Source of the DNA: Pirellula staleyi DSM 6068
Lineage (GTDB): Bacteria; Planctomycetota; Planctomycetia; Pirellulales; Pirellulaceae
Direction of reading: 5' to 3'
Assembly (NCBI GenBank): GCA_945875845.1
Contig: CAMCMB010000001.1
Location: 1 to 64,000, forward strand
DNA: 64,000 nucleotides
Every line of letters begins with the position of its first letter. The first letter of the stretch is position 1. Below, in pieces: positions 1 to 64,000 of this stretch. A program made the translations under genes and the position numbers. A model generated the notes under the pieces. It saw only the letters and a program-made list of their open reading frames with translations. It was not told the origin of the DNA and did not search any database.

Positions 1-148
1 CTTGGTCAAACGAATTGCCTTCATTTGTGGAGCTAACCACTAGGTCTCGAAGATAAGTACCTGACTCAGCGAGCGACATTTTCAGTTGCTCTGCAGTCAA
101 GTCTTTCGAGGATAGGTTGTCAAACATCGACAAATCGAGGATCTTCAT
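1..148 (-). CDS. Partial CDS, unknown function, runs off the left edge
   Basis: An open frame starts at ATG 148 and runs off the window with 49 codons visible and no stop. It begins MKILDLSMFDNL and is rich in Leu, Ser and acidic residues. A good ribosome binding site (GGAGG, 8-9 bases before the ATG) supports a real start. It lies about 70 bp downstream of the truncated hsdS on the same strand, after a hairpin that could terminate the upstream transcript. In type I restriction loci hsdM is expected nearby, but these residues do not look like the N-terminus of HsdM, so I do not assign a function. Confidence 0.5.
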   Translation of the reverse strand, partial: MKILDLSMFDNLSSKDLTAEQLKMSLAESGTYLRDLVVSSTNEGNSFDQ

Positions 149-218
149 ACTGTGGCCTCCTGCCAGAAGTGATTGGGTCGTTAGATAACCGAATCATGGC
201 AGGCTGGCCGCTTTTTGT

Positions 219-860
219 TTACCCTAAATACTTTTGCTCGCAAAACAAACCGGCGGAACGCCGGTCACACCCCACTCGGACCAACGCTGCCACGCCTGCA
301 TCCAAGTCAGTGAAAAGCTCGTCAATGCGGTCGGCAATACGTTGCTGTTCAATCGTCGGCGCAACGAGTATTGGCACGGTGTTAGCAAGAACATCAGAGT
401 TCACGCTGGCTTGATTTACGTGGTTCTTGCACTTGTGAAGAAAGTAACCCGATTTTTGCAAATAATGCAGTTGCTGTGCAATGAACTCCGGATGGATGTT
501 CTTGTGAGGCCTGATCACAGTCATGTGATTCGAGAAACCCCAATCTCCATCCCGGTCTATTACTGCGGTTTTCCCAACCCATGCGGGACTATTTGTGTTG
601 TTGAATAGAACGTCGCCCTTACAAACTCGCCGCTCGCTATCGTCCACAACGTACTTTACTTCATCCAGCACGATTCGACCGTCGGGCGATACGTTCATCG
701 GACGTAAATGAACGATTCCTTCGCCACGATCATTGTGACGGCCGCATGCAAAACCTGAACCTACGGATTTAGCAATCTTACTAACCGTGGAAATGGTCCA
801 ACCAGACGGTAGTTCATCTACCGAGAGAGGATAGTGCTTGATATCTAGACCTGGAATCAT
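219..860 (-). CDS. hsdS: Type I restriction-modification specificity subunit HsdS, half-length
   Basis: The 213-residue product resembles one half of a type I specificity subunit, which recognises the DNA target for the methylase and the restriction motor. It shows the usual opening (LPSGWTISTVSKIA, about residues 18-31), one target recognition domain, and the start of the conserved helical spacer (PTIEQQRIADRIDELFTDLD, about 168-187). Family members normally have about 400 residues with two such halves. Here the spacer stops after ALVRV and the last 20 or so codons read through an inverted repeat, so the second half appears to be lost. Its ATG overlaps the restored hsdR stop (ATGA), the usual coupling in these operons. 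Half-size HsdS proteins can act as homodimers, so it could still work with a methylase. No hsdM is present in the window. I am sure of the family and unsure of activity. Confidence 0.8.
   Translation of the reverse strand: MIPGLDIKHYPLSVDELPSGWTISTVSKIAKSVGSGFACGRHNDRGEGIVHLRPMNVSPDGRIVLDEVKYVVDDSERRVCKGDVLFNNTNSPAWVGKTAVIDRDGDWGFSNHMTVIRPHKNIHPEFIAQQLHYLQKSGYFLHKCKNHVNQASVNSDVLANTVPILVAPTIEQQRIADRIDELFTDLDAGVAALVRVGCDRRSAGLFCEQKYLG
249..265 (-). terminator. Hairpin with T-rich tail at the end of hsdS
   Basis: On the minus strand a perfect 7-bp stem (ACCGGCG / CGCCGGT) with a TTC loop is followed by TTGTTTT, the form of a Rho-independent terminator. It lies inside the last codons of the hsdS frame, which suggests that those codons are not ancestral. 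It could instead be a palindromic repeat unit. Confidence 0.45.
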
Positions 861-897
861 GCAGCTAATGCCTCGTTCAATTCATTGATAATGCGAC

Positions 898-2784
898 TTA
901 GATCTTCACCGAACAAAGCAACAGCTTTGCCAAGATTCCTCGTTGACCAAACCAATCGTATTGGAAGTCTTCGAGTTCAATGGCAAGGCTCGTTGCGATA
1001 TGCTGAGCCATCTTATCGAGCCACTCACTCTGTTCGCTCGTGAACACGACGCCAGCAGCCGCTTGCTGCTGTCGCCACAATGCATAGCGATTTTGGACCA
1101 GATCTCCAAAAGGCAATAGCGGTTCGTTCGGTTGAAGCGTGTGTCGAATCAGAGAAACCAGGTCGGTAATGATTTGCCCGCCTTTGCCTTCGATTTTGGA
1201 GTTCTCTAGTGCTTCGTAACAACGCCACAATTCTTCCGGCGTTGTAGAAAGCGGTGGTTGTTGAATTCGCTTAGCAAGTTCTTTTAGATCTCGAAAAGAG
1301 AGTCGACTGGCCGACCATTGGTTATAGAACACTTGCAGTGCTGTCAGCTCGTCTTTGTTGTCTTCAATAAACTGGCGAAACGATTCGATTTTGTTACGTG
1401 CTTTTTCCAAAGCCGCTTCGGAATAGCCAGCCGCCAAGAGCTCATCTTGACTGATGCGATCGATGATTTGCTCGTTGGCTTGTTTGATGTCCAGAATCAG
1501 CTCTCGCAATTTTGGATCGTAGAATGGCTTCACTGCTTTGCGAATTAGTTCTTGTTCAGCGGCATCGAGCTGAGGCTCCGACGGTTCTGTCCCATCGGGA
1601 AGCATTTCACGGGCTTTTGCGTCAATTTCGTCGGCGTTGGTCGACTGCATCAAGTCTTTGATGAGTACTGAAAACGCCTTTCCATCGGCATGTTTCTTGA
1701 TATCGTCTAACTGATCGGCCGTCATGTCATGCGCTAAACGGGACAACTTGCCAGCTAGTGCACAGACTGCATCCGGGTCCGTGCCTCCGGCTTTGATGTA
1801 GTCGAAGACTTGCTTCAGCGTTTTACTTGGCTGACGATCGACTGGCCCTCGCTCAGTCTTGCATTCCCGACAAGCGCCGACGGCATCGATGATCACGAAA
1901 CGGGATTTTGTAAGCTTCGGAAGTGGGTTTCCATTTGGATCTTCTCCGGCAGGAGTTACACCGGCAAGTTCATCGGCGGAACAAACACGAACGCCGCGAC
2001 CTTTCATCTGTTCGAAGTAATTTCCGCTGCGTACGGTGCGAAGGAAAAATACGATCTCGACTGGTTTGACGTCGGTTCCTGTCGCAATCATGTCGACAGT
2101 TACTGCTATCCGGGGGAAGTAGGCATTACGGAATACAGTAAGAACATCCTCGCCTGTCTTGCCTTTGGTTTTATAGTACAAAACCTTCTCGCGCACCGTT
2201 CCGTCGGGATCGGTCACTTGCTCGGTAGTCCGCATTGTACCCGTTCGATAGGTGATCTTTTGGCAAAAGTCATTCCCAAGTCCGAATTCCTGTCGGACGA
2301 TATCAACGATATCATCGGCATGAGAATCATCTTTTGCAAAAATGATCGTTTTGGGTACTTCCTTGCGTCCGGGGAAGATATCTGTGAAGAGTCGATCTCG
2401 AAAAGCTTGGATGATGGTGCGGATTTGGTCGGGCGCTACGACTGAGTTGTCGAGATCTTTGCTGCTATATTGCAAATCGTCATCGAGTATGGATTGTCGT
2501 TCACGACGGGTTTTGCGGCTCCGTTTTCCAACATAATAGCCGGCGTCGACGCCGGAACCTTGTTCGGTAATCCTGGTCCGAATCTCATAGACGTCGTACG
2601 GTACGTTGACGCGGTCCGCAACTGCTTCTTCATGGGAGTATTCCATGACAAGGTTCTTGTCGAAGAACCCGATTGTTTGTTTGCTGGGTGTTGCGGTTAA
2701 GCCAATCAAAAACGTGTCGAAGTACTTGAGGACATCGCCCCACACGCTGTATATCGAGCGATGACATTCATCCACGATGATCAC
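898..2784 (-). CDS. HsdR C-terminal fragment (motor domains)
   Basis: This is the 628-residue frame after the in-frame stop, with a possible GTG start at 2784 (VIIVDECHRSIYSVWGD). It holds the DECH box, LTATP, the second RecA-like domain (TVDMIATGTDVKP; MKGRGVRV) and the helical C-terminal region. The last residues (ILAKLLLCSVKI) come from the wrong frame after the 1-nt shift. No ribosome binding site stands out before the GTG, so separate translation is doubtful. Confidence 0.55.
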   Translation of the reverse strand: MIIVDECHRSIYSVWGDVLKYFDTFLIGLTATPSKQTIGFFDKNLVMEYSHEEAVADRVNVPYDVYEIRTRITEQGSGVDAGYYVGKRSRKTRRERQSILDDDLQYSSKDLDNSVVAPDQIRTIIQAFRDRLFTDIFPGRKEVPKTIIFAKDDSHADDIVDIVRQEFGLGNDFCQKITYRTGTMRTTEQVTDPDGTVREKVLYYKTKGKTGEDVLTVFRNAYFPRIAVTVDMIATGTDVKPVEIVFFLRTVRSGNYFEQMKGRGVRVCSADELAGVTPAGEDPNGNPLPKLTKSRFVIIDAVGACRECKTERGPVDRQPSKTLKQVFDYIKAGGTDPDAVCALAGKLSRLAHDMTADQLDDIKKHADGKAFSVLIKDLMQSTNADEIDAKAREMLPDGTEPSEPQLDAAEQELIRKAVKPFYDPKLRELILDIKQANEQIIDRISQDELLAAGYSEAALEKARNKIESFRQFIEDNKDELTALQVFYNQWSASRLSFRDLKELAKRIQQPPLSTTPEELWRCYEALENSKIEGKGGQIITDLVSLIRHTLQPNEPLLPFGDLVQNRYALWRQQQAAAGVVFTSEQSEWLDKMAQHIATSLAIELEDFQYDWFGQRGILAKLLLCSVKI

Positions 2785-2814
2785 ATCGAAGAACTCAGGT
2801 GGGATGATTGAATT

Positions 2815-3714
2815 TTAGGTTACCGGGACGGGTGGTTTGTTAAATGCACCGGGACCTTCAAAGCTCGATTGTTCTTCGTCCTCCTCGGCAAGATCTGGCT
2901 GGTTGGTGAGAACGGAATAGAGCCGTTGGATGGTCGTGATGATAACGTTGTTAACTGGGTTGAAACGATTGTTGCGAGGATGTTCGACGTTGTAGAGCTT
3001 GTCGAAAGTCTTTGGTTCGCCAGGTGGTGTAAATTGCTGGAATTCTTTGAGCGTTTGCCGTCCTAGATTCTTTCGGTCAACCAGGAAACAAATGCGGCGA
3101 GCATGGCCATGCCGAATTAGACGATATGCGATGTTCGCGGCCGTGAATGTCTTGCCCGATCCGGTTGCCATTTGAATGAGGGATTTGGGTTTGCCGAGGC
3201 AAAGCGACTTTTCTAAGTTGCCTATTGCGATGTATTGCTTAGGCCATAGCCCGTCTGGCGAAAGCACGGGCATGTTTCGCAAGGCTTCGCGCAATTGGTT
3301 TTCCTGCTGTACCAGGGTTCGAAGTGTTTCCGGTCGATAGAATGAAAACACTTCGCGACTTCGGGCGTGCGGCTCAAGCCAGTTAGTGAATTGGGTGACT
3401 TCGCCTGTTGATTCAAATTGGAATGGAAGCGGTCTATGCCAGGCCGGCAAGTTTTTGGGAAGTCCGTCTGAATAACTCGCCGACTGACCTTCCACGCCTC
3501 GCAGGGTGTGTCCAACTGGTTTTGCTTCGACTATTCCGATCGCTTTTGCGTCTACGTAGAGCAAATAGTCCGCGGGCCCATGGGCCCCGGGAAATTCGGT
3601 AATGGCTAAGCCGATACCGGAACCGAGATTCATGTTGGCATACGATTGCACGATCCATCCTGCCGCAGTAAGCAGTGTATCAATGTGTTGTCTTGCGGAT
3701 TCTTCGGGCTTCAT
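2815..3714 (-). CDS. HsdR N-terminal fragment (nuclease domain and motif I)
   Basis: This is the 299-residue translatable part before the in-frame stop. It contains the nuclease domain with Asp...Glu-x-Lys (ADYLLYVDAKAIGIVEAK), the Walker A segment MATGSGKTFTAANIAYRL, and FLVDRKNLGRQTL. It ends NKPPVPVT just before the DECH box, so it could bind ATP but lacks the rest of the motor. The frame could begin further upstream at 3747, but MKPEESARQ matches the usual HsdR start. Confidence 0.6.
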   Translation of the reverse strand: MKPEESARQHIDTLLTAAGWIVQSYANMNLGSGIGLAITEFPGAHGPADYLLYVDAKAIGIVEAKPVGHTLRGVEGQSASYSDGLPKNLPAWHRPLPFQFESTGEVTQFTNWLEPHARSREVFSFYRPETLRTLVQQENQLREALRNMPVLSPDGLWPKQYIAIGNLEKSLCLGKPKSLIQMATGSGKTFTAANIAYRLIRHGHARRICFLVDRKNLGRQTLKEFQQFTPPGEPKTFDKLYNVEHPRNNRFNPVNNVIITTIQRLYSVLTNQPDLAEEDEEQSSFEGPGAFNKPPVPVT

Positions 3715-3799
3715 AGTGTTTTTTGATCTGCTTATATTCGCTACCAAGGTTTGTGCTTGGAAACCGGGAGCTAACGTGCTGTGGCTGATTTCAATTTCC

Positions 3800-6394
3800 T
3801 TATGTCTCAGCCTCTAGTTCATCAATGCCAAGTTCAGTTTGCAATTCTTCGACGGCAATCCTAAGCGGGTCGTATATGGCGATTTCCTTTCCGACGGTTT
3901 CAAAGCTGACAGCCAAAGTGTAATTGGCAGTATTGTCGGGATCTTTACTCCAGCCCTTGTGCCCGCGAACTGCGATACAAAAATTCTCAGGCAACGCATT
4001 TGATCGCACGTAGGCCCAGTCCTTTTGTACAGTTCCCACACTACGGCGAACGTCAGTTATCTGACCATCTGACGATCGCGTGTTAATTGCCCAAGGGAAG
4101 CTGGTACCCTCTCGAACAACCGTATCGTCGTCCTTTGTTGTTCTTGAAACGAACGAATCAATTTGTTCGCCTTTGCGGTTGCTCATCCAGTCTAACCAAG
4201 TAGATAGATATCCTCGGTGAGTTCGTCGCGTTCGACGCGGTTCAGCCGCGTACGACAAGGTCACATCAACGCGAATCAAATAGTCATTTCCTGGCCTATT
4301 GATACTGTTGGGGATAGGGAATTGGTAAATGTGGCACGCGCCCTGTTTGATTTCTTGTTCGCCACGCGTTATGTAAGTGGTTCGATAATCGTCATTGGTT
4401 GAGGCCCGCACAGCGTCCGGAACTCCATATCCGATTCGCGTGATCATCATTGATTTATCAGATTGGCTCAGCGAATTCGCCCATTCGGGCCAACGAGCCG
4501 ACTGCACGATCAATGCTCGATAGAGTAGGCAAGACTCTTCGGGTAGGACGCTTTGTAATTGAGCTGCGATTCGAGTAACTTTTGGTGCGGCAAAAGAGGT
4601 GCCTACCGTGTCTCGATCGAACGCTGGACCTCCGTGAAGAGTTGTTCTTGCAAGATTCGGGTAACATTCCTTTGCATTTGCAGGCACGGAAACGCTTGGT
4701 GACGCTCCAGTCGTTCCAAGAAAGTCGCCTCCAAACTCAACAACTTCAGGCTTTATTGAATCCCAGATCCCAAGCTCACTTCGGCTGAATGCAGATGGTT
4801 CGGCAGTGCGCTTTGCGAACGATTGCCAACCGCCGTCGTCATACGTTTGATAGGCAACGGAGCCGACGGTCAACGCTTGAAAACTCTGAGCTGGATTTGC
4901 AAGTCGACAACAATGTTCGCTTAAGTATTCGGGATAGTTCTTTCCTGCTGCCAGGAGTTCTGTGACTCCAGCCTTGGGAGTCGTGTTTGACAACTTTAGA
5001 TTTCCAATACTTTGAATCACAAGTATGTCATGCTCGTTTGATAGACGATCGATCTCAGCGGCCCATGCGGACATGTGTTTTTTTCGGCAAGGTGCATCCG
5101 CATTGATTGAGTGATTGAAAATACGGGTCTTTCGAGGTCCGTTGTGATAGTGGGTTATCACATCGCGAATGAGCGCAGGCGGCAGCAGCTCCAAAGGTAG
5201 CTTGCAATCACTATTGAGAACTCTTGCGTTCTGAATCCATGCCAAGGGAGCAAGGACTCCAGTTGCTGTGATTTCGTCGCCATAAAGAACGGCGCCGGCC
5301 ACTCGAGTACCATGCCCACCATCCCTCACGTAATCAGCCACATTGTTAGGTGAATCGCTCGGCAAAAAGCAGTGAGAATTCGGTTTGTCTATCGCAGGTT
5401 CAAGGAGTAGATGCTCTTCTTGGATTCCACTGTCGATTACGCAGACGACAGGTGCGCTCGTTGAAGGAGGTTCAACTACTAGCTGAGTCTGAATGTCTCG
5501 AAGTTGACGAGCGTGTTGCTGCGGCAGCTCGATCTCTTCCGGCTCCGCAACCTCAAATATGTAGGGATGATTGAGGATCAGATCCTTGAGGCCACGCCCC
5601 GGTAGCCGGAGCCGAAGCTCAAAGTAGTCAGGTGGTGAATCCGAATTGGGAGCTACGTCCCGAATGATCTCACCACGATAAAATTTCACAAACTCGTCGA
5701 CGGATGTCATACGCTCGTCTTTGAGTTCGTCCCATTTCTGATAGGCGTCGTTTCTTGCTTGAGACCACTCGGCTTCTACCTTGGCCCACGTTTTATCAGT
5801 GAAACGTCCACGCTTTCGCAGCTTGGGCAAAACCCAATTTCCTTGGCAGGAAAAACTGACGTCTACAATGTAATCAGTGTCGGTGTCGAGCTGGGGGAGT
5901 TCGAGAAAGAGTCGATCTGAAAGTATTCTCTTTAGCCGCTCTTCTTGCGTCAAATCTTGTGAAAGTTCATGAATCTTTGCAATGCCAGCTGACCCGCCGA
6001 TGCTCCCAATGAAATCGCGGAGTTTCTCTTGAAAGAAACCAAGCGTTTTGTCTTCGGAGGCGACAATTACAAAACCATCATCCTCTTCTGAAATGATTTC
6101 GAATCCAAAGAAGTTTCGTAGGTCATCGATGTCGAGCGTGTCGTCAATCTGTAGTAGTAATGGAATTCCATCGCCTATCGATGGTAGTCCGTCTTGAACT
6201 CTAGCCGTCTGCTGCGACTGCCAATTGCCCGTAACTGTTGCAACTTGTCCTCCGAGATGGGCACTGTGGCCAGATCGGTTTATGCGATTATCTTGAGTCT
6301 GTTGACTGTCCTGAAAACGAGGCTGTTGATAGCGCGCAGCACCGTCACTTCTTCGTAACAGAGGCAAATAATCGAAAACCTGATTCTCGGGCAT
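3800..6394 (-). CDS. ietS: Subtilisin-like (S8) serine protease, IetS-type
   Basis: This 864-residue protein is a subtilase with all catalytic parts visible: Asp321 in VVCVIDSG, His361 in GGHGTRVAG, the oxyanion Asn465 in QSIGN, and Ser600 in VGTSFAAPK. It has no signal peptide, so it should act in the cytoplasm. About 310 residues precede the protease domain and about 200 follow, with no domain I can name. Its ATG shares one base with the stop of the AAA+ gene upstream (TAATG), so the two are translationally coupled. A coupled AAA+ ATPase and subtilase is the gene pair known as ietAS, first described as a plasmid stability and incompatibility locus and later reported as an antiphage system. 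The location next to a type I restriction locus fits a defence role. The substrate is unknown. Confidence 0.8.
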   Translation of the reverse strand: MPENQVFDYLPLLRRSDGAARYQQPRFQDSQQTQDNRINRSGHSAHLGGQVATVTGNWQSQQTARVQDGLPSIGDGIPLLLQIDDTLDIDDLRNFFGFEIISEEDDGFVIVASEDKTLGFFQEKLRDFIGSIGGSAGIAKIHELSQDLTQEERLKRILSDRLFLELPQLDTDTDYIVDVSFSCQGNWVLPKLRKRGRFTDKTWAKVEAEWSQARNDAYQKWDELKDERMTSVDEFVKFYRGEIIRDVAPNSDSPPDYFELRLRLPGRGLKDLILNHPYIFEVAEPEEIELPQQHARQLRDIQTQLVVEPPSTSAPVVCVIDSGIQEEHLLLEPAIDKPNSHCFLPSDSPNNVADYVRDGGHGTRVAGAVLYGDEITATGVLAPLAWIQNARVLNSDCKLPLELLPPALIRDVITHYHNGPRKTRIFNHSINADAPCRKKHMSAWAAEIDRLSNEHDILVIQSIGNLKLSNTTPKAGVTELLAAGKNYPEYLSEHCCRLANPAQSFQALTVGSVAYQTYDDGGWQSFAKRTAEPSAFSRSELGIWDSIKPEVVEFGGDFLGTTGASPSVSVPANAKECYPNLARTTLHGGPAFDRDTVGTSFAAPKVTRIAAQLQSVLPEESCLLYRALIVQSARWPEWANSLSQSDKSMMITRIGYGVPDAVRASTNDDYRTTYITRGEQEIKQGACHIYQFPIPNSINRPGNDYLIRVDVTLSYAAEPRRTRRTHRGYLSTWLDWMSNRKGEQIDSFVSRTTKDDDTVVREGTSFPWAINTRSSDGQITDVRRSVGTVQKDWAYVRSNALPENFCIAVRGHKGWSKDPDNTANYTLAVSFETVGKEIAIYDPLRIAVEELQTELGIDELEAET

Positions 6395-7404
6395 TAGTTA
6401 CAACCGTTTGTAGATTGGCTTGCTCTTTGTTGCTCCGCGATGGCCGCAGTCAGGTGTTTACCAGCAACTTGCTTCTTTCCTTCAAGCACTGCAGCTTTAG
6501 CAGCGTCTTCCGCTGCTTTGACAACCATCGCAGCAGATGTCCCCTCCAACTGCTTCACGATCGCACGCCAATCGATGTCATTGCTAACCGCAACGGCTGA
6601 CAACCGTGTCCGGAGCAACTGCTCGATCTCTTCGGATCCGGGCAGCGGAATCAAAAACACATCGTCGAAACGGCGAAACAGTGCTGCGTCAAGCGAGTCT
6701 TCGATGTTGGTTGTTGCAACAAGGAGCCCAGGTGCATCGTACTCCTCCATCAATGTGAGTAGCGAATTCACGATTCGAGCAACTTCCCCAATGTCCTTCG
6801 AATTGGCTCTTGATCTCGCAATAAAGTCACATTCGTCGAGCAACAACACGCACGGGCGCTCCTTGGCTGCATCAAATATCGACCGCAAGTTGCTTGAGGA
6901 CTCTCCAAAAAAAGATGAAATCAAGGCGTCGAATCGAACTTTCAACAGCGGCAGTCCAACGTTCCAGGCAAGTCTTTTCGCTCCAAGGGATTTACCACAG
7001 CCTGGAGGTCCGTAGAGTAGGACCGTTTTCCTGGGACGAAGCCCGTAAGCACCGAGCCGTTCACGAGCAGCGTATTCTTGTTCGATACGTGCAAATCTCG
7101 CATCTACTTCGCGAGGCAATACCATGTGATGCTCGAGCGATTCGCGAGGTAACAGGGTGAGAAGTGACTCACCGTGGCGACGGCTTGTTGGTAGATCGCT
7201 TAAAGTCCGCGCCGCCTCGGATGTGGATGTGTTGCGAGTACGTGCCGGACGCGAACGGGCGAGAATGGTTTCCAACTCGTCCGCTAGTCGCGTATGGCCA
7301 ATTTGACGCTCTGACTTCACGATTGTTTGCGCGAGCTGCTCCAAATCGCCTTGGGACCCATCGGCGATCGCTCGAACGACTCGTTTGAGGATTTCTGAAT
7401 TCAT
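6394..7404 (-). CDS. ietA: AAA+ ATPase, IetA-type partner of the subtilase
   Basis: This is a 336-residue AAA+ ATPase. It has Walker A GPPGCGKS (about residues 132-139), Walker B VLLLDECD, sensor 1 VATTN and a likely arginine finger in LFRRFDD. The central-pore-like segment and FFGESSSNLRSIFDAA resemble the FtsH/Cdc48 branch. About 100 residues in front of the ATPase core are helical. I chose ATG 7404 over the TTG at 7431 because GGAAT lies just before the ATG and the TTG would leave almost no space after the upstream stop. It sits between the winged-HTH gene (31 bp upstream) and the subtilase (1-base overlap), so all three form one operon. In ietAS pairs the ATPase probably senses, unfolds or delivers the protease target; that step is inference. 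Confidence 0.8.
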   Translation of the reverse strand: MNSEILKRVVRAIADGSQGDLEQLAQTIVKSERQIGHTRLADELETILARSRPARTRNTSTSEAARTLSDLPTSRRHGESLLTLLPRESLEHHMVLPREVDARFARIEQEYAARERLGAYGLRPRKTVLLYGPPGCGKSLGAKRLAWNVGLPLLKVRFDALISSFFGESSSNLRSIFDAAKERPCVLLLDECDFIARSRANSKDIGEVARIVNSLLTLMEEYDAPGLLVATTNIEDSLDAALFRRFDDVFLIPLPGSEEIEQLLRTRLSAVAVSNDIDWRAIVKQLEGTSAAMVVKAAEDAAKAAVLEGKKQVAGKHLTAAIAEQQRASQSTNGCN

Positions 7405-7435
7405 TTGAATATTCCGTAATTTGCGAAGCAATTAA

Positions 7436-7669
7436 TCATTTGGCAGCCGTTCGTTTGCGAGCAGCAAGTTCATAGTGCCAACCGCCCTCGGCCTTTTCCG
7501 CGATAATCTCGTGACCACGTTCCCTTAACGCTTGAATGGATCGGGAAACGGTTGGTACCGAAACGCCTACCCTCTCCGCCAGTTCAGGCGTCGAGTAGTG
7601 CCCGGACTGAATTAGTTCGAGTAGTTCACTGAGTCGCTGTTCAATCTGCAATGACTTTTCGTAGTGCAT
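7436..7669 (-). CDS. Small winged-helix DNA-binding protein, likely operon regulator
   Basis: The 77-residue product (from MHYEKSLQIEQR) contains a clear winged HTH: LLELIQSGHYSTPELAERVG, VSVPTVSRSIQALRERG, then a wing (HEIIAEKAEGGWHYEL). It ends in a basic tail (ARKRTAAK). It resembles the HTH_11-type domain found alone or in front of WYL domains. An alternative start at 7738 would add 23 residues and place the inverted repeat at 7695-7711 inside the gene; I prefer 7669, which leaves the repeat in the promoter. It is the first gene of the operon with the ATPase and subtilase, so it probably controls them and itself. It might also be a sensor that is cleaved by the protease, but nothing in the sequence shows this. 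Confidence 0.7.
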   Translation of the reverse strand: MHYEKSLQIEQRLSELLELIQSGHYSTPELAERVGVSVPTVSRSIQALRERGHEIIAEKAEGGWHYELAARKRTAAK

Positions 7670-7694
7670 CTCATTTCTCGCTAAAAACGCAAGT

Positions 7695-7711
7695 CTATCA
7701 TCTTGTGATAG
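7695..7711. promoter_or_regulatory. Inverted repeat upstream of the winged-HTH/ietAS operon
   Basis: CTATCA-TCTTG-TGATAG is a perfect 6-bp inverted repeat with a 5-bp spacer, centred about 34 bp before the preferred start of the winged-HTH gene. Another CTATCA follows directly (7713-7718). Its size and place fit an operator for a dimeric regulator, probably the adjacent winged-HTH protein. Confidence 0.5.
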
Positions 7712-7822
7712 GCTATCAGGGCGAGAGGGCCGCCACAAGATGTGGATACGATTAGGCTTCTCTTCACGCCCTCAACAGCCGACATTACTCGCATCGACTG
7801 CTGGTATGGTAGACTTTGCGTT

Positions 7823-7854
7823 CGGAAAGCAAAAAGAGGACGGAAAGCAAAAAG
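7823..7854. repeat. Two-copy tandem repeat, period 18 bp
   Basis: CGGAAAGCAAAAAG occurs at 7823-7836 and again at 7841-7854. It lies about 155 bp upstream of the winged-HTH start and could be a binding site or a chance duplication. Confidence 0.5.
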
Positions 7855-8108
7855 GGTTCGCAGCTCAATTCGCGACGAGAAAGTGCCATCATAGCATGCC
7901 TTCGCGCTGAGCAGGCGGCGACCATTAAGCATACAGCGCATAGGCAACGACGGTCGCCGCCGCATGTCAACACCCGCTTTGTTGCACAGTCAGAGACTTT
8001 TGTTCATTGGCTCAACGCGATTCGCGTCATTCTGCTAAGCTGCGATTTCATGATTTTCAGGATAGGAATGGCTTGCTAAGCACATCCGCAACTGTTTTTC
8101 AACCCAAT

Positions 8109-8185
8109 TAGCCGTTGGGCGCTAGCCCCGGTTTTCCAATTGCTCGACATTCGTCGAGAACCGGGGCTATCGCCCTTCGGCTAGC
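8109..8185. repeat. Palindromic REP/MITE-like element
   Basis: The arms TAGCCCCGGTT and AACCGGGGCTA are exact reverse complements, extended on the outside by AGCCG-TTGGGCG paired with CGCCC-TTCGGCT. A second short hairpin in the loop is CTCGA-CATTCG-TCGAG. A cruciform of this kind without coding capacity is typical of dispersed palindromic repeats in Pirellula-type genomes (this last point from memory). Confidence 0.65.
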
Positions 8186-8206
8186 AGTTTGTTTCACTCG
8201 AAGACA

Positions 8207-8356
8207 TCATACCGATGTTCTCAGATGGATAATTGACGTCGATGAAGACTGGGATTCGCGTCTTGGATTGATTTTGCGTTTCCCAAGATCTTCGGCAAAC
8301 ATGGAAATGAGATCTGCCTCATAAGCTTGCTCAACGCCGTACTGCGGTTTCCCCAT
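8207..8356 (-). CDS. Possible small protein, 49 residues
   Basis: A minus-strand frame starting at ATG 8356 reads MGKPQYGVEQAYEADLISMF and continues EDLGKRKINPRRES to a TGA. The same frame is open upstream (TKHLKKLLKEKERAR) without an ATG back to a stop near 8428. The composition looks like protein rather than noise, but no ribosome binding site is well placed, so it may be the remnant of a longer gene. I do not recognise it. Confidence 0.25.
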   Translation of the reverse strand: MGKPQYGVEQAYEADLISMFAEDLGKRKINPRRESQSSSTSIIHLRTSV

Positions 8357-8535
8357 CCTCGCGCGTTCTTTCTCTTTAAGAAGTTTCTTAAGGTGCTTGG
8401 TCCCAGACCGGGCACCGCTTTATCTCCCGCCTACAGTCTCTCGCCTCTCGCCTGATTCGGCACCTAAAAAAGAAAAATTCATTGGCTCTCGCACCCTGAC
8501 GCTTCGTTGGCAAGTGCATGGGTTATAATGCGTCC

Positions 8536-8865
8536 ATGACAACTGCAACCGCACTTCATCAACTGTTCGATTCCGTAGGAAACTGCCTTTCCTTGGAAGC
8601 TGCATCCAAACTGCAAAAGCTGCGAGTTACCGACGAGCTTCAATCGCAACTTGATTCTTGGGCGACGCAAAATTCAGAGGGCGTTCTCGAAGCCGAAGAA
8701 CGGCAGCAATACGAAGCCATTCTTCGCGCACTGAACTTCGTTGCGGTTCTGCAAGCCAAGGCAAAACATATAGCCGAAGAATCCAGTGGCTCACGAAGAA
8801 TGCTGCATCCACGCGACGGTCGGTGCGTCAGCGAGCAGAAGAACGATGCGAATACTGCAACCTAG
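8536..8865 (+). CDS. Small acidic helical protein upstream of the HNH gene
   Basis: From ATG 8536 (MTTATALHQLFDSVG) the 109-residue product is helical and acidic over most of its length, with VTDELQSQLDSWATQNSEG and LEAEERQQYEAILRALNFVAVLQAKAK. This pattern matches a family of small proteins commonly found just before HNH nuclease genes in cyanobacteria and planctomycetes (family knowledge; no name known to me). In such pairs the small protein normally ends soon after LQAKAK; here about 30 extra codons overlap the HNH gene in another frame, which suggests a lost or gained base near the junction. It could be an inhibitor or partner of the nuclease; that is inference only. Confidence 0.6.
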   Translation: MTTATALHQLFDSVGNCLSLEAASKLQKLRVTDELQSQLDSWATQNSEGVLEAEERQQYEAILRALNFVAVLQAKAKHIAEESSGSRRMLHPRDGRCVSEQKNDANTAT

Positions 8866-9209
8866 CTCAATCGAGCTTCCCGCTCGCCTCCTTCCACGTT
8901 GAACATGTCGTCGCAAAACAGCACGGTGGCTCGGATGACCTGGACAATCTCTGCCTGTCATGTCACTGGTGCAATCTATTCAAGGGACCGAATCTATCGT
9001 CGTTGGTTGAGGGGAAGCTAACTCGACTGTTCAATCCGAGTCGGAGCTTCGTCAGGGTCGGACTGGGTTCAGACTGTCAGGCCGAATGGTGCAAAAAGTC
9101 GGACGACGGGTTGGCGTACAGTTTTGCGATAAAAATTGGTTCCGTGAATGTGAGTTTTCGAGCGATGGAGTACGCAAAGCCAATTTGGATTTCCACAATT
9201 GGTTCGTAA
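8823..9209 (+). CDS. HNH endonuclease, altered C-terminus
   Basis: The frame encodes a standard HNH fold: the first zinc pair CEYC, the core FHVEHVVAKQHGGSDDLDNL, the second pair CLSCHWC, then NLFKGPNLSSL and RLFNPSR. Such proteins are DNA nucleases or nickases with a His-Glu-His/Asn metal site. The start is uncertain. A GTG at 8823 is in frame, while an ATG at about 8799 is off by one base and would read MAASTRRSVRQRA if a single G had been lost. After RLFNPSR relatives continue with a WSEHF-type segment; this protein instead reads an unrelated tail of about 55 residues, so the C-terminus has probably been replaced or frameshifted. The nuclease core itself is complete. It overlaps the small acidic protein. 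Confidence 0.6.
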   Translation: MRQRAEERCEYCNLAQSSFPLASFHVEHVVAKQHGGSDDLDNLCLSCHWCNLFKGPNLSSLVEGKLTRLFNPSRSFVRVGLGSDCQAEWCKKSDDGLAYSFAIKIGSVNVSFRAMEYAKPIWISTIGS

Positions 9210-9432
9210 TTTCGCTCCATGCGCAGTCATCGAGACAGCTGATTCGGGACAGCGTTTGAGTCTTTCAACGATATCGCTACGCTGCACGTCGATGGTAGTG
9301 AAAAACCGTTCGATGAATTCACCGGGCAACTAGCGCCGCTCCGCACCAACGCCCCTCCTCGATTGGGCGATTTTCGTGTATTTTGTAGGTTTATTGTCCA
9401 CCCAAACTCTTACCGCTACGACAGATCCATTC

Positions 9433-10590
9433 ATGTTTCGTTCCAAAGCGGTTGTCGTCGGCACGGGCTTTATCGGCCCCGTTCACATCGAAGCCCTTAT
9501 TCGCGCTGGAGTCCAAGTCCAAGGTGCCCTGGGAACAAGCCTCGAAAAATCGCAGCGGACCGCTGATTTGTTTGGCCTGAAACGAGCCTATCGAGATTTG
9601 GAAGAGGTGCTCAGCGACAGTGAAGTTGACGTCGTTCACCTCACGAGCCCTAATCGGTATCACTTTGAGCAAACCGTTCAGTGTTTGGATGCGGGAAAGC
9701 ACGTTTTGTGCGAAAAACCGCTTGCCATTAGCTCCGAAGAAAGTGGCGAATTGGTTCGCCGCGCCAACGCGTCGAATGTCCTAACCGCTGTCAATTACAA
9801 TGTCCGCTTTTATCCAATCTGCATCGAAGCGGCCGAACGTGTTCGACGCGGAGACATCGGTGACGTTTTTCATGTCAGCGGTAGCTATGTCCAAGATTGG
9901 TTGCACAAACCGACCGATTTTAATTGGCGAGTGGTTTCCGAGGAAGGTGGCCCTTTGCGAGCCCTCGCCGATATCGGTACCCATTGGCTCGACTTGATCC
10001 AATCGATCAGCATGCTCGATATTCATTCGGTTTGTGCGGATTTACAGACCGTATACCCGGTCCGGCAAAGGCCGCTCGGAGTCACCGAAACGTTTTCAAG
10101 CAAAGTCGATCGATCTGAGCCCACTCGCGTTGATGTGCCCATCGATACCGAAGACTATGGGAGCGTGATGCTACGTTTCAAGAGCGGTGCCCGGGGTGTC
10201 ATGCATGTCTCGCAAGTGACTGCCGGCCATAAAAATTGCATTCGATGGGAGATCGCTGGCTCGAAACAAAGCCTGGCGTGGAATAGCCAATACCCGGACG
10301 AACTCTGGGTCGGCCATCGAGACGCTCCGAACCAAACCGTACTTCGCGATCCCAGCTTGCTTTCGGACAAGGCACGGTCCCACACTCAATACCCTGGCGG
10401 TCACAATGAAGGTTTTCCAGATACGTTCAAGCAACTTTTCCGTTCGTTCTATTGGACAATCGAAAATCCAGACTCGACTATGAACAGTGGTTTCGCAGCC
10501 TATCCGAGCTTTGCCGATGGTCACCGAGAAATCGTTCTCTGTGAAGCGATACTCAAGAGCGCACGCGAACAACGATGGATCGAGCTTTAA
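9433..10590 (+). CDS. Gfo/Idh/MocA family NAD(P)-dependent oxidoreductase
   Basis: The 385-residue product has an N-terminal Rossmann fold with GTGFIG (residues 10-15) directly after the start, the VVHLTSPNRYHFE strand-loop, and the family motif CEKPLAIS (EKP at 94-96). The C-terminal half (from about residue 125) is the substrate-binding alpha/beta domain, including DIGTHWLDLI. Members oxidise or reduce sugars, inositols and related polyols in the cytoplasm; the substrate cannot be read here. I chose ATG 9433 (MFRSKAVVVG) because it puts the nucleotide-binding strand at its normal place; upstream residues look random. The next gene starts 4 bp after the stop, which suggests an operon. Confidence 0.88.
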   Translation: MFRSKAVVVGTGFIGPVHIEALIRAGVQVQGALGTSLEKSQRTADLFGLKRAYRDLEEVLSDSEVDVVHLTSPNRYHFEQTVQCLDAGKHVLCEKPLAISSEESGELVRRANASNVLTAVNYNVRFYPICIEAAERVRRGDIGDVFHVSGSYVQDWLHKPTDFNWRVVSEEGGPLRALADIGTHWLDLIQSISMLDIHSVCADLQTVYPVRQRPLGVTETFSSKVDRSEPTRVDVPIDTEDYGSVMLRFKSGARGVMHVSQVTAGHKNCIRWEIAGSKQSLAWNSQYPDELWVGHRDAPNQTVLRDPSLLSDKARSHTQYPGGHNEGFPDTFKQLFRSFYWTIENPDSTMNSGFAAYPSFADGHREIVLCEAILKSAREQRWIEL

Positions 10591-10594
10591 CACA

Positions 10595-11674
10595 ATGACA
10601 CTTTCTGACTCTACTCTCATCGGGCTTCTCAATCACGAATCGGTCGATGTCCGATCGGCTGCCTTAGAATTGCTCAGCAGCAGTTTCTCGACTGACACTC
10701 GCTGGTTGCCCCAGATTTTTGCAGCCTGGGATCGATATAGCCCGAACGATGCCTTTCCTGAGTTTCCACTCTTGACGCATTTCGCGGTCCCAAGCGATTT
10801 GGTTGGCGAGTGCATTTCACGCGCAAGCCAAATGGTGGCAGGCCGAGGTCTGACCGATCGAACTTGCCGATGCGCCGGCAAACTCATCGAAGGAGTATCG
10901 ATTGCAGCTCCTGTTACGTTTGCGAACCACATCCCTGAGATCCGCGAGCTGAAAAAACTCTCCAAGATTTTTTTTCGCGTGAACGACCAAAAGATGCAAG
11001 CGCGTTGCAATTGGATCGATCGTGAGTTTCTTGATCTGGCGGAGACGCTTGCCGAGAATCCGGGGAGCCTTGGCAATCTCTATGAAGTGCTCGAAAGCCA
11101 GTTCTTGCAAGGTCGAATCGATGAACTCCTTAAGTCTAGCTTGACCGCATTGCACAAAGGTGACCAAGAGCGATCCGCCGAACTCGTATCCTTGGCTTGC
11201 CTCGAACTCGCTACACGCTATCGAATGGTCGGCCAAGAGCCATCGCTTGCAGATTTAGTCGACCATCCAGAACCGACGGTCGCAGATGCGGCCGCAATCG
11301 CTTTGGCTCGGTGCCGAACGGACACGACCTTAAGCTTGATCGCAGATCGATTTGCTGACTATTCCAAGCCAGGGCAGCTGCGGTCAATCGATGTTTTGAG
11401 ACGCGGTCGAATTCCCAAAACGTCCGAACTTCTTCGCTTCCTCCGTGCGCACGGTCAAGGAACGCAAGTGCAGAATGCGTTGCGTGCCTCGGAGGTGCTG
11501 CAATTCGATTTTACAAGCCTCGAAGATTGGCTGGAAGCGTTGCTGGTGGTCGACGATTCGTTCTTTGGATGCCTAAAAAGTCAGTTGGCCATTATCGGTC
11601 CACTCTCCGACTCCTTGTCGCCATCGGATAAATCGAGAACGCTTCATTTGCTAAAAACGCGAATCAAAGAATAG
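10595..11674 (+). CDS. HEAT-repeat-like helical protein, unknown function
   Basis: The 359-residue product has no signal peptide and is built of helices with HEAT-like spacing, for example LLNHESVDVRSAALELLSS near the start, LVDHPEPTVADAAAIALARC, and IPKTSELLRFLRAH. Such repeats usually form protein-binding scaffolds. It begins 4 bp after the oxidoreductase stop and ends 12 bp before tsaD, so the three probably share a transcript. Nothing shows an enzymatic site. The link to tRNA modification is by position only. Confidence 0.6.
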   Translation: MTLSDSTLIGLLNHESVDVRSAALELLSSSFSTDTRWLPQIFAAWDRYSPNDAFPEFPLLTHFAVPSDLVGECISRASQMVAGRGLTDRTCRCAGKLIEGVSIAAPVTFANHIPEIRELKKLSKIFFRVNDQKMQARCNWIDREFLDLAETLAENPGSLGNLYEVLESQFLQGRIDELLKSSLTALHKGDQERSAELVSLACLELATRYRMVGQEPSLADLVDHPEPTVADAAAIALARCRTDTTLSLIADRFADYSKPGQLRSIDVLRRGRIPKTSELLRFLRAHGQGTQVQNALRASEVLQFDFTSLEDWLEALLVVDDSFFGCLKSQLAIIGPLSDSLSPSDKSRTLHLLKTRIKE

Positions 11675-11686
11675 ACTCCCAAGGTA

Positions 11687-12718
11687 ATGGCAAACTGTTT
11701 ACTGGCGATCGAGTCGACTTGCGACGAAACGGCGGCAGCCGTGGTAACCGACGACGGGCGAGTGCTCGGCGAGTGCATCGCTACGCAGACGGAATTGCAT
11801 GAGCAGTTTCAAGGCGTCGTGCCCGAGATTGCCGCGCGTGCGCACTTGGAGCGAATCTTGCCTGTCATCGATACGGCCATGAGGCAAGCCAATATCGGCA
11901 AAGAGGAACTCACGGCGATCGCCATTGCAACGCACCCAGGTTTGCCGGGCTCACTCCTCGTGGGTCTGTCCGTCGCAAAAGGTTTGGCGCTTGCGTGGCG
12001 AAAGCCCATCGTCGGGATCAATCATGTACAAGCTCACATCTACGCTTGTGGAATCGGCAAGAGCGAGAGTATTTTCCCCTGTGTGGGTTTTGTTGTCAGC
12101 GGTGGGCATACGAACCTATACCATTGCACATCGCCCGCTGAGTGGACTTATATTGCAGGCACCATCGACGATGCGGCTGGCGAAGCGTTTGACAAAGTTG
12201 CCGTCATGCTTGGCTTGCCATTTCCTGGCGGTCCGCAACTTGCGAAGCTCGCCGAACAGGGAGACCCCAAGGCGATCGCTTTCCCGCGTCCCTTATTGAA
12301 CGACAAATCAAACTTGGATTTTAGTTTCTCAGGTTTGAAAACCGCGGTTCGTTATAGGATCGCGGGGACCGGCAAACAAATTTGGGGACCCTCCATTCTC
12401 ACGTCACAACTGCAGGCGGACATCGCGGCATCGTTTCAGCAAGCGATCATCGATTGTTTGATTGGCAAAAGCATACAGGCTCTCAAGCGATACGAGTTGA
12501 ACCGACTATGCGTGGGCGGTGGTGTTGCATCCAACCTCCAGTTTCGCCAACAACTTGCTCAAGCATGTGAACACGCCAACGTCGAGTTGCACATCGCACC
12601 GCCGGAACTATGTACGGACAACGCGGTCATGGGGGCCCTGGCATGGGAGAAGATCAAGCTTGGCCAGTTCGATAGTCTCGATCTCGATGTACAACCCGGA
12701 CTGTTAAGGCGCCGTTAA
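11687..12718 (+). CDS. tsaD: tRNA N6-adenosine threonylcarbamoyltransferase TsaD
   Basis: The 343-residue protein is a full-length TsaD (Kae1/YgjD), which moves the threonylcarbamoyl group to A37 of ANN-decoding tRNAs to make t6A, together with TsaB and TsaE. Visible marks are IESTCDETAAAVV at the start, the metal ligands His113 and His117 in NHVQAH, VSGGHTNLY, the LPFPGGP loop, KSNLDFSFSGLKTAV, the nucleotide-binding GGVASN, and the last metal Asp in CTDNAVMGALAW. An AAGG ribosome site lies just before the ATG. The gene is essential in most bacteria. TsaB and TsaE are not in this window. Confidence 0.97.
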   Translation: MANCLLAIESTCDETAAAVVTDDGRVLGECIATQTELHEQFQGVVPEIAARAHLERILPVIDTAMRQANIGKEELTAIAIATHPGLPGSLLVGLSVAKGLALAWRKPIVGINHVQAHIYACGIGKSESIFPCVGFVVSGGHTNLYHCTSPAEWTYIAGTIDDAAGEAFDKVAVMLGLPFPGGPQLAKLAEQGDPKAIAFPRPLLNDKSNLDFSFSGLKTAVRYRIAGTGKQIWGPSILTSQLQADIAASFQQAIIDCLIGKSIQALKRYELNRLCVGGGVASNLQFRQQLAQACEHANVELHIAPPELCTDNAVMGALAWEKIKLGQFDSLDLDVQPGLLRRR

Positions 12719-12733
12719 CGGCAGCAGCAATCA

Positions 12734-12834
12734 ACTTTGCCCAATCCATACATTGCTCGGGAGGGTGAGGCCACCCCTGTAAACATGTCTTCTTCGACTT
12801 TGCCCAATCCATACATTGCTCGGGAGGGTGAGGC
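12734..12834. repeat. Direct repeat, two 38-bp copies
   Basis: The same 38 bases (starting ACTTTGCCCAATCC and ending GGGTGAGGC) occur at 12734-12771 and 12797-12834, 63 bp apart start to start. The second copy runs into the palindrome at 12821-12883. A related fragment (GCCTCGCCCTCCCA) occurs near 12927. With only two copies and a homologous spacer this is not a CRISPR array. It lies between the convergent ends of tsaD and flhB. Confidence 0.75.
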
Positions 12835-12883
12835 TCCTGCCGAACCATTGCGTAAATAGCTCGGCAGGAGCCTCGCCCTCCCG
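12821..12883. repeat. Long palindrome, possible bidirectional terminator
   Basis: Arms at 12821-12843 and 12861-12883 are 23 bp long and complementary except for one G:T pair, separated by 17 bp. The element sits between the 3' ends of tsaD (plus) and flhB (minus). It could stop transcription from both sides or be a mobile palindromic repeat; no T-run follows. Confidence 0.65.
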
Positions 12884-12984
12884 TTGATTTCCAATTGATT
12901 CTAAATTGCAAAGATGTTTAGTGGGGTGGCCTCGCCCTCCCATTTCTTTCCCTAATGATTCGTTGGTTCCAGCTGGGGCTTTCG

Positions 12985-14061
12985 TCAAGTCAACGTGATC
13001 TCGCGACCTTGGACCTGGTAAACGGTTTTGAGCAATTCTGCAACCGCCGCAAATTCGGTTTCTGGTATCGGCTGCCCTATTTCAATTTGTCGGAACAAAG
13101 CTTGTGCTAACGGTGTACGTTCGACGATGGGGATACCATGCGTTAATGCAATCGTTCGAATTTGAGCTGCAATCAAGCTTGCTCCTTTGGCCACTACGAT
13201 AGGAGCTCGCATGGTTTGCGGATCGTATCGCAGCGCGATTGCCAACTCAGTCAGGTTCGTCACGATGACATCCGCTTTGGGTACATCTGCATTGAGTCGC
13301 TGGACCGACAAGTCGCGTTGCACCTTTTTTCGACGCGATTTCACTTGCGGATCCCCCTGCATCATCTTCATTTCTTCTCGCAGTTCCTCGTCCGTCATCC
13401 TCAGATCTTGTTCGTATTTCCATCGTTGGAATCCATAATCAATCATCGACAAGACCAAAAGTGCGGCGGCCGCGTTTCGACACAAATCGATCATCGTTGC
13501 CCAAACGAACTGGCCAACCGTCTCGATATTGGCTGAACCCAATGCCAATATGGAATCCCAACGCGACCAAACGCCCAGGAACAAGATTCCAGCAACAAGG
13601 CTAATCTTAACCAGACCGAAACCGAGCCTCGAAACATTGACGATCGTAAAGAGCCGTTGAAAGCCTTGGATTGGGTTGATTCGAGAGAAATCGATCCCCA
13701 ACTTGTCCGGCAACCATAATACGCCGACTTGCGCATAGTGAACAATCAACGATGTCGCCAGCATTCCCCCCATCAGTGGCAACAAAGCCAGCCCACCTTT
13801 GGTCAGCAATTGGATCAATGGCAGAACGGCCGTGCGCGCATCGGAATCCAAGTCGAGTGGACCGCTCAACTCCTCCGTCACCAATGCTACCATCATCTGA
13901 AACATCCTTGGACCCGTGAAGTCCAACAGCATGACGCCAACTAACAAAAGCGCCGCGGACGAAAAATCCTGGCTGCGCGCAACGTTGCCTTCGTCGCGAG
14001 CTTTCTGTCGCCTATGGTCGGTGGCCTCGTGCTTTTTGTCACCCGAACGCTCATCCGCCAT
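12985..14061 (-). CDS. flhB: Flagellar export protein FlhB with altered cleavage site
   Basis: The 358-residue product is FlhB, the switch component of the flagellar type III export gate in the inner membrane. It has the basic N-terminus (DKKHEATDHRRQKARDEGNVARS), four hydrophobic segments (about residues 30-220), the linker with DLSVQRLNADVPKADVIVTN, and a C-terminal cytoplasmic domain (LRYDPQTMRAPIVVAKG). At the place of the autocleavage motif NPTH the protein reads NLTE, with Asn at residue 269. The scissile Asn is kept but Pro and His are changed, so cleavage may be slow or absent. The start at 14061 (MADERSGDKK) overlaps the end of fliR by 11 bp. The last gene of the fliP-fliQ-fliR-flhB set. 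Confidence 0.93.
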   Translation of the reverse strand: MADERSGDKKHEATDHRRQKARDEGNVARSQDFSSAALLLVGVMLLDFTGPRMFQMMVALVTEELSGPLDLDSDARTAVLPLIQLLTKGGLALLPLMGGMLATSLIVHYAQVGVLWLPDKLGIDFSRINPIQGFQRLFTIVNVSRLGFGLVKISLVAGILFLGVWSRWDSILALGSANIETVGQFVWATMIDLCRNAAAALLVLSMIDYGFQRWKYEQDLRMTDEELREEMKMMQGDPQVKSRRKKVQRDLSVQRLNADVPKADVIVTNLTELAIALRYDPQTMRAPIVVAKGASLIAAQIRTIALTHGIPIVERTPLAQALFRQIEIGQPIPETEFAAVAELLKTVYQVQGREITLT

Positions 14062-14893
14062 TGGCAGCCTCCAGCGGATTGGCAAGGGTTGAAAGTGTGG
14101 AAGACTCCGGTGGGGGGAACAGCCTGGTGGTCATTTCAACCCACTCGACCAATTCGTTCTGAAAGACCCAGCCGATAGTGGACATCGATGTGGCGAGCAC
14201 CAAAATCATGACCGTGACATTGAGGTTAAAGCCGATGGCCAGGATATTAAGCTGCGGTAATGTGCGGCCTATCAGTGCGGTAACCAAGTTTGCCAGCAAC
14301 AATGCCAGGGCGGGTGGGGCTGCCGCCCGCAATCCCACGGACACGCTGTGCCTCAAGAGCTCATGCAAATGTAGCAACCAGCGCTCCTCGGTGAGGACGC
14401 CTCCAGCCGGATAAACACTAAAGCTATCCAAGCAAGCGCCCAAAACAACACGATGGCCCCCCAGTGTTAAGAACAAGGCCATGGCAACCCAAGAGAACAT
14501 TTGACTGACGACGGTGACTGTTTCTTGCGTCGACGGATCTGCGGCTTGGGCAACGTCCATACTGGCAAGTGAGCTAATGACCTGACCGCCGATTTGCAAA
14601 CTCGTGACGATCAACATGACCGACGTTCCGAACAACAAACCCAACAATAGTTCCTTCGCGATACCGATTGCAACGTCAGCCAAGTGGGGTGGTAAAGGAG
14701 TTGAGTTGGCTAACACAAGTGGCGTAATGACCATCGCAATCATGAGCGCCAGCAGCACTTTGACGCGGTTCGGGATCGACGACCCTTGGATCGGCGGCAT
14801 CATGGCGAGCAAGGGACCAGTGCGACTAAGTACACAAAAGAAAGTCCACATTGGGCCATAAAGCAAAGAAGCGAGTGCGTCGCCGCTGGTCAT
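14051..14893 (-). CDS. fliR: Flagellar biosynthesis protein FliR
   Basis: The 280-residue product is an integral membrane protein with about six hydrophobic segments and the FliR features: LLAMMPPIQGSSIPNRVKVLLALMIA near the start, GIAKELLLGLLFG, QIGGQVISSLASMDVAQAADP, and a C-terminal region with GRTLPQLNILAIGFNLNV. With FliP and FliQ it forms the helical core of the flagellar export channel. AAGGGAA lies before the ATG. It begins 15 bp after fliQ and overlaps flhB by 11 bp, so translation is likely coupled. Confidence 0.93.
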   Translation of the reverse strand: MTSGDALASLLYGPMWTFFCVLSRTGPLLAMMPPIQGSSIPNRVKVLLALMIAMVITPLVLANSTPLPPHLADVAIGIAKELLLGLLFGTSVMLIVTSLQIGGQVISSLASMDVAQAADPSTQETVTVVSQMFSWVAMALFLTLGGHRVVLGACLDSFSVYPAGGVLTEERWLLHLHELLRHSVSVGLRAAAPPALALLLANLVTALIGRTLPQLNILAIGFNLNVTVMILVLATSMSTIGWVFQNELVEWVEMTTRLFPPPESSTLSTLANPLEAANGG

Positions 14894-14908
14894 GACGTTC
14901 CCTTGTTC

Positions 14909-15184
14909 CTAACGTTGCGACATGTGTGGCGGTATTTCTCGGTACAAATTGCGGGAGTACTCCAGCATGCGATCGGTTAGCCAAGGCAAGCAAACGATGA
15001 CGGCAAACGTCATCGCAATTAGCTTGGGCACCGTACTGACCGTTTGGTCTTGGATTTGAGTTAGTGCTTGGATGAGGCCGATGGCCAAACCAACCACCAT
15101 ACCGATCAGCAAGAGTGGTGCTCCCACAATCAACGACATTAAGATCGCATCGCGAACCAGATCGATGGCTTCGTTAGGTGTCAT
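14909..15184 (-). CDS. fliQ: Flagellar biosynthesis protein FliQ
   Basis: The 91-residue product is the two-helix export gate subunit FliQ: MTPNEAIDLVRDAIL, then a first membrane helix (SLIVGAPLLLIGMVVGLAIG), the conserved LIQALTQIQDQTVSTVPK turn, and a second helix (LIAMTFAVIVCLPW). The length is normal. A strong AGGAGG lies 9 bases before the ATG. It follows fliP by 52 bp and precedes fliR by 15 bp. Confidence 0.95.
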   Translation of the reverse strand: MTPNEAIDLVRDAILMSLIVGAPLLLIGMVVGLAIGLIQALTQIQDQTVSTVPKLIAMTFAVIVCLPWLTDRMLEYSRNLYREIPPHMSQR

Positions 15185-15236
15185 TCAAAAAATCCTCCTG
15201 TCGGCGGGCGTCGATTTATTAGGCTTCGGTTCGTAA

Positions 15237-16217
15237 TCACGGAATGGTTCCAAAGCTCGCGATAAGCATTTCAACGACCAGTCGCCATCCATCCACCAAC
15301 ACAAACAACAACAGCTTGAACGGCATCGAGATCATGGCCGGTGGCAACATCATCATTCCCATCGACACAGTCACCGAAGCGATCACGATGTCTAGGATGA
15401 GAAATGGCAAATAGATTTTGAAGCCCATCAAAAACGCTGTCTTGAGTTCACTAAGCATATAGGCCGGCAACAGGACTTGAAGTGGTACCTCATCGGCGTT
15501 TTTGGGGCTCGGACTGCCGGGAGCATAACGGCTGTAAAACAAGAAGATGTCGTCTTCATTTTGGGCCATCACGATTTGACGAGCCATGAATTCACGTACG
15601 GGCGCAACTCCGCGTTCCCAGGCGTCCATTGCAGAGACTTGACTTCCTTCTTGCGTGTACGGTTCAATGCCTTCGTTGTAAACGCGAGTCCAAACGGGGC
15701 TCATGACGAAGATCGTGATGAAGAGCGAAATCGAAGTGATGACCTGACTAGGTGGAAGTTGCGGTGCACCTAGAGCTTGTTTGAGAAGTCCCATCACGAC
15801 GATCACACGAACATAGCAAGTGGTCATCAACAAGATGGCGGGTGCGAGGCTCAACACGGTTAAAAGCAACAGCATCTGCAGCGAGCTCGAAAGCCCCTTG
15901 GGGCTCAACCAGGCATCGGGACCGCCAAGGATATTGCTGGCAAGGTCCTCTGCAGACGATCCGTTCGCCTCGTCGCCAAGCGTCTGCCGTAGATTTTGGA
16001 CAACTGCATCCTGAAGCACCGGATTTTCTCGGCTCTTCAAAGCTCGGCTGAGAAGACTTTCTCGCTTCTCACCGGAAACCGCTCGCTCTTGCCCCATCGC
16101 ATTGGATGCAACGCTAGCAATGCATAGCGATAGGATCGCCGCGAAAAAACGTATCCCCCGAACGAGGCATCGGAATCGGTTTAAATTGGCTTCAAGGGGA
16201 GCCCGGTTGGTTTGCAT
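15237..16217 (-). CDS. fliP: Flagellar biosynthesis protein FliP
   Basis: The 326-residue product is FliP, the main pore-forming subunit of the flagellar export gate. The C-terminal 230 residues carry the family features: LTVLSLAPAILLMTTCYVRVIVVMGLLKQALG, PSQVITSISLFITIFVM, FMARQIVMAQNEDDIF, LPAYMLSELKTAFLMGFKIYLPFLILDIV and SMGMMMLPPAMISMPFKLLLFV. FliP is normally about 245 residues. The extra N-terminal part holds a signal-like hydrophobic stretch (FFAAILSLCIASVASNA) and a charged linker, in line with the cleavable N-terminus of many FliP proteins, though longer. First gene of the visible fliPQR-flhB set. Confidence 0.94.
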   Translation of the reverse strand: MQTNRAPLEANLNRFRCLVRGIRFFAAILSLCIASVASNAMGQERAVSGEKRESLLSRALKSRENPVLQDAVVQNLRQTLGDEANGSSAEDLASNILGGPDAWLSPKGLSSSLQMLLLLTVLSLAPAILLMTTCYVRVIVVMGLLKQALGAPQLPPSQVITSISLFITIFVMSPVWTRVYNEGIEPYTQEGSQVSAMDAWERGVAPVREFMARQIVMAQNEDDIFLFYSRYAPGSPSPKNADEVPLQVLLPAYMLSELKTAFLMGFKIYLPFLILDIVIASVTVSMGMMMLPPAMISMPFKLLLFVLVDGWRLVVEMLIASFGTIP

Positions 16218-16302
16218 GACAAATCCAGAAAAGTTGAACTTTTTTTCTTAGATTTACTCATGTACAGGAATCGGCAGTCCAACGCCAGAATGAAATTGTC
16301 AT

Positions 16303-16323
16303 TTGCCTATTGCCTATTGCCTA
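16303..16323. repeat. Three tandem heptamers TTGCCTA
   Basis: TTGCCTA occurs three times in a row and contains the stop codon of the PEP-CTERM gene on the minus strand. The paralogous gene has a degenerate form at the same place. A change in copy number would alter the last residues after the membrane anchor. Confidence 0.7.
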
Positions 16324-16993
16324 CTCTTACTGTCTTTCGTTTTTGCCTCCAGCATCGAATGGCAAATGCCCCAAACGCGATCCCCACAAGACCCAACGAA
16401 GCAGGCTCTGGGACAGCGGTGATGCTGAATCCGCCGTTGGTGAAGGAAATCCCACTGATCTCGTTGAAGCCCGGATCAGGACCGTAGACATCATTCCGTT
16501 GCACAAAGCTTAAAGCATATACGCCTGACGCAGTTCCGGGTTCGATATCGAAGTTGAAGGTGAAAAGCCTTGTTTTCGATGGGAGCGCATTGATGTTTGT
16601 AGAAACAGTGCCATTGTCACCATTAATGTAAAAATCGCGGTTTGCACCTCCAGGCGAGTTCAAAATCTCCATTGTTCCGGCTCCGCCGGGGAGCGGTGCA
16701 CTAGCCAAAAGTACGTTGGTAATGAACTCAGTTGATCTTGTAATTCCAGACGGGAGTGCTTGTCCACCAGCCACCCCACCTGGACCTTGAAGGTCGAACC
16801 TTAAGTCGAAGCCCGTTATGGGCTCCGGTGGATCGCCAAGGCTGGTGTAGGCATAGACATCGACGCCGACCCGCGTGGGTACTGGGCTAACGTCCACATT
16901 GGCCATTTGGATCTCGAGAAAAAATCCAGCCATCGAAGCGTTCGGAAGCGTTGCCGCCAACCAGATCGCCGCCCAAAAACAAAAATACCGCAT
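16307..16993 (-). CDS. PEP-CTERM sorting domain protein (paralogue 1)
   Basis: The 228-residue exported protein starts at ATG 16993 with the signal peptide MRYFCFWAAIWLAATLPNAS, preceded by a good AGAGGGA site; the 27 codons upstream are not needed. The central region (about residues 25-190) is a beta-rich extracellular domain with DVYAYTSLGDPPEPITGFDL and NRDFYINGDNGTVSTNIN. The C-terminus is a PEP-CTERM signal: VPEP, a hydrophobic helix (ASLGLVGIAFGAFAIRC) and a basic end (WRQKRKTVR), recognised by an exosortase that delivers the protein to the surface or matrix. A close paralogue lies at 18648-19358 with the MFS gene between them. Function beyond secretion is unknown. Confidence 0.85.
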   Translation of the reverse strand: MRYFCFWAAIWLAATLPNASMAGFFLEIQMANVDVSPVPTRVGVDVYAYTSLGDPPEPITGFDLRFDLQGPGGVAGGQALPSGITRSTEFITNVLLASAPLPGGAGTMEILNSPGGANRDFYINGDNGTVSTNINALPSKTRLFTFNFDIEPGTASGVYALSFVQRNDVYGPDPGFNEISGISFTNGGFSITAVPEPASLGLVGIAFGAFAIRCWRQKRKTVRVGNRQ

Positions 16994-17070
16994 AAGTCCC
17001 TCTTGATGTAATTCGTAAATCCGTTTCGCCCGTGATTTTAACCAACGACACGCGAAAAAATCAGCATGTG

Positions 17071-18465
17071 TCAATTAGTCACTGGTCTGTTGTCAGTGGG
17101 GCTGGCAAAGGACGAAACGTTCCCTTTACCCCCCATTCGGTAGAAAATTGCCAGCGGCACGACCATGATTCCAATCATCCAAAAGACGGAGGAAACGGGA
17201 TAGTTCAGCCACTTCGCGATTTGCAAAAACAGTTGGTACAAGGGGCCCGCCAACATCATCCCAAGAAAATTGGCTTGATTCATGGTTGCAATCATTCGGC
17301 CCTTCAGATGGTTGGGTGGCCGATCTTGGAGGAAAACCTGCAGGGGAATGGAATAAATCGCCGCCGAGATACCGAGCAAAATCAAGACGATGCGAGTCTG
17401 GTTCACGCTTAGAAAAAGAGCTTCTCCTTTCCAGAAACCGAGCAGTGCCAAGGAGATCACGATGCCCCACAGACCGATGGTTACCGCGCGGTGGCTGGGC
17501 ATGGCTCGGCAGAGGTATCCGCCAAGCGGTGCGCCTAACATGATTCCGACTGCGACCATGCCCACCAAAATGCTGGTTGTTTTCATATCCAAACCCAGCA
17601 TATTGACACCTACACGGTTCACCGCCGGTACGGCAATGGATGCTACCATCCAAAAAACGCACGAAACCAACAATGCAATCAGTAATGGCTTGTCCTTTCT
17701 CAACAAGGAGAGGATTTCCTTATTGAGCCCAAAGGCATCGGCCGAAAGCTTGGCATTAGGCTGGGCGATGGGTGTCTTGCGGATCATGAGCGAGGTGAGT
17801 GTCCCGATGACTGCAATCACGATGCAGATGAGCGAACCGACCCATAATCGCTCGGTGGTTGCCCTCTCTTCGCCTACCAACCAAGTCATCAAATTGCCGG
17901 CAAACGTCACACCGAAAATGATCGCCAAAAAGGTAGACATCAAAATCAGTCCATTGGCCCTGGGTAAGTCCGAAGCTTTAAAAAGCTCTGGCAAAATGCC
18001 GTATTTACCAGGGCCAAAAAAAGCGCTCTGAGTCGCCATCAAGAAGAGAACGGTCCACGTACCTAGCCATCCCAACGATCCGTAATAGTAGAATGCGATC
18101 ATGCCAAGAAACATGATGACGATCTCGGCGATCTTGCAATAGACGATGATCGGAGTCTTGCTAAATCGATCGGACAGGTAGCCTGCAAAGCCGCTAAAGA
18201 GCACGAACGGGAGCGAAAAGACAAACGTCGCCCAACCCTGCATGTCTTCATTCTGCTGCATGGCCCCCGCTGCAACCGCAGCTCCAGCCGCCGGCATGGC
18301 AAGCAACAGAACTATCTGTTTGAAAACGTTATCATTGAAGGCGCCGAGGAACTGTGTAAAAATAATACCCCAGAAGGACCGATCCTTTAGCAGCGTGGGT
18401 TCGTGATCTTGGTTCATTTCGCCAGATGGCAAAGGCAAAATGCTAGCGTTATCGCTCTCGCTCAC
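17071..18465 (-). CDS. MFS transporter, lysophospholipid transporter (LplT)-like
   Basis: The 464-residue product is a 12-helix major facilitator with the start typical of LplT and the transporter half of Aas-type proteins: SFWGIIFTQFLGAFNDNVFK, then FAGYLSDRFSKTPIIVYCKI (the loop 2-3 motif), ATQSAFFGPGKYGILPELF and LPRANGLI. LplT proteins flip lysophospholipids across the inner membrane for re-acylation; the acyltransferase is not fused here. It starts with GTG at 18465, with AAAAGGA about 8 bases before. The gene sits between two PEP-CTERM paralogues on the same strand; I see no functional link. Exact substrate is inferred from family resemblance only. Confidence 0.8.
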   Translation of the reverse strand: MSESDNASILPLPSGEMNQDHEPTLLKDRSFWGIIFTQFLGAFNDNVFKQIVLLLAMPAAGAAVAAGAMQQNEDMQGWATFVFSLPFVLFSGFAGYLSDRFSKTPIIVYCKIAEIVIMFLGMIAFYYYGSLGWLGTWTVLFLMATQSAFFGPGKYGILPELFKASDLPRANGLILMSTFLAIIFGVTFAGNLMTWLVGEERATTERLWVGSLICIVIAVIGTLTSLMIRKTPIAQPNAKLSADAFGLNKEILSLLRKDKPLLIALLVSCVFWMVASIAVPAVNRVGVNMLGLDMKTTSILVGMVAVGIMLGAPLGGYLCRAMPSHRAVTIGLWGIVISLALLGFWKGEALFLSVNQTRIVLILLGISAAIYSIPLQVFLQDRPPNHLKGRMIATMNQANFLGMMLAGPLYQLFLQIAKWLNYPVSSVFWMIGIMVVPLAIFYRMGGKGNVSSFASPTDNRPVTN

Positions 18466-18647
18466 GTGGTGTCCTTTTTAGTTGTTGTTATCCCGTCTCA
18501 ACATTTTGGCAGTTGTGCTCAGCGCGCGCCGCAGAATTGAGAGTGTATCAGTAGACAACGATGGCGAATACATGGCAGGCAGCCGCCCGCAAAGGATTGA
18601 GGGGCTTGCCGTGCAGGAATCAACTACTCACTCTCGGCACGAGTGAC

Positions 18648-19358
18648 CTACGGTAGGTCGCACCTGGGCTGTGTGACAACCAGCAGATGCCCACTGCCTA
18701 CTGCCTTTCGCTTTCTCTTCCAACATCGAATAGCGAAAGCCCCTAACGCAATACCAGCAATCCCCAACGAACTAGGCTCTGGGACCGCGGTGATGTTGAT
18801 TCCGCCATTGGTGTAGGCAATTCCACTGATCTCGGGGAAGGCGGGAGATTGAGCGTATACATCATTCCGTTGCACAAACTTGATCGCATATACACCTGGA
18901 CTAGTTCCGGATGCGATATCGAAATTCATCGTAAAGAGCTTTGTTTTTGTGGGAAGCGGATCGATGTAGGTAGAAACAATACCGTTGTCACCATTAATGT
19001 AAAAATCGCGGTTAGAACCTCCGGGAGAGTTAGGAATTTCTGACGTTCCCGCTGCGGTGAACGAGGGAATTAAAAGTGAATTGGTAATGAAATCCGTTGA
19101 TTGTGTAATTCCAGACGGGAGTCCCTGTCCACCAGCGGCCACACTTGGACCTTGAACGTCGAACCTTAAGTCGAAGCCCGTGATGGGCTGCTGTGGATCG
19201 CCAAGGTTTGTGAAAGCATAGACGTCTACGCCAATCGAGGTGGGAAAGCTGCTAATGTCCACGCTGGCCATTTGAATCTCAAGCGAAAATCCAGCAATCG
19301 ACGTGCTCGGAATTGTCCCTGCAAGCACGATCGCTACCAAAAAAGAAAAAAGCCGCAT
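18648..19358 (-). CDS. PEP-CTERM sorting domain protein (paralogue 2)
   Basis: This 236-residue exported protein is a close paralogue of the one at 16307-16993. From ATG 19358 it has the signal peptide MRLFSFLVAIVLAGTIPSTS after an AGGTGGG site. It keeps the same core (DVYAFTNLGDPQQPITGFDL; SNRDFYINGDNGIVSTYID) and the same C-terminal sorting signal with VPEPSSLGIAGIALGAFAIR followed by CWKRKRK. It carries about 12 more residues after the basic end (SGHLLVVTQPRCDLP). The pair probably arose by duplication, with the MFS gene either inserted between or left over from a larger duplicated unit. Confidence 0.85.
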   Translation of the reverse strand: MRLFSFLVAIVLAGTIPSTSIAGFSLEIQMASVDISSFPTSIGVDVYAFTNLGDPQQPITGFDLRFDVQGPSVAAGGQGLPSGITQSTDFITNSLLIPSFTAAGTSEIPNSPGGSNRDFYINGDNGIVSTYIDPLPTKTKLFTMNFDIASGTSPGVYAIKFVQRNDVYAQSPAFPEISGIAYTNGGINITAVPEPSSLGIAGIALGAFAIRCWKRKRKAVGSGHLLVVTQPRCDLP

Positions 19359-19528
19359 GGGTACCCACCTATTTTGATTCGTAAGTCTCTGTCGCCTCGG
19401 ATCGTAACCACAATTACAACCGAACGTAGAATGCACTGAATAGTCCTATTCTACTGTTTTTTTGAATTGGCGGTTGTGAAATGAAAAGTGCCTTTCTGTC
19501 GTTCGATGTCACCTCCGAACCGTTCTTG

Positions 19529-22500
19529 CTAGGAAACAGGATCCGTAGTCGGGAGTTCAAAGCCCAGTCGTGCTCTTACAAGGCTAACATCATTATTGGC
19601 AACGATACCGTTTCCATTTACGTCCCGACGGGGATCATACAAGGGACCATCCGTTGGTGAAATACCAAGGTGATCCCGGGCCAAGCTGCTGTCGTTGTTG
19701 GCGACAATCCCATTGCCATTGACATCCCCAGGCAAAACGTTTATGCGGAAAAGGAATGCTGCCAGCGGATTGTTTGCCAAGTCCTTGACAAGCCCTGCAT
19801 CAATCTTGATCAGCAATTTATCCGCAGTTAATGCACCATCGTCCAAGCTGCCGCCGGTGAAGACAAGCGTAGCTTGCTTACCGGTGTAAATCACATCGGT
19901 AAGCGTCGGACCGCTGCCACCAGCGACCTTGTAGTTTAGTTTGTGGACTCCAATCACCTGGACGCTTGTCAAGTTCACTCCTGTAACCTCTTCTGAGAAG
20001 CTGATCACAATTCGATTGAGATTCGTCCAAGGCAATGGCTTGAGTTGATTTGCGAGAGTGTTGGTAGGAATAGCATAGCCAACTCCGTCTGCAAAATCGC
20101 GATCCACTGTCGTAACTGTGTTGACCGGGTCAACGAAGAACTTAAAGTCGGATGTCCATGCCGTTCCAGCCGCCTTGACCTCCCCAATCGTCGGTGCAGT
20201 CGTATCCACCACATTTAAATCAAATGTGTCGAAAGCGAAGGCAAGTGATGGATCGGTTGCTATTACCTTGATGTTCCATGTACCTATCTCATCGTGGGTC
20301 GGAGTTCCGATAAAGGTCCTTGTCGTTGGGTTGAAAGTCAACCACGATGGCAGTGCGCTTCCATTCATTAAAGTTGCCGAGTAAGTGATCACATCCCCGT
20401 CTGGGTCGATGAACGATCCCGCAGGGAACGAAAACGTCGACGCTGCCGTCACCACAAAGGGATTGGCTGGAGCAAAAGTCGTGTCCGGTATCGGTATCAC
20501 CAAGATGGGTGCATCGTTGACAGCAGTGACATTCAAGAACACCGTTGCAACGTTCGAGTAAATTCCAGCGCTATCTTTGGCCCGATAAGTGAAACTGTCT
20601 GGCCCGTTGTAGTTCGCCGTTGGTATGTAATTAAACGAGCCATTGGCATTTAGGACCAACGATCCATGCAGGACATTCGTAACCAACTCAGCTGTCAATG
20701 AGTCTCCTACGTCAACATCCGTGTCATTGTTGAGCACACCGGCTCCCGACGATAAGGATCCATCTTCTGGCACCGTACCAAACGCTGCCGAATCCGTTCC
20801 ATCATTGACGGCAACCGGAGCGTCATTCACCGGGGTGATCGAAATCGATACCGTGTCGGAATCGACATCATTTTGCGCATCCGTAGACACGACGACCAGC
20901 GAATCTGGTCCATTGTAGTCCTGGTTGCCTTGATAACTTAGCGTAGCGAGAGATGCATTGATCTGCGTTTGTGTCCCCGATAGCGTCAAAGTCGAACTGT
21001 TGTTGGCACCCGCACTAATAGATGCTCCGCCTGCGAGACTACCGATAGTCAGCTTTCCATTGGTAACCGTCAGCTTGGTGGTCGACATGTCATCGTTGTA
21101 GTCGAAGACCGATATTCCGTTTACACCAGCGACAAACGCAAGCGACACATCTTCAGCGACCGTCTGGTTACCTGGGACCGTATTGATTGGCGTCGGCGAA
21201 ACGAGAACCACGTCGTTGTTGTTTGAGCCGCCCTGATACGAAATGAGGAAGCGTTTGCCGTTGATGATGACGTTCGCCCTCTCGGCAAGCCCGTTAAATG
21301 TGCCCGTAACCGTATCGTTTCCATCGTTGTTAATCAGGACGATCGGCACTCCTTCGTTGGCGACGATGCCAGTGACATTCAGCGAGGCATTGCCCAGGTC
21401 GACCGATCCAGTGACGTTGAGTTGATCGTAGTCGGTTCCGGCTAAGGCGGTGCCATTGACTTGAACCTTGAACGTGGAATTGCTCGTGAAGACAACACTT
21501 TGGGTGTTGAGAATACCGGTGCCGCTGCCCGCAGGGTCGATCGTCGAATTCGATAGTGCCTTAACCGCACCACCCGTTACCGACCCTGTGCCGCGGAGAG
21601 TTTGACCACTGGCCAATTGGAGCTCACTGCCGCTCAATCCGGCTACTTCCAGCGTCGTACCGCTACCAACCGTGATGAAGGGCGAGCTGGCAATGTTGTT
21701 GTTGGAACTGGAGGCCAAGCCGAGCGTTCCAACGTTGATCGTCGTATTACCGGTGAAAGTATTGTTGCCCGCTAGTGTCATCTTGCCACTACCGACCTTG
21801 ATGAGATTCCCGGTCCCCACGATCGAGCTATCAAAACGGGTGTCCAAGTTGGTGCCCCCCACTGTGAGTGTGATTCCAGCCAAATCTACGATCGCAGTGC
21901 TAGTCGCATCGTCCAGCGAACCGAGTGTGCTGGCCGCTTCTTGGAATTTCACGACCAGACCCGCCTTGGTGACGTTCGCGTTTTCCGTGCTGTAGTCGCC
22001 TGAGTTGACGATGACTTGGCCTTGTGTACCTGCGGTTGCCGCAGCGAGTCCACCATTGACGGTTGCGAACGCATTGAGGCCTATGACTCCCCATTGATCG
22101 CCAGCCATCATCGGGTCTGTGTCGGTGAGCACCGTACCGTCTGGGAAAATGGTGCTATTGGTCCAGTTGTCGTCGACGTAGATGTTGCCGACAACATAGT
22201 CTTCGACTTCACCGTCGACCGCTTCACCAAAATTGTCTAGCCCGCCATCGGTGCTGATACGGAAGCGCGCGTAGTTCAGGCTGATATTGGCGTTGCTTGG
22301 TACCACGAAGGTGATCGTGTTCTCGCCATTGACGACACTGACGCTGTCCGCAATCTTCTCGCCAGCATCCTCCCAATCGCCGTCGCGGTTGAAGTCGATC
22401 CAAGCATCTAGCCTGGCGATACCACTACTTGTCACAAGCACCTTCGCAATTGCGTTGGCACCAGGCGTCAAAATTCCGACCGTCACACCCTCTTCGTCAT

Positions 22501-25500
22501 TGGTGCCATTAAGGCTATCTGCATTGACAAGAGTGGATCCGGTGACGTCAGCCTCCGTGTCGCGGGTTGTTCCGAGCATGGGGCCGGTGGCGATATGACG
22601 AGCCCCAAAACCAGCCAACGACGTGCTAAATCCAAAGGCAATCGGCGCGTCCCCAAAATCGCGATGGAGGACAGCCGGAATTGTGGCCAAGTAGCCGGTG
22701 ATGTCGACCTTGTTGGCCGGATTGCTCGTGAATCCATTGTTGTTATCAACACCAGGCGCACCGCTACCGCCCGGCCCCCAGTAATTGCCCTTAGCATCGA
22801 GGATAATGGAATCATTTAGGGCAGTGGTGTACGCCAAACCGATGTCGTTGCCCTCGATTCGGCTATTGCGGATGTATCCGCCCGCGCTGTTCTGCACGGC
22901 GATTATGGCGGTATCGTTGTTCAGGAAGTTCGAGTCCTGGATCTTCAGGAGATAATCCGCGAAGTTCGTGTTCGGGTTGTAAGTCAAACCTGTGACACGG
23001 TTGCTGATGGTCACATTTTTAAGCGTAAGATTTTTAACGTAGGAGTCGTTTGCACGAATACCGGTGCCCGAACGCCGGAAACCGCGATAGGACAAGTCGA
23101 TGCCATCAATGGTGACGTTATCGACGTTAAATAGGTGGAGTGCATCTCCGGAAACCGATGTTAGTCCCGAATTCCCATCGATCACAAAATGAACGCCAGG
23201 AGCAATTGAATTTCCCAGCACCAGCGAATCGTAACGCATATTTTCTAGGTAAATACCGTTCGTGCTGCCCGTATGCCAATTGCCCGTCCCAGAGAACGGA
23301 GCATTGTCCGAATCACCGCCGTCCCTGAAGTCTTTCAGCCCCAAGGACGTACCATTATTCGACAGGTTGTTTTCAAGCAGTTTCAGGTCACTACCCCCTC
23401 CCTCCAAAGAGATACCGTAATCCCGATTCGTCGCAATGACATTCTTGATCGTGACGTTGTTTCCGATGTCGCCAAAAAGGTAATCGGAATCGGAGAATTC
23501 CTGGAGAGCTCGAATACCGTAGCCGCTTCGCATAATGCCGGAATACGAAAGATCGATCCCGTCGATGGTTGAATCAGGGATGTTGTGAAAGCGTAAGGCA
23601 ACACCCGGGGTTGAACTCAGTCCATCGGCGGCGTTGTTGATAAGGATTCCAATGCCAGTGGTGCCGATGTAGAGCCCACTCATGTTCTGAATGACAAGTG
23701 CTTCCCGAATCACGTCAAAGAACTTATTGCCCGAGGCAACTACCGGCACTGTATCGGCATCGTCACCGTCATAATAGCCGCGTAGGAAAAGTCCATAATT
23801 GGTGTTGGACAGATCGTTGTTCGTCAGAACCAAATCTTGGCCTGCATTGCCGATACGGAAACCTCGATTGCGACCGGTAGCACGAACACCTGTGATCGTC
23901 ATGTTATGGTTGGTACCGTCCGCATAAATTCCGGTACCACTTCGCCCTGCACCTGCGTACGACAGATCGAGGCTGCTGACTGTCAACCCGTTCATATCGG
24001 ATAGACGCAAAGCGGTTAACGTTGCATCCGTCAGTCCATCTGTGTTGGCCACGATGATCCCCGTACCACTGGTAGCCACGACCTGATTGGTCATCTCGTA
24101 CAGTTCGATGCCACTCATGCTGCCAGTGAACGTATTGCCGGTGGCTATGACTGGAACCGTGTTGATGTCAGACCCATCGCTAAAGCCTTTTAAGTACAGG
24201 GCCAAGCCGTTGTTGGAGAGATTGTTATTGGTTAGCGTCAGGTCTTGACCCGCGTTGCCCAATCGAAAGCCAGTGCTTCGATTCGTGGCGGTGACGCCCG
24301 TAATCGTCATGTTATGGTGGGTGCCGTCAGCGAAGATACCGTAGCCGCTTTGACTTGCGCCCGCAAACGACAGATCGAGGCCGCTGACCGTCAACCCGTT
24401 CGTGTCGGATAGACGCAAAGCGGTCAACGTTGTACCCGTCAGTCCATCTGTGTTGGAGAGGACGATCCCCGTGCCACTAGTGGCGACGACCTGATTGACC
24501 AAGTTGTGCAATTCGATGCCACTCGTGCTACCAGTGAATGTGTTGCCGGTGGCTATGACTGGAACCGTGTTATCTGGTTTGCCTGTGTCGGGCCCGTCGC
24601 TGAAACTATTGATGTACAGTGCTAAACCGTTGTTTGACAAATTGTTGTTGGTAACCGTCAAGTCCTGGCCCGCGTCGCCCAGCCGCAATCCAGTCATGCG
24701 GTTGGTCGCGGTGACGAGGTTTATTGTCACGTTATGGTTCGTTCCGTCGACATAGATGCCGGTGCCGCTCCTTTCCGAGCCGCTGTACCCAACATCCAGC
24801 CCATCGATGTTGACGTTCGAGATTTGCCGTAGATGGATTACCCTGCCCGTGTTCGACTGCAATCCGCTGGTAGCATTGTCGATCTTGATGTTCGAGTCGT
24901 TCGCGGTTCCGATCGTCAGCCCGCTGCTCAAATTCCACAGTTGGAGGGCGGTGCCGCTATTATCAAACGTGTTGCCCGATGCAATAACCGAAGCGGCTGA
25001 CGAAACCTTGGTCACGCTATCGACGTACAACGCCGTCTGGGTATTGGTCAAAGTGTTATGGTTTGCCGTCACGTCCCTACCACCGATGATCTGAATACCG
25101 GTTAAGCGATTCGAGGCGATGACGTTCTGAAGGGTCGAACTTGAACCCGCCTCGGCATTGATCTTAATGCCTGCACCCGAGCGGAACCCGCCTGTGTAAC
25201 CAAGATCGACGCCAGTGATAGTGACATTGCCTACTTTGTCCAACGAAAACGCAGTACCATCTACGGTCTGCAGTCCGCTGGTGGCGTTGTTGATAACAAT
25301 GTTCTCGCTGCCAGCTGTTCCGATCGTCAAATCGCTGTTGTTCAAATTCGCGATCGCAATGGCATTGGTGCTATTGGTGAAGATATTACCCGAAGCGATC
25401 ACGGCAGAGACGGCTGGCGCAATCCTGGTGACATCCGAGACTTTCATCGAATGGTCGTTGTTGGAAAGGTTATTGCCCATCAGAGTGACATTCTTGCCGC

Positions 25501-28500
25501 CGCTGATCCAAATACCATTGACTCGATTCGAGGCATTCACATTGGTAATGGTCCAGAAGCCAGAGCTGGGGCTAGAGCTTGAATTGCCAATGATGCCGGA
25601 GCCCGTTCGATACCCACCTGCGAACCCAAGATCGACTCCTATAATGGAAACGTCTTGAACGTCTAATAATGAAATCGCGGTGCCGGTAACGCTTTGCAGT
25701 CCACTGGTGGCGTTGTTGATGACGACATCCTCGCTGCCGGTAGTGCCGATGGTCAGGCCCGCGTTTGCGGCTGTCATTTTCGAAATGGCCAAGCCGTTCA
25801 GGCTATTGGTAAAAATATTACCGGAGGCCGTGACCGCCTTCGAAGCCGGCGTTCGTTTGGTGACTTCAACAACGCTAATCGCTTGACCGCAATGGACCAG
25901 CGTGTTCCCTGTCAGCGTCAAGTCGTTGCCACCATTGACCGAAATACCGGTTGCGCGATTGGAGGCGTTGACATTGGTGATGGTCCAGGACGTCGATCCA
26001 GTGGTGGCAGTCCCTAATATGCCCGTGCCAGACCGTGCCATGCCGTTCGTCCCATTGTAGGACACATCGATCCCGCTGATGGTCACGTTGTCCGAGATCG
26101 ACAGCAAAATTGCCGTGCCTGGGACGCTTTGCAGGCCGCTGGTTGCATTGTCGATCACAATGTTGGTGCCCGAGGTGCCGATCGTTAGACCAGCGCTGGC
26201 ACCCGTGAGGCCGGATATCGCAATTGCGTTCGCACTATTCGTAAAAATGTTACCCGAGGCCGTAACGGCCGCTGGGGCCGGCGCGATCGCCTGCCTGGTC
26301 ACGCCCGAGATGTCGACCGACTGCCCGTTGTTGGAAAGGTTATTGCCAGTGAGCGTCAGATTCATGCCAGCAGTGACCTTGACCCCATTGGTCCGCCCTG
26401 AAACGTTACTGTTCTTAATCGTCAGGAACTGGCCACCGCCATCCACACGGATGCCTTCACCGCTGCGGCCGGCGTTATAGCCAAGCTGTACGCCATCAAT
26501 CGTGGCGCTGGCCGAACCATCTTTCAAGTAAATGGCTCTTGCTGTGACAGTGCTCATGCCGCTCGTGCCATCCTCGATGACGATGTGGGCTGTCGCTGAA
26601 AGCGACGCATTGCCAATCATCAGTCCGGTCTGACCATCATCGATACGAAGTGCGTGGCTGCTCCCGCTGAATGTATTTCCACGGATGGCTCCGACCGCCA
26701 ATCCTGTCGAGCCGTTCAAGTAGAGCGATAGGTCACTGTTGTTCAACGTGTTGTCGCGAATGGTCGCATTCGCTGACGCTATCACGCGGATACCATTCAT
26801 GGTCGACGAAGCATTGACGTTCGTAATGTTCGAGCTGGTCGACCCCATGACCTGAACTCCGTTTCCGGTGAACGAAGCGTTAACGTTGGTAATCGTGGGC
26901 GTGTTCGAGAGGCTGACCACGATTCCATTGATCGTGCGGGAAACATTGACATTATTAATAACAACATTCGTCGAACTATTTTCGACTTGGATACCGGTAC
27001 CCGTCGGGACCGAATTGCCTGCCGGGTCGGAAAGATCAAGGTTTTGTAGCGTCACGCCGGTGGCACCGTTTACCCGAATGCCAAACCCTTCACTCGTAAA
27101 ACCCTTGATCTTAAGTCCCTGGATTGACGAGTTGGATGCTGTGGCTCCGTTGAGGAAGAACACATCGCCCGAGTTGAATTGGCCGTCAATCGTGATCCGG
27201 CCCGCACCGTCAATAGCGACTTGTTTCGTTATTGCCGGCAGCGGACTCGTGAGTCGAATCGTCTGTGCATTCAGACCTGCAACGAAAGTGATGTTTCCGC
27301 CACTAACGTTGGCTGCGAGGATCGCTTCGCGCAGAGACGTAGAGCCATCCGCCGTAACAAAGTCGTTGCTTGTGGTAACTTCGAGTGGATTGGCTGTGGT
27401 TGGAAAGGAAACCAGGGTTCCTGGCGGATAGGCAGGTACGGCGGGCGCACCAGCAGGTGCGATCGGTAGATTCAATCCCACGTCGACATCACCGGTATAG
27501 CCGTTCGCACCATTGAGGGTAGGAGCGGATGCGGAACCCCAATAGTTACTCGTACCATTGACCTGGACAACGCCGGACTGGGCTACCCCAAGCGTGTTGG
27601 CCTGTATCGTATTGTTGTTGACGAGTGATGACGTGCCGACGCCGTTCGAGCGTACGCCTGTCGTGTTATTGCTGAATGTCGAGTTATTGATGTTCAGCAG
27701 GTTTCCGCCGTCGATTCGCACGCCCTCGTTTCTATTCGAGGCTGTGACATGAGTGACAGTCACGTTGTTGGAACCGGTCGAATAAATACCTTGGCCCGTA
27801 TGGGTCGCGGATCCATTCCAAGACACGTCCAGACCGTCTACCGTAACGTTCACGAGAGTGTTCAAGTGCAACGCGGTTCCCGTGACCGATTTAAGTCCGG
27901 AAGTAGTGTTGTCGACGAGGATTCCAGTTCCGGAAGTACCAATGAATTGCCCCGACATGTTGGATAGGTACATGCCCGTACCGTCGTTGGTGAAGATATT
28001 GCCACTGGCGACAATCGGTACGTTGTCGGCGTCGCTACCGTCTTGGAACGAGGATAGCTGCATACCGATGTTTGAATTCGAGACGTCATTATTGATAAGC
28101 GTCAAATCGGTTCCATAGTACCCGGAGGTTGGACTCAAATAGATGCCGATGTCGCGATTCCTGGCACTTGCGTTTTGAATCGTGAAGTTCTGACCAAGAT
28201 GGTTGAAGGCGCTATCGTATTTAATTCCAGACCCCGTGCGAGATCTGCCGGTGTAACTCAAATCCAAACCGTCAATCGTCGTATTTTGCATTAACCCTAG
28301 GACAACCAGCGCGCTTCCGGTCACGGTGTTCAGACCGCTAGTCGCGTTGTTAACGATAAAGCCGGTGCCGGCCGTGCCGATGTACTGGTTCGACAAATTG
28401 AAAATTTCTAGGCCAGTAACGTTATTGGTAAAGACATTTCCGCTTGCGATAATGGGTTGCGTGTCGCTGTCGCTACCGTCTTGAAACGCGTGTAGCCGCA

Positions 28501-31500
28501 TACCGGTCGTCGAGCTCGAAACGTCGTTGTTGATCAGGGTCAAATCCGTTCCATAAAAACCGTTGGTGGGGCTCAGGTTTATGCCGGTGGTACGATTCCT
28601 GGCGGTGACGTTTTTAATCGTAAAGTTCGCACCCAAATTGCCCGAGCTGCCTCCGTAGTAAATACCATTGCCTGAAGCCGACGATCCGGAGTAACTCAAA
28701 TCCAATCCGTCAATTGTCGTATTCTCCATTTTGGCACCAAAGGACAGCGCGTTTCCTGTCACCGTATTCAAGCCCCCGTCAATGTTGCTAACAAGGAAAC
28801 CCGTGCCCACCGTGCCGAAGAATTGACCGCCAACGTTGGATATGTCGATCGCATTCAAGTTGTTGGTAAACTTATTACCGCTGGCGATAATCGGTACCGT
28901 ATTTGCATCTACACCGTCTGTGTAATCCGAGATCCGCATGCCTTGATTGTTGTTGGATACGTCGTTATTGATTAGGTTCAAATCCTGACCACCACCGGTC
29001 AAGTCGAACCCAAAATTGCGATTCGAAGCAGAGACATTTTGAATCGTCACGTTTGCACCCGCATTCAAATCCATGCGCAGGCCGAAACCGCTTCGCACGC
29101 TGCCTGTGTACGACAGATTCAATCCGTCGATCGTAGAGCCAGGGATGTTGAAAGCACGCAGCGCGGTTTCAACTGTATCATTCAAGCCGTCCGTAGCATT
29201 GTTGATAATGATTCCTGGCTGAATCGCAGAGGTTCCAATGTACTGATTGGGCGTGTCATCGATCTGCAACGCTCGGCCCGTTGCACCCGAAAACTTCGTA
29301 CCCGTCGCGACAACGGGAACTAGATTGGCATCCGCCCCGTCGCGGTAACCACTGATCGTCAGGGGATTCTCGTTGTTGGACAGATCGTTGTTGATGAGCG
29401 TCAAATCGGTGCCGCCACCATTCAAAAGAAATCCAAAGCTACGGTTCGTGGCCGAGACATTCTGAATCGTCACGCCGGAGCCCAAGTTTTCATTTTGAAA
29501 AATTCCGAAACCCGCCGGGCCAATGCCTGGGTAGGAGAGGTTCAAACCGTCGATGGTCGAATTCGGCAAGTTGGCAACGCGAAGCGCGATATTGGAACTT
29601 GAATTCAAGCCGTCCGTGGCGTTGTTAATGATGATCCCCGGTATCGACATGGATGTACCAATGTACTGACCAATCAGATTGTAGACCTGTAAAGTTTGTC
29701 CAGTGGAACCTGTGAATTTAGTCCCCGTAGCCACAACGGGAACCATATTGGAGTCCGCGCCGTCGCTGAACCCCGATATGTAAAGAGCATTATTGTTGTT
29801 CGACAGATCATTGTTGATCAGCGTCAAATCTTGGCCCGCATCCCCGATGCGGAAACCGTTGGTACGATTCTTGGCCGTGACATCTTTGATCGTCAGTCGG
29901 TTCATCGTCCCATCCGCATAGATGGCAGTTCCCGATTGCCCATCGCCCTGAAACGAAAGATCGAGTCCGATGATCGTCACATCGGCGGCACTGCTCAGAG
30001 AGATGGCTGTGCCCCTGGCGCTCCCCAAGCCGTCGGTGGCGTTATTGATGACGACGGACTCCGTTCCGGTAATGCCAAAAGTCAAACCGTCCATATTCCA
30101 AAGTCGCATGGCAGCACCTGCGTCGGTGAATTTGTTACCAGACAAATGGACTGGAAAGGTGTCTGAATCGACCCCGTCTTTAAATCCGTCGATGGACAAA
30201 GACAAATTGTTGTTGGACAAGTCGTTGTTCTTAACCGTGAGGTCCGTTGCGTTGTTCGCAGCCGTCACATTCATACCGACATTGCGATTCTTAATCGTAA
30301 AGTTCTGCAGAACCAACTCGCTGCCTGCGTTGGTAATGTTAAGGCCTGTGCCACTTCGTTCGGCCCCCGTATACGACAAATCCATGCCATCGATGGTCAG
30401 CCCAGTCAAACCATTCAGATTGAAAAGGGTTCCGGAGGCTGTTTTTAGGCCGTCCACGGCGGGGTTGACCAGCACCGACTTCAATCCCGATGTGCCAATC
30501 GAAATGCCGCTCATGTTGTTCAGTTGCAGCGCGTTGAAACTAGCGGTAAACGTATTGCCCGAGATCAAGACCGGCGACGAATCGGAATCTGCCCCGTCAG
30601 TCGCCCCGTCGACAACCAACGACGCGTTGTCATTGGACAGGTTGTTATTGGAGATGACAGGGTCGGTGCCACCCGTAATCTGAATCCCATTGTTTCGATT
30701 CGAAAGGGTGCTGCCCGTGATCGACAAATAATCGGAACCCACCGCGATGATACCATTGCCTGCTCGCGAAGCGCCTGTGTATCCCATGTTGACTCCCGTG
30801 ACCGTCACGTTGTCCACATTGTTCAAATTCAGGATCGTGCCCGTTGCGGAAGTGATCCCAGAGGCTGCATCCAGAACGATGTGGCTGCCCGACGCGCCAA
30901 TCGTCAAACCAGCGGAGGTGCCGGTCATCGTATCTAGGTTGAAGACATTGAAGCTGTTGGTGAAGATGTTTCCGGTCGCCAAAATGGCCGCCACCTGTTG
31001 ATCCCGAACCAATTGGGTCGCGTCAATCGCATGCGTGTTGTTGGTAAAGTTGCTATTCGTGACGATCAAATCACGGGTCCCGCCTGTGACGTAAACGCCA
31101 TTGACGCGATTGGCCAAGTTGCTGTTCTTGACAATCAGGTAGTCGCTGTTCGAACGGGCCCGGACCGCTTCGCCCGATCGCGAAATGCTCCCATAGCTGA
31201 GGTCGACATTGTCGATCGTGACGCAATCGACGTCGTTCAAAGCCAAAGCTTGGTTCGACACGCTCGGCATGCCACTGGTGACATCCTCAATGACAATATT
31301 GGCACCCGTTACCGACGCGTCTCCGATCAGTAATCCCCTCATGCCATTATCAATTCGAAGTCCATAGGAGCTGCCAGCAAATTGGTTGCCACGGATCCCC
31401 CCGACTCCAATCCCATAGACAGACGACAGGAAAATCGCACCGTTACCGCTGACATCAGCGCTCCTGAGCACGTTGTTCTGAATCGTTGGACTATTCGAGT

Positions 31501-33520
31501 TGAATACATGAATACCACCCAAATACATGCCAGAAGCGTTCACGCCTGTAATGACTACATTATCCGATCCGTTTCCCACAGAAATGCCAACGGTCGTGTA
31601 GTTTGCCGGGTTCAGAATGCTCGGCGCATCGGACAAGTCGAGATCTTCCAAGCGAACCATGTCCACATTGTTGACACGAATCAGCGTATCCCGAATGCCG
31701 CTAAACTTCAGTCCCTTCACAACAGTACCAACATTAGCCGGATTGCTGATATCCAGTCCGTATTGCAAAAGCGAATTGCCGTGAATGTGGATCAACGGCG
31801 TCCCTTGGTATCCAGGCTGCGATGTACCGTCGATAATGACCGTCCCGGTAATCGCAGGCAAAGCGCCAACCAAATGGATTGTCAACAATCCAGGACCGTT
31901 GGCATACGAGGTGTTGAATTTGATCAAGTCCGCACCAGTGGAGGCATTCGCGAGCGTGATCGCTTCGCGCAACGACAAACGCCCGGTTGTGTAAACGCCG
32001 TCGTTCTCGTCGACCAAGTTGTCGACAGTATAGATATTGGACGCAGCGATCGTCCCTACGGTCAGGACCACATCATTCCCGCTGCCCCCAGAGTAACTAA
32101 TCGTTGCGGGCAGTCCCGAATTCAAGAAGTTGCCAATGATCGCTCCCTGCGGCAAGTTACGAAACGTGCCGATGATGGCTTCCAAGCCATCGTTTTCAAT
32201 GATCGTAAATGTCTGGCCGGCAACCGGGTTGTGTGTTCCCGTGAGGATCAAGTGCGCATCATTGATGTCCACCTTACCAATCGTATTCAACTGGTTGTAA
32301 CCCGAGTCGACCCCTGTACCGCTGATGTTGATGGACAAGGCACGGCTGAGCTGCACTTGACTGCTCGCCCCGGTACGGATCTCCACGCCGCTCGAGGCCG
32401 GGCTGATCCCGGAGGGGGTGCTGAAAATCAAATTACCGCCTAAGGTGTCGATCGAACCGTTGCTGAAGTTGATCGCAGCATTATTGGTCAAGTTCATCGC
32501 GGTCGAGATGGGTCGAGTCATCGCACTGCTGACCGTGATCACACCCGTGTTGCCATCGCCGATCTGAATCGTGCCCGCGGTGACACGGTCCAGTTCCGCG
32601 TCGGTCAGGCTGAGACTGCCGATCGTGTTCGTACCAAGGTTGATCGGGCGATTGAGTTGAGCAGGAGCGATGGCGACCGTCGTGTTGCTCGTGATTGCCC
32701 CTTGAATATCGACATCGTTAATCGAGAGCGAGATCGGCCCTGTGTCAGTGGTCAATGTCCCGTCGACCGTAGTGATCATCGCCTCGGCAGAGACACTCAT
32801 CGCTCCCGTGCCTGACAACAAAGTAGAGGCTGATTGAAACGTGACAGCGTCCGCCCCACTACCTCCGTCGATGGCAAGGCTCTGGTTGATTGAAAGTGTT
32901 AGTCCGTTGATATTGATCGTGTCGTTTCCACCCAAACTGTTGATGCTAAGCGTGCCACTGAAAGCGGACAGCGGGATGGTGACGGATTCGGTTCCGCTTC
33001 CAATGGTGCCGCCGACGCTCGACGAAATAAAGTCGCCAGTGGACGACGTCATTCTGAGATTACCAGCATTTGTCTCGAACACCCACGCATTGACTGCGTT
33101 GTCCCCATTGACCACAAGGTTACCGGAAACCACGGAAACATCCGTTGCCAATAATTGCCTTACTTCGAGTGGTTCGTGGATTAGGCGTCGGAGCAAAGAA
33201 TGCTTGGCGTCCCGATACTTCTTGCTCTGGTGAATGTCGGTTGATCGCTTTTTCAATCGCATGACAGGTGATTTGTGCCGCAACCCGATCAAGGCCATCA
33301 ACGCCAACCACAGACCGTTTGCTTTTGAAAAAGCGGTCCAATTCCAGCCATTCGAAATTCGAAAAGTTCGCTGCCACCAAGCCATCCTTGCTTGAAAACG
33401 CGCTGTGGTACTTTGTGTCACTTCTCGCATCCTCTCGCGGATACGCTGTAACTTGACTTGATTGCGGTCGGATCGGGAACTTGGATTGTCGCTATTGCGA
33501 TGGCGTCGTTGATTTGTCAT
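19529..33520 (-). CDS. Giant secreted repeat protein with LEPR-like start, beta-helix repeats and dockerin-like end
   Basis: From ATG 33520 this is 4663 residues. Near residues 70-125 are a hydrophobic stretch (GLWLALMALIGL) and an LEPR-type motif (HEPLEVRQLLA), the planctomycete export mark. After a beta-rich region come two modules, each introduced by SLREAI (about residues 520 and 2065), made of Asn/Ser/Gly-rich right-handed beta-helix repeats. About twenty copies of an IDGLDLSY-SGTGI type unit occur, with period near 137 residues. Then follow a GEVEDY segment (about 3770), an autotransporter-type beta repeat (GSGKMTLAGNNTFTGNT, about 3920), two VNDAP cadherin-like domains (about 4230 and 4335), an Ig-like domain, and two dockerin-like calcium loops (GDVNGNGIVANND and RDVNGNGIVANND) at the end. 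Probably an adhesin, polysaccharide-binding or cell-wall protein. Cys and Lys are scarce. The alternative TTG at 33553 is less likely. Confidence 0.88.
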   Translation of the reverse strand: MTNQRRHRNSDNPSSRSDRNQVKLQRIRERMREVTQSTTARFQARMAWWQRTFRISNGWNWTAFSKANGLWLALMALIGLRHKSPVMRLKKRSTDIHQSKKYRDAKHSLLRRLIHEPLEVRQLLATDVSVVSGNLVVNGDNAVNAWVFETNAGNLRMTSSTGDFISSSVGGTIGSGTESVTIPLSAFSGTLSINSLGGNDTININGLTLSINQSLAIDGGSGADAVTFQSASTLLSGTGAMSVSAEAMITTVDGTLTTDTGPISLSINDVDIQGAITSNTTVAIAPAQLNRPINLGTNTIGSLSLTDAELDRVTAGTIQIGDGNTGVITVSSAMTRPISTAMNLTNNAAINFSNGSIDTLGGNLIFSTPSGISPASSGVEIRTGASSQVQLSRALSINISGTGVDSGYNQLNTIGKVDINDAHLILTGTHNPVAGQTFTIIENDGLEAIIGTFRNLPQGAIIGNFLNSGLPATISYSGGSGNDVVLTVGTIAASNIYTVDNLVDENDGVYTTGRLSLREAITLANASTGADLIKFNTSYANGPGLLTIHLVGALPAITGTVIIDGTSQPGYQGTPLIHIHGNSLLQYGLDISNPANVGTVVKGLKFSGIRDTLIRVNNVDMVRLEDLDLSDAPSILNPANYTTVGISVGNGSDNVVITGVNASGMYLGGIHVFNSNSPTIQNNVLRSADVSGNGAIFLSSVYGIGVGGIRGNQFAGSSYGLRIDNGMRGLLIGDASVTGANIVIEDVTSGMPSVSNQALALNDVDCVTIDNVDLSYGSISRSGEAVRARSNSDYLIVKNSNLANRVNGVYVTGGTRDLIVTNSNFTNNTHAIDATQLVRDQQVAAILATGNIFTNSFNVFNLDTMTGTSAGLTIGASGSHIVLDAASGITSATGTILNLNNVDNVTVTGVNMGYTGASRAGNGIIAVGSDYLSITGSTLSNRNNGIQITGGTDPVISNNNLSNDNASLVVDGATDGADSDSSPVLISGNTFTASFNALQLNNMSGISIGTSGLKSVLVNPAVDGLKTASGTLFNLNGLTGLTIDGMDLSYTGAERSGTGLNITNAGSELVLQNFTIKNRNVGMNVTAANNATDLTVKNNDLSNNNLSLSIDGFKDGVDSDTFPVHLSGNKFTDAGAAMRLWNMDGLTFGITGTESVVINNATDGLGSARGTAISLSSAADVTIIGLDLSFQGDGQSGTAIYADGTMNRLTIKDVTAKNRTNGFRIGDAGQDLTLINNDLSNNNNALYISGFSDGADSNMVPVVATGTKFTGSTGQTLQVYNLIGQYIGTSMSIPGIIINNATDGLNSSSNIALRVANLPNSTIDGLNLSYPGIGPAGFGIFQNENLGSGVTIQNVSATNRSFGFLLNGGGTDLTLINNDLSNNENPLTISGYRDGADANLVPVVATGTKFSGATGRALQIDDTPNQYIGTSAIQPGIIINNATDGLNDTVETALRAFNIPGSTIDGLNLSYTGSVRSGFGLRMDLNAGANVTIQNVSASNRNFGFDLTGGGQDLNLINNDVSNNNQGMRISDYTDGVDANTVPIIASGNKFTNNLNAIDISNVGGQFFGTVGTGFLVSNIDGGLNTVTGNALSFGAKMENTTIDGLDLSYSGSSASGNGIYYGGSSGNLGANFTIKNVTARNRTTGINLSPTNGFYGTDLTLINNDVSSSTTGMRLHAFQDGSDSDTQPIIASGNVFTNNVTGLEIFNLSNQYIGTAGTGFIVNNATSGLNTVTGSALVVLGLMQNTTIDGLDLSYTGRSRTGSGIKYDSAFNHLGQNFTIQNASARNRDIGIYLSPTSGYYGTDLTLINNDVSNSNIGMQLSSFQDGSDADNVPIVASGNIFTNDGTGMYLSNMSGQFIGTSGTGILVDNTTSGLKSVTGTALHLNTLVNVTVDGLDVSWNGSATHTGQGIYSTGSNNVTVTHVTASNRNEGVRIDGGNLLNINNSTFSNNTTGVRSNGVGTSSLVNNNTIQANTLGVAQSGVVQVNGTSNYWGSASAPTLNGANGYTGDVDVGLNLPIAPAGAPAVPAYPPGTLVSFPTTANPLEVTTSNDFVTADGSTSLREAILAANVSGGNITFVAGLNAQTIRLTSPLPAITKQVAIDGAGRITIDGQFNSGDVFFLNGATASNSSIQGLKIKGFTSEGFGIRVNGATGVTLQNLDLSDPAGNSVPTGTGIQVENSSTNVVINNVNVSRTINGIVVSLSNTPTITNVNASFTGNGVQVMGSTSSNITNVNASSTMNGIRVIASANATIRDNTLNNSDLSLYLNGSTGLAVGAIRGNTFSGSSHALRIDDGQTGLMIGNASLSATAHIVIEDGTSGMSTVTARAIYLKDGSASATIDGVQLGYNAGRSGEGIRVDGGGQFLTIKNSNVSGRTNGVKVTAGMNLTLTGNNLSNNGQSVDISGVTRQAIAPAPAAVTASGNIFTNSANAIAISGLTGASAGLTIGTSGTNIVIDNATSGLQSVPGTAILLSISDNVTISGIDVSYNGTNGMARSGTGILGTATTGSTSWTITNVNASNRATGISVNGGNDLTLTGNTLVHCGQAISVVEVTKRTPASKAVTASGNIFTNSLNGLAISKMTAANAGLTIGTTGSEDVVINNATSGLQSVTGTAISLLDVQDVSIIGVDLGFAGGYRTGSGIIGNSSSSPSSGFWTITNVNASNRVNGIWISGGKNVTLMGNNLSNNDHSMKVSDVTRIAPAVSAVIASGNIFTNSTNAIAIANLNNSDLTIGTAGSENIVINNATSGLQTVDGTAFSLDKVGNVTITGVDLGYTGGFRSGAGIKINAEAGSSSTLQNVIASNRLTGIQIIGGRDVTANHNTLTNTQTALYVDSVTKVSSAASVIASGNTFDNSGTALQLWNLSSGLTIGTANDSNIKIDNATSGLQSNTGRVIHLRQISNVNIDGLDVGYSGSERSGTGIYVDGTNHNVTINLVTATNRMTGLRLGDAGQDLTVTNNNLSNNGLALYINSFSDGPDTGKPDNTVPVIATGNTFTGSTSGIELHNLVNQVVATSGTGIVLSNTDGLTGTTLTALRLSDTNGLTVSGLDLSFAGASQSGYGIFADGTHHNMTITGVTATNRSTGFRLGNAGQDLTLTNNNLSNNGLALYLKGFSDGSDINTVPVIATGNTFTGSMSGIELYEMTNQVVATSGTGIIVANTDGLTDATLTALRLSDMNGLTVSSLDLSYAGAGRSGTGIYADGTNHNMTITGVRATGRNRGFRIGNAGQDLVLTNNDLSNTNYGLFLRGYYDGDDADTVPVVASGNKFFDVIREALVIQNMSGLYIGTTGIGILINNAADGLSSTPGVALRFHNIPDSTIDGIDLSYSGIMRSGYGIRALQEFSDSDYLFGDIGNNVTIKNVIATNRDYGISLEGGGSDLKLLENNLSNNGTSLGLKDFRDGGDSDNAPFSGTGNWHTGSTNGIYLENMRYDSLVLGNSIAPGVHFVIDGNSGLTSVSGDALHLFNVDNVTIDGIDLSYRGFRRSGTGIRANDSYVKNLTLKNVTISNRVTGLTYNPNTNFADYLLKIQDSNFLNNDTAIIAVQNSAGGYIRNSRIEGNDIGLAYTTALNDSIILDAKGNYWGPGGSGAPGVDNNNGFTSNPANKVDITGYLATIPAVLHRDFGDAPIAFGFSTSLAGFGARHIATGPMLGTTRDTEADVTGSTLVNADSLNGTNDEEGVTVGILTPGANAIAKVLVTSSGIARLDAWIDFNRDGDWEDAGEKIADSVSVVNGENTITFVVPSNANISLNYARFRISTDGGLDNFGEAVDGEVEDYVVGNIYVDDNWTNSTIFPDGTVLTDTDPMMAGDQWGVIGLNAFATVNGGLAAATAGTQGQVIVNSGDYSTENANVTKAGLVVKFQEAASTLGSLDDATSTAIVDLAGITLTVGGTNLDTRFDSSIVGTGNLIKVGSGKMTLAGNNTFTGNTTINVGTLGLASSSNNNIASSPFITVGSGTTLEVAGLSGSELQLASGQTLRGTGSVTGGAVKALSNSTIDPAGSGTGILNTQSVVFTSNSTFKVQVNGTALAGTDYDQLNVTGSVDLGNASLNVTGIVANEGVPIVLINNDGNDTVTGTFNGLAERANVIINGKRFLISYQGGSNNNDVVLVSPTPINTVPGNQTVAEDVSLAFVAGVNGISVFDYNDDMSTTKLTVTNGKLTIGSLAGGASISAGANNSSTLTLSGTQTQINASLATLSYQGNQDYNGPDSLVVVSTDAQNDVDSDTVSISITPVNDAPVAVNDGTDSAAFGTVPEDGSLSSGAGVLNNDTDVDVGDSLTAELVTNVLHGSLVLNANGSFNYIPTANYNGPDSFTYRAKDSAGIYSNVATVFLNVTAVNDAPILVIPIPDTTFAPANPFVVTAASTFSFPAGSFIDPDGDVITYSATLMNGSALPSWLTFNPTTRTFIGTPTHDEIGTWNIKVIATDPSLAFAFDTFDLNVVDTTAPTIGEVKAAGTAWTSDFKFFVDPVNTVTTVDRDFADGVGYAIPTNTLANQLKPLPWTNLNRIVISFSEEVTGVNLTSVQVIGVHKLNYKVAGGSGPTLTDVIYTGKQATLVFTGGSLDDGALTADKLLIKIDAGLVKDLANNPLAAFLFRINVLPGDVNGNGIVANNDSSLARDHLGISPTDGPLYDPRRDVNGNGIVANNDVSLVRARLGFELPTTDPVS

Positions 33521-34120
33521 TGGGAGTATCGGTCTGTGCGATGGAAGAAACAATCAGGAACGGCTTTGGAAGCAAAACGGCGCTTGAGTTGTTGGAAAAA
33601 ATTTTCCAAAAAAGATACGCAAAATCCGCACTTTCTCGTTAATACTCATGAGGAAGTGCATCGGGAAAGTTGCTCTTCCAATCCGAGAAACGAATGGATC
33701 GAGCATCGAAACCGGAGATCGCAGCCACGCGTCGGTTGCGTACGACTGAACTAGGAAACGTGACGCTCAAACGCAAGGCGGGAAGATTGCCATTGGTCCA
33801 ACGCATGAAACTGCCTCCTATGCAAAATCCGAAAAGCCTGGCGGCTCATTAAATGCGATACGTTGGAAAGATTCAAGCTTAAAAAGCAAGGATGCGGCAA
33901 AGCTCACGAACCGGACTCAACCCAACATTCGATTCGCTAAGGGGTGTTTTTTCACCTTGCGCCAGGTTTTTTTGGGTTTTTGGTTTGCTAAGTAAGCATC
34001 GTAGAGGTTTCGCAATACCGGCGAATACGCCAGCGAGATTTCAAGGCAACTCAGCTATAGTGATGAACCGTTTCCACGTCACGCTCCAACCGATCCGAAT
34101 CGAACCCTACCGACAACCCC
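33521..34120. other. Divergent intergenic region upstream of the giant gene
   Basis: The 600 bp hold no gene I can support. They separate the giant minus-strand gene from the plus-strand HExxH protein and must contain both promoters. A perfect inverted repeat lies at 33592-33609, and AT-rich blocks follow. A 60-codon plus-strand frame at 33670 has no other support. Confidence 0.5.
33592..33609. promoter_or_regulatory. Perfect inverted repeat upstream of the giant gene
   Basis: TTGGAAAA-AA-TTTTCCAA is an 8-bp inverted repeat with a 2-bp centre, 72-89 bp before ATG 33520. The place suits a regulator binding site for the giant surface protein gene; no matching regulator is known in the window. 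Confidence 0.4.
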
Positions 34121-34921
34121 GTGCATTCCCTAAACCCAATAAGCCGTTGGATCGTCACTTGTTTTGTTGGAATCACTTGTTTGGCGCAACTGGGGCCGGC
34201 CCAATCGCCGAAAATTCATCCTTGGTTGGCTCAAGCTCCCGGCGAATTTGTTCGACTGATTGATCGCGGAAACGTGCAAATCAAAGTGGATGATGAGCAA
34301 ATCCGACTTTCAGGGAAATCCGCTCTGACGCTGTTCCAATTCGTGGCCGATTTCGACTCGAAATTCAAATACGAATGGATGGATTCCCAACCGCAAAACG
34401 GCCTATGGAAAGCGAGAATCATCGCTTGGATGGACGCGCCCACGATTCGATTGGAGCACACCATTTGTATCCCGTCGACCTATAACCCGTCAGAACCTTG
34501 GACGTCGAAATTGATCAAGCATGAGTTTGACCACGTAGCTATCAGCACCGACCCGAGACTTGTTAAAATCATCCAACGCGTCGTGCAACGCCGCCGAATT
34601 TGGGTGGAACAGTTCGAGCAAACGACCATGCCAAGCGAAAACGATGTGCGGGACCGAATCCGCCAAGAGATCGCCGTCGAAATCAAGAACTGCGAACGAA
34701 TGGTCCAAGCCCAATACGATCGCCTAGACAAAGAATCGTCCGAGGGACTATCCACGATCGGAAACCGTTTCGACTTCTTTCTCGAACTGTATTCGGTCCC
34801 GGGGTTAGAGCGATGTCAGTTCGCGTATGTCGATGAAGTTCGGACCTGGCTCAAGGACAAACGGCTCGCCAGTTCGACCAAGAAAGATGTCGAGCAGCAC
34901 TATTTGTTCTTGAGCCCCTAA
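34121..34921 (+). CDS. Secreted protein with HExxH zinc-site motif
   Basis: The 266-residue product begins with a GTG and a likely signal peptide (WIVTCFVGITCLAQLGPAQS). A beta-rich domain follows (about residues 40-125), then KLIKHEFDHVAI with the zinc-metalloprotease pattern His134-Glu135-x-x-His138. The next 90 residues are helical and charged, with FELYSVPGL-type C-terminal part after NRFDFFLELY. It resembles small putative zinc peptidases of the DUF922 type (inference from the motif and layout). A third zinc ligand cannot be fixed by eye. Both neighbours are on the minus strand: it is divergent from the giant gene and convergent with the DUF1501 gene, whose last base directly follows its stop. 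Confidence 0.6.
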   Translation: MHSLNPISRWIVTCFVGITCLAQLGPAQSPKIHPWLAQAPGEFVRLIDRGNVQIKVDDEQIRLSGKSALTLFQFVADFDSKFKYEWMDSQPQNGLWKARIIAWMDAPTIRLEHTICIPSTYNPSEPWTSKLIKHEFDHVAISTDPRLVKIIQRVVQRRRIWVEQFEQTTMPSENDVRDRIRQEIAVEIKNCERMVQAQYDRLDKESSEGLSTIGNRFDFFLELYSVPGLERCQFAYVDEVRTWLKDKRLASSTKKDVEQHYLFLSP

Positions 34922-36403
34922 CTAGCTGAGTATTTCCGATACGATTCGGGTTTGCTCGACGCCGGTCAGCTTTTGATCGAGTCCTTGGAATTTGAACGTG
35001 AATCGCGAATGGTCTATCCCCATGCAATGCAAAATCGTGGCATTCAAGTCATTGACGCTCACAGGATCACGAACAACGTTGTAGCTAAAATCATCGGTCT
35101 CGCCGTGAACGTAGCCTCGCTTGATACCACCGCCAGCCAACCAAACGCAAAAATTGCGAGGATGATGGTCGCGCCCGTAATCGTCTTTGGTCAACGTCCC
35201 TTGTGAATAGACCGTACGACCGAACTCACCACCGCATACGACGAGCGTATCGTCGAGCATTCCACGCTGCTTGAGATCGGTCACCAAAGCCGCAGTCGCT
35301 TGGTCGGTATCGCGGCACTGGTTGGCCAACTGGCGAGGCAAGTTGCCGTGCGTGTCCCAGCCTCGATGAAGAATCTGCACCATTCGCACGCCTCGCTCCA
35401 CTAGGCGTCGCGCTAGCAAAGCACTGTGTGCAAACGTCCCCGGCACCTTGGCATCGGGGCCATACAATTCCATGGCGGCAGCAGACTCTTGGCTGATATC
35501 GGTCAGTTCAGGAACGCTGCTCTGCATCCGGAAAGCCATTTCATATTGCGAAATCCGCGTTTCCGTTTCCGGATCGCCAAATCGTTCCAAGCCCTGCCGA
35601 TTCAACTCATTGAGCGCATCCAACATGGCTCGGCGATCCTCGCTGAGAACACCTTCTGGATTGCGCAAGTACAACACCGGATCGCCGCTGCCTCGCAATG
35701 CGACCCCGTTGAATCGCGTCGGCAGAAATCCGCTTCCCCACATTCGGTTGTATAAGGCTTGCGCGTTGCTATCTGACGGAAATCTCGGTGTAAAGACCAT
35801 GAACGCAGGTAGATCGTTGTTGTCACTTCCAAGTCCATAGGCTAGCCACGAACCGAAGCTGGCTTTTCCAGGAACTTCGGAACCGGTCATCACAAAGGTA
35901 CATGCAGGGTCGTGATTGATGGCGTTGGTCTGCACCGATCGAATCAGCGTAAAATCATCGACAATTTTTGCTGTGTATGGCATCAATTCCGTATTCGCCC
36001 AAATTCCAGATTCTCCTACCTGCTTGAACTTGAATTTCGTTGGAGCCACAGGGAACCGCGTTTGCCCGCTGGTCATCGTCGACAAACGCTGCCCTCCTCG
36101 CACCGAGTCGGGTAGTTCCTTGTCGAAATAATCCATCAACTGGGGTTTATAATCCCAGGTGTCATGCTGTGGCGGACCACCATTAAAATGCACGTAGATG
36201 ATCGCCTTGGCTTTCGGGGCAAAATGTGGGAGGCCCGGCAACGGCATGTGGACGCGCTCGGTTGCCGTTGAGCCACTCTGCGAATTCCCAAATAGCGTTT
36301 TGCCGGCCATGGAGGCGAGTGCCATACCACCGAGTCGCAACCCTTGGTCGCCAAAAAATTGCCGTCGAGTCTGTTGAACTTGATTTTCGATCCAGGGATG
36401 CAT
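34922..36403 (-). CDS. DUF1501 domain protein, Tat-exported
   Basis: The 493-residue protein has a twin-arginine leader ([20 protein letters not shown], Arg13-Arg14) and the DUF1501 core: [24 protein letters not shown] near residue 65, [32 protein letters not shown], and the C-terminal [15 protein letters not shown] and [19 protein letters not shown]. The family is related to sulfatase/alkaline phosphatase folds and is much expanded in planctomycetes, with unknown substrate. It starts 2 bp after the stop of the cytochrome/DUF1553 gene, the standard pairing in this phylum, so the two are surely co-transcribed and probably act together outside the inner membrane. Confidence 0.92.
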
Positions 36404-36405
36404 GG

Positions 36406-39400
36406 TCAGTTCCTCGTGACGGTTTCGTCAAGGTTTAAAAGCGTGTTAGCAATCAGGGTATATGCAGCCAGCTCACTCGGATCGATTTTGTCGCTGGCTC
36501 GGCTTTCACCCAGAGCGACTAATTTTTTGGCCAGCTCAACGTCGCGTTGGTAGTGTTCCATGTTTGCTTTCAACTGTTTTTCCAGCACATGCACTTCGCG
36601 GCCCGTCGGCGTGCGCGAGAGAACAGTCCGATAAGCGTAGGCAATTCGATCCTCGAACGTCTGCCCCCCTTGCTCCAACATTCGCTGCGCCATGGCTCTT
36701 GCCGCTTCGACATGCTGGACATCGTTCATCAACTGCAGAGCCTGCAACGGTGTATTGCTCTTCTCTCGCTTGGTGCAAAACTGTTCGCGATTGGGAGCGT
36801 CGAAGTTGACCATGAACGGCGGCGGTGCTGTACGCTTCATGAAGTTGTAGATGCTGCGGCGATAAAGTGCCGGACCATTGTCGCGACGGTAGTTTTGTGT
36901 GTTCGAACCACCGAAGGCGACCGGTTCCCAAATGTTGTCGGGCTGATAAGGCTTGACCCCTTTTCCTCCCATTTGCAAATTGATTAGGCCGCTGGTGAAA
37001 AGCGCATTGTCCCGAATCTGTTCCGCATCCAATCGAAATCTGGGGGCCCGAGCATAAAGCCGATTTTCAGGATCGAGCCGATGCAACTCGGGGGTAATCT
37101 GCGAATGCTGACGAAATGTCTTCGAGCAGACCATCTGACGCACGAGATCCTTAACATTCCAGTCGGATTGCTGGAAATGCGATGCAAGCCAATCCAACAA
37201 TTCAGGGTGACTGGGCATATCTCCTTGCGTTCCAAAATCGTAACTCGTTTTGACTAGACCCACTCCAAAGAGCTGCTGCCAAAATCGATTGACGGTCACT
37301 CGCGATGTCAACGGATTTTCCTTCGAGACCAACCAATTGGCTAAGTCCAATCGCGTGGCACGTCCGTCGGGGGCGGCTTTCCTGAGCGGCGGCAATACGG
37401 CAAGAACAGCCGGTTCGACTTTGTCGCCCGGTTTGTCGTACGCGCCGCGCATCATCACGAAACTTGGACGAGGCATGGCCAGATCTTTGAACACAAAAGT
37501 GCTTGGGATCGAGTCATCTAGTGCCTTCCGTTTTTCTTGAAGACTTTTGCGTTCCGCGATAAGGCCAGCAAACATCGGCTTCGTCGTGGAACAAACCTCT
37601 TGTAGATAGTAGATTCGAAGTCGTGCAACCAATTCGGCAGCTGGCGTTTTATCCAGATTGGCATCCGGGCCACCTTTCGCGATCGGTTGCAAATCGGCGT
37701 GCAGTCCCGGCGTATCCTTACCTGCCGCTTGTTTCCACCATGCCAGGAACGACTGTGTCGGATCGCGAGTTGGATCGCTCAACCCCTTCACGCCCACGCG
37801 ATCCCAAAAGACAGTACCACCAAACTGTGTCAGCGCGAAACCCGTGAGTGCATCACCTGTGGCCAATCCAATTTTCTCGACGGCGAATTCCAATCGGACC
37901 CATTGTCCGAGGGCTGGCAACTCGCCCATGTGGACTCTTTCGTTCGTATTAACAGTGCCCCACTCGATGGCGTTGTAATCACCCCAGACCGCGCGATGAT
38001 TCCACCCTCCTTTGAAGAATTGCAACATGATCGAACGAGGCGGATTGGCCGGATCAAGCCACACGTGAGCAAAAATTTTCGATTCGGCTGCGATCGATAG
38101 CGGCATCGTTGCCTGATCCCAAACATCCTGGGCAAGCCCTTTGTCGGTTCGTTTCAAAGAACGCTGACCACTAAAAACGGGATCGCTTTCGCTGGCAGAC
38201 ACGAATTGCGTCGGTGCTCCAGGTGAAGCTTGGACTTTGCCGCTCGGCGGAAAATCATCCTCCATCCAAACCGTTTCTGTCGCCGCTATGGGTGGTGGCG
38301 GAGTCACGCTCGCCGGATCAACATAGTTGACCTTCGTGACTTCCACGGCAATCTGCTGTTGTTTTGCAGCAATGTCGGAGTCCATCGCTTGGAGTTGTTC
38401 GCGAAATTCCTCAGTTTGCAATTTCAAAACGGGTTGAGTCAACAACGCGTTGCCATCCATGGCCGGATCGGCTGCAGAATGAAAGAACGCGTAGAACTGA
38501 TAGAATTCTTTTTGAGTGATTGGATCAAACTTGTGGTCATGACAAACAGCGCAGCCGCCAGTCAGTCCTAACCAAGTCTGCATGGTTGTGCTTGCGCGAT
38601 CCACTGCATAACGGTAGATCAATTCGTCATCGATGGATCCTCCTTCGCTAGTCGTTACGTTGCATCGGTTGAAACCCGTCGCCACGATCTGATCGATTGT
38701 AGGTTCAGGTAACAAATCACCAGCCAATTGTTCGATCGTGAACCGATCGAAGGGAAGATTGCGATTGAAAGCCGAAATGACCCAGTCGCGATAAGCCCAC
38801 GTCTGTCGCTCATTATCCAGGTGCATTCCGTGCGTGTCCGCATAGCGGGCAACGTCGAGCCAGTGGCGGGCCATCTCTTCGCCAAAGCGTTGACTCGCAA
38901 GGTAGCGGTCGACCATCTTTTCATAGGCATCCGCAGACGCATCCCCCAGGTAAAGTTCGACTTCCTCGACCGTGGGTGGCAGGCCCGTGAGTGCGAATGC
39001 AACTCGACGAATCAGTGTTTCTTTTTCAGCTTCCGGAGCGAGCTTCAACGAATACTCAGCTAATCGCGAGGCGATGAACGCATCGATCGGATGGGTGGCC
39101 GTCTCAGTCATCAAACCATCCGACTTTGCAATATCTTCGAATGCCCAATGTTTTTGGTAGACCGCACCTTGCTCGATCCAAAGACGAATGATTTCTTTTT
39201 CTTTCGCTGACAGTGTTTTGTGGCTCTCGGCGGGGGGCATCAATTCCGATTCGTCTGTGGTTGTGATTCGCCGCCACATTTCACTAGCCGCAAGATCTTT
39301 TCCTACAATGGCGGCCCTGCCGGTGTGAAGCTCGCGGCTTCCTTCCGCAGTATCGAGTCGCAGGTCCGCCTGCCGTTTCGTGGAATCGAATCCGTGGCAG

Positions 39401-39567
39401 GCAAAACACTTGTCGGACAGAATCGGCCGCACGTGAATATTGAAACTAAGCGTTTCAGGTTCCGCAGCCACCGCGAATTCGTGTCCAAAGAGTATCGCCA
39501 TCCACAAAAAAGCTACCATCTTCGGCCATAGCCGACCTTCAAATCGTCGCGAATCCCTACAGTCCAT
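36406..39567 (-). CDS. Planctomycete cytochrome c / DUF1549 / DUF1553 protein
   Basis: The 1053-residue exported protein begins at ATG 39567 ([11 protein letters not shown]), with GGAG 6 bases before; a TTG at 39579 is an alternative. After a signal helix ([16 protein letters not shown]) comes a PSCyt1 domain with a haem motif CFACH (Cys54, Cys57, His58) and [12 protein letters not shown]1549 follows (about 150-350), with a second [11 protein letters not shown] motif. A lectin-like insert of about 250 residues ([13 protein letters not shown] to FWDRVGV) separates it from DUF1553 at the C-terminus ([42 protein letters not shown]). Such proteins are thought to be periplasmic redox proteins in polysaccharide use, but the reaction is not known. 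Confidence 0.92.
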
Positions 39568-39989
39568 GAAAGGCTCCAAGGTTGGGTGAATCTCTCTCTC
39601 CGACTGTATTCTAATCGCAATTCATTAAAAGTTCGACCTATCGCAAGCGAACGCGAAAAAGCCTGGCGATGACGTTGAATAATTGACTTCGCCCAATGGG
39701 AATCCGTCGGTGACAATGCGGGGCTCAATGGTCACTCATAATCTATCGTGTACTTACGTCCGTCTCGGTAGCAGTCGTCGATAATCGGCTAGCACCGCAT
39801 CGAAGCAATAATCTGGAAAGAGGACTAAGTTGCACGAAGCTCATAACATCGTGATTTGTGCGACGCCACAGTCGTCGAACCAAAAGTTGCACCAACCCCA
39901 GGTTGCACTAAGCTCATAACATCGTGATTTGTGCGACGCGGAGCGTCGCACAACGAAGAGCGTACCAAAAACCAAGGCTAGATAACGCA
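39568..39989. other. Intergenic region with repeats
   Basis: No gene is visible in these 422 bp between the cytochrome/DUF1553 gene and the phosphoesterase gene, both minus strand. The left part carries the promoter of the downstream gene. The right part holds a two-copy direct repeat (39829-39939) ending in a short palindrome. Confidence 0.5.
39829..39939. repeat. Direct repeat, two 38-bp copies with a palindromic end
   Basis: The unit starting GTTGCAC(G/T)AAGCTCATAAC and ending TTTGTGCGACGC occurs at 39829-39866 and 39902-39939, with one mismatch. Right after the second copy GTGCGACGC-GGA-GCGTCGCAC forms a perfect 9-bp hairpin; in the first copy the same position is degenerate (GCGACGCCACAGTCGTCG). 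It looks like two copies of a small palindromic repeat element, one decayed. Confidence 0.7.
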
Positions 39990-42590
39990 CTAGTTAGAAG
40001 TTTCCAACCTGGTGGATCGGAAGGCAATCGCTCTCCGAACGGCGGGTGGTAACGGAGCATCTTTGCCCATGACCGCCCGCCATAGAATCTCGTTCAACTC
40101 AAAGTCATCGATACGATCGTACTCGCTGAAGTCCATCTTCATCGATCGATCGGCACCGTAGGCAACTGCCGTGTTTTGCGTGTCAAGATCGATCTGAGCT
40201 GCTTCGCATTTGTAAGGTGTCAAATCGGGTTTGTTCGTGAAGCAACCGAACATCGGCCGTGCGGCCGCATCGTATTGAGACAAGGGTGGGAGTCCCAAGA
40301 TCAACTCAATCGTTCGTATCATGCTGACCGTGCTGTACTGGGTACTGTCAATCGTTTGACGTTTGACCCAAGGGCTAGCCACAAAACTTGTTGTCCTGTG
40401 CGCGTCTACGTGATCCGGGCCATTCTGAGCATCGTCTTCGATGATGAAGATAGCGGTTTCGCCCCAAAGTGGGCCGTTGCTGACCGCCTCAACCAATTTG
40501 CCCACCGCCAAATCGTTGCTGGCAACGCATGCCTCAGGAGTAAACGCTCCAGGCCTCGTTCCGTCCGTGTGGTTTTCGCCAAGGCTCATAATGATCAAGC
40601 GCGGCATGTTCCCTTTTGCGACGAATTCTTTATATTCCTCTAGCATAACATCAACGAGTTCATAGTCCCGTTCGCGTCCACCCGCTCGATTGACCCCAAA
40701 TTTAGGGCACATGTGACCCACCAATCCCGGAACGCGGCCCTCCATCTTGAAACCTCCCGATCCGTCCGATACACGCGAACCGTATTCTTTGTAGCTGCGA
40801 TAGCTGACGCCTGCACGCAAGCAGGCATCCCAGATATAACCGGAGGGGGCGTTGGACAAGTCTCCTTCGTCGTCATCCTCGACTCCAAGACGTCGCGAAT
40901 AGGTCAAGTGCCAATCGCGCGCGATGTAGTCAGTGTTATAAGCCATCGTGCTCCATGGATGCCCATCCCGGCTTACTTGTCCATTGCAATACATGTTGTC
41001 GAGGAGCACAAATTGCTCAGCGAGCTTGTGTTGATTGGGAGTGATTTTGCGAGGGAACATGCACAGCGATGGATCGCCGTTGCCTTTCGGATTGTCACCG
41101 GAAGCTAAGTCGCCGAGAACTTGATCGTACGTACGGTTCTCTTTGATAACATAAATGACATACTTGATTGGGCTCGGATCGCCAACTTTATTTGGGATCG
41201 CAGTCGGTTGGCTCGAAGGTGCTGCCGTCAACAATTCATCGGAGTACGGACAGTTCTTGTAAACTTGTTGCGTATATTCCTTGAGTTGATCCTCGCTGGG
41301 CATGTCGACGATGGAGAGTGCACCGCTCAGCGTCGTGCCGATGTAAGGATACGGAAGAATCCTTTTGACCACCTTTTCGGTCTCTGTCAGTTCCGAATCA
41401 GGCCGTTCGGTTTTCGGGATGGGATTGGGGCTCGATTGATTTCCTTTTCCAACACCGATCAAAAGCTTTTGGTTGTCAGGCGTGACGGCGATCGAGGTTG
41501 GATACCAGCCCGTCGGAATGAAACCCTTGACGACACTTCGGCTAATGTTTTTGATGCCTATGACCGCAACGCAGTTGTTGTCAGCATTGGCAACGAATAG
41601 GGTCTCTCCATCTGGGGCAATCGCAAGTGCATCTGGAGTGCTCCCCTCCGGTGCTTTTGGGAAAAGGCTCGTCAAGATGGTCTCCGTCACGATTCCGCGC
41701 AAGCCGTCGATAACCCAAACGCCGTTGCTCGATGCGCATGCGACGAATACTCTACCATCCTCTGGATGGATGGCGATTTGGTTTGGATGGACACCGACCC
41801 CGATGTGAGACACGACTCTCATATCATCCGGGTCGACAACGAGAATTTGGCTGCCAGACCAATCCGAGATATACAGCAGCCGATTGCCCTTGCCTAACTT
41901 GATATCGTAAGGGCGTCCACCGATATCCAGAGTCTTTGCGTCTCCGCCTGCGGTTGGGGTTACGATCAAGAGTCCTGCATTAATGTTGAGTTCGTAGAGC
42001 AGGCCGCGACTTTCGTCGATGCAAACGCCACTCTTGAAACCCTTTTCTTGAACGAGTTTCGCCCGAATCGCTGCCAAATCCTTCGGTGCTAGCTTGGCAA
42101 CATCGGGTTCCAATTCGCTCGTCCGCTTCAATCCTTTTTCATCGAGATCGAAGGTGTGTAGCTTGGCGGCTCCGCCACCGGACCACCAAACTTTGTTTTG
42201 CTTTGCATTGACTTCGAGGCCATACCAACTTTGATAAGCAGGTTGTTTCGCGACGATTTTCTGTTCTTGCAAATCAATGATCGCGAGGTAGTGTTCGTTG
42301 AAGCCACTACATGCGGCTAGGGCCCTTCGATTGTCTGCGAGAGGATAGATGTTCAAGAGCAAGTCGGTCGTTTCCACTTGCTTGCCAGCTGGGGTGAGAT
42401 GCCAACCGTTGGGTAGCAAAAAACCGGTTTCCGTTTTGCCTGGAAAGCGGCTTGGCGTGGTCGTGCGAGGTGACGCGACTCCAGGTGAAGGTACACTTTT
42501 GTCCTGCGAAAAACTTATTGGCACAAGAAAGCAAGAGCCCGACAAAACTGCTGCGCATCCATGGATAATGGATCGAAACCAATGCGACAT
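39990..42590 (-). CDS. YVTN beta-propeller and phosphoesterase fusion, exported
   Basis: From ATG 42590 (AAGGA site before it; the 38 codons upstream are not needed) this is 866 residues. After a signal peptide (MSHWFRSIIHGCAAVLSGS) comes a seven-blade propeller of YVTN type (about 60-450), with units such as LLYISDWSGSQILVVDPDDMRVVSHIGVG and GRVFVACASSNGVWVIDG. The C-terminal half is a phosphoesterase of the acid phosphatase/phospholipase C type: VIYVIKENRTYDQVLGDL, DNMYCNGQVSRDGHPWSTMAY, and ETAIFIIEDDAQNGPDHVDAHRTT with metal-binding Asp/His. It should act in the periplasm on a phosphoester that cannot be read from sequence. Confidence 0.88.
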   Translation of the reverse strand: MSHWFRSIIHGCAAVLSGSCFLVPISFSQDKSVPSPGVASPRTTTPSRFPGKTETGFLLPNGWHLTPAGKQVETTDLLLNIYPLADNRRALAACSGFNEHYLAIIDLQEQKIVAKQPAYQSWYGLEVNAKQNKVWWSGGGAAKLHTFDLDEKGLKRTSELEPDVAKLAPKDLAAIRAKLVQEKGFKSGVCIDESRGLLYELNINAGLLIVTPTAGGDAKTLDIGGRPYDIKLGKGNRLLYISDWSGSQILVVDPDDMRVVSHIGVGVHPNQIAIHPEDGRVFVACASSNGVWVIDGLRGIVTETILTSLFPKAPEGSTPDALAIAPDGETLFVANADNNCVAVIGIKNISRSVVKGFIPTGWYPTSIAVTPDNQKLLIGVGKGNQSSPNPIPKTERPDSELTETEKVVKRILPYPYIGTTLSGALSIVDMPSEDQLKEYTQQVYKNCPYSDELLTAAPSSQPTAIPNKVGDPSPIKYVIYVIKENRTYDQVLGDLASGDNPKGNGDPSLCMFPRKITPNQHKLAEQFVLLDNMYCNGQVSRDGHPWSTMAYNTDYIARDWHLTYSRRLGVEDDDEGDLSNAPSGYIWDACLRAGVSYRSYKEYGSRVSDGSGGFKMEGRVPGLVGHMCPKFGVNRAGGRERDYELVDVMLEEYKEFVAKGNMPRLIIMSLGENHTDGTRPGAFTPEACVASNDLAVGKLVEAVSNGPLWGETAIFIIEDDAQNGPDHVDAHRTTSFVASPWVKRQTIDSTQYSTVSMIRTIELILGLPPLSQYDAAARPMFGCFTNKPDLTPYKCEAAQIDLDTQNTAVAYGADRSMKMDFSEYDRIDDFELNEILWRAVMGKDAPLPPAVRRAIAFRSTRLETSN

Positions 42591-42864
42591 TTCAAGTTGT
42601 CCTTTTAAGGAGGGGAGGGCAAGGTATGACGATAGTATACGGAACGGCGTACGCAACGCGCGGGCCGTTTTAGCAAAGAATTGGTGAAGATCCATCCTAG
42701 CCAAACCTTAACCATCTCCACTGAACTCTCTTAATCACTTATTCACACTTGGATGGGATGCTCTCTCGAATATCAGTCGAGTAATGTATCTACCAGAATG
42801 ATCGCGTCCTGCTGTGGTCAGATGCGTCTGACTCAATTATTCTTTTCCTGCTTGGAGTCGCAAA

Positions 42865-43926
42865 GTGAAAATAAGCCGGTCAACTCGTCAGCCGAGTGCA
42901 TTTACTCTGGTAGAGCTCTTGGTCGTCATCGCAATCATTGGAATTCTTGTTGGGCTATTGCTGCCGGCGGTCCAGGCCGCTCGCGAAGCAGCGAGGCGAA
43001 TGAGTTGCTCGAACAACATGAAGCAAATCTGTCTGGCTACATTGAATCATGAAAGTGCTTTCAAACGGTTGCCAGCAAGTCTCTATGTGGATATGGGATT
43101 GCCGCCTGGCGGAACGGGTCAGCCCGGCGCTCCTTATCCTGCGATTGTGCATTGCTGGAGTATCTTTCTGTTGCCATACATGGAACAAACCGCCGTTTAC
43201 AACAGTTACGACCAAAAATTCCCTTGGTTCTCCTCTCCCGCGTTGGTTCCAGGTTCGCCGAACAATCAGTTGGCCTTAAAAACAGTTATCCCTGGATTCA
43301 TTTGCCCTTCGACACCCGGCGGCTCGGATCGCAAGATCACCGGACGCTTTAATTTTGGAACAAACTTTCCGTTTCAGGACTTTGCCGCAACGGACTATGC
43401 GACTTGCAGTTCGATCAACACAAATTCGATCACCTTCTTCGGCTATGCATCTACCGTGACTCAAAATGATTTATTTAGCGCACTGAGTCCCGAGTTCCGA
43501 GGAATCGGAATGCAACCAGTCCTCCAAACAGCAAACCGAAAATCGAGCAGAATGGCCGATATTGTGGATGGAACAACCAACACGATTCTAATGTGCGAAG
43601 ACGCTGGCCGTCCCGACTACTACGTTGGCGGAAAGAAAGATACATCAAGATATTTGTCGGATGGCGGGTGGGGACACCACGAAAACGATTACGGACTCGA
43701 CGGCGCGATCTCATCAACAAATACAAATTCGCCAGGGAATTGTGTTATCAATTGCCACAACAACAATGAAACCTACTCGTTTCATTCGGGCGGAGCAACG
43801 CATGGCATGACTGATGGCAGCACACAATTCGTCAACGCTTCAATAACTCCGCAAGTTTATGCGGCTCTTATTACAGCAAACGGCGGCGGTAGGACCGCGG
43901 CCGAAATCAGTCCAACCTTTGAGTAA
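42865..43926 (+). CDS. DUF1559 protein with type IV pilin-like N-terminus
   Basis: The 353-residue product starts with GTG (GGAG upstream) and has a prepilin leader and methylation motif: [20 protein letters not shown] followed by [21 protein letters not shown]. This is the standard opening of the DUF1559 family, expanded to dozens of copies in planctomycetes. The rest is a beta-rich domain ([38 protein letters not shown]) ending in [22 protein letters not shown]. The protein is probably exported and processed by a prepilin peptidase. A small lipoprotein gene follows 77 bp later, a frequent partner. Confidence 0.93.
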
Positions 43927-44003
43927 TCAAATGAAAGGAAACCGTTCGAAACGCGAGTGAATGAAACGGACAAAGTATCATGAGAGTGATGGAAGCGGTG
44001 CGT

Positions 44004-44456
44004 ATGCGAAGGATCTATTTGGCATTTATGGTGGTCGTTTTCACTGGATGTGGCTCGAACCAGCAGGTTCCAATTGCGACCAAGGGCAAAGTACAAACCA
44101 AAAATGGCGTCGCATGCGCATCGGCACTTGTGGTGTTCCATCCGATCGAGAAAGAACGATTAAATCACGCGAAGCCCGTGGCTACCACGGACGCTCAAGG
44201 ACGCTTTGTTTTGACAACGAACGCAGCCGATGACGGAGCTATGCCTGGCGAATACGGCGTCACTATCGTTTGGCCAGGTAAGCCCTCTAGCGGACAGTCA
44301 AGTGGATTTTCGTTGTCGAGCGAAAGCGGTGGGGCTGCGACGCAAGATCAGCTTGGTGGCAAATACGGGAATCCCCAGAGTCCCCTATTGAAGATCAAGA
44401 TAACCGATAAACCCAACGAGGAATTGCTGCTCGAAGTCGATCCACCGCGAAGATAA
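44004..44456 (+). CDS. Small lipoprotein with carboxypeptidase-regulatory-like fold
   Basis: The 150-residue product has a lipoprotein signal (MRRIYLAFMVVVFTGC, Cys as the lipidated residue) and a beta-sandwich like those of transthyretin/carboxypeptidase regulatory domains: KGKVQTKNGVACASALVVFH, PVATTDAQGRFVLTT, DDGAMPGEYGVTIVWPG. I prefer the start at 44004 since GGAAG lies before it; 43980 would add eight residues. Such lipoproteins usually follow DUF1559 genes in planctomycetes, as here. Function unknown. Confidence 0.8.
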   Translation: MRRIYLAFMVVVFTGCGSNQQVPIATKGKVQTKNGVACASALVVFHPIEKERLNHAKPVATTDAQGRFVLTTNAADDGAMPGEYGVTIVWPGKPSSGQSSGFSLSSESGGAATQDQLGGKYGNPQSPLLKIKITDKPNEELLLEVDPPRR

Positions 44457-44513
44457 ATCGACGCAGCGCCTCGCAAGCGTTGCGTTCGCAGGCAAAGCCT
44501 CGGAACGAGAAAA

Positions 44514-45782
44514 TCATTGCAACAACTGGATGTCCAACCAAACAAGGTGATGATCGGAAGCGTCAACCAACTTGGGATCGATGACTTTAAGTTGGTCGGC
44601 GGTTGGCCAAAAGACGCCCCCGCCTACGATTTTGCAATTGCTGGAAGGCAATACAAAGTCGATTCTCAAATTGCCCGCGTTGTTATCATTGAAATCGCCG
44701 GTGTCATTCGCGGGATTGCCTTTGTGCTTTTCGTTTGCCTTGCCTTGCAGTTTGCTCGCTTCGACTCCTCCTTTGCTTTCGGGTACGAAGGTGGCGGAGA
44801 CGCGTTTCGATGCAAGTAAAGCGAGGATCCCTTGTGCGATTCCGCTCCCATCGTTTGGATCGGAATTCAAGTCACCCAGGATGACGAATTGAGCGGACGG
44901 TGCGAGAGGACCTGCCTTGCCTTTGTCATCCACGATGTAGCCAGCCTCGGCTGTTCCCTCCACATAATCCTGGATCAATCGGATTTCGTCGTGGTTGCGA
45001 CATCCGTTGCGATCTTCGGGCCCATCAAAGACAGGTGGCGTTGGGTGCGACGCGATGACATGCAACGTCGATTCCCCAATCTGGATCGGGACATCCCAAT
45101 GCGATTTGGAACTCAATCGAAGTTGCTTCCAGACGGCATCGGAATGAAAAAAGGTCTCGGCTCCCGTTCCCTTGTCGACCAACTTTGGTCGCTTGGCATT
45201 TGGCATTTCAGACCACTTGAACATTTGAAAAGTGCGGACTGCCGATTCCGATATAGGATACTTGCTATACACAGCCATACCGTACTGACCAGGAAATGCA
45301 CCATAGCCCCAGCCGTCATCACTGTCGGTATTGCGTCCATTCAAATTAAGGTCGAGCCCTGAGTTTACCCCCGTGTTGACGGCGGCAGTGTAGCAGTAGC
45401 CAAAATTGCAAACGCCAGATTGCAGCTTAGGATTCTGTGGCTTTTTGAAATACTCATCGAGCAGGATCTTGGCTGCCACTCCGTCTGAGTAGTCCACTTC
45501 GTTTGCCAACAAGACATCCGGCTGTACCAATTGAACAACGGCTGCAATTCGTTTCGCTTGTTCGTCCCCTTGTTTCAAATCCTGCACCAACTGCCCTGCC
45601 TCTTTGCGATTCAGAGCAACGTTGAAAGTCGCGACCCGAACAACACCCTTGGCGGGCGCAGGCAAAGCCAATTCGGCCGTAGATTGCCCCATGGCCGGGC
45701 TCGGCAGGCAAAAACAACAGGACACAACAGCACCGAATTGCAGGCGCGACAATGGGCTCGCAAGTAGACTCCGGACTTTCAT
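44514..45782 (-). CDS. Exported endonuclease/exonuclease/phosphatase family protein
   Basis: The 422-residue protein from ATG 45782 begins with a signal peptide (LQFGAVVSCCFCLPSPAMGQ). The catalytic fold shows VVRVATFNVALN, VLLANEVDYSDG (metal-binding Glu), VIASHPTPPVF, FVILGDLNSDPNDGSG (Asp-x-Asn) and the final DASDHHLVWLDIQL (Asp-His-His). These match the DNase I/AP endonuclease/sphingomyelinase superfamily. It should hydrolyse phosphodiesters or phosphomonoesters outside the inner membrane; the substrate is open. The start at 45830 is possible but has no advantage. Its upstream region runs into the repeat element at 45937-46072. Confidence 0.87.
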   Translation of the reverse strand: MKVRSLLASPLSRLQFGAVVSCCFCLPSPAMGQSTAELALPAPAKGVVRVATFNVALNRKEAGQLVQDLKQGDEQAKRIAAVVQLVQPDVLLANEVDYSDGVAAKILLDEYFKKPQNPKLQSGVCNFGYCYTAAVNTGVNSGLDLNLNGRNTDSDDGWGYGAFPGQYGMAVYSKYPISESAVRTFQMFKWSEMPNAKRPKLVDKGTGAETFFHSDAVWKQLRLSSKSHWDVPIQIGESTLHVIASHPTPPVFDGPEDRNGCRNHDEIRLIQDYVEGTAEAGYIVDDKGKAGPLAPSAQFVILGDLNSDPNDGSGIAQGILALLASKRVSATFVPESKGGVEASKLQGKANEKHKGNPANDTGDFNDNNAGNLRIDFVLPSSNCKIVGGGVFWPTADQLKVIDPKLVDASDHHLVWLDIQLLQ

Positions 45783-45936
45783 GGCACTATGGATCGTTGA
45801 AGGTTGCTGGAAACGGAAAGAACATCGCATGCAGAACGGTATTAGGCGACTAGGCTATGAATATATCATCGTCGCCTTTCGCTCCTAGGCTGTGAATCTT
45901 TGGATGTACCACTTTTTGACGGCAGTTTGGTAACAC

Positions 45937-46072
45937 GACGCGTAACGGCTTGTTGCTTTAGTGAGGTCGTTATTGGGTAAGGGCGGTACGACGGACTTCC
46001 AAGTCCGTCCATGGGGAATTCGACGGACTAGGAAGTCCGTCGTACCATGAAACCAACAGGCCGTCGCGCGAC
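45937..46072. repeat. MITE-like palindromic element, copy A
   Basis: The core 45966-46048 matches 60524-60606 at all but 5 of 83 positions. Each core has two short palindromes (ACGGACTTCC-AAGTCCGT type), one at each end, themselves facing each other. Outside the core, ACGGCTTGTTG (45945-45955) pairs with CAACAGGCCGT (46054-46064). There is no open frame. This is one of two copies in the window and looks like a non-autonomous mobile element. Confidence 0.75.
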
Positions 46073-46144
46073 GGGTTACCCCATTCACAGCCTTTCCGCG
46101 AAAGGTCGCTTCATGAATGCACCTTTTGCGGAGCAACGGAACTT

Positions 46145-46423
46145 CTACCCGCCTGAAATCAATGTCGACAAGGTCAATTCCGATCCTTCATGAAGCTTGA
46201 GCCGTTTGTCCTTGTCCAATAGGTCGTCATCCAAGAAAACGAGTATCGAGGACCGGATCGTCTGTTGGGCATCCAGCAGAGACTCCCGCAGTTGAGCTGT
46301 CCCCTGATCGGCAACTTGACGAATGATTTGTTCCAACGAGGCGGAATCATCAACTTCCAAAGACATTCGGTTACAACCGGCCAACTTCCGAACTTGCGTA
46401 TCGAATCGAATTTGGATTAACAC
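46145..46423 (-). CDS. MoaD/ThiS-family small sulfur-carrier-like protein
   Basis: The 92-residue product (GTG start) has the beta-grasp pattern of MoaD/ThiS: MLIQIRFDTQVRKLAG, DSASLEQIIRQV, VFLDDDLLDKDKRLKLHEGS and the end LTLSTLISGG. The C-terminal Gly-Gly is the site that becomes adenylated and thiocarboxylated in sulfur transfer to molybdopterin or thiazole. No moaE, thiG or MoeB gene is near, so its partner is unknown. It lies 77 bp after the membrane-anchored protein on the same strand. Confidence 0.82.
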   Translation of the reverse strand: MLIQIRFDTQVRKLAGCNRMSLEVDDSASLEQIIRQVADQGTAQLRESLLDAQQTIRSSILVFLDDDLLDKDKRLKLHEGSELTLSTLISGG

Positions 46424-46500
46424 TTTGGGATCATTCGAGAATGCGACGAGGTTAGCTTGGAATGGTAAAGTTTCATTGCTGAAAAGGACAGGCTAGAAGC

Positions 46501-47682
46501 CTATCCCACGGAAGATTTCGCTCTGCTGGCAAAAATCCAACCAAGGGTGAGCGATCCCATGACGGAAGCCAAAGCACCGAGAAGAAACAAGGTGAATGGC
46601 TGAGCCATAGGGAGCTTCGTTGGTTTCTCGTTCCACTTTTTACTTGTGTCCGAAGCCATACTTGCATTGCCCGCCGTTTCGCTGGCTTTGGCTGTCGGTC
46701 TGGTTTTGGAAGGGATCGGAACCATGATTCCAGCCACCTGTATTTCATCCTTCTTGGGTGCCGTGATTTGAACTCGCTCGTCCCAAGGGTACGAGAACAA
46801 AACGTCGACGCCGGGGTTGTCTGCTTTCACAGTACATTGGCAAGCTCCCGCTAAAAATCGGCATGATTCCTCAATGGTTGCCGTCGCAATACCTTCACCG
46901 ACCAAGGCATAAAGCACGCGACCACGCCCGAAGATTGGAAATGCCATCGGTGCTCCATTTGCAAATTCATCCTGAAGGTCCGGTTCGGTAGCTAACAACA
47001 TTCTTGTGAATGCTCGTTCATCCTGATCGTTCCGCGATATTCGGTGGACTGCAAAACGAAGTTTTAACTCTTCGGGTTTCTTCGAAAGGTCTTTTAAATC
47101 CGATTCCTCAATCACAGGCAACAAAATCTCATTCTCAAGTCGTCGCAACTCCGATTCGAGCTTAGCGAACTTTGGATCGTCCACCGAGGGCTGACCCGAT
47201 TCCAGAAAAACCCAGGCGACGGATATCTTGTCAGCGAGCCCATCGCATATCTGCTTTCTCACTGGACTATCAAGCAACTGGCTGACCGATTCCGATGTGA
47301 ACGGCCCGTCCCAAATTACTCGGGACTCGCTATCGCGTCGCTTTGCAGATTCCACGACCAACCACGCAGAATCTCGACTCGTATCGTCGCGAGCAATGCG
47401 TTTGTCGTAGTCGGTTGAGTCGCTTTTTCCATCGAACGATTTGATTTGAATATTGGCTTCCTTACCGGACAGTGTCAGCTCGTGAAACAAGGTCGACTCG
47501 GCTGCACTAAATTCCGACTTGGAAATCACGGAAACGATAAATGGTTCCGGCGTCCAATGTTCCAGTGCGTAACGAAAGACTGGGATCGAACAACACAGCG
47601 AGACGGACGCAAAGCATGCGAGAAATGCAAGCCCTAGGAATAATCGCACCCAGCTTTGCGCCGTGATTCTTGTGGTTTTCAT
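46501..47682 (-). CDS. Membrane-anchored protein of unknown function
   Basis: From ATG 47682 (MKTTRITAQSWVRLFLG) this is 393 residues with a hydrophobic N-terminal helix (WVRLFLGLAFLACFASVSLC), a large outer part (about 40-340) and a C-terminal membrane helix (TLFLLGALASVMGSLTLGWI). I see no known domain. The middle has ESRVIWDGPFTSESVSQLLDSPVR, and ILLPVIEESDLKDLSKKPEEL. The C-terminal linker is rich in Thr, Ala and Ser. A longer frame (to 47871) lacks a signal-like start. It may be a subunit that faces the periplasm with both ends in the membrane. MoaD/ThiS-like gene follows. Confidence 0.7.
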   Translation of the reverse strand: MKTTRITAQSWVRLFLGLAFLACFASVSLCCSIPVFRYALEHWTPEPFIVSVISKSEFSAAESTLFHELTLSGKEANIQIKSFDGKSDSTDYDKRIARDDTSRDSAWLVVESAKRRDSESRVIWDGPFTSESVSQLLDSPVRKQICDGLADKISVAWVFLESGQPSVDDPKFAKLESELRRLENEILLPVIEESDLKDLSKKPEELKLRFAVHRISRNDQDERAFTRMLLATEPDLQDEFANGAPMAFPIFGRGRVLYALVGEGIATATIEESCRFLAGACQCTVKADNPGVDVLFSYPWDERVQITAPKKDEIQVAGIMVPIPSKTRPTAKASETAGNASMASDTSKKWNEKPTKLPMAQPFTLFLLGALASVMGSLTLGWIFASRAKSSVG

Positions 47683-47988
47683 GTCTAACTCGCAACTCAT
47701 TGAGTTTGGTAAGTTCGATTCCGGAAAGGAAGGCAAAGCCAGGGATCGGCTTCCGATTAGCCTTGGACAACCCTTGCTGATAAGAGTTAGCTCTAGATTG
47801 TAGACGGATTCCACGAGGTTGCGGCGGACGGGAATCGCAAATGTTTGGCGTTCCATTGGTTTTTTTGACACTTTTCGCTGACGCTCAGGCGTTTGGGCGT
47901 ACTCGAACGGTCAACCGCAGCTAGTCTTTGTGGGGCCAGCAGCATATGTTAACAAAAGAGGTTTCGAATGGATAATCAAGGATAGTTC
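47683..47988. other. Divergent promoter region
   Basis: These 306 bp separate the minus-strand membrane protein from sdaA. No gene is apparent. AACTCA-T-TGAGTT at 47694-47706 is a perfect short inverted repeat just before the membrane protein start, and TTGACA occurs at 47865-47870 upstream of sdaA without a clear -10 box. Neither is strong evidence alone. Confidence 0.4.
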
Positions 47989-49476
47989 ATGTACAGCATT
48001 TTCGATCTATTCAAGGTTGGTGTCGGACCATCGAGTTCTCACACCGTGGGCCCGATGATCGCTGCGTACCGTTTTGCAAACGAGTGTATGGACACATTCT
48101 CACGTGAACGCAATGGCCCGCCGATCGCGCATGTCCAAATTCAGCTTTACGGATCTTTGGCTCTGACGGGAGCTGGACATGCCACCGATGTGGCCATCCT
48201 CGCGGGTCTGTCTGGATGTTTGCCTGACCGAACAAACCCGGAGGTTATTCAAACGAAGGTGCGACATGTTCGAGAATCAAAACGACTGAAGCTTGCCAAC
48301 CAAACCGACGTGGCGTTCAACGAGCGAAACGACTTGCTTTGGTTGTACAAAGAAACTCTTCCTCAACATCCCAATGCGATTCAGTTTCAAGCCTTTTCCT
48401 CGGCGGGTGAGTGCGTATTCGAGGATCAGTACTTCTCAACGGGAGGGGGCTTCGTCTATTCCAGGCGGGAGTTTCGCGACCAATTTGAAACCCAGCCCAA
48501 CCAAGTCAAACCGGTGGAGCTAGACACGGTTCCCTACCCGTTTACCAGCGCAAAAGAATTGATCGAATTGTGCAAAAAAGATCGATTGACCATAGATGCG
48601 TTGATCCAGATCAACGAAATGTCGAAACGAACATCCGAGGAGATCGACACACGACTGAACCTGCTTTGGGATGTGATGAGTGATTGTATCGAAAAAGGTT
48701 GCAGAGCATGGGGAAACTTGCCCGGCGCGTTGCATATCCCGCGTCGGGCGCCGAAGATATTTCGGACGCTCGCTGCCCACGACGAGGGATCTGGATCCTC
48801 AAAACATTCGGATCTTGAACAAGCCCGTCCCACCACGCAAATGCTCGCATCCGCAACCCGTGGAACGTACGTGGATCCGTTGCAGCAACTGGATTGGGTC
48901 AGCCTTTTTGCGTTGGCGGTCAATGAAGAAAACGCGGCAGGAGGGCGAGTCGTGACGGCCCCTACCAACGGAGCTGCGGGTATCATCCCTGCGGTCCTTG
49001 CCTATTACGTCTATTTTTACCCAGGAGCCGATCAGGCAGGTGTCCACCGCTTTTTGAAGACGGCTGGGGCCATTGGTTTGCTCTACAAACGCAATGCATC
49101 GTTGTCGGCGGCCGAGATGGGGTGCCAAGGAGAAGTAGGTGTTGCTTGCAGCATGGCGGCTGCCGGCTTGGCTGCTTGCATGGGTGGAACGGTCGAACAG
49201 ATCGAAAATGCTGCCGAGATTGGCATGGAGCATAATCTTGGGCTGACTTGCGACCCAATCGGTGGACTTGTTCAGGTTCCCTGCATTGAACGCAATACGA
49301 TGGGAGCAACCAAAGCGATTAACGCCGCCCGGCTTGCGGTCTTGTACGGAGACGGCAAGCACTTTGTGTCGCTTGATAAAGTCATTGAAACGATGCGACA
49401 AACGGGGGTCGATATGCAAGTCAAATACAAAGAAACATCGCTGGGAGGTCTTGCCGTCAACGTGGTGGATTGCTGA
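47989..49476 (+). CDS. sdaA: L-serine ammonia-lyase (L-serine dehydratase), iron-sulfur type
   Basis: The 495-residue enzyme converts L-serine to pyruvate and ammonia. It is the single-chain bacterial type: the N-terminal domain starts MYSIFDLFKVGVGPSSSHTVGPM, and the C-terminal domain carries NEENAAGGRVVTAPTNGAAGIIPAV. The three cluster cysteines of E. coli SdaA are all present: EMGCQGEVGVACS, GLTCDP and VQVPCIERN. The protein is about 40 residues longer than E. coli SdaA. AAGGA lies just before the ATG. The gene stands alone, convergent with lptB. Confidence 0.95.
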   Translation: MYSIFDLFKVGVGPSSSHTVGPMIAAYRFANECMDTFSRERNGPPIAHVQIQLYGSLALTGAGHATDVAILAGLSGCLPDRTNPEVIQTKVRHVRESKRLKLANQTDVAFNERNDLLWLYKETLPQHPNAIQFQAFSSAGECVFEDQYFSTGGGFVYSRREFRDQFETQPNQVKPVELDTVPYPFTSAKELIELCKKDRLTIDALIQINEMSKRTSEEIDTRLNLLWDVMSDCIEKGCRAWGNLPGALHIPRRAPKIFRTLAAHDEGSGSSKHSDLEQARPTTQMLASATRGTYVDPLQQLDWVSLFALAVNEENAAGGRVVTAPTNGAAGIIPAVLAYYVYFYPGADQAGVHRFLKTAGAIGLLYKRNASLSAAEMGCQGEVGVACSMAAAGLAACMGGTVEQIENAAEIGMEHNLGLTCDPIGGLVQVPCIERNTMGATKAINAARLAVLYGDGKHFVSLDKVIETMRQTGVDMQVKYKETSLGGLAVNVVDC

Positions 49477-49485
49477 AGTCGGAGG

Positions 49486-50226
49486 TTAATTATCGTGAAA
49501 CGATTCGCCTTGGATGTTCCCCAAGTACTGTTTGCGAACTTCTGGATGTTGCTTCACTTCTTCCGGTGTTCCTTCGCAAAGCACAATCCCCTTGCTGATG
49601 ACATAACATCGATCCACGGCCGAGAGAATCTCCAATGCTGCGTGGTCGGTGATCAAGATCGAAATGCCAGTTTCTCTCAAATCGAAAATGATTTGCTGGA
49701 TACCTTGTACCGTAACGGGATCGATGCCTGCAAACGGTTCGTCCAGCATGATGATGCGAGGGTTGGACACCAAACATCTTGCGATCTCAAGCCTGCGTCG
49801 CTCACCGCCGGACAGCTTCGAAGCTTTGGAACGTCGAATATGCGTGATCTTGAACTGCGTCAATAATTCGTCTGTTCTTCGTCGACGTTCCGTTCTTGAA
49901 ACGCCCAGCAATTCCAACATGGCCGAGATGTTCTGCTCGACGGTTAATTTGCGGAAAACACTTGACTCTTGGGCCAAGTAGCCCATGCCGCAGTCACGTG
50001 CTCGTCGAAACATGGGCCAATGCGTGACTTCTTCACCGGACAGGAAAACTTGCCCGCGATCGGGAATAACCAGACCGCAAGTCATCCGAAAACTGGTTGA
50101 TTTGCCAGCCCCATTCGGTCCCAGCAATCCTACGATTTCCGCTTCGCCCACTCGCATGTTGACGCCATTGACCACTTTGCGTCTGCCATATGTCTTTTCA
50201 AGTCCAACAACATTCAGAACATCCAT
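49486..50226 (-). CDS. lptB: LPS export ABC transporter ATPase LptB
   Basis: The 246-residue ATPase has Walker A GPNGAGKST, Q-loop LAQESSVFRKLTV, signature LSGGERRR, Walker B RIIMLDEPFAGID and the H-switch in LITDHAALEIL. ESSVFRKLTVEQNI and the overall length match LptB, which powers lipopolysaccharide transport from the inner membrane with LptF and LptG. LptB usually has DHNV in place of DHAA, a small difference. The gene lies 48 bp downstream of lepB on the same strand. No lptF, lptG or lptC is in the window, so a general branched-chain-type ABC ATPase is the main alternative. Confidence 0.9.
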   Translation of the reverse strand: MDVLNVVGLEKTYGRRKVVNGVNMRVGEAEIVGLLGPNGAGKSTSFRMTCGLVIPDRGQVFLSGEEVTHWPMFRRARDCGMGYLAQESSVFRKLTVEQNISAMLELLGVSRTERRRRTDELLTQFKITHIRRSKASKLSGGERRRLEIARCLVSNPRIIMLDEPFAGIDPVTVQGIQQIIFDLRETGISILITDHAALEILSAVDRCYVISKGIVLCEGTPEEVKQHPEVRKQYLGNIQGESFHDN

Positions 50227-50274
50227 GTTCTTATTCTTTCAAAAAGCACTTTCAAAAAGCAGTCGTGAGTCCAA

Positions 50275-52185
50275 CTAGCGAATGAGTGACATTCGTTGAA
50301 AATTGGGCAAGAATGGCACAGGCGCATTCCAATAGTGTGGCCAGAACACCATAACAGCTCGACCAATCAACAGTTTTTCGGGCGCGTGGCCCCAAGCTCT
50401 TGCATCGGAACTTGCACTTGAGTTGTCGCCCATGGGGAAATACCAATCCTTTTGCATCTCAAATTCCACCGCCTGGCGAGTCTGTCCCATCTCGCTATTG
50501 GCCCAAAGCATGGGGTTCGTCAGCAGAGCATTTCGATTGAGACCTGCGGGAGACATCTTTCGGCTCAACTCGTCGAACGACAGATTATGGACTTCACTCG
50601 CATACCGCTCATTGTTTTTCTGTGTGGTGGAGTTTCGCAGAGCCCGGGTTACTTCGGCGTAGTCAAACAGATCTCTCGAGATGCTTGCAATATAATAGAT
50701 GTCCCGGAAGGCTTGGATACGAAAAACTTCGGCTCCCCCCCCGTCAATACCAATGGCGATCGGAGCCGCATCGAGTGGATTGTTCGGCTTTGTTTTGGGT
50801 GTGCGCATTTCGATTGGCAGGTATTCCGCGGTCATCAAATTGCCGCTCGGTGTCCACTGCACGTGCTTGCCGTCGACCCAAAGTGTCAGCGTGTCGTCCA
50901 CATTGGCGAATCGAATACGATGTCGTCCCCCTGAGCGGATGGATGTTTCCGCAGTGGCAATGCTTGCCAGAGCTTTATTGCCATCTTGAAAGGCGTCAAC
51001 AGGCATTCCGTCGATCAGCACCTTTACCGTCGCCGTTCCGGTTTTCAAGTCGACACGAACTTCGTGCTCCACTCCCGCTTCCACCAGGGAGAGGAGAATG
51101 GATTGTGTGGCTTTCTCGGTTTTGAAATCGACCTCCATCGCCAAGTCACCCGTCCAGTGCAGCCCGTCATTTTCAAATGGACGATTTAGGGCTCCACCTC
51201 GCGCGTTGGAGTTGCGGATAATGCCTTCCGCAACCGAGCGAAAGTTATCGTCGATCCTACCGTTTGAATCGTTGGAGTAACTTGCGTTGTAGGCGGTAAA
51301 GTCCGTAATGAGTCTCGACGATTGCGGGGGAATCGGTGCGGGCAGGGCACTCGTTTTTTCGATCGATTCCCAAGCGAGTGGATTGACGACACGATGGTAA
51401 TATCGCATCCAATGCGTTGTTCCTGATGGTACTCCAGTGATCGTCGCAGACCAATTGGTTTCGGATTGGTTGACATTCCACGTCGACTCTCCCGCAGGGA
51501 ATGGCTGCCAGGCGCTCGGCATTCCGGCTTTCACAAGGGACTTGGGTACATGCTTGGAATCGTAGAGCCTTTGCAGCATCTTGTTCAGGACATGCGGCGG
51601 CTTGCGAGCGATTTCAAATCCCGCGACAGCTTTCTCCTCACCATCCTTCTTTTGGACAAAGATGTCCCCTTCTCGGATGCGAATGGTTTCATTTGGGCAA
51701 CCAATGCATCGCTTGATATAGTTCAAACGGGCATCTTCGATGTGTTTAAAAACAATCACATCCCAGCGTCGTGGTTTCGAAAAGACATAAGCTAGCTTAC
51801 TGACCAAAATGCGATCGCCGGAAAACGTTGCGTTGTTGGAATCCTGACTTGGATCTGCGACCTGTGGCTTGCGACAAAGCGGGCAGGTGGTCCCGACGAC
51901 CGTATTCCCACTCTTGGCACCGACGTCCGTGAACTCGTTGCTTGCCCCGCATTGATACTGACAACCACACTCCTCACAATGAATATCTTTGTGAGCGCCC
52001 ATCAAAGTGGGCGCCATGGAACCGGTCGGAATGACAAACGCTTCGGCAATGAAGGCCTTGAACAGCAACGCCAGGATAAAGGCGACCGCCAAGCTTTCGA
52101 TGGTTTCGCGAACCACCTGCAATTCGCTAGTCGGTGCAGTCTCTGCTGTCGGTGCAGTCACTTTGGTAGGTGCGGCCTCGGTCAT
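50275..52185 (-). CDS. lepB: Signal peptidase I with zinc-ribbon and large insertion
   Basis: From ATG 52185 this is 636 residues, about twice the usual length. An Ala/Thr/Pro-rich start leads into a membrane helix (SLAVAFILALLFKAFIAEAF) and the catalytic Ser56 in PTGSMAPTL. A four-cysteine zinc-ribbon-like insert follows (CEEC near residue 70, CPLC near 101). The Lys of the Ser-Lys pair is Lys158 in YIKRCIGCPNETI. Then come about 400 extra residues, partly a LamG-like beta-sandwich (AMEVDFKTEKATQSILLSLVE), before the conserved MGDNSSASSDAR box (about 586). The enzyme removes signal peptides at the outer face of the inner membrane. The start at 52326 looks unsupported. lptB follows in the same direction. 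Confidence 0.92.
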   Translation of the reverse strand: MTEAAPTKVTAPTAETAPTSELQVVRETIESLAVAFILALLFKAFIAEAFVIPTGSMAPTLMGAHKDIHCEECGCQYQCGASNEFTDVGAKSGNTVVGTTCPLCRKPQVADPSQDSNNATFSGDRILVSKLAYVFSKPRRWDVIVFKHIEDARLNYIKRCIGCPNETIRIREGDIFVQKKDGEEKAVAGFEIARKPPHVLNKMLQRLYDSKHVPKSLVKAGMPSAWQPFPAGESTWNVNQSETNWSATITGVPSGTTHWMRYYHRVVNPLAWESIEKTSALPAPIPPQSSRLITDFTAYNASYSNDSNGRIDDNFRSVAEGIIRNSNARGGALNRPFENDGLHWTGDLAMEVDFKTEKATQSILLSLVEAGVEHEVRVDLKTGTATVKVLIDGMPVDAFQDGNKALASIATAETSIRSGGRHRIRFANVDDTLTLWVDGKHVQWTPSGNLMTAEYLPIEMRTPKTKPNNPLDAAPIAIGIDGGGAEVFRIQAFRDIYYIASISRDLFDYAEVTRALRNSTTQKNNERYASEVHNLSFDELSRKMSPAGLNRNALLTNPMLWANSEMGQTRQAVEFEMQKDWYFPMGDNSSASSDARAWGHAPEKLLIGRAVMVFWPHYWNAPVPFLPNFQRMSLIR

Positions 52186-52546
52186 GAATGGGTTCTGGAG
52201 TAGAGGATGGGTCAGGATTGCGGGTACTTCGAACAGAAGCAGTATAACGAACTGAGGGGATTCGTTGCTGCGCGAGAATTCTTGGCATGGCTTAAAACGC
52301 GATCGATGGCTAACTATCCCCCTCAAAAGCCGGGTGTAAGGCAGAAAAGGGAGTTTCCGGAGTGCAAGATGGTTGAAAACCCATGGGATTTTACATTGGA
52401 GAACCGTCCGGTTGCATCTTTACGCAGACCACCAATTTCGCGACAATATGGGGTTTTGCGATTATCGTACATGTCTGAAGGTGGCCACTTGGGGGTCGCC
52501 TAGTGGGCTGACCAGAATAAATAGATTGAGAAAGAAGCGTATTCCA
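52186..52546. other. Divergent region between lepB and aceE
   Basis: These 361 bp hold no gene I can support; the two overlapping plus-strand frames have no homology-like features. Both promoters must lie here. Before aceE the only possible ribosome site is AAAGAAG, 10-16 bases upstream of the ATG. Confidence 0.45.
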
Positions 52547-55300
52547 ATGGCAGATGCGAAAGTCTTAGGCGAAGTCGACCCAGCGGTGATGGCGGCATCC
52601 GGCCAAGTCGAAGCACAGATCGATGTAGATCCTGCCGAGACCAGCGAGTGGCTTGGCTCACTCGACTACGTCCACAAGAGCAAAGGTGCAGATCGCGTCC
52701 GTTATCTCGTCAAAGCCCTGGAAAATCGGGCCCGTCGAGATGGTGTGGAGATCCCATTCGAGACCAACACGCCCTACGTCAACACCATTCCACCCAACAA
52801 GCAACCTGCCTATCCCGGCAACCGAGAAACCGAACGCCGCATCAAAAGTATCGTTCGCTGGAACGCCATGGCTATGGTGGTTCGGGCCAACAAAAAGACG
52901 GACGGACAACCGGGCCATATCGGTGGTGGGGTCGGCGGTCACATCAGCACATTCGCAAGCAGTGCCACGCTTTACGAAGTTGCCTTCAATCATTTCTTTC
53001 GCGGTCGAGGTGAATCCGGCTATTCGGGCGACAACATCTATTTCCAAGGGCACGCCTCCCCCGGAATGTACTCGCGGGCTTTTCTCGAAGGTCGATTGCC
53101 ACAAGCCAAACTCGAAAATTTCCGCCAAGAGCTTCAACCGGAGGGGGGACTGAGCAGTTATCCGCACCCGTGGCTAATGCAGGATTTTTGGGAGTACCCG
53201 ACGGTGTCCATGGGCTTGGGCCCAATCATGGCCATTTACCAAGCACGATTCAATGAGTACCTCAAAGATCGCGGACTCAAAGATACTTCCGGTCAAAAGG
53301 TCTGGGCTTTCCTCGGCGATGGTGAATGCGATGAACCCGAAACCTTGGGCGCTATCACTTTGGCTTCACGTGAAAAACTTGACAATTTGATCTTTGTCGT
53401 AAACTGCAATTTGCAACGACTCGATGGCCCTGTTCGAGGAAACGGCAAGATTATTCAAGAACTCGAGGCGGTCTTTCGAGGCGCCGGCTGGAATGTTATC
53501 AAAGTCATCTGGGGAAGTGATTGGGACGTGCTTCTTGCCAAAGATGAATCTGGCCTTCTTGCTCAACGCATGACCGAAATCGTCGATGGCCAATACCAAA
53601 AGTATGTTGGCATGAACGGTGCCTACATTCGTGAGCACTTCTTTGGCAAGTACCCTGAACTGCTCAAGCTCGTCGAAAACTTCTCGGACGAAAAACTCGA
53701 GAAGATGGGACGTGGCGGGCACGATCCCGAAAAAGTCTATGCCGCTTACAAAGCCGCCGTCGAACACAAAGGGCAACCGACCGTCATCTTGGCAAAGACG
53801 ATCAAGGGCTACGGACTTGGCGAAGCGGGCGAGGGCCGCAACATTGCTCACAACCAAAAGAAGATGAACGAGAAGGAACTCCTTGAATTTCGAAGCCGAT
53901 TCGGGATTCCTATTTCCGATGAAGAGGTAGGCAGCGCTCCTTTCTACAAGCCGCCTGCAACCAGTCTCGAAATCAAATACATGCGAGACCGTCGTGAAGC
54001 GCTAGGCGGGTCTGTTCCAAGTCGGCCCACCGACCATCCGAAGCTCGATGTCCCAAAGCTAGAGGAATACCGTAAATTCATGGGGCAGTACATCGAAGGA
54101 AAAGCCATCAGCACTACCCAAGGATTTGTGCGTTTGCTAAACCGTTTGGTGAAAGACAGCAAAATTGGACAAAACATTGTTCCGATCGTGCCCGATGAAT
54201 CGCGGACGTTCGGTATGGAAGGCATGTTCAAAGAGATCGGCATCTATGCGCATGCGGGACAGCTTTACGAACCGATCGATTCCGATCAGATCGCGTATTA
54301 TAAGGAAGCTCGCGATGGTCAAATCCTCGAAGAAGGAATCACCGAAGCAGGCTCGATGAGCAGTTTCAACGCTGCCGGCACCGCCTATTCGGCACACGGT
54401 ATCAACATGATTCCCTTTTACATCTACTACTCGATGTTCGGTTTTCAACGCGTAGGCGATTCGATTTGGGCCGCCGCAGATATGCGTGCCAAGGGGTTCC
54501 TGATCGGCGGTACTGCAGGCCGAACAACCCTCAACGGCGAAGGTCTCCAACACCAAGACGGTCACAGCCATCTCAACGCAATGGCGTTTCCGACCGTGCG
54601 CGCTTACGATCCGGCCTGGGCTTACGAAACCGCTGTCATCGTTTTCGATGGTATGCGTCGACTGTATCAAGAAAATGAAACGGCTATCTACTATATTACC
54701 GTTCACAACGAAGACTATGAAATGCCCTCCATGCCAGAGGGCGTGGAAGAAGGCATCATCCAAGGCATCTACAAGTATGCTTCCAAGGAAGTTCCTGGAG
54801 CCAAAGCTCGGGTCCAACTCTTTGGCAGTGGATCCATATTGCGAAGCGTTTTGGAGGCCCAGCAAATCTTGGCGGAAAAGTACAACGTGGCTAGCGACGC
54901 ATGGAGCGTCACCAGTTACACGCAACTTAGACGCGATGCTCAAACGTGTGAACGATGGAATATGCTCCACCCAGACCAGCCAGCTCGTAAGAGCTACATC
55001 GAAAACGTGCTAGCTGGCGTCAAGGGTCCGATCATTTCAGCCAGCGACAACGTGCGAGCGGTAGGCGAACAACTGCTCCCGTACATGACAACGGACTACT
55101 ACGTGCTCGGGACGGACGGCTTGGGGCGAAGCGAAACACGCACTGCCTTGCGACGCCATTTCGAAGTCGATGCAGCCTCGGTCACCATCGCGGCCCTCTA
55201 TCGATTGAGCAAACAAGGTGTCCTCTCCGGCAGCGTTGTGGCACAAGCCATAAAAGATCTAGGATACGACGCCGAAAAAACCAACCCATTGTTCGCATAG
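52547..55300 (+). CDS. aceE: Pyruvate dehydrogenase E1 component, homodimeric
   Basis: The 917-residue protein is the single-chain E1 of the pyruvate dehydrogenase complex, which decarboxylates pyruvate with thiamine diphosphate and acetylates the lipoyl group of E2. The start at ATG 52547 (MADAKVLGEVDP) is chosen since the 58 codons upstream read as noncoding. Marks include GGGVGGHISTFASSATLYE, YFQGHASPGMYSRAFLEGRL, the thiamine-binding GDGECDEPETLG with NCNLQRLDGPVRGNG, and the second domain with PIVPDESRTFGMEG. The third domain has QILEEGITEAGSMSSF and DGLGRSETR near the end. aceF follows 68 bp later. This is an E. coli-type E1, not the alpha/beta form. Confidence 0.96.
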   Translation: MADAKVLGEVDPAVMAASGQVEAQIDVDPAETSEWLGSLDYVHKSKGADRVRYLVKALENRARRDGVEIPFETNTPYVNTIPPNKQPAYPGNRETERRIKSIVRWNAMAMVVRANKKTDGQPGHIGGGVGGHISTFASSATLYEVAFNHFFRGRGESGYSGDNIYFQGHASPGMYSRAFLEGRLPQAKLENFRQELQPEGGLSSYPHPWLMQDFWEYPTVSMGLGPIMAIYQARFNEYLKDRGLKDTSGQKVWAFLGDGECDEPETLGAITLASREKLDNLIFVVNCNLQRLDGPVRGNGKIIQELEAVFRGAGWNVIKVIWGSDWDVLLAKDESGLLAQRMTEIVDGQYQKYVGMNGAYIREHFFGKYPELLKLVENFSDEKLEKMGRGGHDPEKVYAAYKAAVEHKGQPTVILAKTIKGYGLGEAGEGRNIAHNQKKMNEKELLEFRSRFGIPISDEEVGSAPFYKPPATSLEIKYMRDRREALGGSVPSRPTDHPKLDVPKLEEYRKFMGQYIEGKAISTTQGFVRLLNRLVKDSKIGQNIVPIVPDESRTFGMEGMFKEIGIYAHAGQLYEPIDSDQIAYYKEARDGQILEEGITEAGSMSSFNAAGTAYSAHGINMIPFYIYYSMFGFQRVGDSIWAAADMRAKGFLIGGTAGRTTLNGEGLQHQDGHSHLNAMAFPTVRAYDPAWAYETAVIVFDGMRRLYQENETAIYYITVHNEDYEMPSMPEGVEEGIIQGIYKYASKEVPGAKARVQLFGSGSILRSVLEAQQILAEKYNVASDAWSVTSYTQLRRDAQTCERWNMLHPDQPARKSYIENVLAGVKGPIISASDNVRAVGEQLLPYMTTDYYVLGTDGLGRSETRTALRRHFEVDAASVTIAALYRLSKQGVLSGSVVAQAIKDLGYDAEKTNPLFA

Positions 55301-55368
55301 TCAGTGCCCCTTCCCCGGAACGAGGCAAATTTATCCAACATCCACTCAGCATTTAGATTGTCAGAATC

Positions 55369-56856
55369 ATGTCAACAGAAATTAAACTTCCATCGCTTGG
55401 TGAAGGCATCGAATCAGGCGATGTCCTTGAAATACTGGTTAGCGTGGGCGATGTTATCAAGAAAGAACAATCTCTTTTGGAAATGGAAACGGACAAAGCG
55501 ACCGTATCCGTACCAAGTCCATCCGCCGGCAAGATCCTGAGTATCGCTGTCAAAGAAGGGCAGACTGTCCCAGTCGGAACGGTCATTTTGACGATCGAAG
55601 CGGTCGGGGCCGCGCCAACCCCACCCGCACCAACCGCCGCAGCACCGACAGCACCGACAGCACCGCCAGCACCGCCTGAAGCGGTTGTTGAAGTTCCGGC
55701 CGCAGTTGCACCAAAGGCAGCCGAAGCATCCCTGCCACCCATCGTCCCCGCAGCGGTGAATGCTCCTGCGAAAGCAGCGGCTCCTGTCATCGTTCCCCCC
55801 GCCCCTGCTTCTCCGCCAGTCGCCCCACCCGCTACGGCGATCGACCCAGGGACTCCTTTTGGAGATGACGTCATTCCCGCTGGACCAGCCATTCGTCGAT
55901 TTGCTCGCGAAGTTGGCGTCGAATTGAGCGAAATACAGGGTTCCGGTGACGGTGGCCGAATCACTCGCGACGATGTACTCGCAGTGGTCCGTCATGCGAA
56001 CCAAACGGCCAGAAGTGCCCCAGCTGCCACTGCTGCCACTGCTGCCACGGTTACCCCGACCAGCAATGTTGCAGTGGAAGCTCCCGCGACGACCAAGACC
56101 TCCGCGAGCCCCAAGTCGACACTCCCCGGTACCGTTGGGGCAGACGACTACGGTCCGATCCGAGTGGAGCGCATGTCCAAGATTCGCAAGACCATCGCCG
56201 CTCAAATGCACAAGTCGTGGTCGACCGTCCCGCGAGTCGTCAACTTCGACGATGCCGATGTTACAGAACTCGAAGCGTTTCGTCAGACCAGCAAGGACGA
56301 TTATGCATCGCGCGGCATTAAATTAACTACGATGCCGTTCCTGATCAAAGCAGTCGCCACAGCGTTGAAACATCATCCGTCGCTCAATGCCATGGTCGAT
56401 CCCGAAAACGAGCAGATCATCTACAAGGATTACGTCAACATCGGCATTGCCGTCGATAGCGACCGCGGATTGGTTGTGCCAACGCTTAAGAACTCAGACA
56501 AGATGTCGATCCCCGATATCGCTTACGCGTTGTCGGATTTGTCGTCCCGAGTCCGCAACAATAGCTTCGCAGTCAGCGATCTGCGAGGTGGTACCTTCAC
56601 GATCAGCAACCTCGGAGCAATCGGAGGCACCTATTCAACACCGATTGTCAACGTGCCGGAAGTCGCCATTCTGTTGGTGGGTCGATCACGAAAAATGCCG
56701 ATCGTCATGGACGACGACTCCATCAAAGCGAGATTGATGATGCCGTTGAGCTTGGCGTATGACCATCGATTGGTCGACGGTGCCTCGGCCGCCCGATTCC
56801 TAAACGACATCATCGCCTACCTGGAAGCCCCAAGCAGGCTGCTGTTGGCGATCTAG
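55369..56856 (+). CDS. aceF: Dihydrolipoamide acetyltransferase (E2 of pyruvate dehydrogenase)
   Basis: The 495-residue E2 has one N-terminal lipoyl domain (residues 1-80, lipoyl Lys in METDKATVSV), an Ala/Pro-rich linker, a subunit-binding domain (AIRRFAREVGVELSEIQGSG and GRITRDDV, about 172-205), a second linker, and the catalytic domain (from about 260) ending with the active-site motif DHRLVDGASAARFL. It passes acetyl from lipoyl to CoA. One lipoyl domain is fewer than the three of E. coli AceF. The stop codon is also the first base triplet of a palindromic repeat at 56854-56934. No E3 gene follows. Confidence 0.96.
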   Translation: MSTEIKLPSLGEGIESGDVLEILVSVGDVIKKEQSLLEMETDKATVSVPSPSAGKILSIAVKEGQTVPVGTVILTIEAVGAAPTPPAPTAAAPTAPTAPPAPPEAVVEVPAAVAPKAAEASLPPIVPAAVNAPAKAAAPVIVPPAPASPPVAPPATAIDPGTPFGDDVIPAGPAIRRFAREVGVELSEIQGSGDGGRITRDDVLAVVRHANQTARSAPAATAATAATVTPTSNVAVEAPATTKTSASPKSTLPGTVGADDYGPIRVERMSKIRKTIAAQMHKSWSTVPRVVNFDDADVTELEAFRQTSKDDYASRGIKLTTMPFLIKAVATALKHHPSLNAMVDPENEQIIYKDYVNIGIAVDSDRGLVVPTLKNSDKMSIPDIAYALSDLSSRVRNNSFAVSDLRGGTFTISNLGAIGGTYSTPIVNVPEVAILLVGRSRKMPIVMDDDSIKARLMMPLSLAYDHRLVDGASAARFLNDIIAYLEAPSRLLLAI

Positions 56857-56934
56857 CGGAGAGGCGCAAGCCGCCCGGTGAATTTCCAAGTGGTTTGCAA
56901 ACTCCTTACCGGACAGCTTGCGCTGTTCCGCTAA
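56854..56934. repeat. REP-like imperfect palindrome after aceF
   Basis: TAGCGGAGAGGCGCAAGCCG at the left faces GACAGCTTGCGCTGTTCCGCTA at 56911-56932 read in reverse, with an inner CCGGT / ACCGG pair. It overlaps the aceF stop and sits between convergent genes, so it could work as a terminator. The form is that of an imperfect dispersed repeat (GCGCAAGC core) rather than a simple terminator; no T-run follows. Confidence 0.65.
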
Positions 56935-56976
56935 CCGAGCGAGCGCCCATTGGGGTGCACTGCGCTGTGTCACCAA

Positions 56977-57918
56977 CTACCAACTGCTGGTCACAGGTGG
57001 AACGTAATAAACAACGATGGCCAAAGCGCTCGTGCATACCAGCGCTGCGACAATAGCTCGCACCCACGAGCTGCAAATTTTCCTGCTCGCTAGATCCACG
57101 ACACCGACCACCGAGGGCAAAAAAAGGATACATCCGATAAGCCAGTCGGGAGTCACGGGCTGTTCAACGAATCGACTCACGGCGAGGCAACAAACGGCCA
57201 TGATTCCTAATGGTACGACTACCGTTGAGAGTTGCCAGCCAAAATGCAGCGTGGAAGACGAACCTTGGATCCCGGCTATCAAGGACGCCCCCAATGCAAC
57301 TCCTATCCCGGTGAGCACCCACTCTCCGAGACTCGCGTAAGCCTGGAAAGCCAGATATCCAACGCAACCCAATTGAGCAAGGGTTATAAGCGGATTCCAC
57401 CTTGAACCGCCAGAACGAGCAATCGAATTCAGCGACAGAGTATTCCACAAGATAGCTGCTAGCCCTAGCGTCACCCAAGGGAGCAATTTGTCCGACTGGT
57501 CTTGCCAGACGCTTCCCTCGTTGAGGCACACATAGAGCAACCCGATCCCAATACTGACGGTTGCAGCGATCGCCATCCCAACATAATGAATGGGAGTAGA
57601 AAACCAGCATCGCAAAATGGCTATTCCGAGCATGCTCGCTGGGATCATCCAAACCATCCATTCCCACTGGTATTTCGCACGCCATTGCGACCACTCCATG
57701 GGCTTTGCGATTTGGCCTCGACTCCACAAGTCGGCCGCGATCATTGCCACTCCGCACAAAACCGCGCCGAAGAGAGTTGCAAATAGGACGCCTCGTGCAG
57801 GCTCGTCATCATACCCCTCTTCTCCTTGATCGGTGGTCGCCAGCAAGTAGCATCCGACGGACGACATCAAGAATGGCATCAGTAGCCGCTGCAACAATAT
57901 CTGGAGTTCGAAGCTCAT
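56977..57918 (-). CDS. Polytopic membrane protein, unknown function
   Basis: From ATG 57918 (MSFELQILLQRLLMPFLMS) this is 313 residues with roughly nine or ten hydrophobic segments, for example EWMVWMIPASMLGIAIL, YVGMAIAATVSIGIGLLYVC, LITLAQLGCVGYLAFQAYA and LSTVVVPLGIMAVCCLAVS. Loops are short and there is no recognisable motif. An upstream TTG at 57960 would overlap the SMP-30-like gene by 14 bp. It is the last gene of a three-gene minus-strand set with a TIM-barrel isomerase and an SMP-30-like protein; I cannot say whether it transports their substrate. Confidence 0.7.
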   Translation of the reverse strand: MSFELQILLQRLLMPFLMSSVGCYLLATTDQGEEGYDDEPARGVLFATLFGAVLCGVAMIAADLWSRGQIAKPMEWSQWRAKYQWEWMVWMIPASMLGIAILRCWFSTPIHYVGMAIAATVSIGIGLLYVCLNEGSVWQDQSDKLLPWVTLGLAAILWNTLSLNSIARSGGSRWNPLITLAQLGCVGYLAFQAYASLGEWVLTGIGVALGASLIAGIQGSSSTLHFGWQLSTVVVPLGIMAVCCLAVSRFVEQPVTPDWLIGCILFLPSVVGVVDLASRKICSSWVRAIVAALVCTSALAIVVYYVPPVTSSW

Positions 57919-57946
57919 CGATGGAATCGTTTCATGCGGGTCGGAA

Positions 57947-58915
57947 CTATTGGGGCTCAACGAAGGGTTGGGTTAGTCGACGCCAGGCGTTTACATCGAC
58001 TTCCATATCGGTTTCGCCTAGAAACAATCCGCCAGCCGTAGGCGAATCGCTTCGTCGCTCCGTCGGCATGTGCTCAACCGCCGTGGTGACGATGAGCCAG
58101 ACTCGACCTTTCCAAACGATGAGTTGTGGGCATGTTGCTTGCGGACTACCGAGGGTTTGCCAAACCTGTTGGGTCGAACCATCCGCGATCGAGTACTGAA
58201 CCGTACGCCCATACGCAGCTGGGTTTGGATTGTAGAGCGAAACAATAATGCTCTTGCCGTCCAAAGTGGCTGTCATTCCATCCGGCATACCTGCATCCTC
58301 GGAAAGGTCGACAACAACTCTTTCGGACTCAATCTCCCCAAGTTCCGTATTGATTCGATACGCAACCACCTTGCGAGTCGGAGTATCGATATCAAGCAAT
58401 TCAATGTGGCCAGGTTCGACATGGACAACGCATTTGCCGTTGCTACATATTTGGTCAGGCCGCAATCGAAAAAGTTTCGAGTCACGCCCTCGCCAAAAGT
58501 AGAGGCCTGCCTTTTGGGTGCGAAACTCCAGGTCTTTGGTGCCAAAGATCAAGTTGCCCTCCCAGGTAACACCATCGTTGACAATGGTTCCGGTGCAATC
58601 GCTATCGATCCCTTCGATGAACGGAGAGAAGCTCTTGGATGCCATCGAATAGATCCCGATGGATCGTTCGCAACCCACGACGAAATTCCCCTTGTCCGTT
58701 GCAAACGCAAATCCGGGGCGACCAGGCAATTCGTACGCGATATCGGTTTTCGTGTTCAAATCAAAAACATGGATCGAACCAACCTTGGCATTGGGGCCAT
58801 GCTGAATTGCGACCCAAGAAAACTTGTCGCCACCCATCGGGTAGGGTCCCTCCGGCAAAAACCGGAGGGCATCCGAGGGTGGCAAATAGAGCAGTTCAGT
58901 CGATCTCAATTCCAT
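57947..58915 (-). CDS. SMP-30/gluconolactonase-like beta-propeller protein
   Basis: The 322-residue product is a six-blade propeller of the SMP-30/gluconolactonase/LRE type. Visible parts are GPYPMGGDKFSWVAIQHG at the start, GTIVNDGVTWEGNLIFGTKD (the Asn-Asp metal site), VVDLSEDAGMPDGMTATLDG with PDGM (second metal Asp), and SLYNPNPAAYGRTVQYSI. Such enzymes hydrolyse sugar lactones with a divalent metal. There is no signal peptide, so it is cytoplasmic. Its ATG shares a base with the stop of the isomerase gene (TAATG), so the two are coupled and likely act in one carbohydrate pathway. Confidence 0.8.
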   Translation of the reverse strand: MELRSTELLYLPPSDALRFLPEGPYPMGGDKFSWVAIQHGPNAKVGSIHVFDLNTKTDIAYELPGRPGFAFATDKGNFVVGCERSIGIYSMASKSFSPFIEGIDSDCTGTIVNDGVTWEGNLIFGTKDLEFRTQKAGLYFWRGRDSKLFRLRPDQICSNGKCVVHVEPGHIELLDIDTPTRKVVAYRINTELGEIESERVVVDLSEDAGMPDGMTATLDGKSIIVSLYNPNPAAYGRTVQYSIADGSTQQVWQTLGSPQATCPQLIVWKGRVWLIVTTAVEHMPTERRSDSPTAGGLFLGETDMEVDVNAWRRLTQPFVEPQ

Positions 58916-59913
58916 TATGCTTTCTCGAAAGCGGAATCGAACGCGCGACCGCTAGGAGCGAAGTCGATGTTCTTGACGAAGCCGGCAGCTTCTTTTGCTC
59001 CGAACTCGCGATCCATCCCGCTGTCCTCCCATTCGACGCTAAGTGGGCCAGCGTAGCGAATGTCATTCAGGGCGCGAATGATCTCTTCGAAATTCACATT
59101 CCCACGTCCTGGACTTCGAAAATCCCAACCGCGACGCGGGTCACCGAAGTTCAAATGGCTGGCCAAGATCCCAGATCGGCCATTGAGTTTGGTGGCGGCA
59201 TCTTTGATGTGCACGTGGTAGATGCGATCAGGGAACGCTCGAATGAACTCAACAGGATCAACGCCTTGCCAAATCAAATGACTTGGGTCAAAGTTAAATC
59301 CGAATTCAGGCCGATTGTCCAACGCATCGAGAGCCATCCGAGCGGTATAGATATCGAATGCAATTTCGGTTGGGTGGACTTCCAAAGCGAATCGAACACC
59401 ACACTTGGCGAACTCATCTAGAATGGGATTCCATCGCTTGGCGAGCAACGCAAATCCGTCATCGATCATGGATTGAGGCACGGGCGGGAACGAATAGTTG
59501 AGGTGCCAAATACTGGAGCCAGTGAAACCGTTGACGACCCCCACTCCAAACTTCTTAGCCGCTCTCGCCGTCGCCTTCATTTCCTCGATCGCTCGCTCAT
59601 TGACCGCGCTCGGTTTACCGTCGCCCCAGATGTAACCTGGCAGAATCGACTTGTGTCGTTGATCGATGGTATCCAGCACTGCTTGGCCGACCAAGTGTGC
59701 GCTGATGGCGTGGCATTGCAGGCCCAGACCATCGAGGACGGCTCGTTTGTTATCGCAATACTTAGGGTCCGAGTTTGCTTTCTCAACTTCGAAATGGTCG
59801 CCCCAACAAGCCAACTCGATGCCATCGTAGCCAAAATCTTTGGTAAGCTGAGCCATCTTGGGAAAGGGCAAGTCGGCCCATTGGCCGGTAAACAACGTGA
59901 CGGGTCTGGCCAT
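58915..59913 (-). CDS. Sugar phosphate isomerase/epimerase (xylose isomerase-like TIM barrel)
   Basis: The 332-residue product has the AP endonuclease 2 / xylose isomerase-like barrel: [67 protein letters not shown] (Glu ligand), [17 protein letters not shown] (Asp-His), IYHVHIKDA and [11 protein letters not shown] (final Glu). This is the full set of metal ligands of the family, which isomerises or epimerises sugars or inositol derivatives. First gene of a coupled set with the lactonase-like gene. Confidence 0.88.
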
Positions 59914-60007
59914 GCTGCAAATGTCTCCAAAAGTGAGGATGTTTCAAGGGATTTCGGTCCAACAGAATAACATGATCTGCGTTCTATTTACAGTCAGGCG
60001 CTAGAGA

Positions 60008-60454
60008 ATGCTCGACAACGTCTCGATTCTGGTTTCCAACGACCGCGATGAACTCAAGCATGTGCATCAGCTACGGTATGAAATCCTACGTAAACCACTA
60101 GGTTTACCAGCCTCAAGCGCCATTTTTGCAGGCGATGAGTTCGAATCTACGGTTCATATTTTGGCCAAGTCCAATGGACGACTGCTCGGTTGTGCCACGG
60201 TCCAGTCGAACGAACAAGAAAAGAGAATTCAGCTCCGCGGTATGGCGGTTGACTTGGACAAGCAAGGTCATGGTATCGGCAAGCGAATCCTGGACGAAGC
60301 AAAAGCAATTGCAAAACAACGAGGCCAATTGTTATGGTGCAACGCACGATTTTCGGCAATCGGTTTTTACGAACACCAAGGCATGGTACAGTGCGGCCCG
60401 TTTTTCGAAATTCCTGGGGTCGGGGAGCATGTTGCAATGCAGTATCTTGGATAG
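60008..60454 (+). CDS. GNAT family N-acetyltransferase
   Basis: The 148-residue product starts MLDNVSILVSNDRDELKH and has the GNAT core: RYEILRKPLGLPASS near the start, the strand LRGMAVDLDKQGHGIGKRIL with the acetyl-CoA loop (QGHGIG), and the final WCNARFSAIGFYEHQGM and GVGEHVAMQYLG. It transfers an acetyl group from acetyl-CoA to an amine; the substrate is unknown. It is divergent from the isomerase gene, with 94 bp between. The repeat element copy B lies about 35 bp past its stop. Confidence 0.86.
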   Translation: MLDNVSILVSNDRDELKHVHQLRYEILRKPLGLPASSAIFAGDEFESTVHILAKSNGRLLGCATVQSNEQEKRIQLRGMAVDLDKQGHGIGKRILDEAKAIAKQRGQLLWCNARFSAIGFYEHQGMVQCGPFFEIPGVGEHVAMQYLG

Positions 60455-60489
60455 CGCATCGCGATAGCATCGAGCGCAATCCCAATCAG

Positions 60490-60632
60490 CCGGAACGCGA
60501 TAGCGGGCTATTGATTTAATGAAGTCGTTATTGGGTAAGGGCGGTACGACGGACTTCCAAGTCCGTCGATGGAGAATTCGACGGACTTCCAAGTCCGTCG
60601 TACCATTCAATCAACAGCCCACGAGCGTCCGG
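60490..60632. repeat. MITE-like palindromic element, copy B
   Basis: The core 60524-60606 is nearly the same as 45966-46048 (5 differences in 83). The outer arms GGGCTATTGATT (60505-60516) and AATCAACAGCCC (60608-60619) pair with one wobble, and further out CCGGA(A)CGC pairs with GCGTCCGG. It lies between a GNAT gene and an acyl-CoA dehydrogenase gene, convergent 3' ends. Confidence 0.75.
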
Positions 60633-60674
60633 TTTATAGAAAACCTTACGTTTGGCCGGCGGGATCTGCAACAA

Positions 60675-61790
60675 CTATTTTAGTATCAGCCTGGCGATCT
60701 GTTCGCGCTGCCAAGTTGCGTCACCAAAAAGAAACTCGCACACCTTGATGCGTTTTAAGAACAGATGCATGTCGTGTTCCCATGTAAAGCCTATGCCGCC
60801 GTGGACCTGCACACCGCGGTGACCGACTTCGCGACCGACTTCGGAGCAATAGGCTTTGGCGATCGCGATCGCCTTGCACGCGTCCGGAGCGTTTGACGTC
60901 AGGGCCCAAGCCGCGTAGTAGGTCGCCGCACGAGCGCTCTCGGTCATCAGGTGGATGTCGGCACATTGATGCTGTACCGCTTGATACGAACCAATGGATC
61001 GATCAAACTGCTTTCGAGTTTGCGCGTACTCAATCGTCGTTTCGTGGATCCACTGCATCGCACCAAGCATTTCGGCACATGCAGCCAATGTCGCGACCCG
61101 TATCGATTGCTCAATAGCTGAATGAGCTTGTTCGCCCACGGCCAGGACATCGCTCTCTGCAATAGTCACTTCGTTGAACGCAACATCATAGAGTGACCGC
61201 GTTGCATCAAGGCTTCTTTTCTTTTCGCAGCTCACGCCCGTTGCCTTCCTTGGCACGAAGACAATCGCGAGCTTAGAGCTTTGTCGTACAACGCACAACA
61301 GCGTGTGAGCGGAATCCGCATCCAACACCAATGTCTTGCGTCCGGTTAGTTTCCAACCTGGTTCGGATGGTGTTAGCTGCATTGCGATATTCTTGAGGTC
61401 CCAATCACCATCTTGATCCATCAAAGCAACCGTCGCTTTGTGTTCACCTGCAGTGATCGATGGAAGCAGTTCTGTCGATTTCGGGGAGTCGATTTGAGCC
61501 AAAAGAGTGGCGGCCCAGGTTGTTGCCAAATAGGGACCAGGCATACACGCGCGGCCCATCTCTTCGGCGACTACGGTGAGTTCGACAAGTCCCAGGCCTA
61601 GTCCACCAATGCTATTATCCAGGTGCAAACCGACCCAACCTTGATCGGCAATTGTCGACCAAAGCGAATCCTCATTCGTCGCACCGATTGCCATCCATTC
61701 GCGTACACGCGACAGAGGAAAATGACGGGAGAGTGTTGCGCGAGCGGTCTCTCGTAAAAGTTTTTGCGGTTTTGAAAGATCGAATTCCAT
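60675..61790 (-). CDS. Acyl-CoA dehydrogenase (second of two)
   Basis: The 371-residue flavoenzyme has the acyl-CoA dehydrogenase layout: helical N-domain (MEFDLSKPQKLLRETARATL; DQGWVGLHLDNSIGGLGLGL), a beta middle domain (about 120-230), and a C-terminal helical domain with SIRVATLAACAEMLGAMQWI, QTRKQFDRSIGSYQAVQHQ and the conserved end RGVQVHGGIGFTWEHDMHLF. It takes electrons from acyl-CoA into FAD. It starts 21 bp after the upstream acyl-CoA dehydrogenase; such tandem pairs can form hetero-complexes acting on bulky CoA esters (family knowledge from steroid degraders). Substrate not known. Confidence 0.88.
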   Translation of the reverse strand: MEFDLSKPQKLLRETARATLSRHFPLSRVREWMAIGATNEDSLWSTIADQGWVGLHLDNSIGGLGLGLVELTVVAEEMGRACMPGPYLATTWAATLLAQIDSPKSTELLPSITAGEHKATVALMDQDGDWDLKNIAMQLTPSEPGWKLTGRKTLVLDADSAHTLLCVVRQSSKLAIVFVPRKATGVSCEKKRSLDATRSLYDVAFNEVTIAESDVLAVGEQAHSAIEQSIRVATLAACAEMLGAMQWIHETTIEYAQTRKQFDRSIGSYQAVQHQCADIHLMTESARAATYYAAWALTSNAPDACKAIAIAKAYCSEVGREVGHRGVQVHGGIGFTWEHDMHLFLKRIKVCEFLFGDATWQREQIARLILK

Positions 61791-61811
61791 TTGGATGATG
61801 CTTTCTTGTCT

Positions 61812-62990
61812 TCAATAGCTTCGGGGCAGGCCGAGCACCCGTTGGGCGATGATGTTTCGTTGGATTTCACTTGTCCCAGCCTCAATCGTGTTGCCACGAG
61901 AGCGGAGATAGTTATAGCCCCAGCGGCCATCGTCAAAGTCCCACGACTGCCCAGGCAACCCGAGCACTTCCAAGGCGAGTTGTGCGTTTCGCTGATTCAT
62001 TTCGCTCCAGTACAGCTTGAGAATGGACCCTTCCGGACTAGGTGCATTCGAATGACTCATCCCAGACAACGTTCTCAGCGAATTCAAACGAAAGACTTCC
62101 AGATCGAGATATGACTGGGCCAATTTCTGTCGAACGATCGGGTCTTCGGTGATCGGGCGTCCTGCTCGTCGCATCGTCTTAGCTCGTTCGAGCAACGAAT
62201 CCAAATGACGCTTGTACCTCAAGTAAAGACCCGTTCCAAGATTGGCTCGCTCCTTGTCAAGCGCGGTCATAGCAACTCCCCATCCCTGATTGACTTGGCC
62301 CAGCAAATTCGATTCGGGAACACAAACGTCGGTAAAAAAAAGCTCATTGGACTCCTCATCACCGGTCATCATGCGCAGCGGGCGGACAACCACACCGGGG
62401 CTCTTCATGTCCACCAGCAAACATGTCAAGCCTTTGTGTTTTGGGGCAGCAGAATCGGTGCGCACGACAAGTAGACACCAATTGGCCACGTGCCCAAAGC
62501 TTGTCCAAATCTTCTGTCCATTGACAACGTAATGGTCGCCGTCGAGAACAGCCTTGGTACCCAGTGCAGCCAAGTCGCTACCGGCATCGGGCTCGGAAAA
62601 ACCTTGGCACCAGATATGCTCACCCATCAGCAGCGGCTTTAGAAATCGCTGCTTCTGTGCTTCCGTTCCGACGGCGATGATGGTCGGCCCCACCAAGCCT
62701 TCGCCGATGACACCCAGCCTGTCTGGCGCTTGAGCAAGTGCCAATTCCTCTTGGAAAATCGACTGTTCGATGATTGAGACGCCGCGCCCACCATGTTCCT
62801 TTGGCCATGAAATTCCTGCCCAGCCGCCATCGAAAAGCGTCCGCTGCCAGTCCCGCAAATACGCAAAATACTCGCGTTTCGCCTCAGAGTCTCTCAGTGG
62901 GCGAGTCCATGGCGGCGGCACATTGGCTTGCAGCCAGCCACGAACTGTATTTCGAAACTGCAATTCTTGAGCGGATAAAGTCAGATCCAT
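61812..62990 (-). CDS. Acyl-CoA dehydrogenase (first of two)
   Basis: The 392-residue product from ATG 62990 (MDLTLSAQELQFRNTVRGWL, GAGAAG before it) is an acyl-CoA dehydrogenase: GWAGISWPKEHGGRGVSII, QRFLKPLLMGEHIWCQGFSE, PDAGSDLAALGTKA (substrate/flavin region), YVVNGQKIWTSFGHVANWC, and the C-terminal RSRGNTIEAGTSEIQRNIIA with a likely catalytic residue region. It is 21 bp upstream of the second dehydrogenase and almost certainly co-transcribed. Upstream frame from 63053 adds 21 residues without features. Confidence 0.9.
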   Translation of the reverse strand: MDLTLSAQELQFRNTVRGWLQANVPPPWTRPLRDSEAKREYFAYLRDWQRTLFDGGWAGISWPKEHGGRGVSIIEQSIFQEELALAQAPDRLGVIGEGLVGPTIIAVGTEAQKQRFLKPLLMGEHIWCQGFSEPDAGSDLAALGTKAVLDGDHYVVNGQKIWTSFGHVANWCLLVVRTDSAAPKHKGLTCLLVDMKSPGVVVRPLRMMTGDEESNELFFTDVCVPESNLLGQVNQGWGVAMTALDKERANLGTGLYLRYKRHLDSLLERAKTMRRAGRPITEDPIVRQKLAQSYLDLEVFRLNSLRTLSGMSHSNAPSPEGSILKLYWSEMNQRNAQLALEVLGLPGQSWDFDDGRWGYNYLRSRGNTIEAGTSEIQRNIIAQRVLGLPRSY

Positions 62991-63099
62991 TAAGCTTCTC
63001 GCTGTCCAACCTACCGGACGTTGCCTAGAAGGATATCGACCGCCCAAGACCATGTCAATCTACTGGTTCGAAGGCTGTTCATCAGGACGCGTCGCAGTT

Positions 63100-64000
63100 T
63101 TATGAGTTGCACAGGGCTTTAGAAATGGCAAAGTAGATAGGTATGCCAGCCAGGAGGTTGAAGGGAAACGTGATTGCTAGGGCTGCGGTTAGATAGTAGG
63201 TCGGATTGGCTTCCGGCAACGTCATTCGGACCGCAGGTGGAGCGGCGATGTACGATGCGCTGCCTGCCATCGTTGCAAGTACTGTGCAGCCGCCGACCGA
63301 TAGACCGGTCAACGAACCCAGCCAAGCACCCAACGCCCCATGCAGGATCGGCATCCCGATTCCGAAACCCAGGAGAAAGAGCCCGGCTTTTTTCAGATCA
63401 ACCAGTCGCGAACCGGCTGCCAGTCCCATCTCAAGCAGGAATAACGTCAAAAGACCTTTGAACATCCCTTCAAACACAGGTTGCACGGGTTTCCACCCGG
63501 TTTCGCCAACCGCTGTTCCTATAACCAGCCCACCAACCAGCAAAATCATCGACCGACCTGTCAAGAGTTCGTGAATCAATTCTCGATGGGACCGCAGCTG
63601 CCTCGCTTCGGAATTCTCGCCCTTTGCGTCCTGACTGCGCGCCTTCTGAATTAGCCCGAGCGCCAACGCCACTTGGATACCAGGGATCTCGAGCACGGTC
63701 AACAGAGTTGGCATGAATCCCTCCGCCGGATGACCAACCGCAGTCGTAAACTGGAGGGCAGCAAGGAACGTGACCGCCGAGACAGAGCCGTAATGCGCAG
63801 CGATTCCAGCGGCATCTGCAATCCCGAAACGCCCGAGTTTTCTAAGCACCAAGTAGGATGTAACCGGAGTCACGCAGCCCAGCAGCAACGTCGCCAGCGC
63901 AGGCCCAATTATTTGGTGCATTGAACTGTGAGAAAGCGCAACTCCACCTTTTAACCCAAGCGCAAAGAGCAGATAGGTCGAAAGGGAGGCGACCATGTCC
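63100..64000 (-). CDS. SbtA-type sodium-dependent bicarbonate permease, partial at window edge
   Basis: The visible 299 or more residues are the C-terminal bulk of an SbtA-family (DUF897) permease. Near the edge is the first repeat unit (STYLLFALGLKGGVALSHS), then LLGCVTPVTSYLVLRKLGR, AHYGSVSAVTFLAALQF, a hydrophilic loop (about 125-145 of the visible part), and the second half with LEMGLAAGSRLVDLKKAGLFLLGFGI and LATMAGSASYIAAPPAVRMTLPEANPTYYLT, the substrate-binding repeat. The frame is still open at base 64000 (Asp before the Met at 63996), so the first helices are outside. It imports bicarbonate with sodium, an inner-membrane role. No PII-like SbtB gene is visible downstream. Confidence 0.88.
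   Translation of the reverse strand, partial: DMVASLSTYLLFALGLKGGVALSHSSMHQIIGPALATLLLGCVTPVTSYLVLRKLGRFGIADAAGIAAHYGSVSAVTFLAALQFTTAVGHPAEGFMPTLLTVLEIPGIQVALALGLIQKARSQDAKGENSEARQLRSHRELIHELLTGRSMILLVGGLVIGTAVGETGWKPVQPVFEGMFKGLLTLFLLEMGLAAGSRLVDLKKAGLFLLGFGIGMPILHGALGAWLGSLTGLSVGGCTVLATMAGSASYIAAPPAVRMTLPEANPTYYLTAALAITFPFNLLAGIPIYFAISKALCNS

What the first reader, a model, noticed from the sequence alone, without database searches (positions are those of the whole stretch)
6394..7718. IetAS-type pair led by a winged-HTH gene with its own operator-like palindrome
The AAA+ ATPase and subtilase share a TAATG overlap, and a 77-residue winged-HTH gene precedes them with a perfect CTATCA/TGATAG repeat in its promoter. 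The two-gene antiphage system is known, but a dedicated small DNA-binding third component is not part of the description I know. It could make the system inducible, or the regulator could be a protease target that couples sensing to expression.
Basis: partly seen in the sequence, partly recalled or inferred. Interest (0 to 1): 0.65.

Follow-up and report, generated by a model that had tools for sequence, protein, structure and literature searches.

The report
Shared switch gene heading defence operons
A tiny DNA-binding gene in front of an antiphage gene pair carries a matching binding site in its own promoter, and the same gene-plus-site cassette sits in front of many unrelated antiphage systems in planctomycetes and a few other bacteria, so it looks like an exchangeable control switch for bacterial immunity rather than a part of one system.

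Summary
Observation confirmed: a 77-aa winged-HTH gene (7436-7669, minus) precedes IetA/IetS homologues and has a palindrome, GCCTATC-N7-GATAGAC (7693-7713), in its promoter.

The interpretation needs changing. The HTH is no dedicated IetAS component. It belongs to a small family without a sensor domain that heads unrelated defence operons: of 55 non-redundant loci, 20 IetAS, 11 type IIG R-M, 10 DrmD-like SNF2 (9 with type III R-M), 3 HmaA, 6 single other systems; 5 have no recognised defence gene.

Almost every copy has the same operator, GTCTATC-N7-GATAGAC, starting 41-69 nt before the start codon. In 27 loci not used to define it, 27 of 27 match at 11 or more of 14 bases, against 1 of 515 control windows. 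It fills the spacer and -10 of a promoter that mostly has a good -35 (the window's own is poor). A recognition-helix change (P39 to Q) goes with an operator change, in one clade. Beside IetA homologues lacking the HTH (4 of 10 close, 42 of 43 distant ones in 248 genomes) no operator was found in the 10 tested.

Best reading: an autorepressor cassette exchanged between defence systems, like BrxR/CapW or RptR in role but another family. Binding, repression and inducing signal are untested.

The parts
7693..7713 (-). Operator GCCTATC-ACAAGAT-GATAGAC, ending 23 nt before the HTH start codon
   Evidence: 13 of 14 matches to the family operator; only site within 1 mismatch in the genome
7436..7669 (-). 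77-aa winged-HTH regulator (HTH_11)
   Evidence: Pfam HTH_11 5.9e-9; predicted wHTH fold, pLDDT 81; family of 55 non-redundant loci
6394..7404 (-). IetA-type AAA+ ATPase, Walker A GPPGCGKS and Walker B LLLDE present
   Evidence: PADLOC IetA 4.5e-74; Pfam AAA 4.5e-30; motifs
3800..6394 (-). IetS-type subtilase with VIDSG, GHGT and GTSFA motifs of an Asp-His-Ser triad
   Evidence: PADLOC IetS 4.8e-67; Pfam Peptidase_S8 3.1e-30; motifs
898..3747 (-). Type I restriction HsdR-like gene read as two ORFs (2815-3747, 898-2784) of one frame parted by an in-frame stop; possibly the distal part of the same operon
   Evidence: Pfam ResIII and EcoEI_R_C; PADLOC REase_I; single stop in frame
219..860 (-). 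Type I specificity subunit (HsdS) homologue, short
   Evidence: PADLOC Specificity_I 6.1e-51; Pfam Methylase_S 4.5e-8

Best explanation
The 77-aa protein is most likely a dimeric autorepressor. It binds the 21-bp operator GTCTATC-N7-GATAGAC that lies in the -35/-10 spacer and -10 region of its own promoter, and so keeps the whole operon (itself, IetA, IetS, perhaps the R-M genes behind) at a low, self-limited level. Promoter, operator and repressor form one cassette that has been placed in front of many unrelated defence modules; IetAS is only one cargo. Shown here by sequence: the gene, the operator, their co-occurrence, their position, and the range of downstream systems. Inferred: dimeric binding, repression rather than activation, and the benefit (limiting toxicity or auto-immunity, with a burst of expression after entry into a new host or when the repressor is lost). 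Not known: the releasing signal; the protein has no domain beyond the wHTH.
For: Operator at 11 or more of 14 positions in 26 of 28 discovery loci and 27 of 27 further loci, against 1 of 528 and 1 of 515 random windows of the same loci, and 4 of 560 and 4 of 540 shuffles. Strict patterns with the -35 hit 5 sites in 248 genomes and 2 in 392 (one shared, so 6 sites), each directly upstream of an HTH homologue by the coordinates; reversed control 0. Of 54 sites, 28 have TTGACA exactly, ending one base before the operator, and 44 have at least 4 of its 6 bases, giving a 17-nt spacer. 46 of 47 proteins with P39 have GA at the inner right arm, 0 of 8 with Q39 do; P39 proteins of type IIG loci (L074, L076, L077, L123) keep GA, so it follows the helix, not the system. 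10 IetA loci without the HTH have best operator scores of 8-9 of 14 in 600 nt. Known or candidate defence genes follow in 50 of 55 loci. Supported branches of the HTH tree need at least 3, 3 and 5 changes for IetAS, type IIG and the SNF2 group; one supported set of four holds four different systems.
Against: No binding or expression data. The window's own promoter is atypical: the consensus scan found none there and its -35 is weak; 10 of 54 sites have 3 or fewer bases of TTGACA, and the right arm resembles TATAAT at only 3-4 positions in the common forms. Exceptions: L065 has no operator and lies behind, not before, a type IIG pair; L088 (this genome's second copy) precedes a Na+/H+ antiporter; L114 and L127 have no recognised defence gene. 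L087 (10 of 14) and L085 have poor left arms. The loci are related by descent, some nearly identical (L096/L108), so counts overstate independence. The 72-column tree is poorly resolved: 15 of 52 inner branches well supported.
Confidence: 0.8

Rival explanations
1. Dedicated third component of an inducible IetAS: the HTH acts only with IetAS, and IetS cleaves it to couple sensing to expression.
For: 20 of 55 HTH loci head IetAS; 6 of 10 close IetA homologues in the class carry it.
Against: 35 of 55 loci have no IetAS behind the HTH, nearly all with the same operator; 4 of 10 close and 42 of 43 distant IetA homologues lack the HTH; of the 7 other IetA loci at 49-68% identity in the 392-genome phylum sample none shows it in the flank held.
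Confidence: 0.06
2. Activator or concentration-dependent switch (like C proteins of R-M systems): the HTH promotes its own promoter at low level and represses at high level.
For: First gene of the operon, small, autoregulatory site; the window and some other loci have a weak -35 that could need help.
Against: A single site over the spacer and -10 and an optimal 17-nt spacer fit repression better than activation; most loci have a near-consensus -35.
Confidence: 0.1
3. Hitch-hiking: an ordinary mobile regulator gene kept near defence islands without controlling the cargo.
For: Some copies stand beside non-defence or unknown genes (L088, L065, L114, L127).
Against: Same-strand position directly before the first cargo gene in most loci and conserved operator in its promoter.
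Confidence: 0.04

Closest known systems
BrxR / CapW (WYL-domain repressors; PMC9122601, PMC9122588)
   Same: wHTH repressors of defence operons with inverted repeats in the promoter, found beside diverse defence systems (abstract and passages seen of the first, passages of the second)
   Different: They carry WYL and further domains for ligand sensing; the protein here ends after the wing, and neither name appears among the 19 PDB matches of its profile at E up to 0.01
RptR (PMC12255303)
   Same: 79-residue autorepressor in front of type I R-M, in Gammaproteobacteria; sites overlap the -10 (abstract and passages seen)
   Different: RptR is described as a tri-helical protein binding TAGCTA repeats; here a wHTH with a 21-bp inverted repeat, another host range and more kinds of cargo
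CapK/CapS (PMC13373217)
   Different: CapS has a STAS domain and a partner kinase activated by ssDNA; neither is seen in the 77-aa protein, and no partner kinase was looked for beyond the genes listed
C (controller) proteins of R-M systems
   Same: Autoregulators encoded just ahead of restriction genes (passage in PMC12255303; otherwise recalled)
   Different: C proteins are XRE-type HTH binding C-boxes (recalled); this is an HTH_11 wHTH
IetAS
   Same: ATPase and subtilase pair with overlapping genes
   Different: Scores are far under the NCBIfam equivalog cut-offs (112.7 of 900; 218.6 of 510); the described pair has no regulator (recalled)

Membership tests
IetAS | AAA+ ATPase of the IetA family with Walker motifs | tested here: met
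   PADLOC IetA 4.5e-74; motifs
IetAS | S8 subtilase of the IetS family with Asp-His-Ser motifs | tested here: met
   PADLOC IetS 4.8e-67; motifs
IetAS | NCBIfam equivalog cut-offs for IteA/IteS | tested here: not met
   218.6 of 510 and 112.7 of 900 bits: a divergent relative, not an equivalog by that standard
IetAS | Antiphage activity | not testable with these tools
   needs infection assays
BrxR/CapW | WYL domain | tested here: not met
   77 residues; the PADLOC WYL profile matches only at positions 4-59 of 229, its HTH end; no WYL family among the 25 of 44 Pfam matches shown
BrxR/CapW | Inverted repeat in the promoter of the defence operon | tested here: met
RptR | Promoter with TAGCTA-type 6-bp repeats | tested here: not met
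   The conserved site is GTCTATC-N7-GATAGAC
RptR | Sequence or fold relation to RptR | tested here: inconclusive
   No RptR among the named PDB matches shown; no direct comparison was made
New HTH/operator cassette family | HTH homologue plus operator within 120 nt upstream | tested here: met
   Window 13 of 14

The most novel reading that the evidence does not exclude
A sensor-less promoter/operator/repressor cassette is a general plug-in for bacterial immunity: it moves as a unit between unrelated defence modules, and because the operators are nearly alike, copies at different loci of one cell repress one another's promoters and tie separate defence systems into one regulon. A newly acquired module would be silenced by a resident cassette of the same helix class and would flare up where none is present. 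Of 7 genomes seen with two copies, 4 carry the same helix class and so are predicted to cross-talk; 3 differ.
Probability: 0.3. Interest if true: 0.8.

Novelty: new variant of a known kind. Interest (0 to 1): 0.62.

Why it matters
How defence operons are held in check is known for few regulators, several of them with a sensor domain. Here a minimal regulator and its operator can be read from sequence for unrelated systems (IetAS, type I, IIG and III R-M, HmaA, Druantia, Abi_2). It offers a candidate regulator for IetAS, a motif for finding defence operons without knowing their genes, and a natural experiment in regulator/operator co-evolution. If copies cross-talk, defence systems of one cell would be linked in a way not described in the papers seen here.

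Tried and rejected
Scanning for sigma-70 promoters at 7400-8100 gave none, so the window's promoter rests on comparison only. An exact TCTATC-N7-GATAGA search of the genome found nothing, because the window's left arm is CCTATC. Looking for more members of a regulon in this genome led nowhere: the 2-mismatch sites (18) hardly exceed the reversed control (12); only the window site and the one before the second HTH copy stand out. Conserved Cys or His as a metal or redox sensor: no column has over 30% Cys; His passes 30% only at residue 53 (34 of 55), so no metal site is suggested. Plasmid and phage records: no homologue at E up to 1e-3. The structure search gave generic wHTH matches. Rows dropped before counting: L089 (a longer DeoR-type regulator), L083 (same HTH as L084), nine loci that repeat, L098 (weak) and L132-L151 (20 weak matches, E 8e-6 to 7e-4). 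In one search the value for L153 (8) is not valid: that locus is cut by a contig end, so the stretch tested was not the one upstream; the same promoter (L066) scores 13. Papers: the searches showed no report of this family or motif in their listings; most subscription papers and all preprints of bioRxiv are not held.
Full report
What is there. On the minus strand the order is operator (7693-7713), HTH (ATG 7669, 77 codons), a 31-nt gap, IetA (7404-6394), IetS (6394-3800, sharing TAATG), then an HsdR-like gene in two ORFs of one frame parted by one in-frame stop, and a short HsdS homologue. The window begins at base 1 of its contig, so the far end of the R-M locus is not seen. The two other genomes of the same genus in the class sample have neither the HTH (E up to 1e-6) nor IetA (E up to 1e-32).

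A family of small regulators. The HTH protein found matches in 26 of 248 genomes of the class (the weakest, L089, is a longer DeoR-type protein and was dropped). A profile scan of GTDB genome contigs gave 53 confirmed loci, of which 33 are clear homologues (L099-L131) and 20 weak ones were dropped. Record titles name planctomycetes mostly, four Acidobacteriota (Bryobacter L101, L102, Silvibacterium bohemicum L117, Bryobacterales L129), one Alphaproteobacteria MAG (L104, possibly misbinned) and three only 'bacterium' (L099, L100, L105). Viral contigs gave three clear homologues. Plasmid and phage records gave none. After removing duplicates 55 loci remain, with proteins of 77-104 residues. The model is a plain winged HTH (pLDDT 81, pTM 0.61). 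The best solved matches by profile are NiaR, a biotin-repressor-family regulator and DeoR, over their HTH parts.

What it heads. First genes downstream were identified by PADLOC or Pfam for representatives and by similarity for the rest. Of 55: IetAS 20 (window, L066, L069, L071, L072, L075, L087, L096, L097, L101, L106, L108, L111, L116-L118, L120, L128-L130); type IIG R-M 11 (L077 and L123 by PADLOC, the other nine by blastp clustering with L077); DrmD-like SNF2 10 (L061, L062, L067, L068, L070, L105, L112, L124, L126, L131), with a type III Mod homologue following in 9 (not in L131, whose SNF2 gene is a fragment); HmaA 3 (L102 by PADLOC, L104 and L115 85-87% identical to it over nearly the whole length; HmaB was found in L102 and L115 only); and one each of Druantia DruA (L073), HsdR (L064), type III Mod (L095), ABC-3C CTD10 (L085), Abi_2 about 0.5 kb downstream (L103) and a helicase with partial PDC-S37/Mko matches (L125). 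That makes 50. The other five are an AAA operon of unknown role (L063), a Na+/H+ antiporter (L088, the second copy in this genome), and L065, L114 and L127 without a recognised defence gene. L065 lies behind a type IIG pair.

The operator. Reading upstream sequences of the class loci showed GTCTATC-N7-GATAGAC. Scored as matches of 14 in the 120 nt before the start codon, 26 of 28 discovery loci and 27 of 27 further loci reach 11; random windows of the same loci do so in 1 of 528 and 1 of 515, shuffles in 4 of 560 and 4 of 540. Leaving out L065, sites start 41-69 nt upstream. The two discovery loci below 11 are L065 (8) and L087 (10). The strict form with the -35 occurs at 5 places in 248 class genomes and 2 in 392 phylum genomes (a slightly wider pattern), one shared; each lies directly before an HTH gene; the reversed control gave none. 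These patterns came from the same kind of loci, so this shows exclusiveness more than prediction.

Promoter geometry. Of 54 sites, the hexamer ending one base before the operator equals TTGACA in 28, has 5 matches in 9, 4 in 7 and 3 or fewer in 10. With the right arm as -10 (TAGACA in 19, TAGACT in 8, TAGAGA in 8) the spacer is 17 nt. A protein there should shut out RNA polymerase, hence repression (inference). The window is one of the weak-promoter cases.

Helix and operator change together. 46 of 47 proteins with P39 have GA at the inner right arm; 0 of 8 with Q39 do (6 GT, 1 GC, 1 GG) (Fisher 7e-9, not corrected for relatedness). The eight Q39 proteins form one supported clade, so this may be a single event. 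Type IIG loci with P39 keep GA, so the change follows the helix.

Optional, exchanged cassette. In 248 genomes there are 53 IetA matches. Ten are 61-100% identical; six have the HTH, four (G069, G467, G399, G476) do not. Of the other 43 (some may be other AAA+ ATPases) one has it (G377). Positions were compared, so an HTH too divergent for E 1e-6 would be missed. Ten HTH-less IetA loci have best operator scores of 8-9. On the HTH tree the system labels need 21 changes where 11 is the least possible and shuffles average 31.8 (0 of 200 as low): clustered, yet with repeated exchange. For that tree L103 was still labelled unknown. Supported branches alone force at least 3 (IetAS), 3 (type IIG) and 5 (SNF2 group) changes, and one supported set of four (L103, L123, L064, L112) holds four systems. 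The tree has few columns.

Comparison with the literature. BrxR/CapW, CapK/CapS and RptR show that repressors ahead of diverse defence operons are a known kind (outline and passages of PMC9122601 and PMC12255303, passages of PMC13373217 and PMC9122588). RptR, 79 residues, is nearest in style, but its fold and site as described differ. The searches listed no report of this HTH family or operator. I file it as a new variant of a known kind.

Confidence. That the HTH recognises this operator and regulates its operon: about 0.85 to 0.9. That it represses: about 0.8. What releases it is unknown.

Noticed in passing
window 898-3747 (minus): The HsdR-like gene behind IetS is interrupted by one in-frame stop shortly before the DECH motif; it may be inactive, or the stop a sequence error.
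   Followed up: partly
L088 (own genome C15:20353-20608): A second, Q39-type copy of the HTH with an operator-like site (2 mismatches) precedes a Na+/H+ antiporter gene rather than a known defence gene.
   Followed up: partly
L061, L062, L067, L068, L070, L124, L126: Operons of HTH, DrmD-like SNF2 helicase and type III Mod; a type III Res gene was confirmed by PADLOC in L099 (= L062) and L124. This looks like type III R-M with an added SNF2 helicase rather than DISARM; DrmA/B/C were not searched for through the whole operons.
   Followed up: partly
L116, L130, L128 and the window: HTH-led IetAS can be followed at once by R-M genes (type I in L116, type III in L130, a methylase-like piece in L128, HsdR/HsdS here).
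   Followed up: no
L104:12758-16819: HmaA homologue followed by a 1354-aa STAND-type NTPase (PF25199, just above its cut-off) instead of HmaB.
   Followed up: no
L063 (same locus as L107): HTH-led operon of an AAA/sigma54-like ATPase, a second AAA protein and two proteins without Pfam match at E 0.001; a possible undescribed system.
   Followed up: partly
window 12985-16217 (minus): Genes that read as flagellar or type III export FlhB, FliR, FliQ, FliP (recognised by eye, not searched).
   Followed up: no
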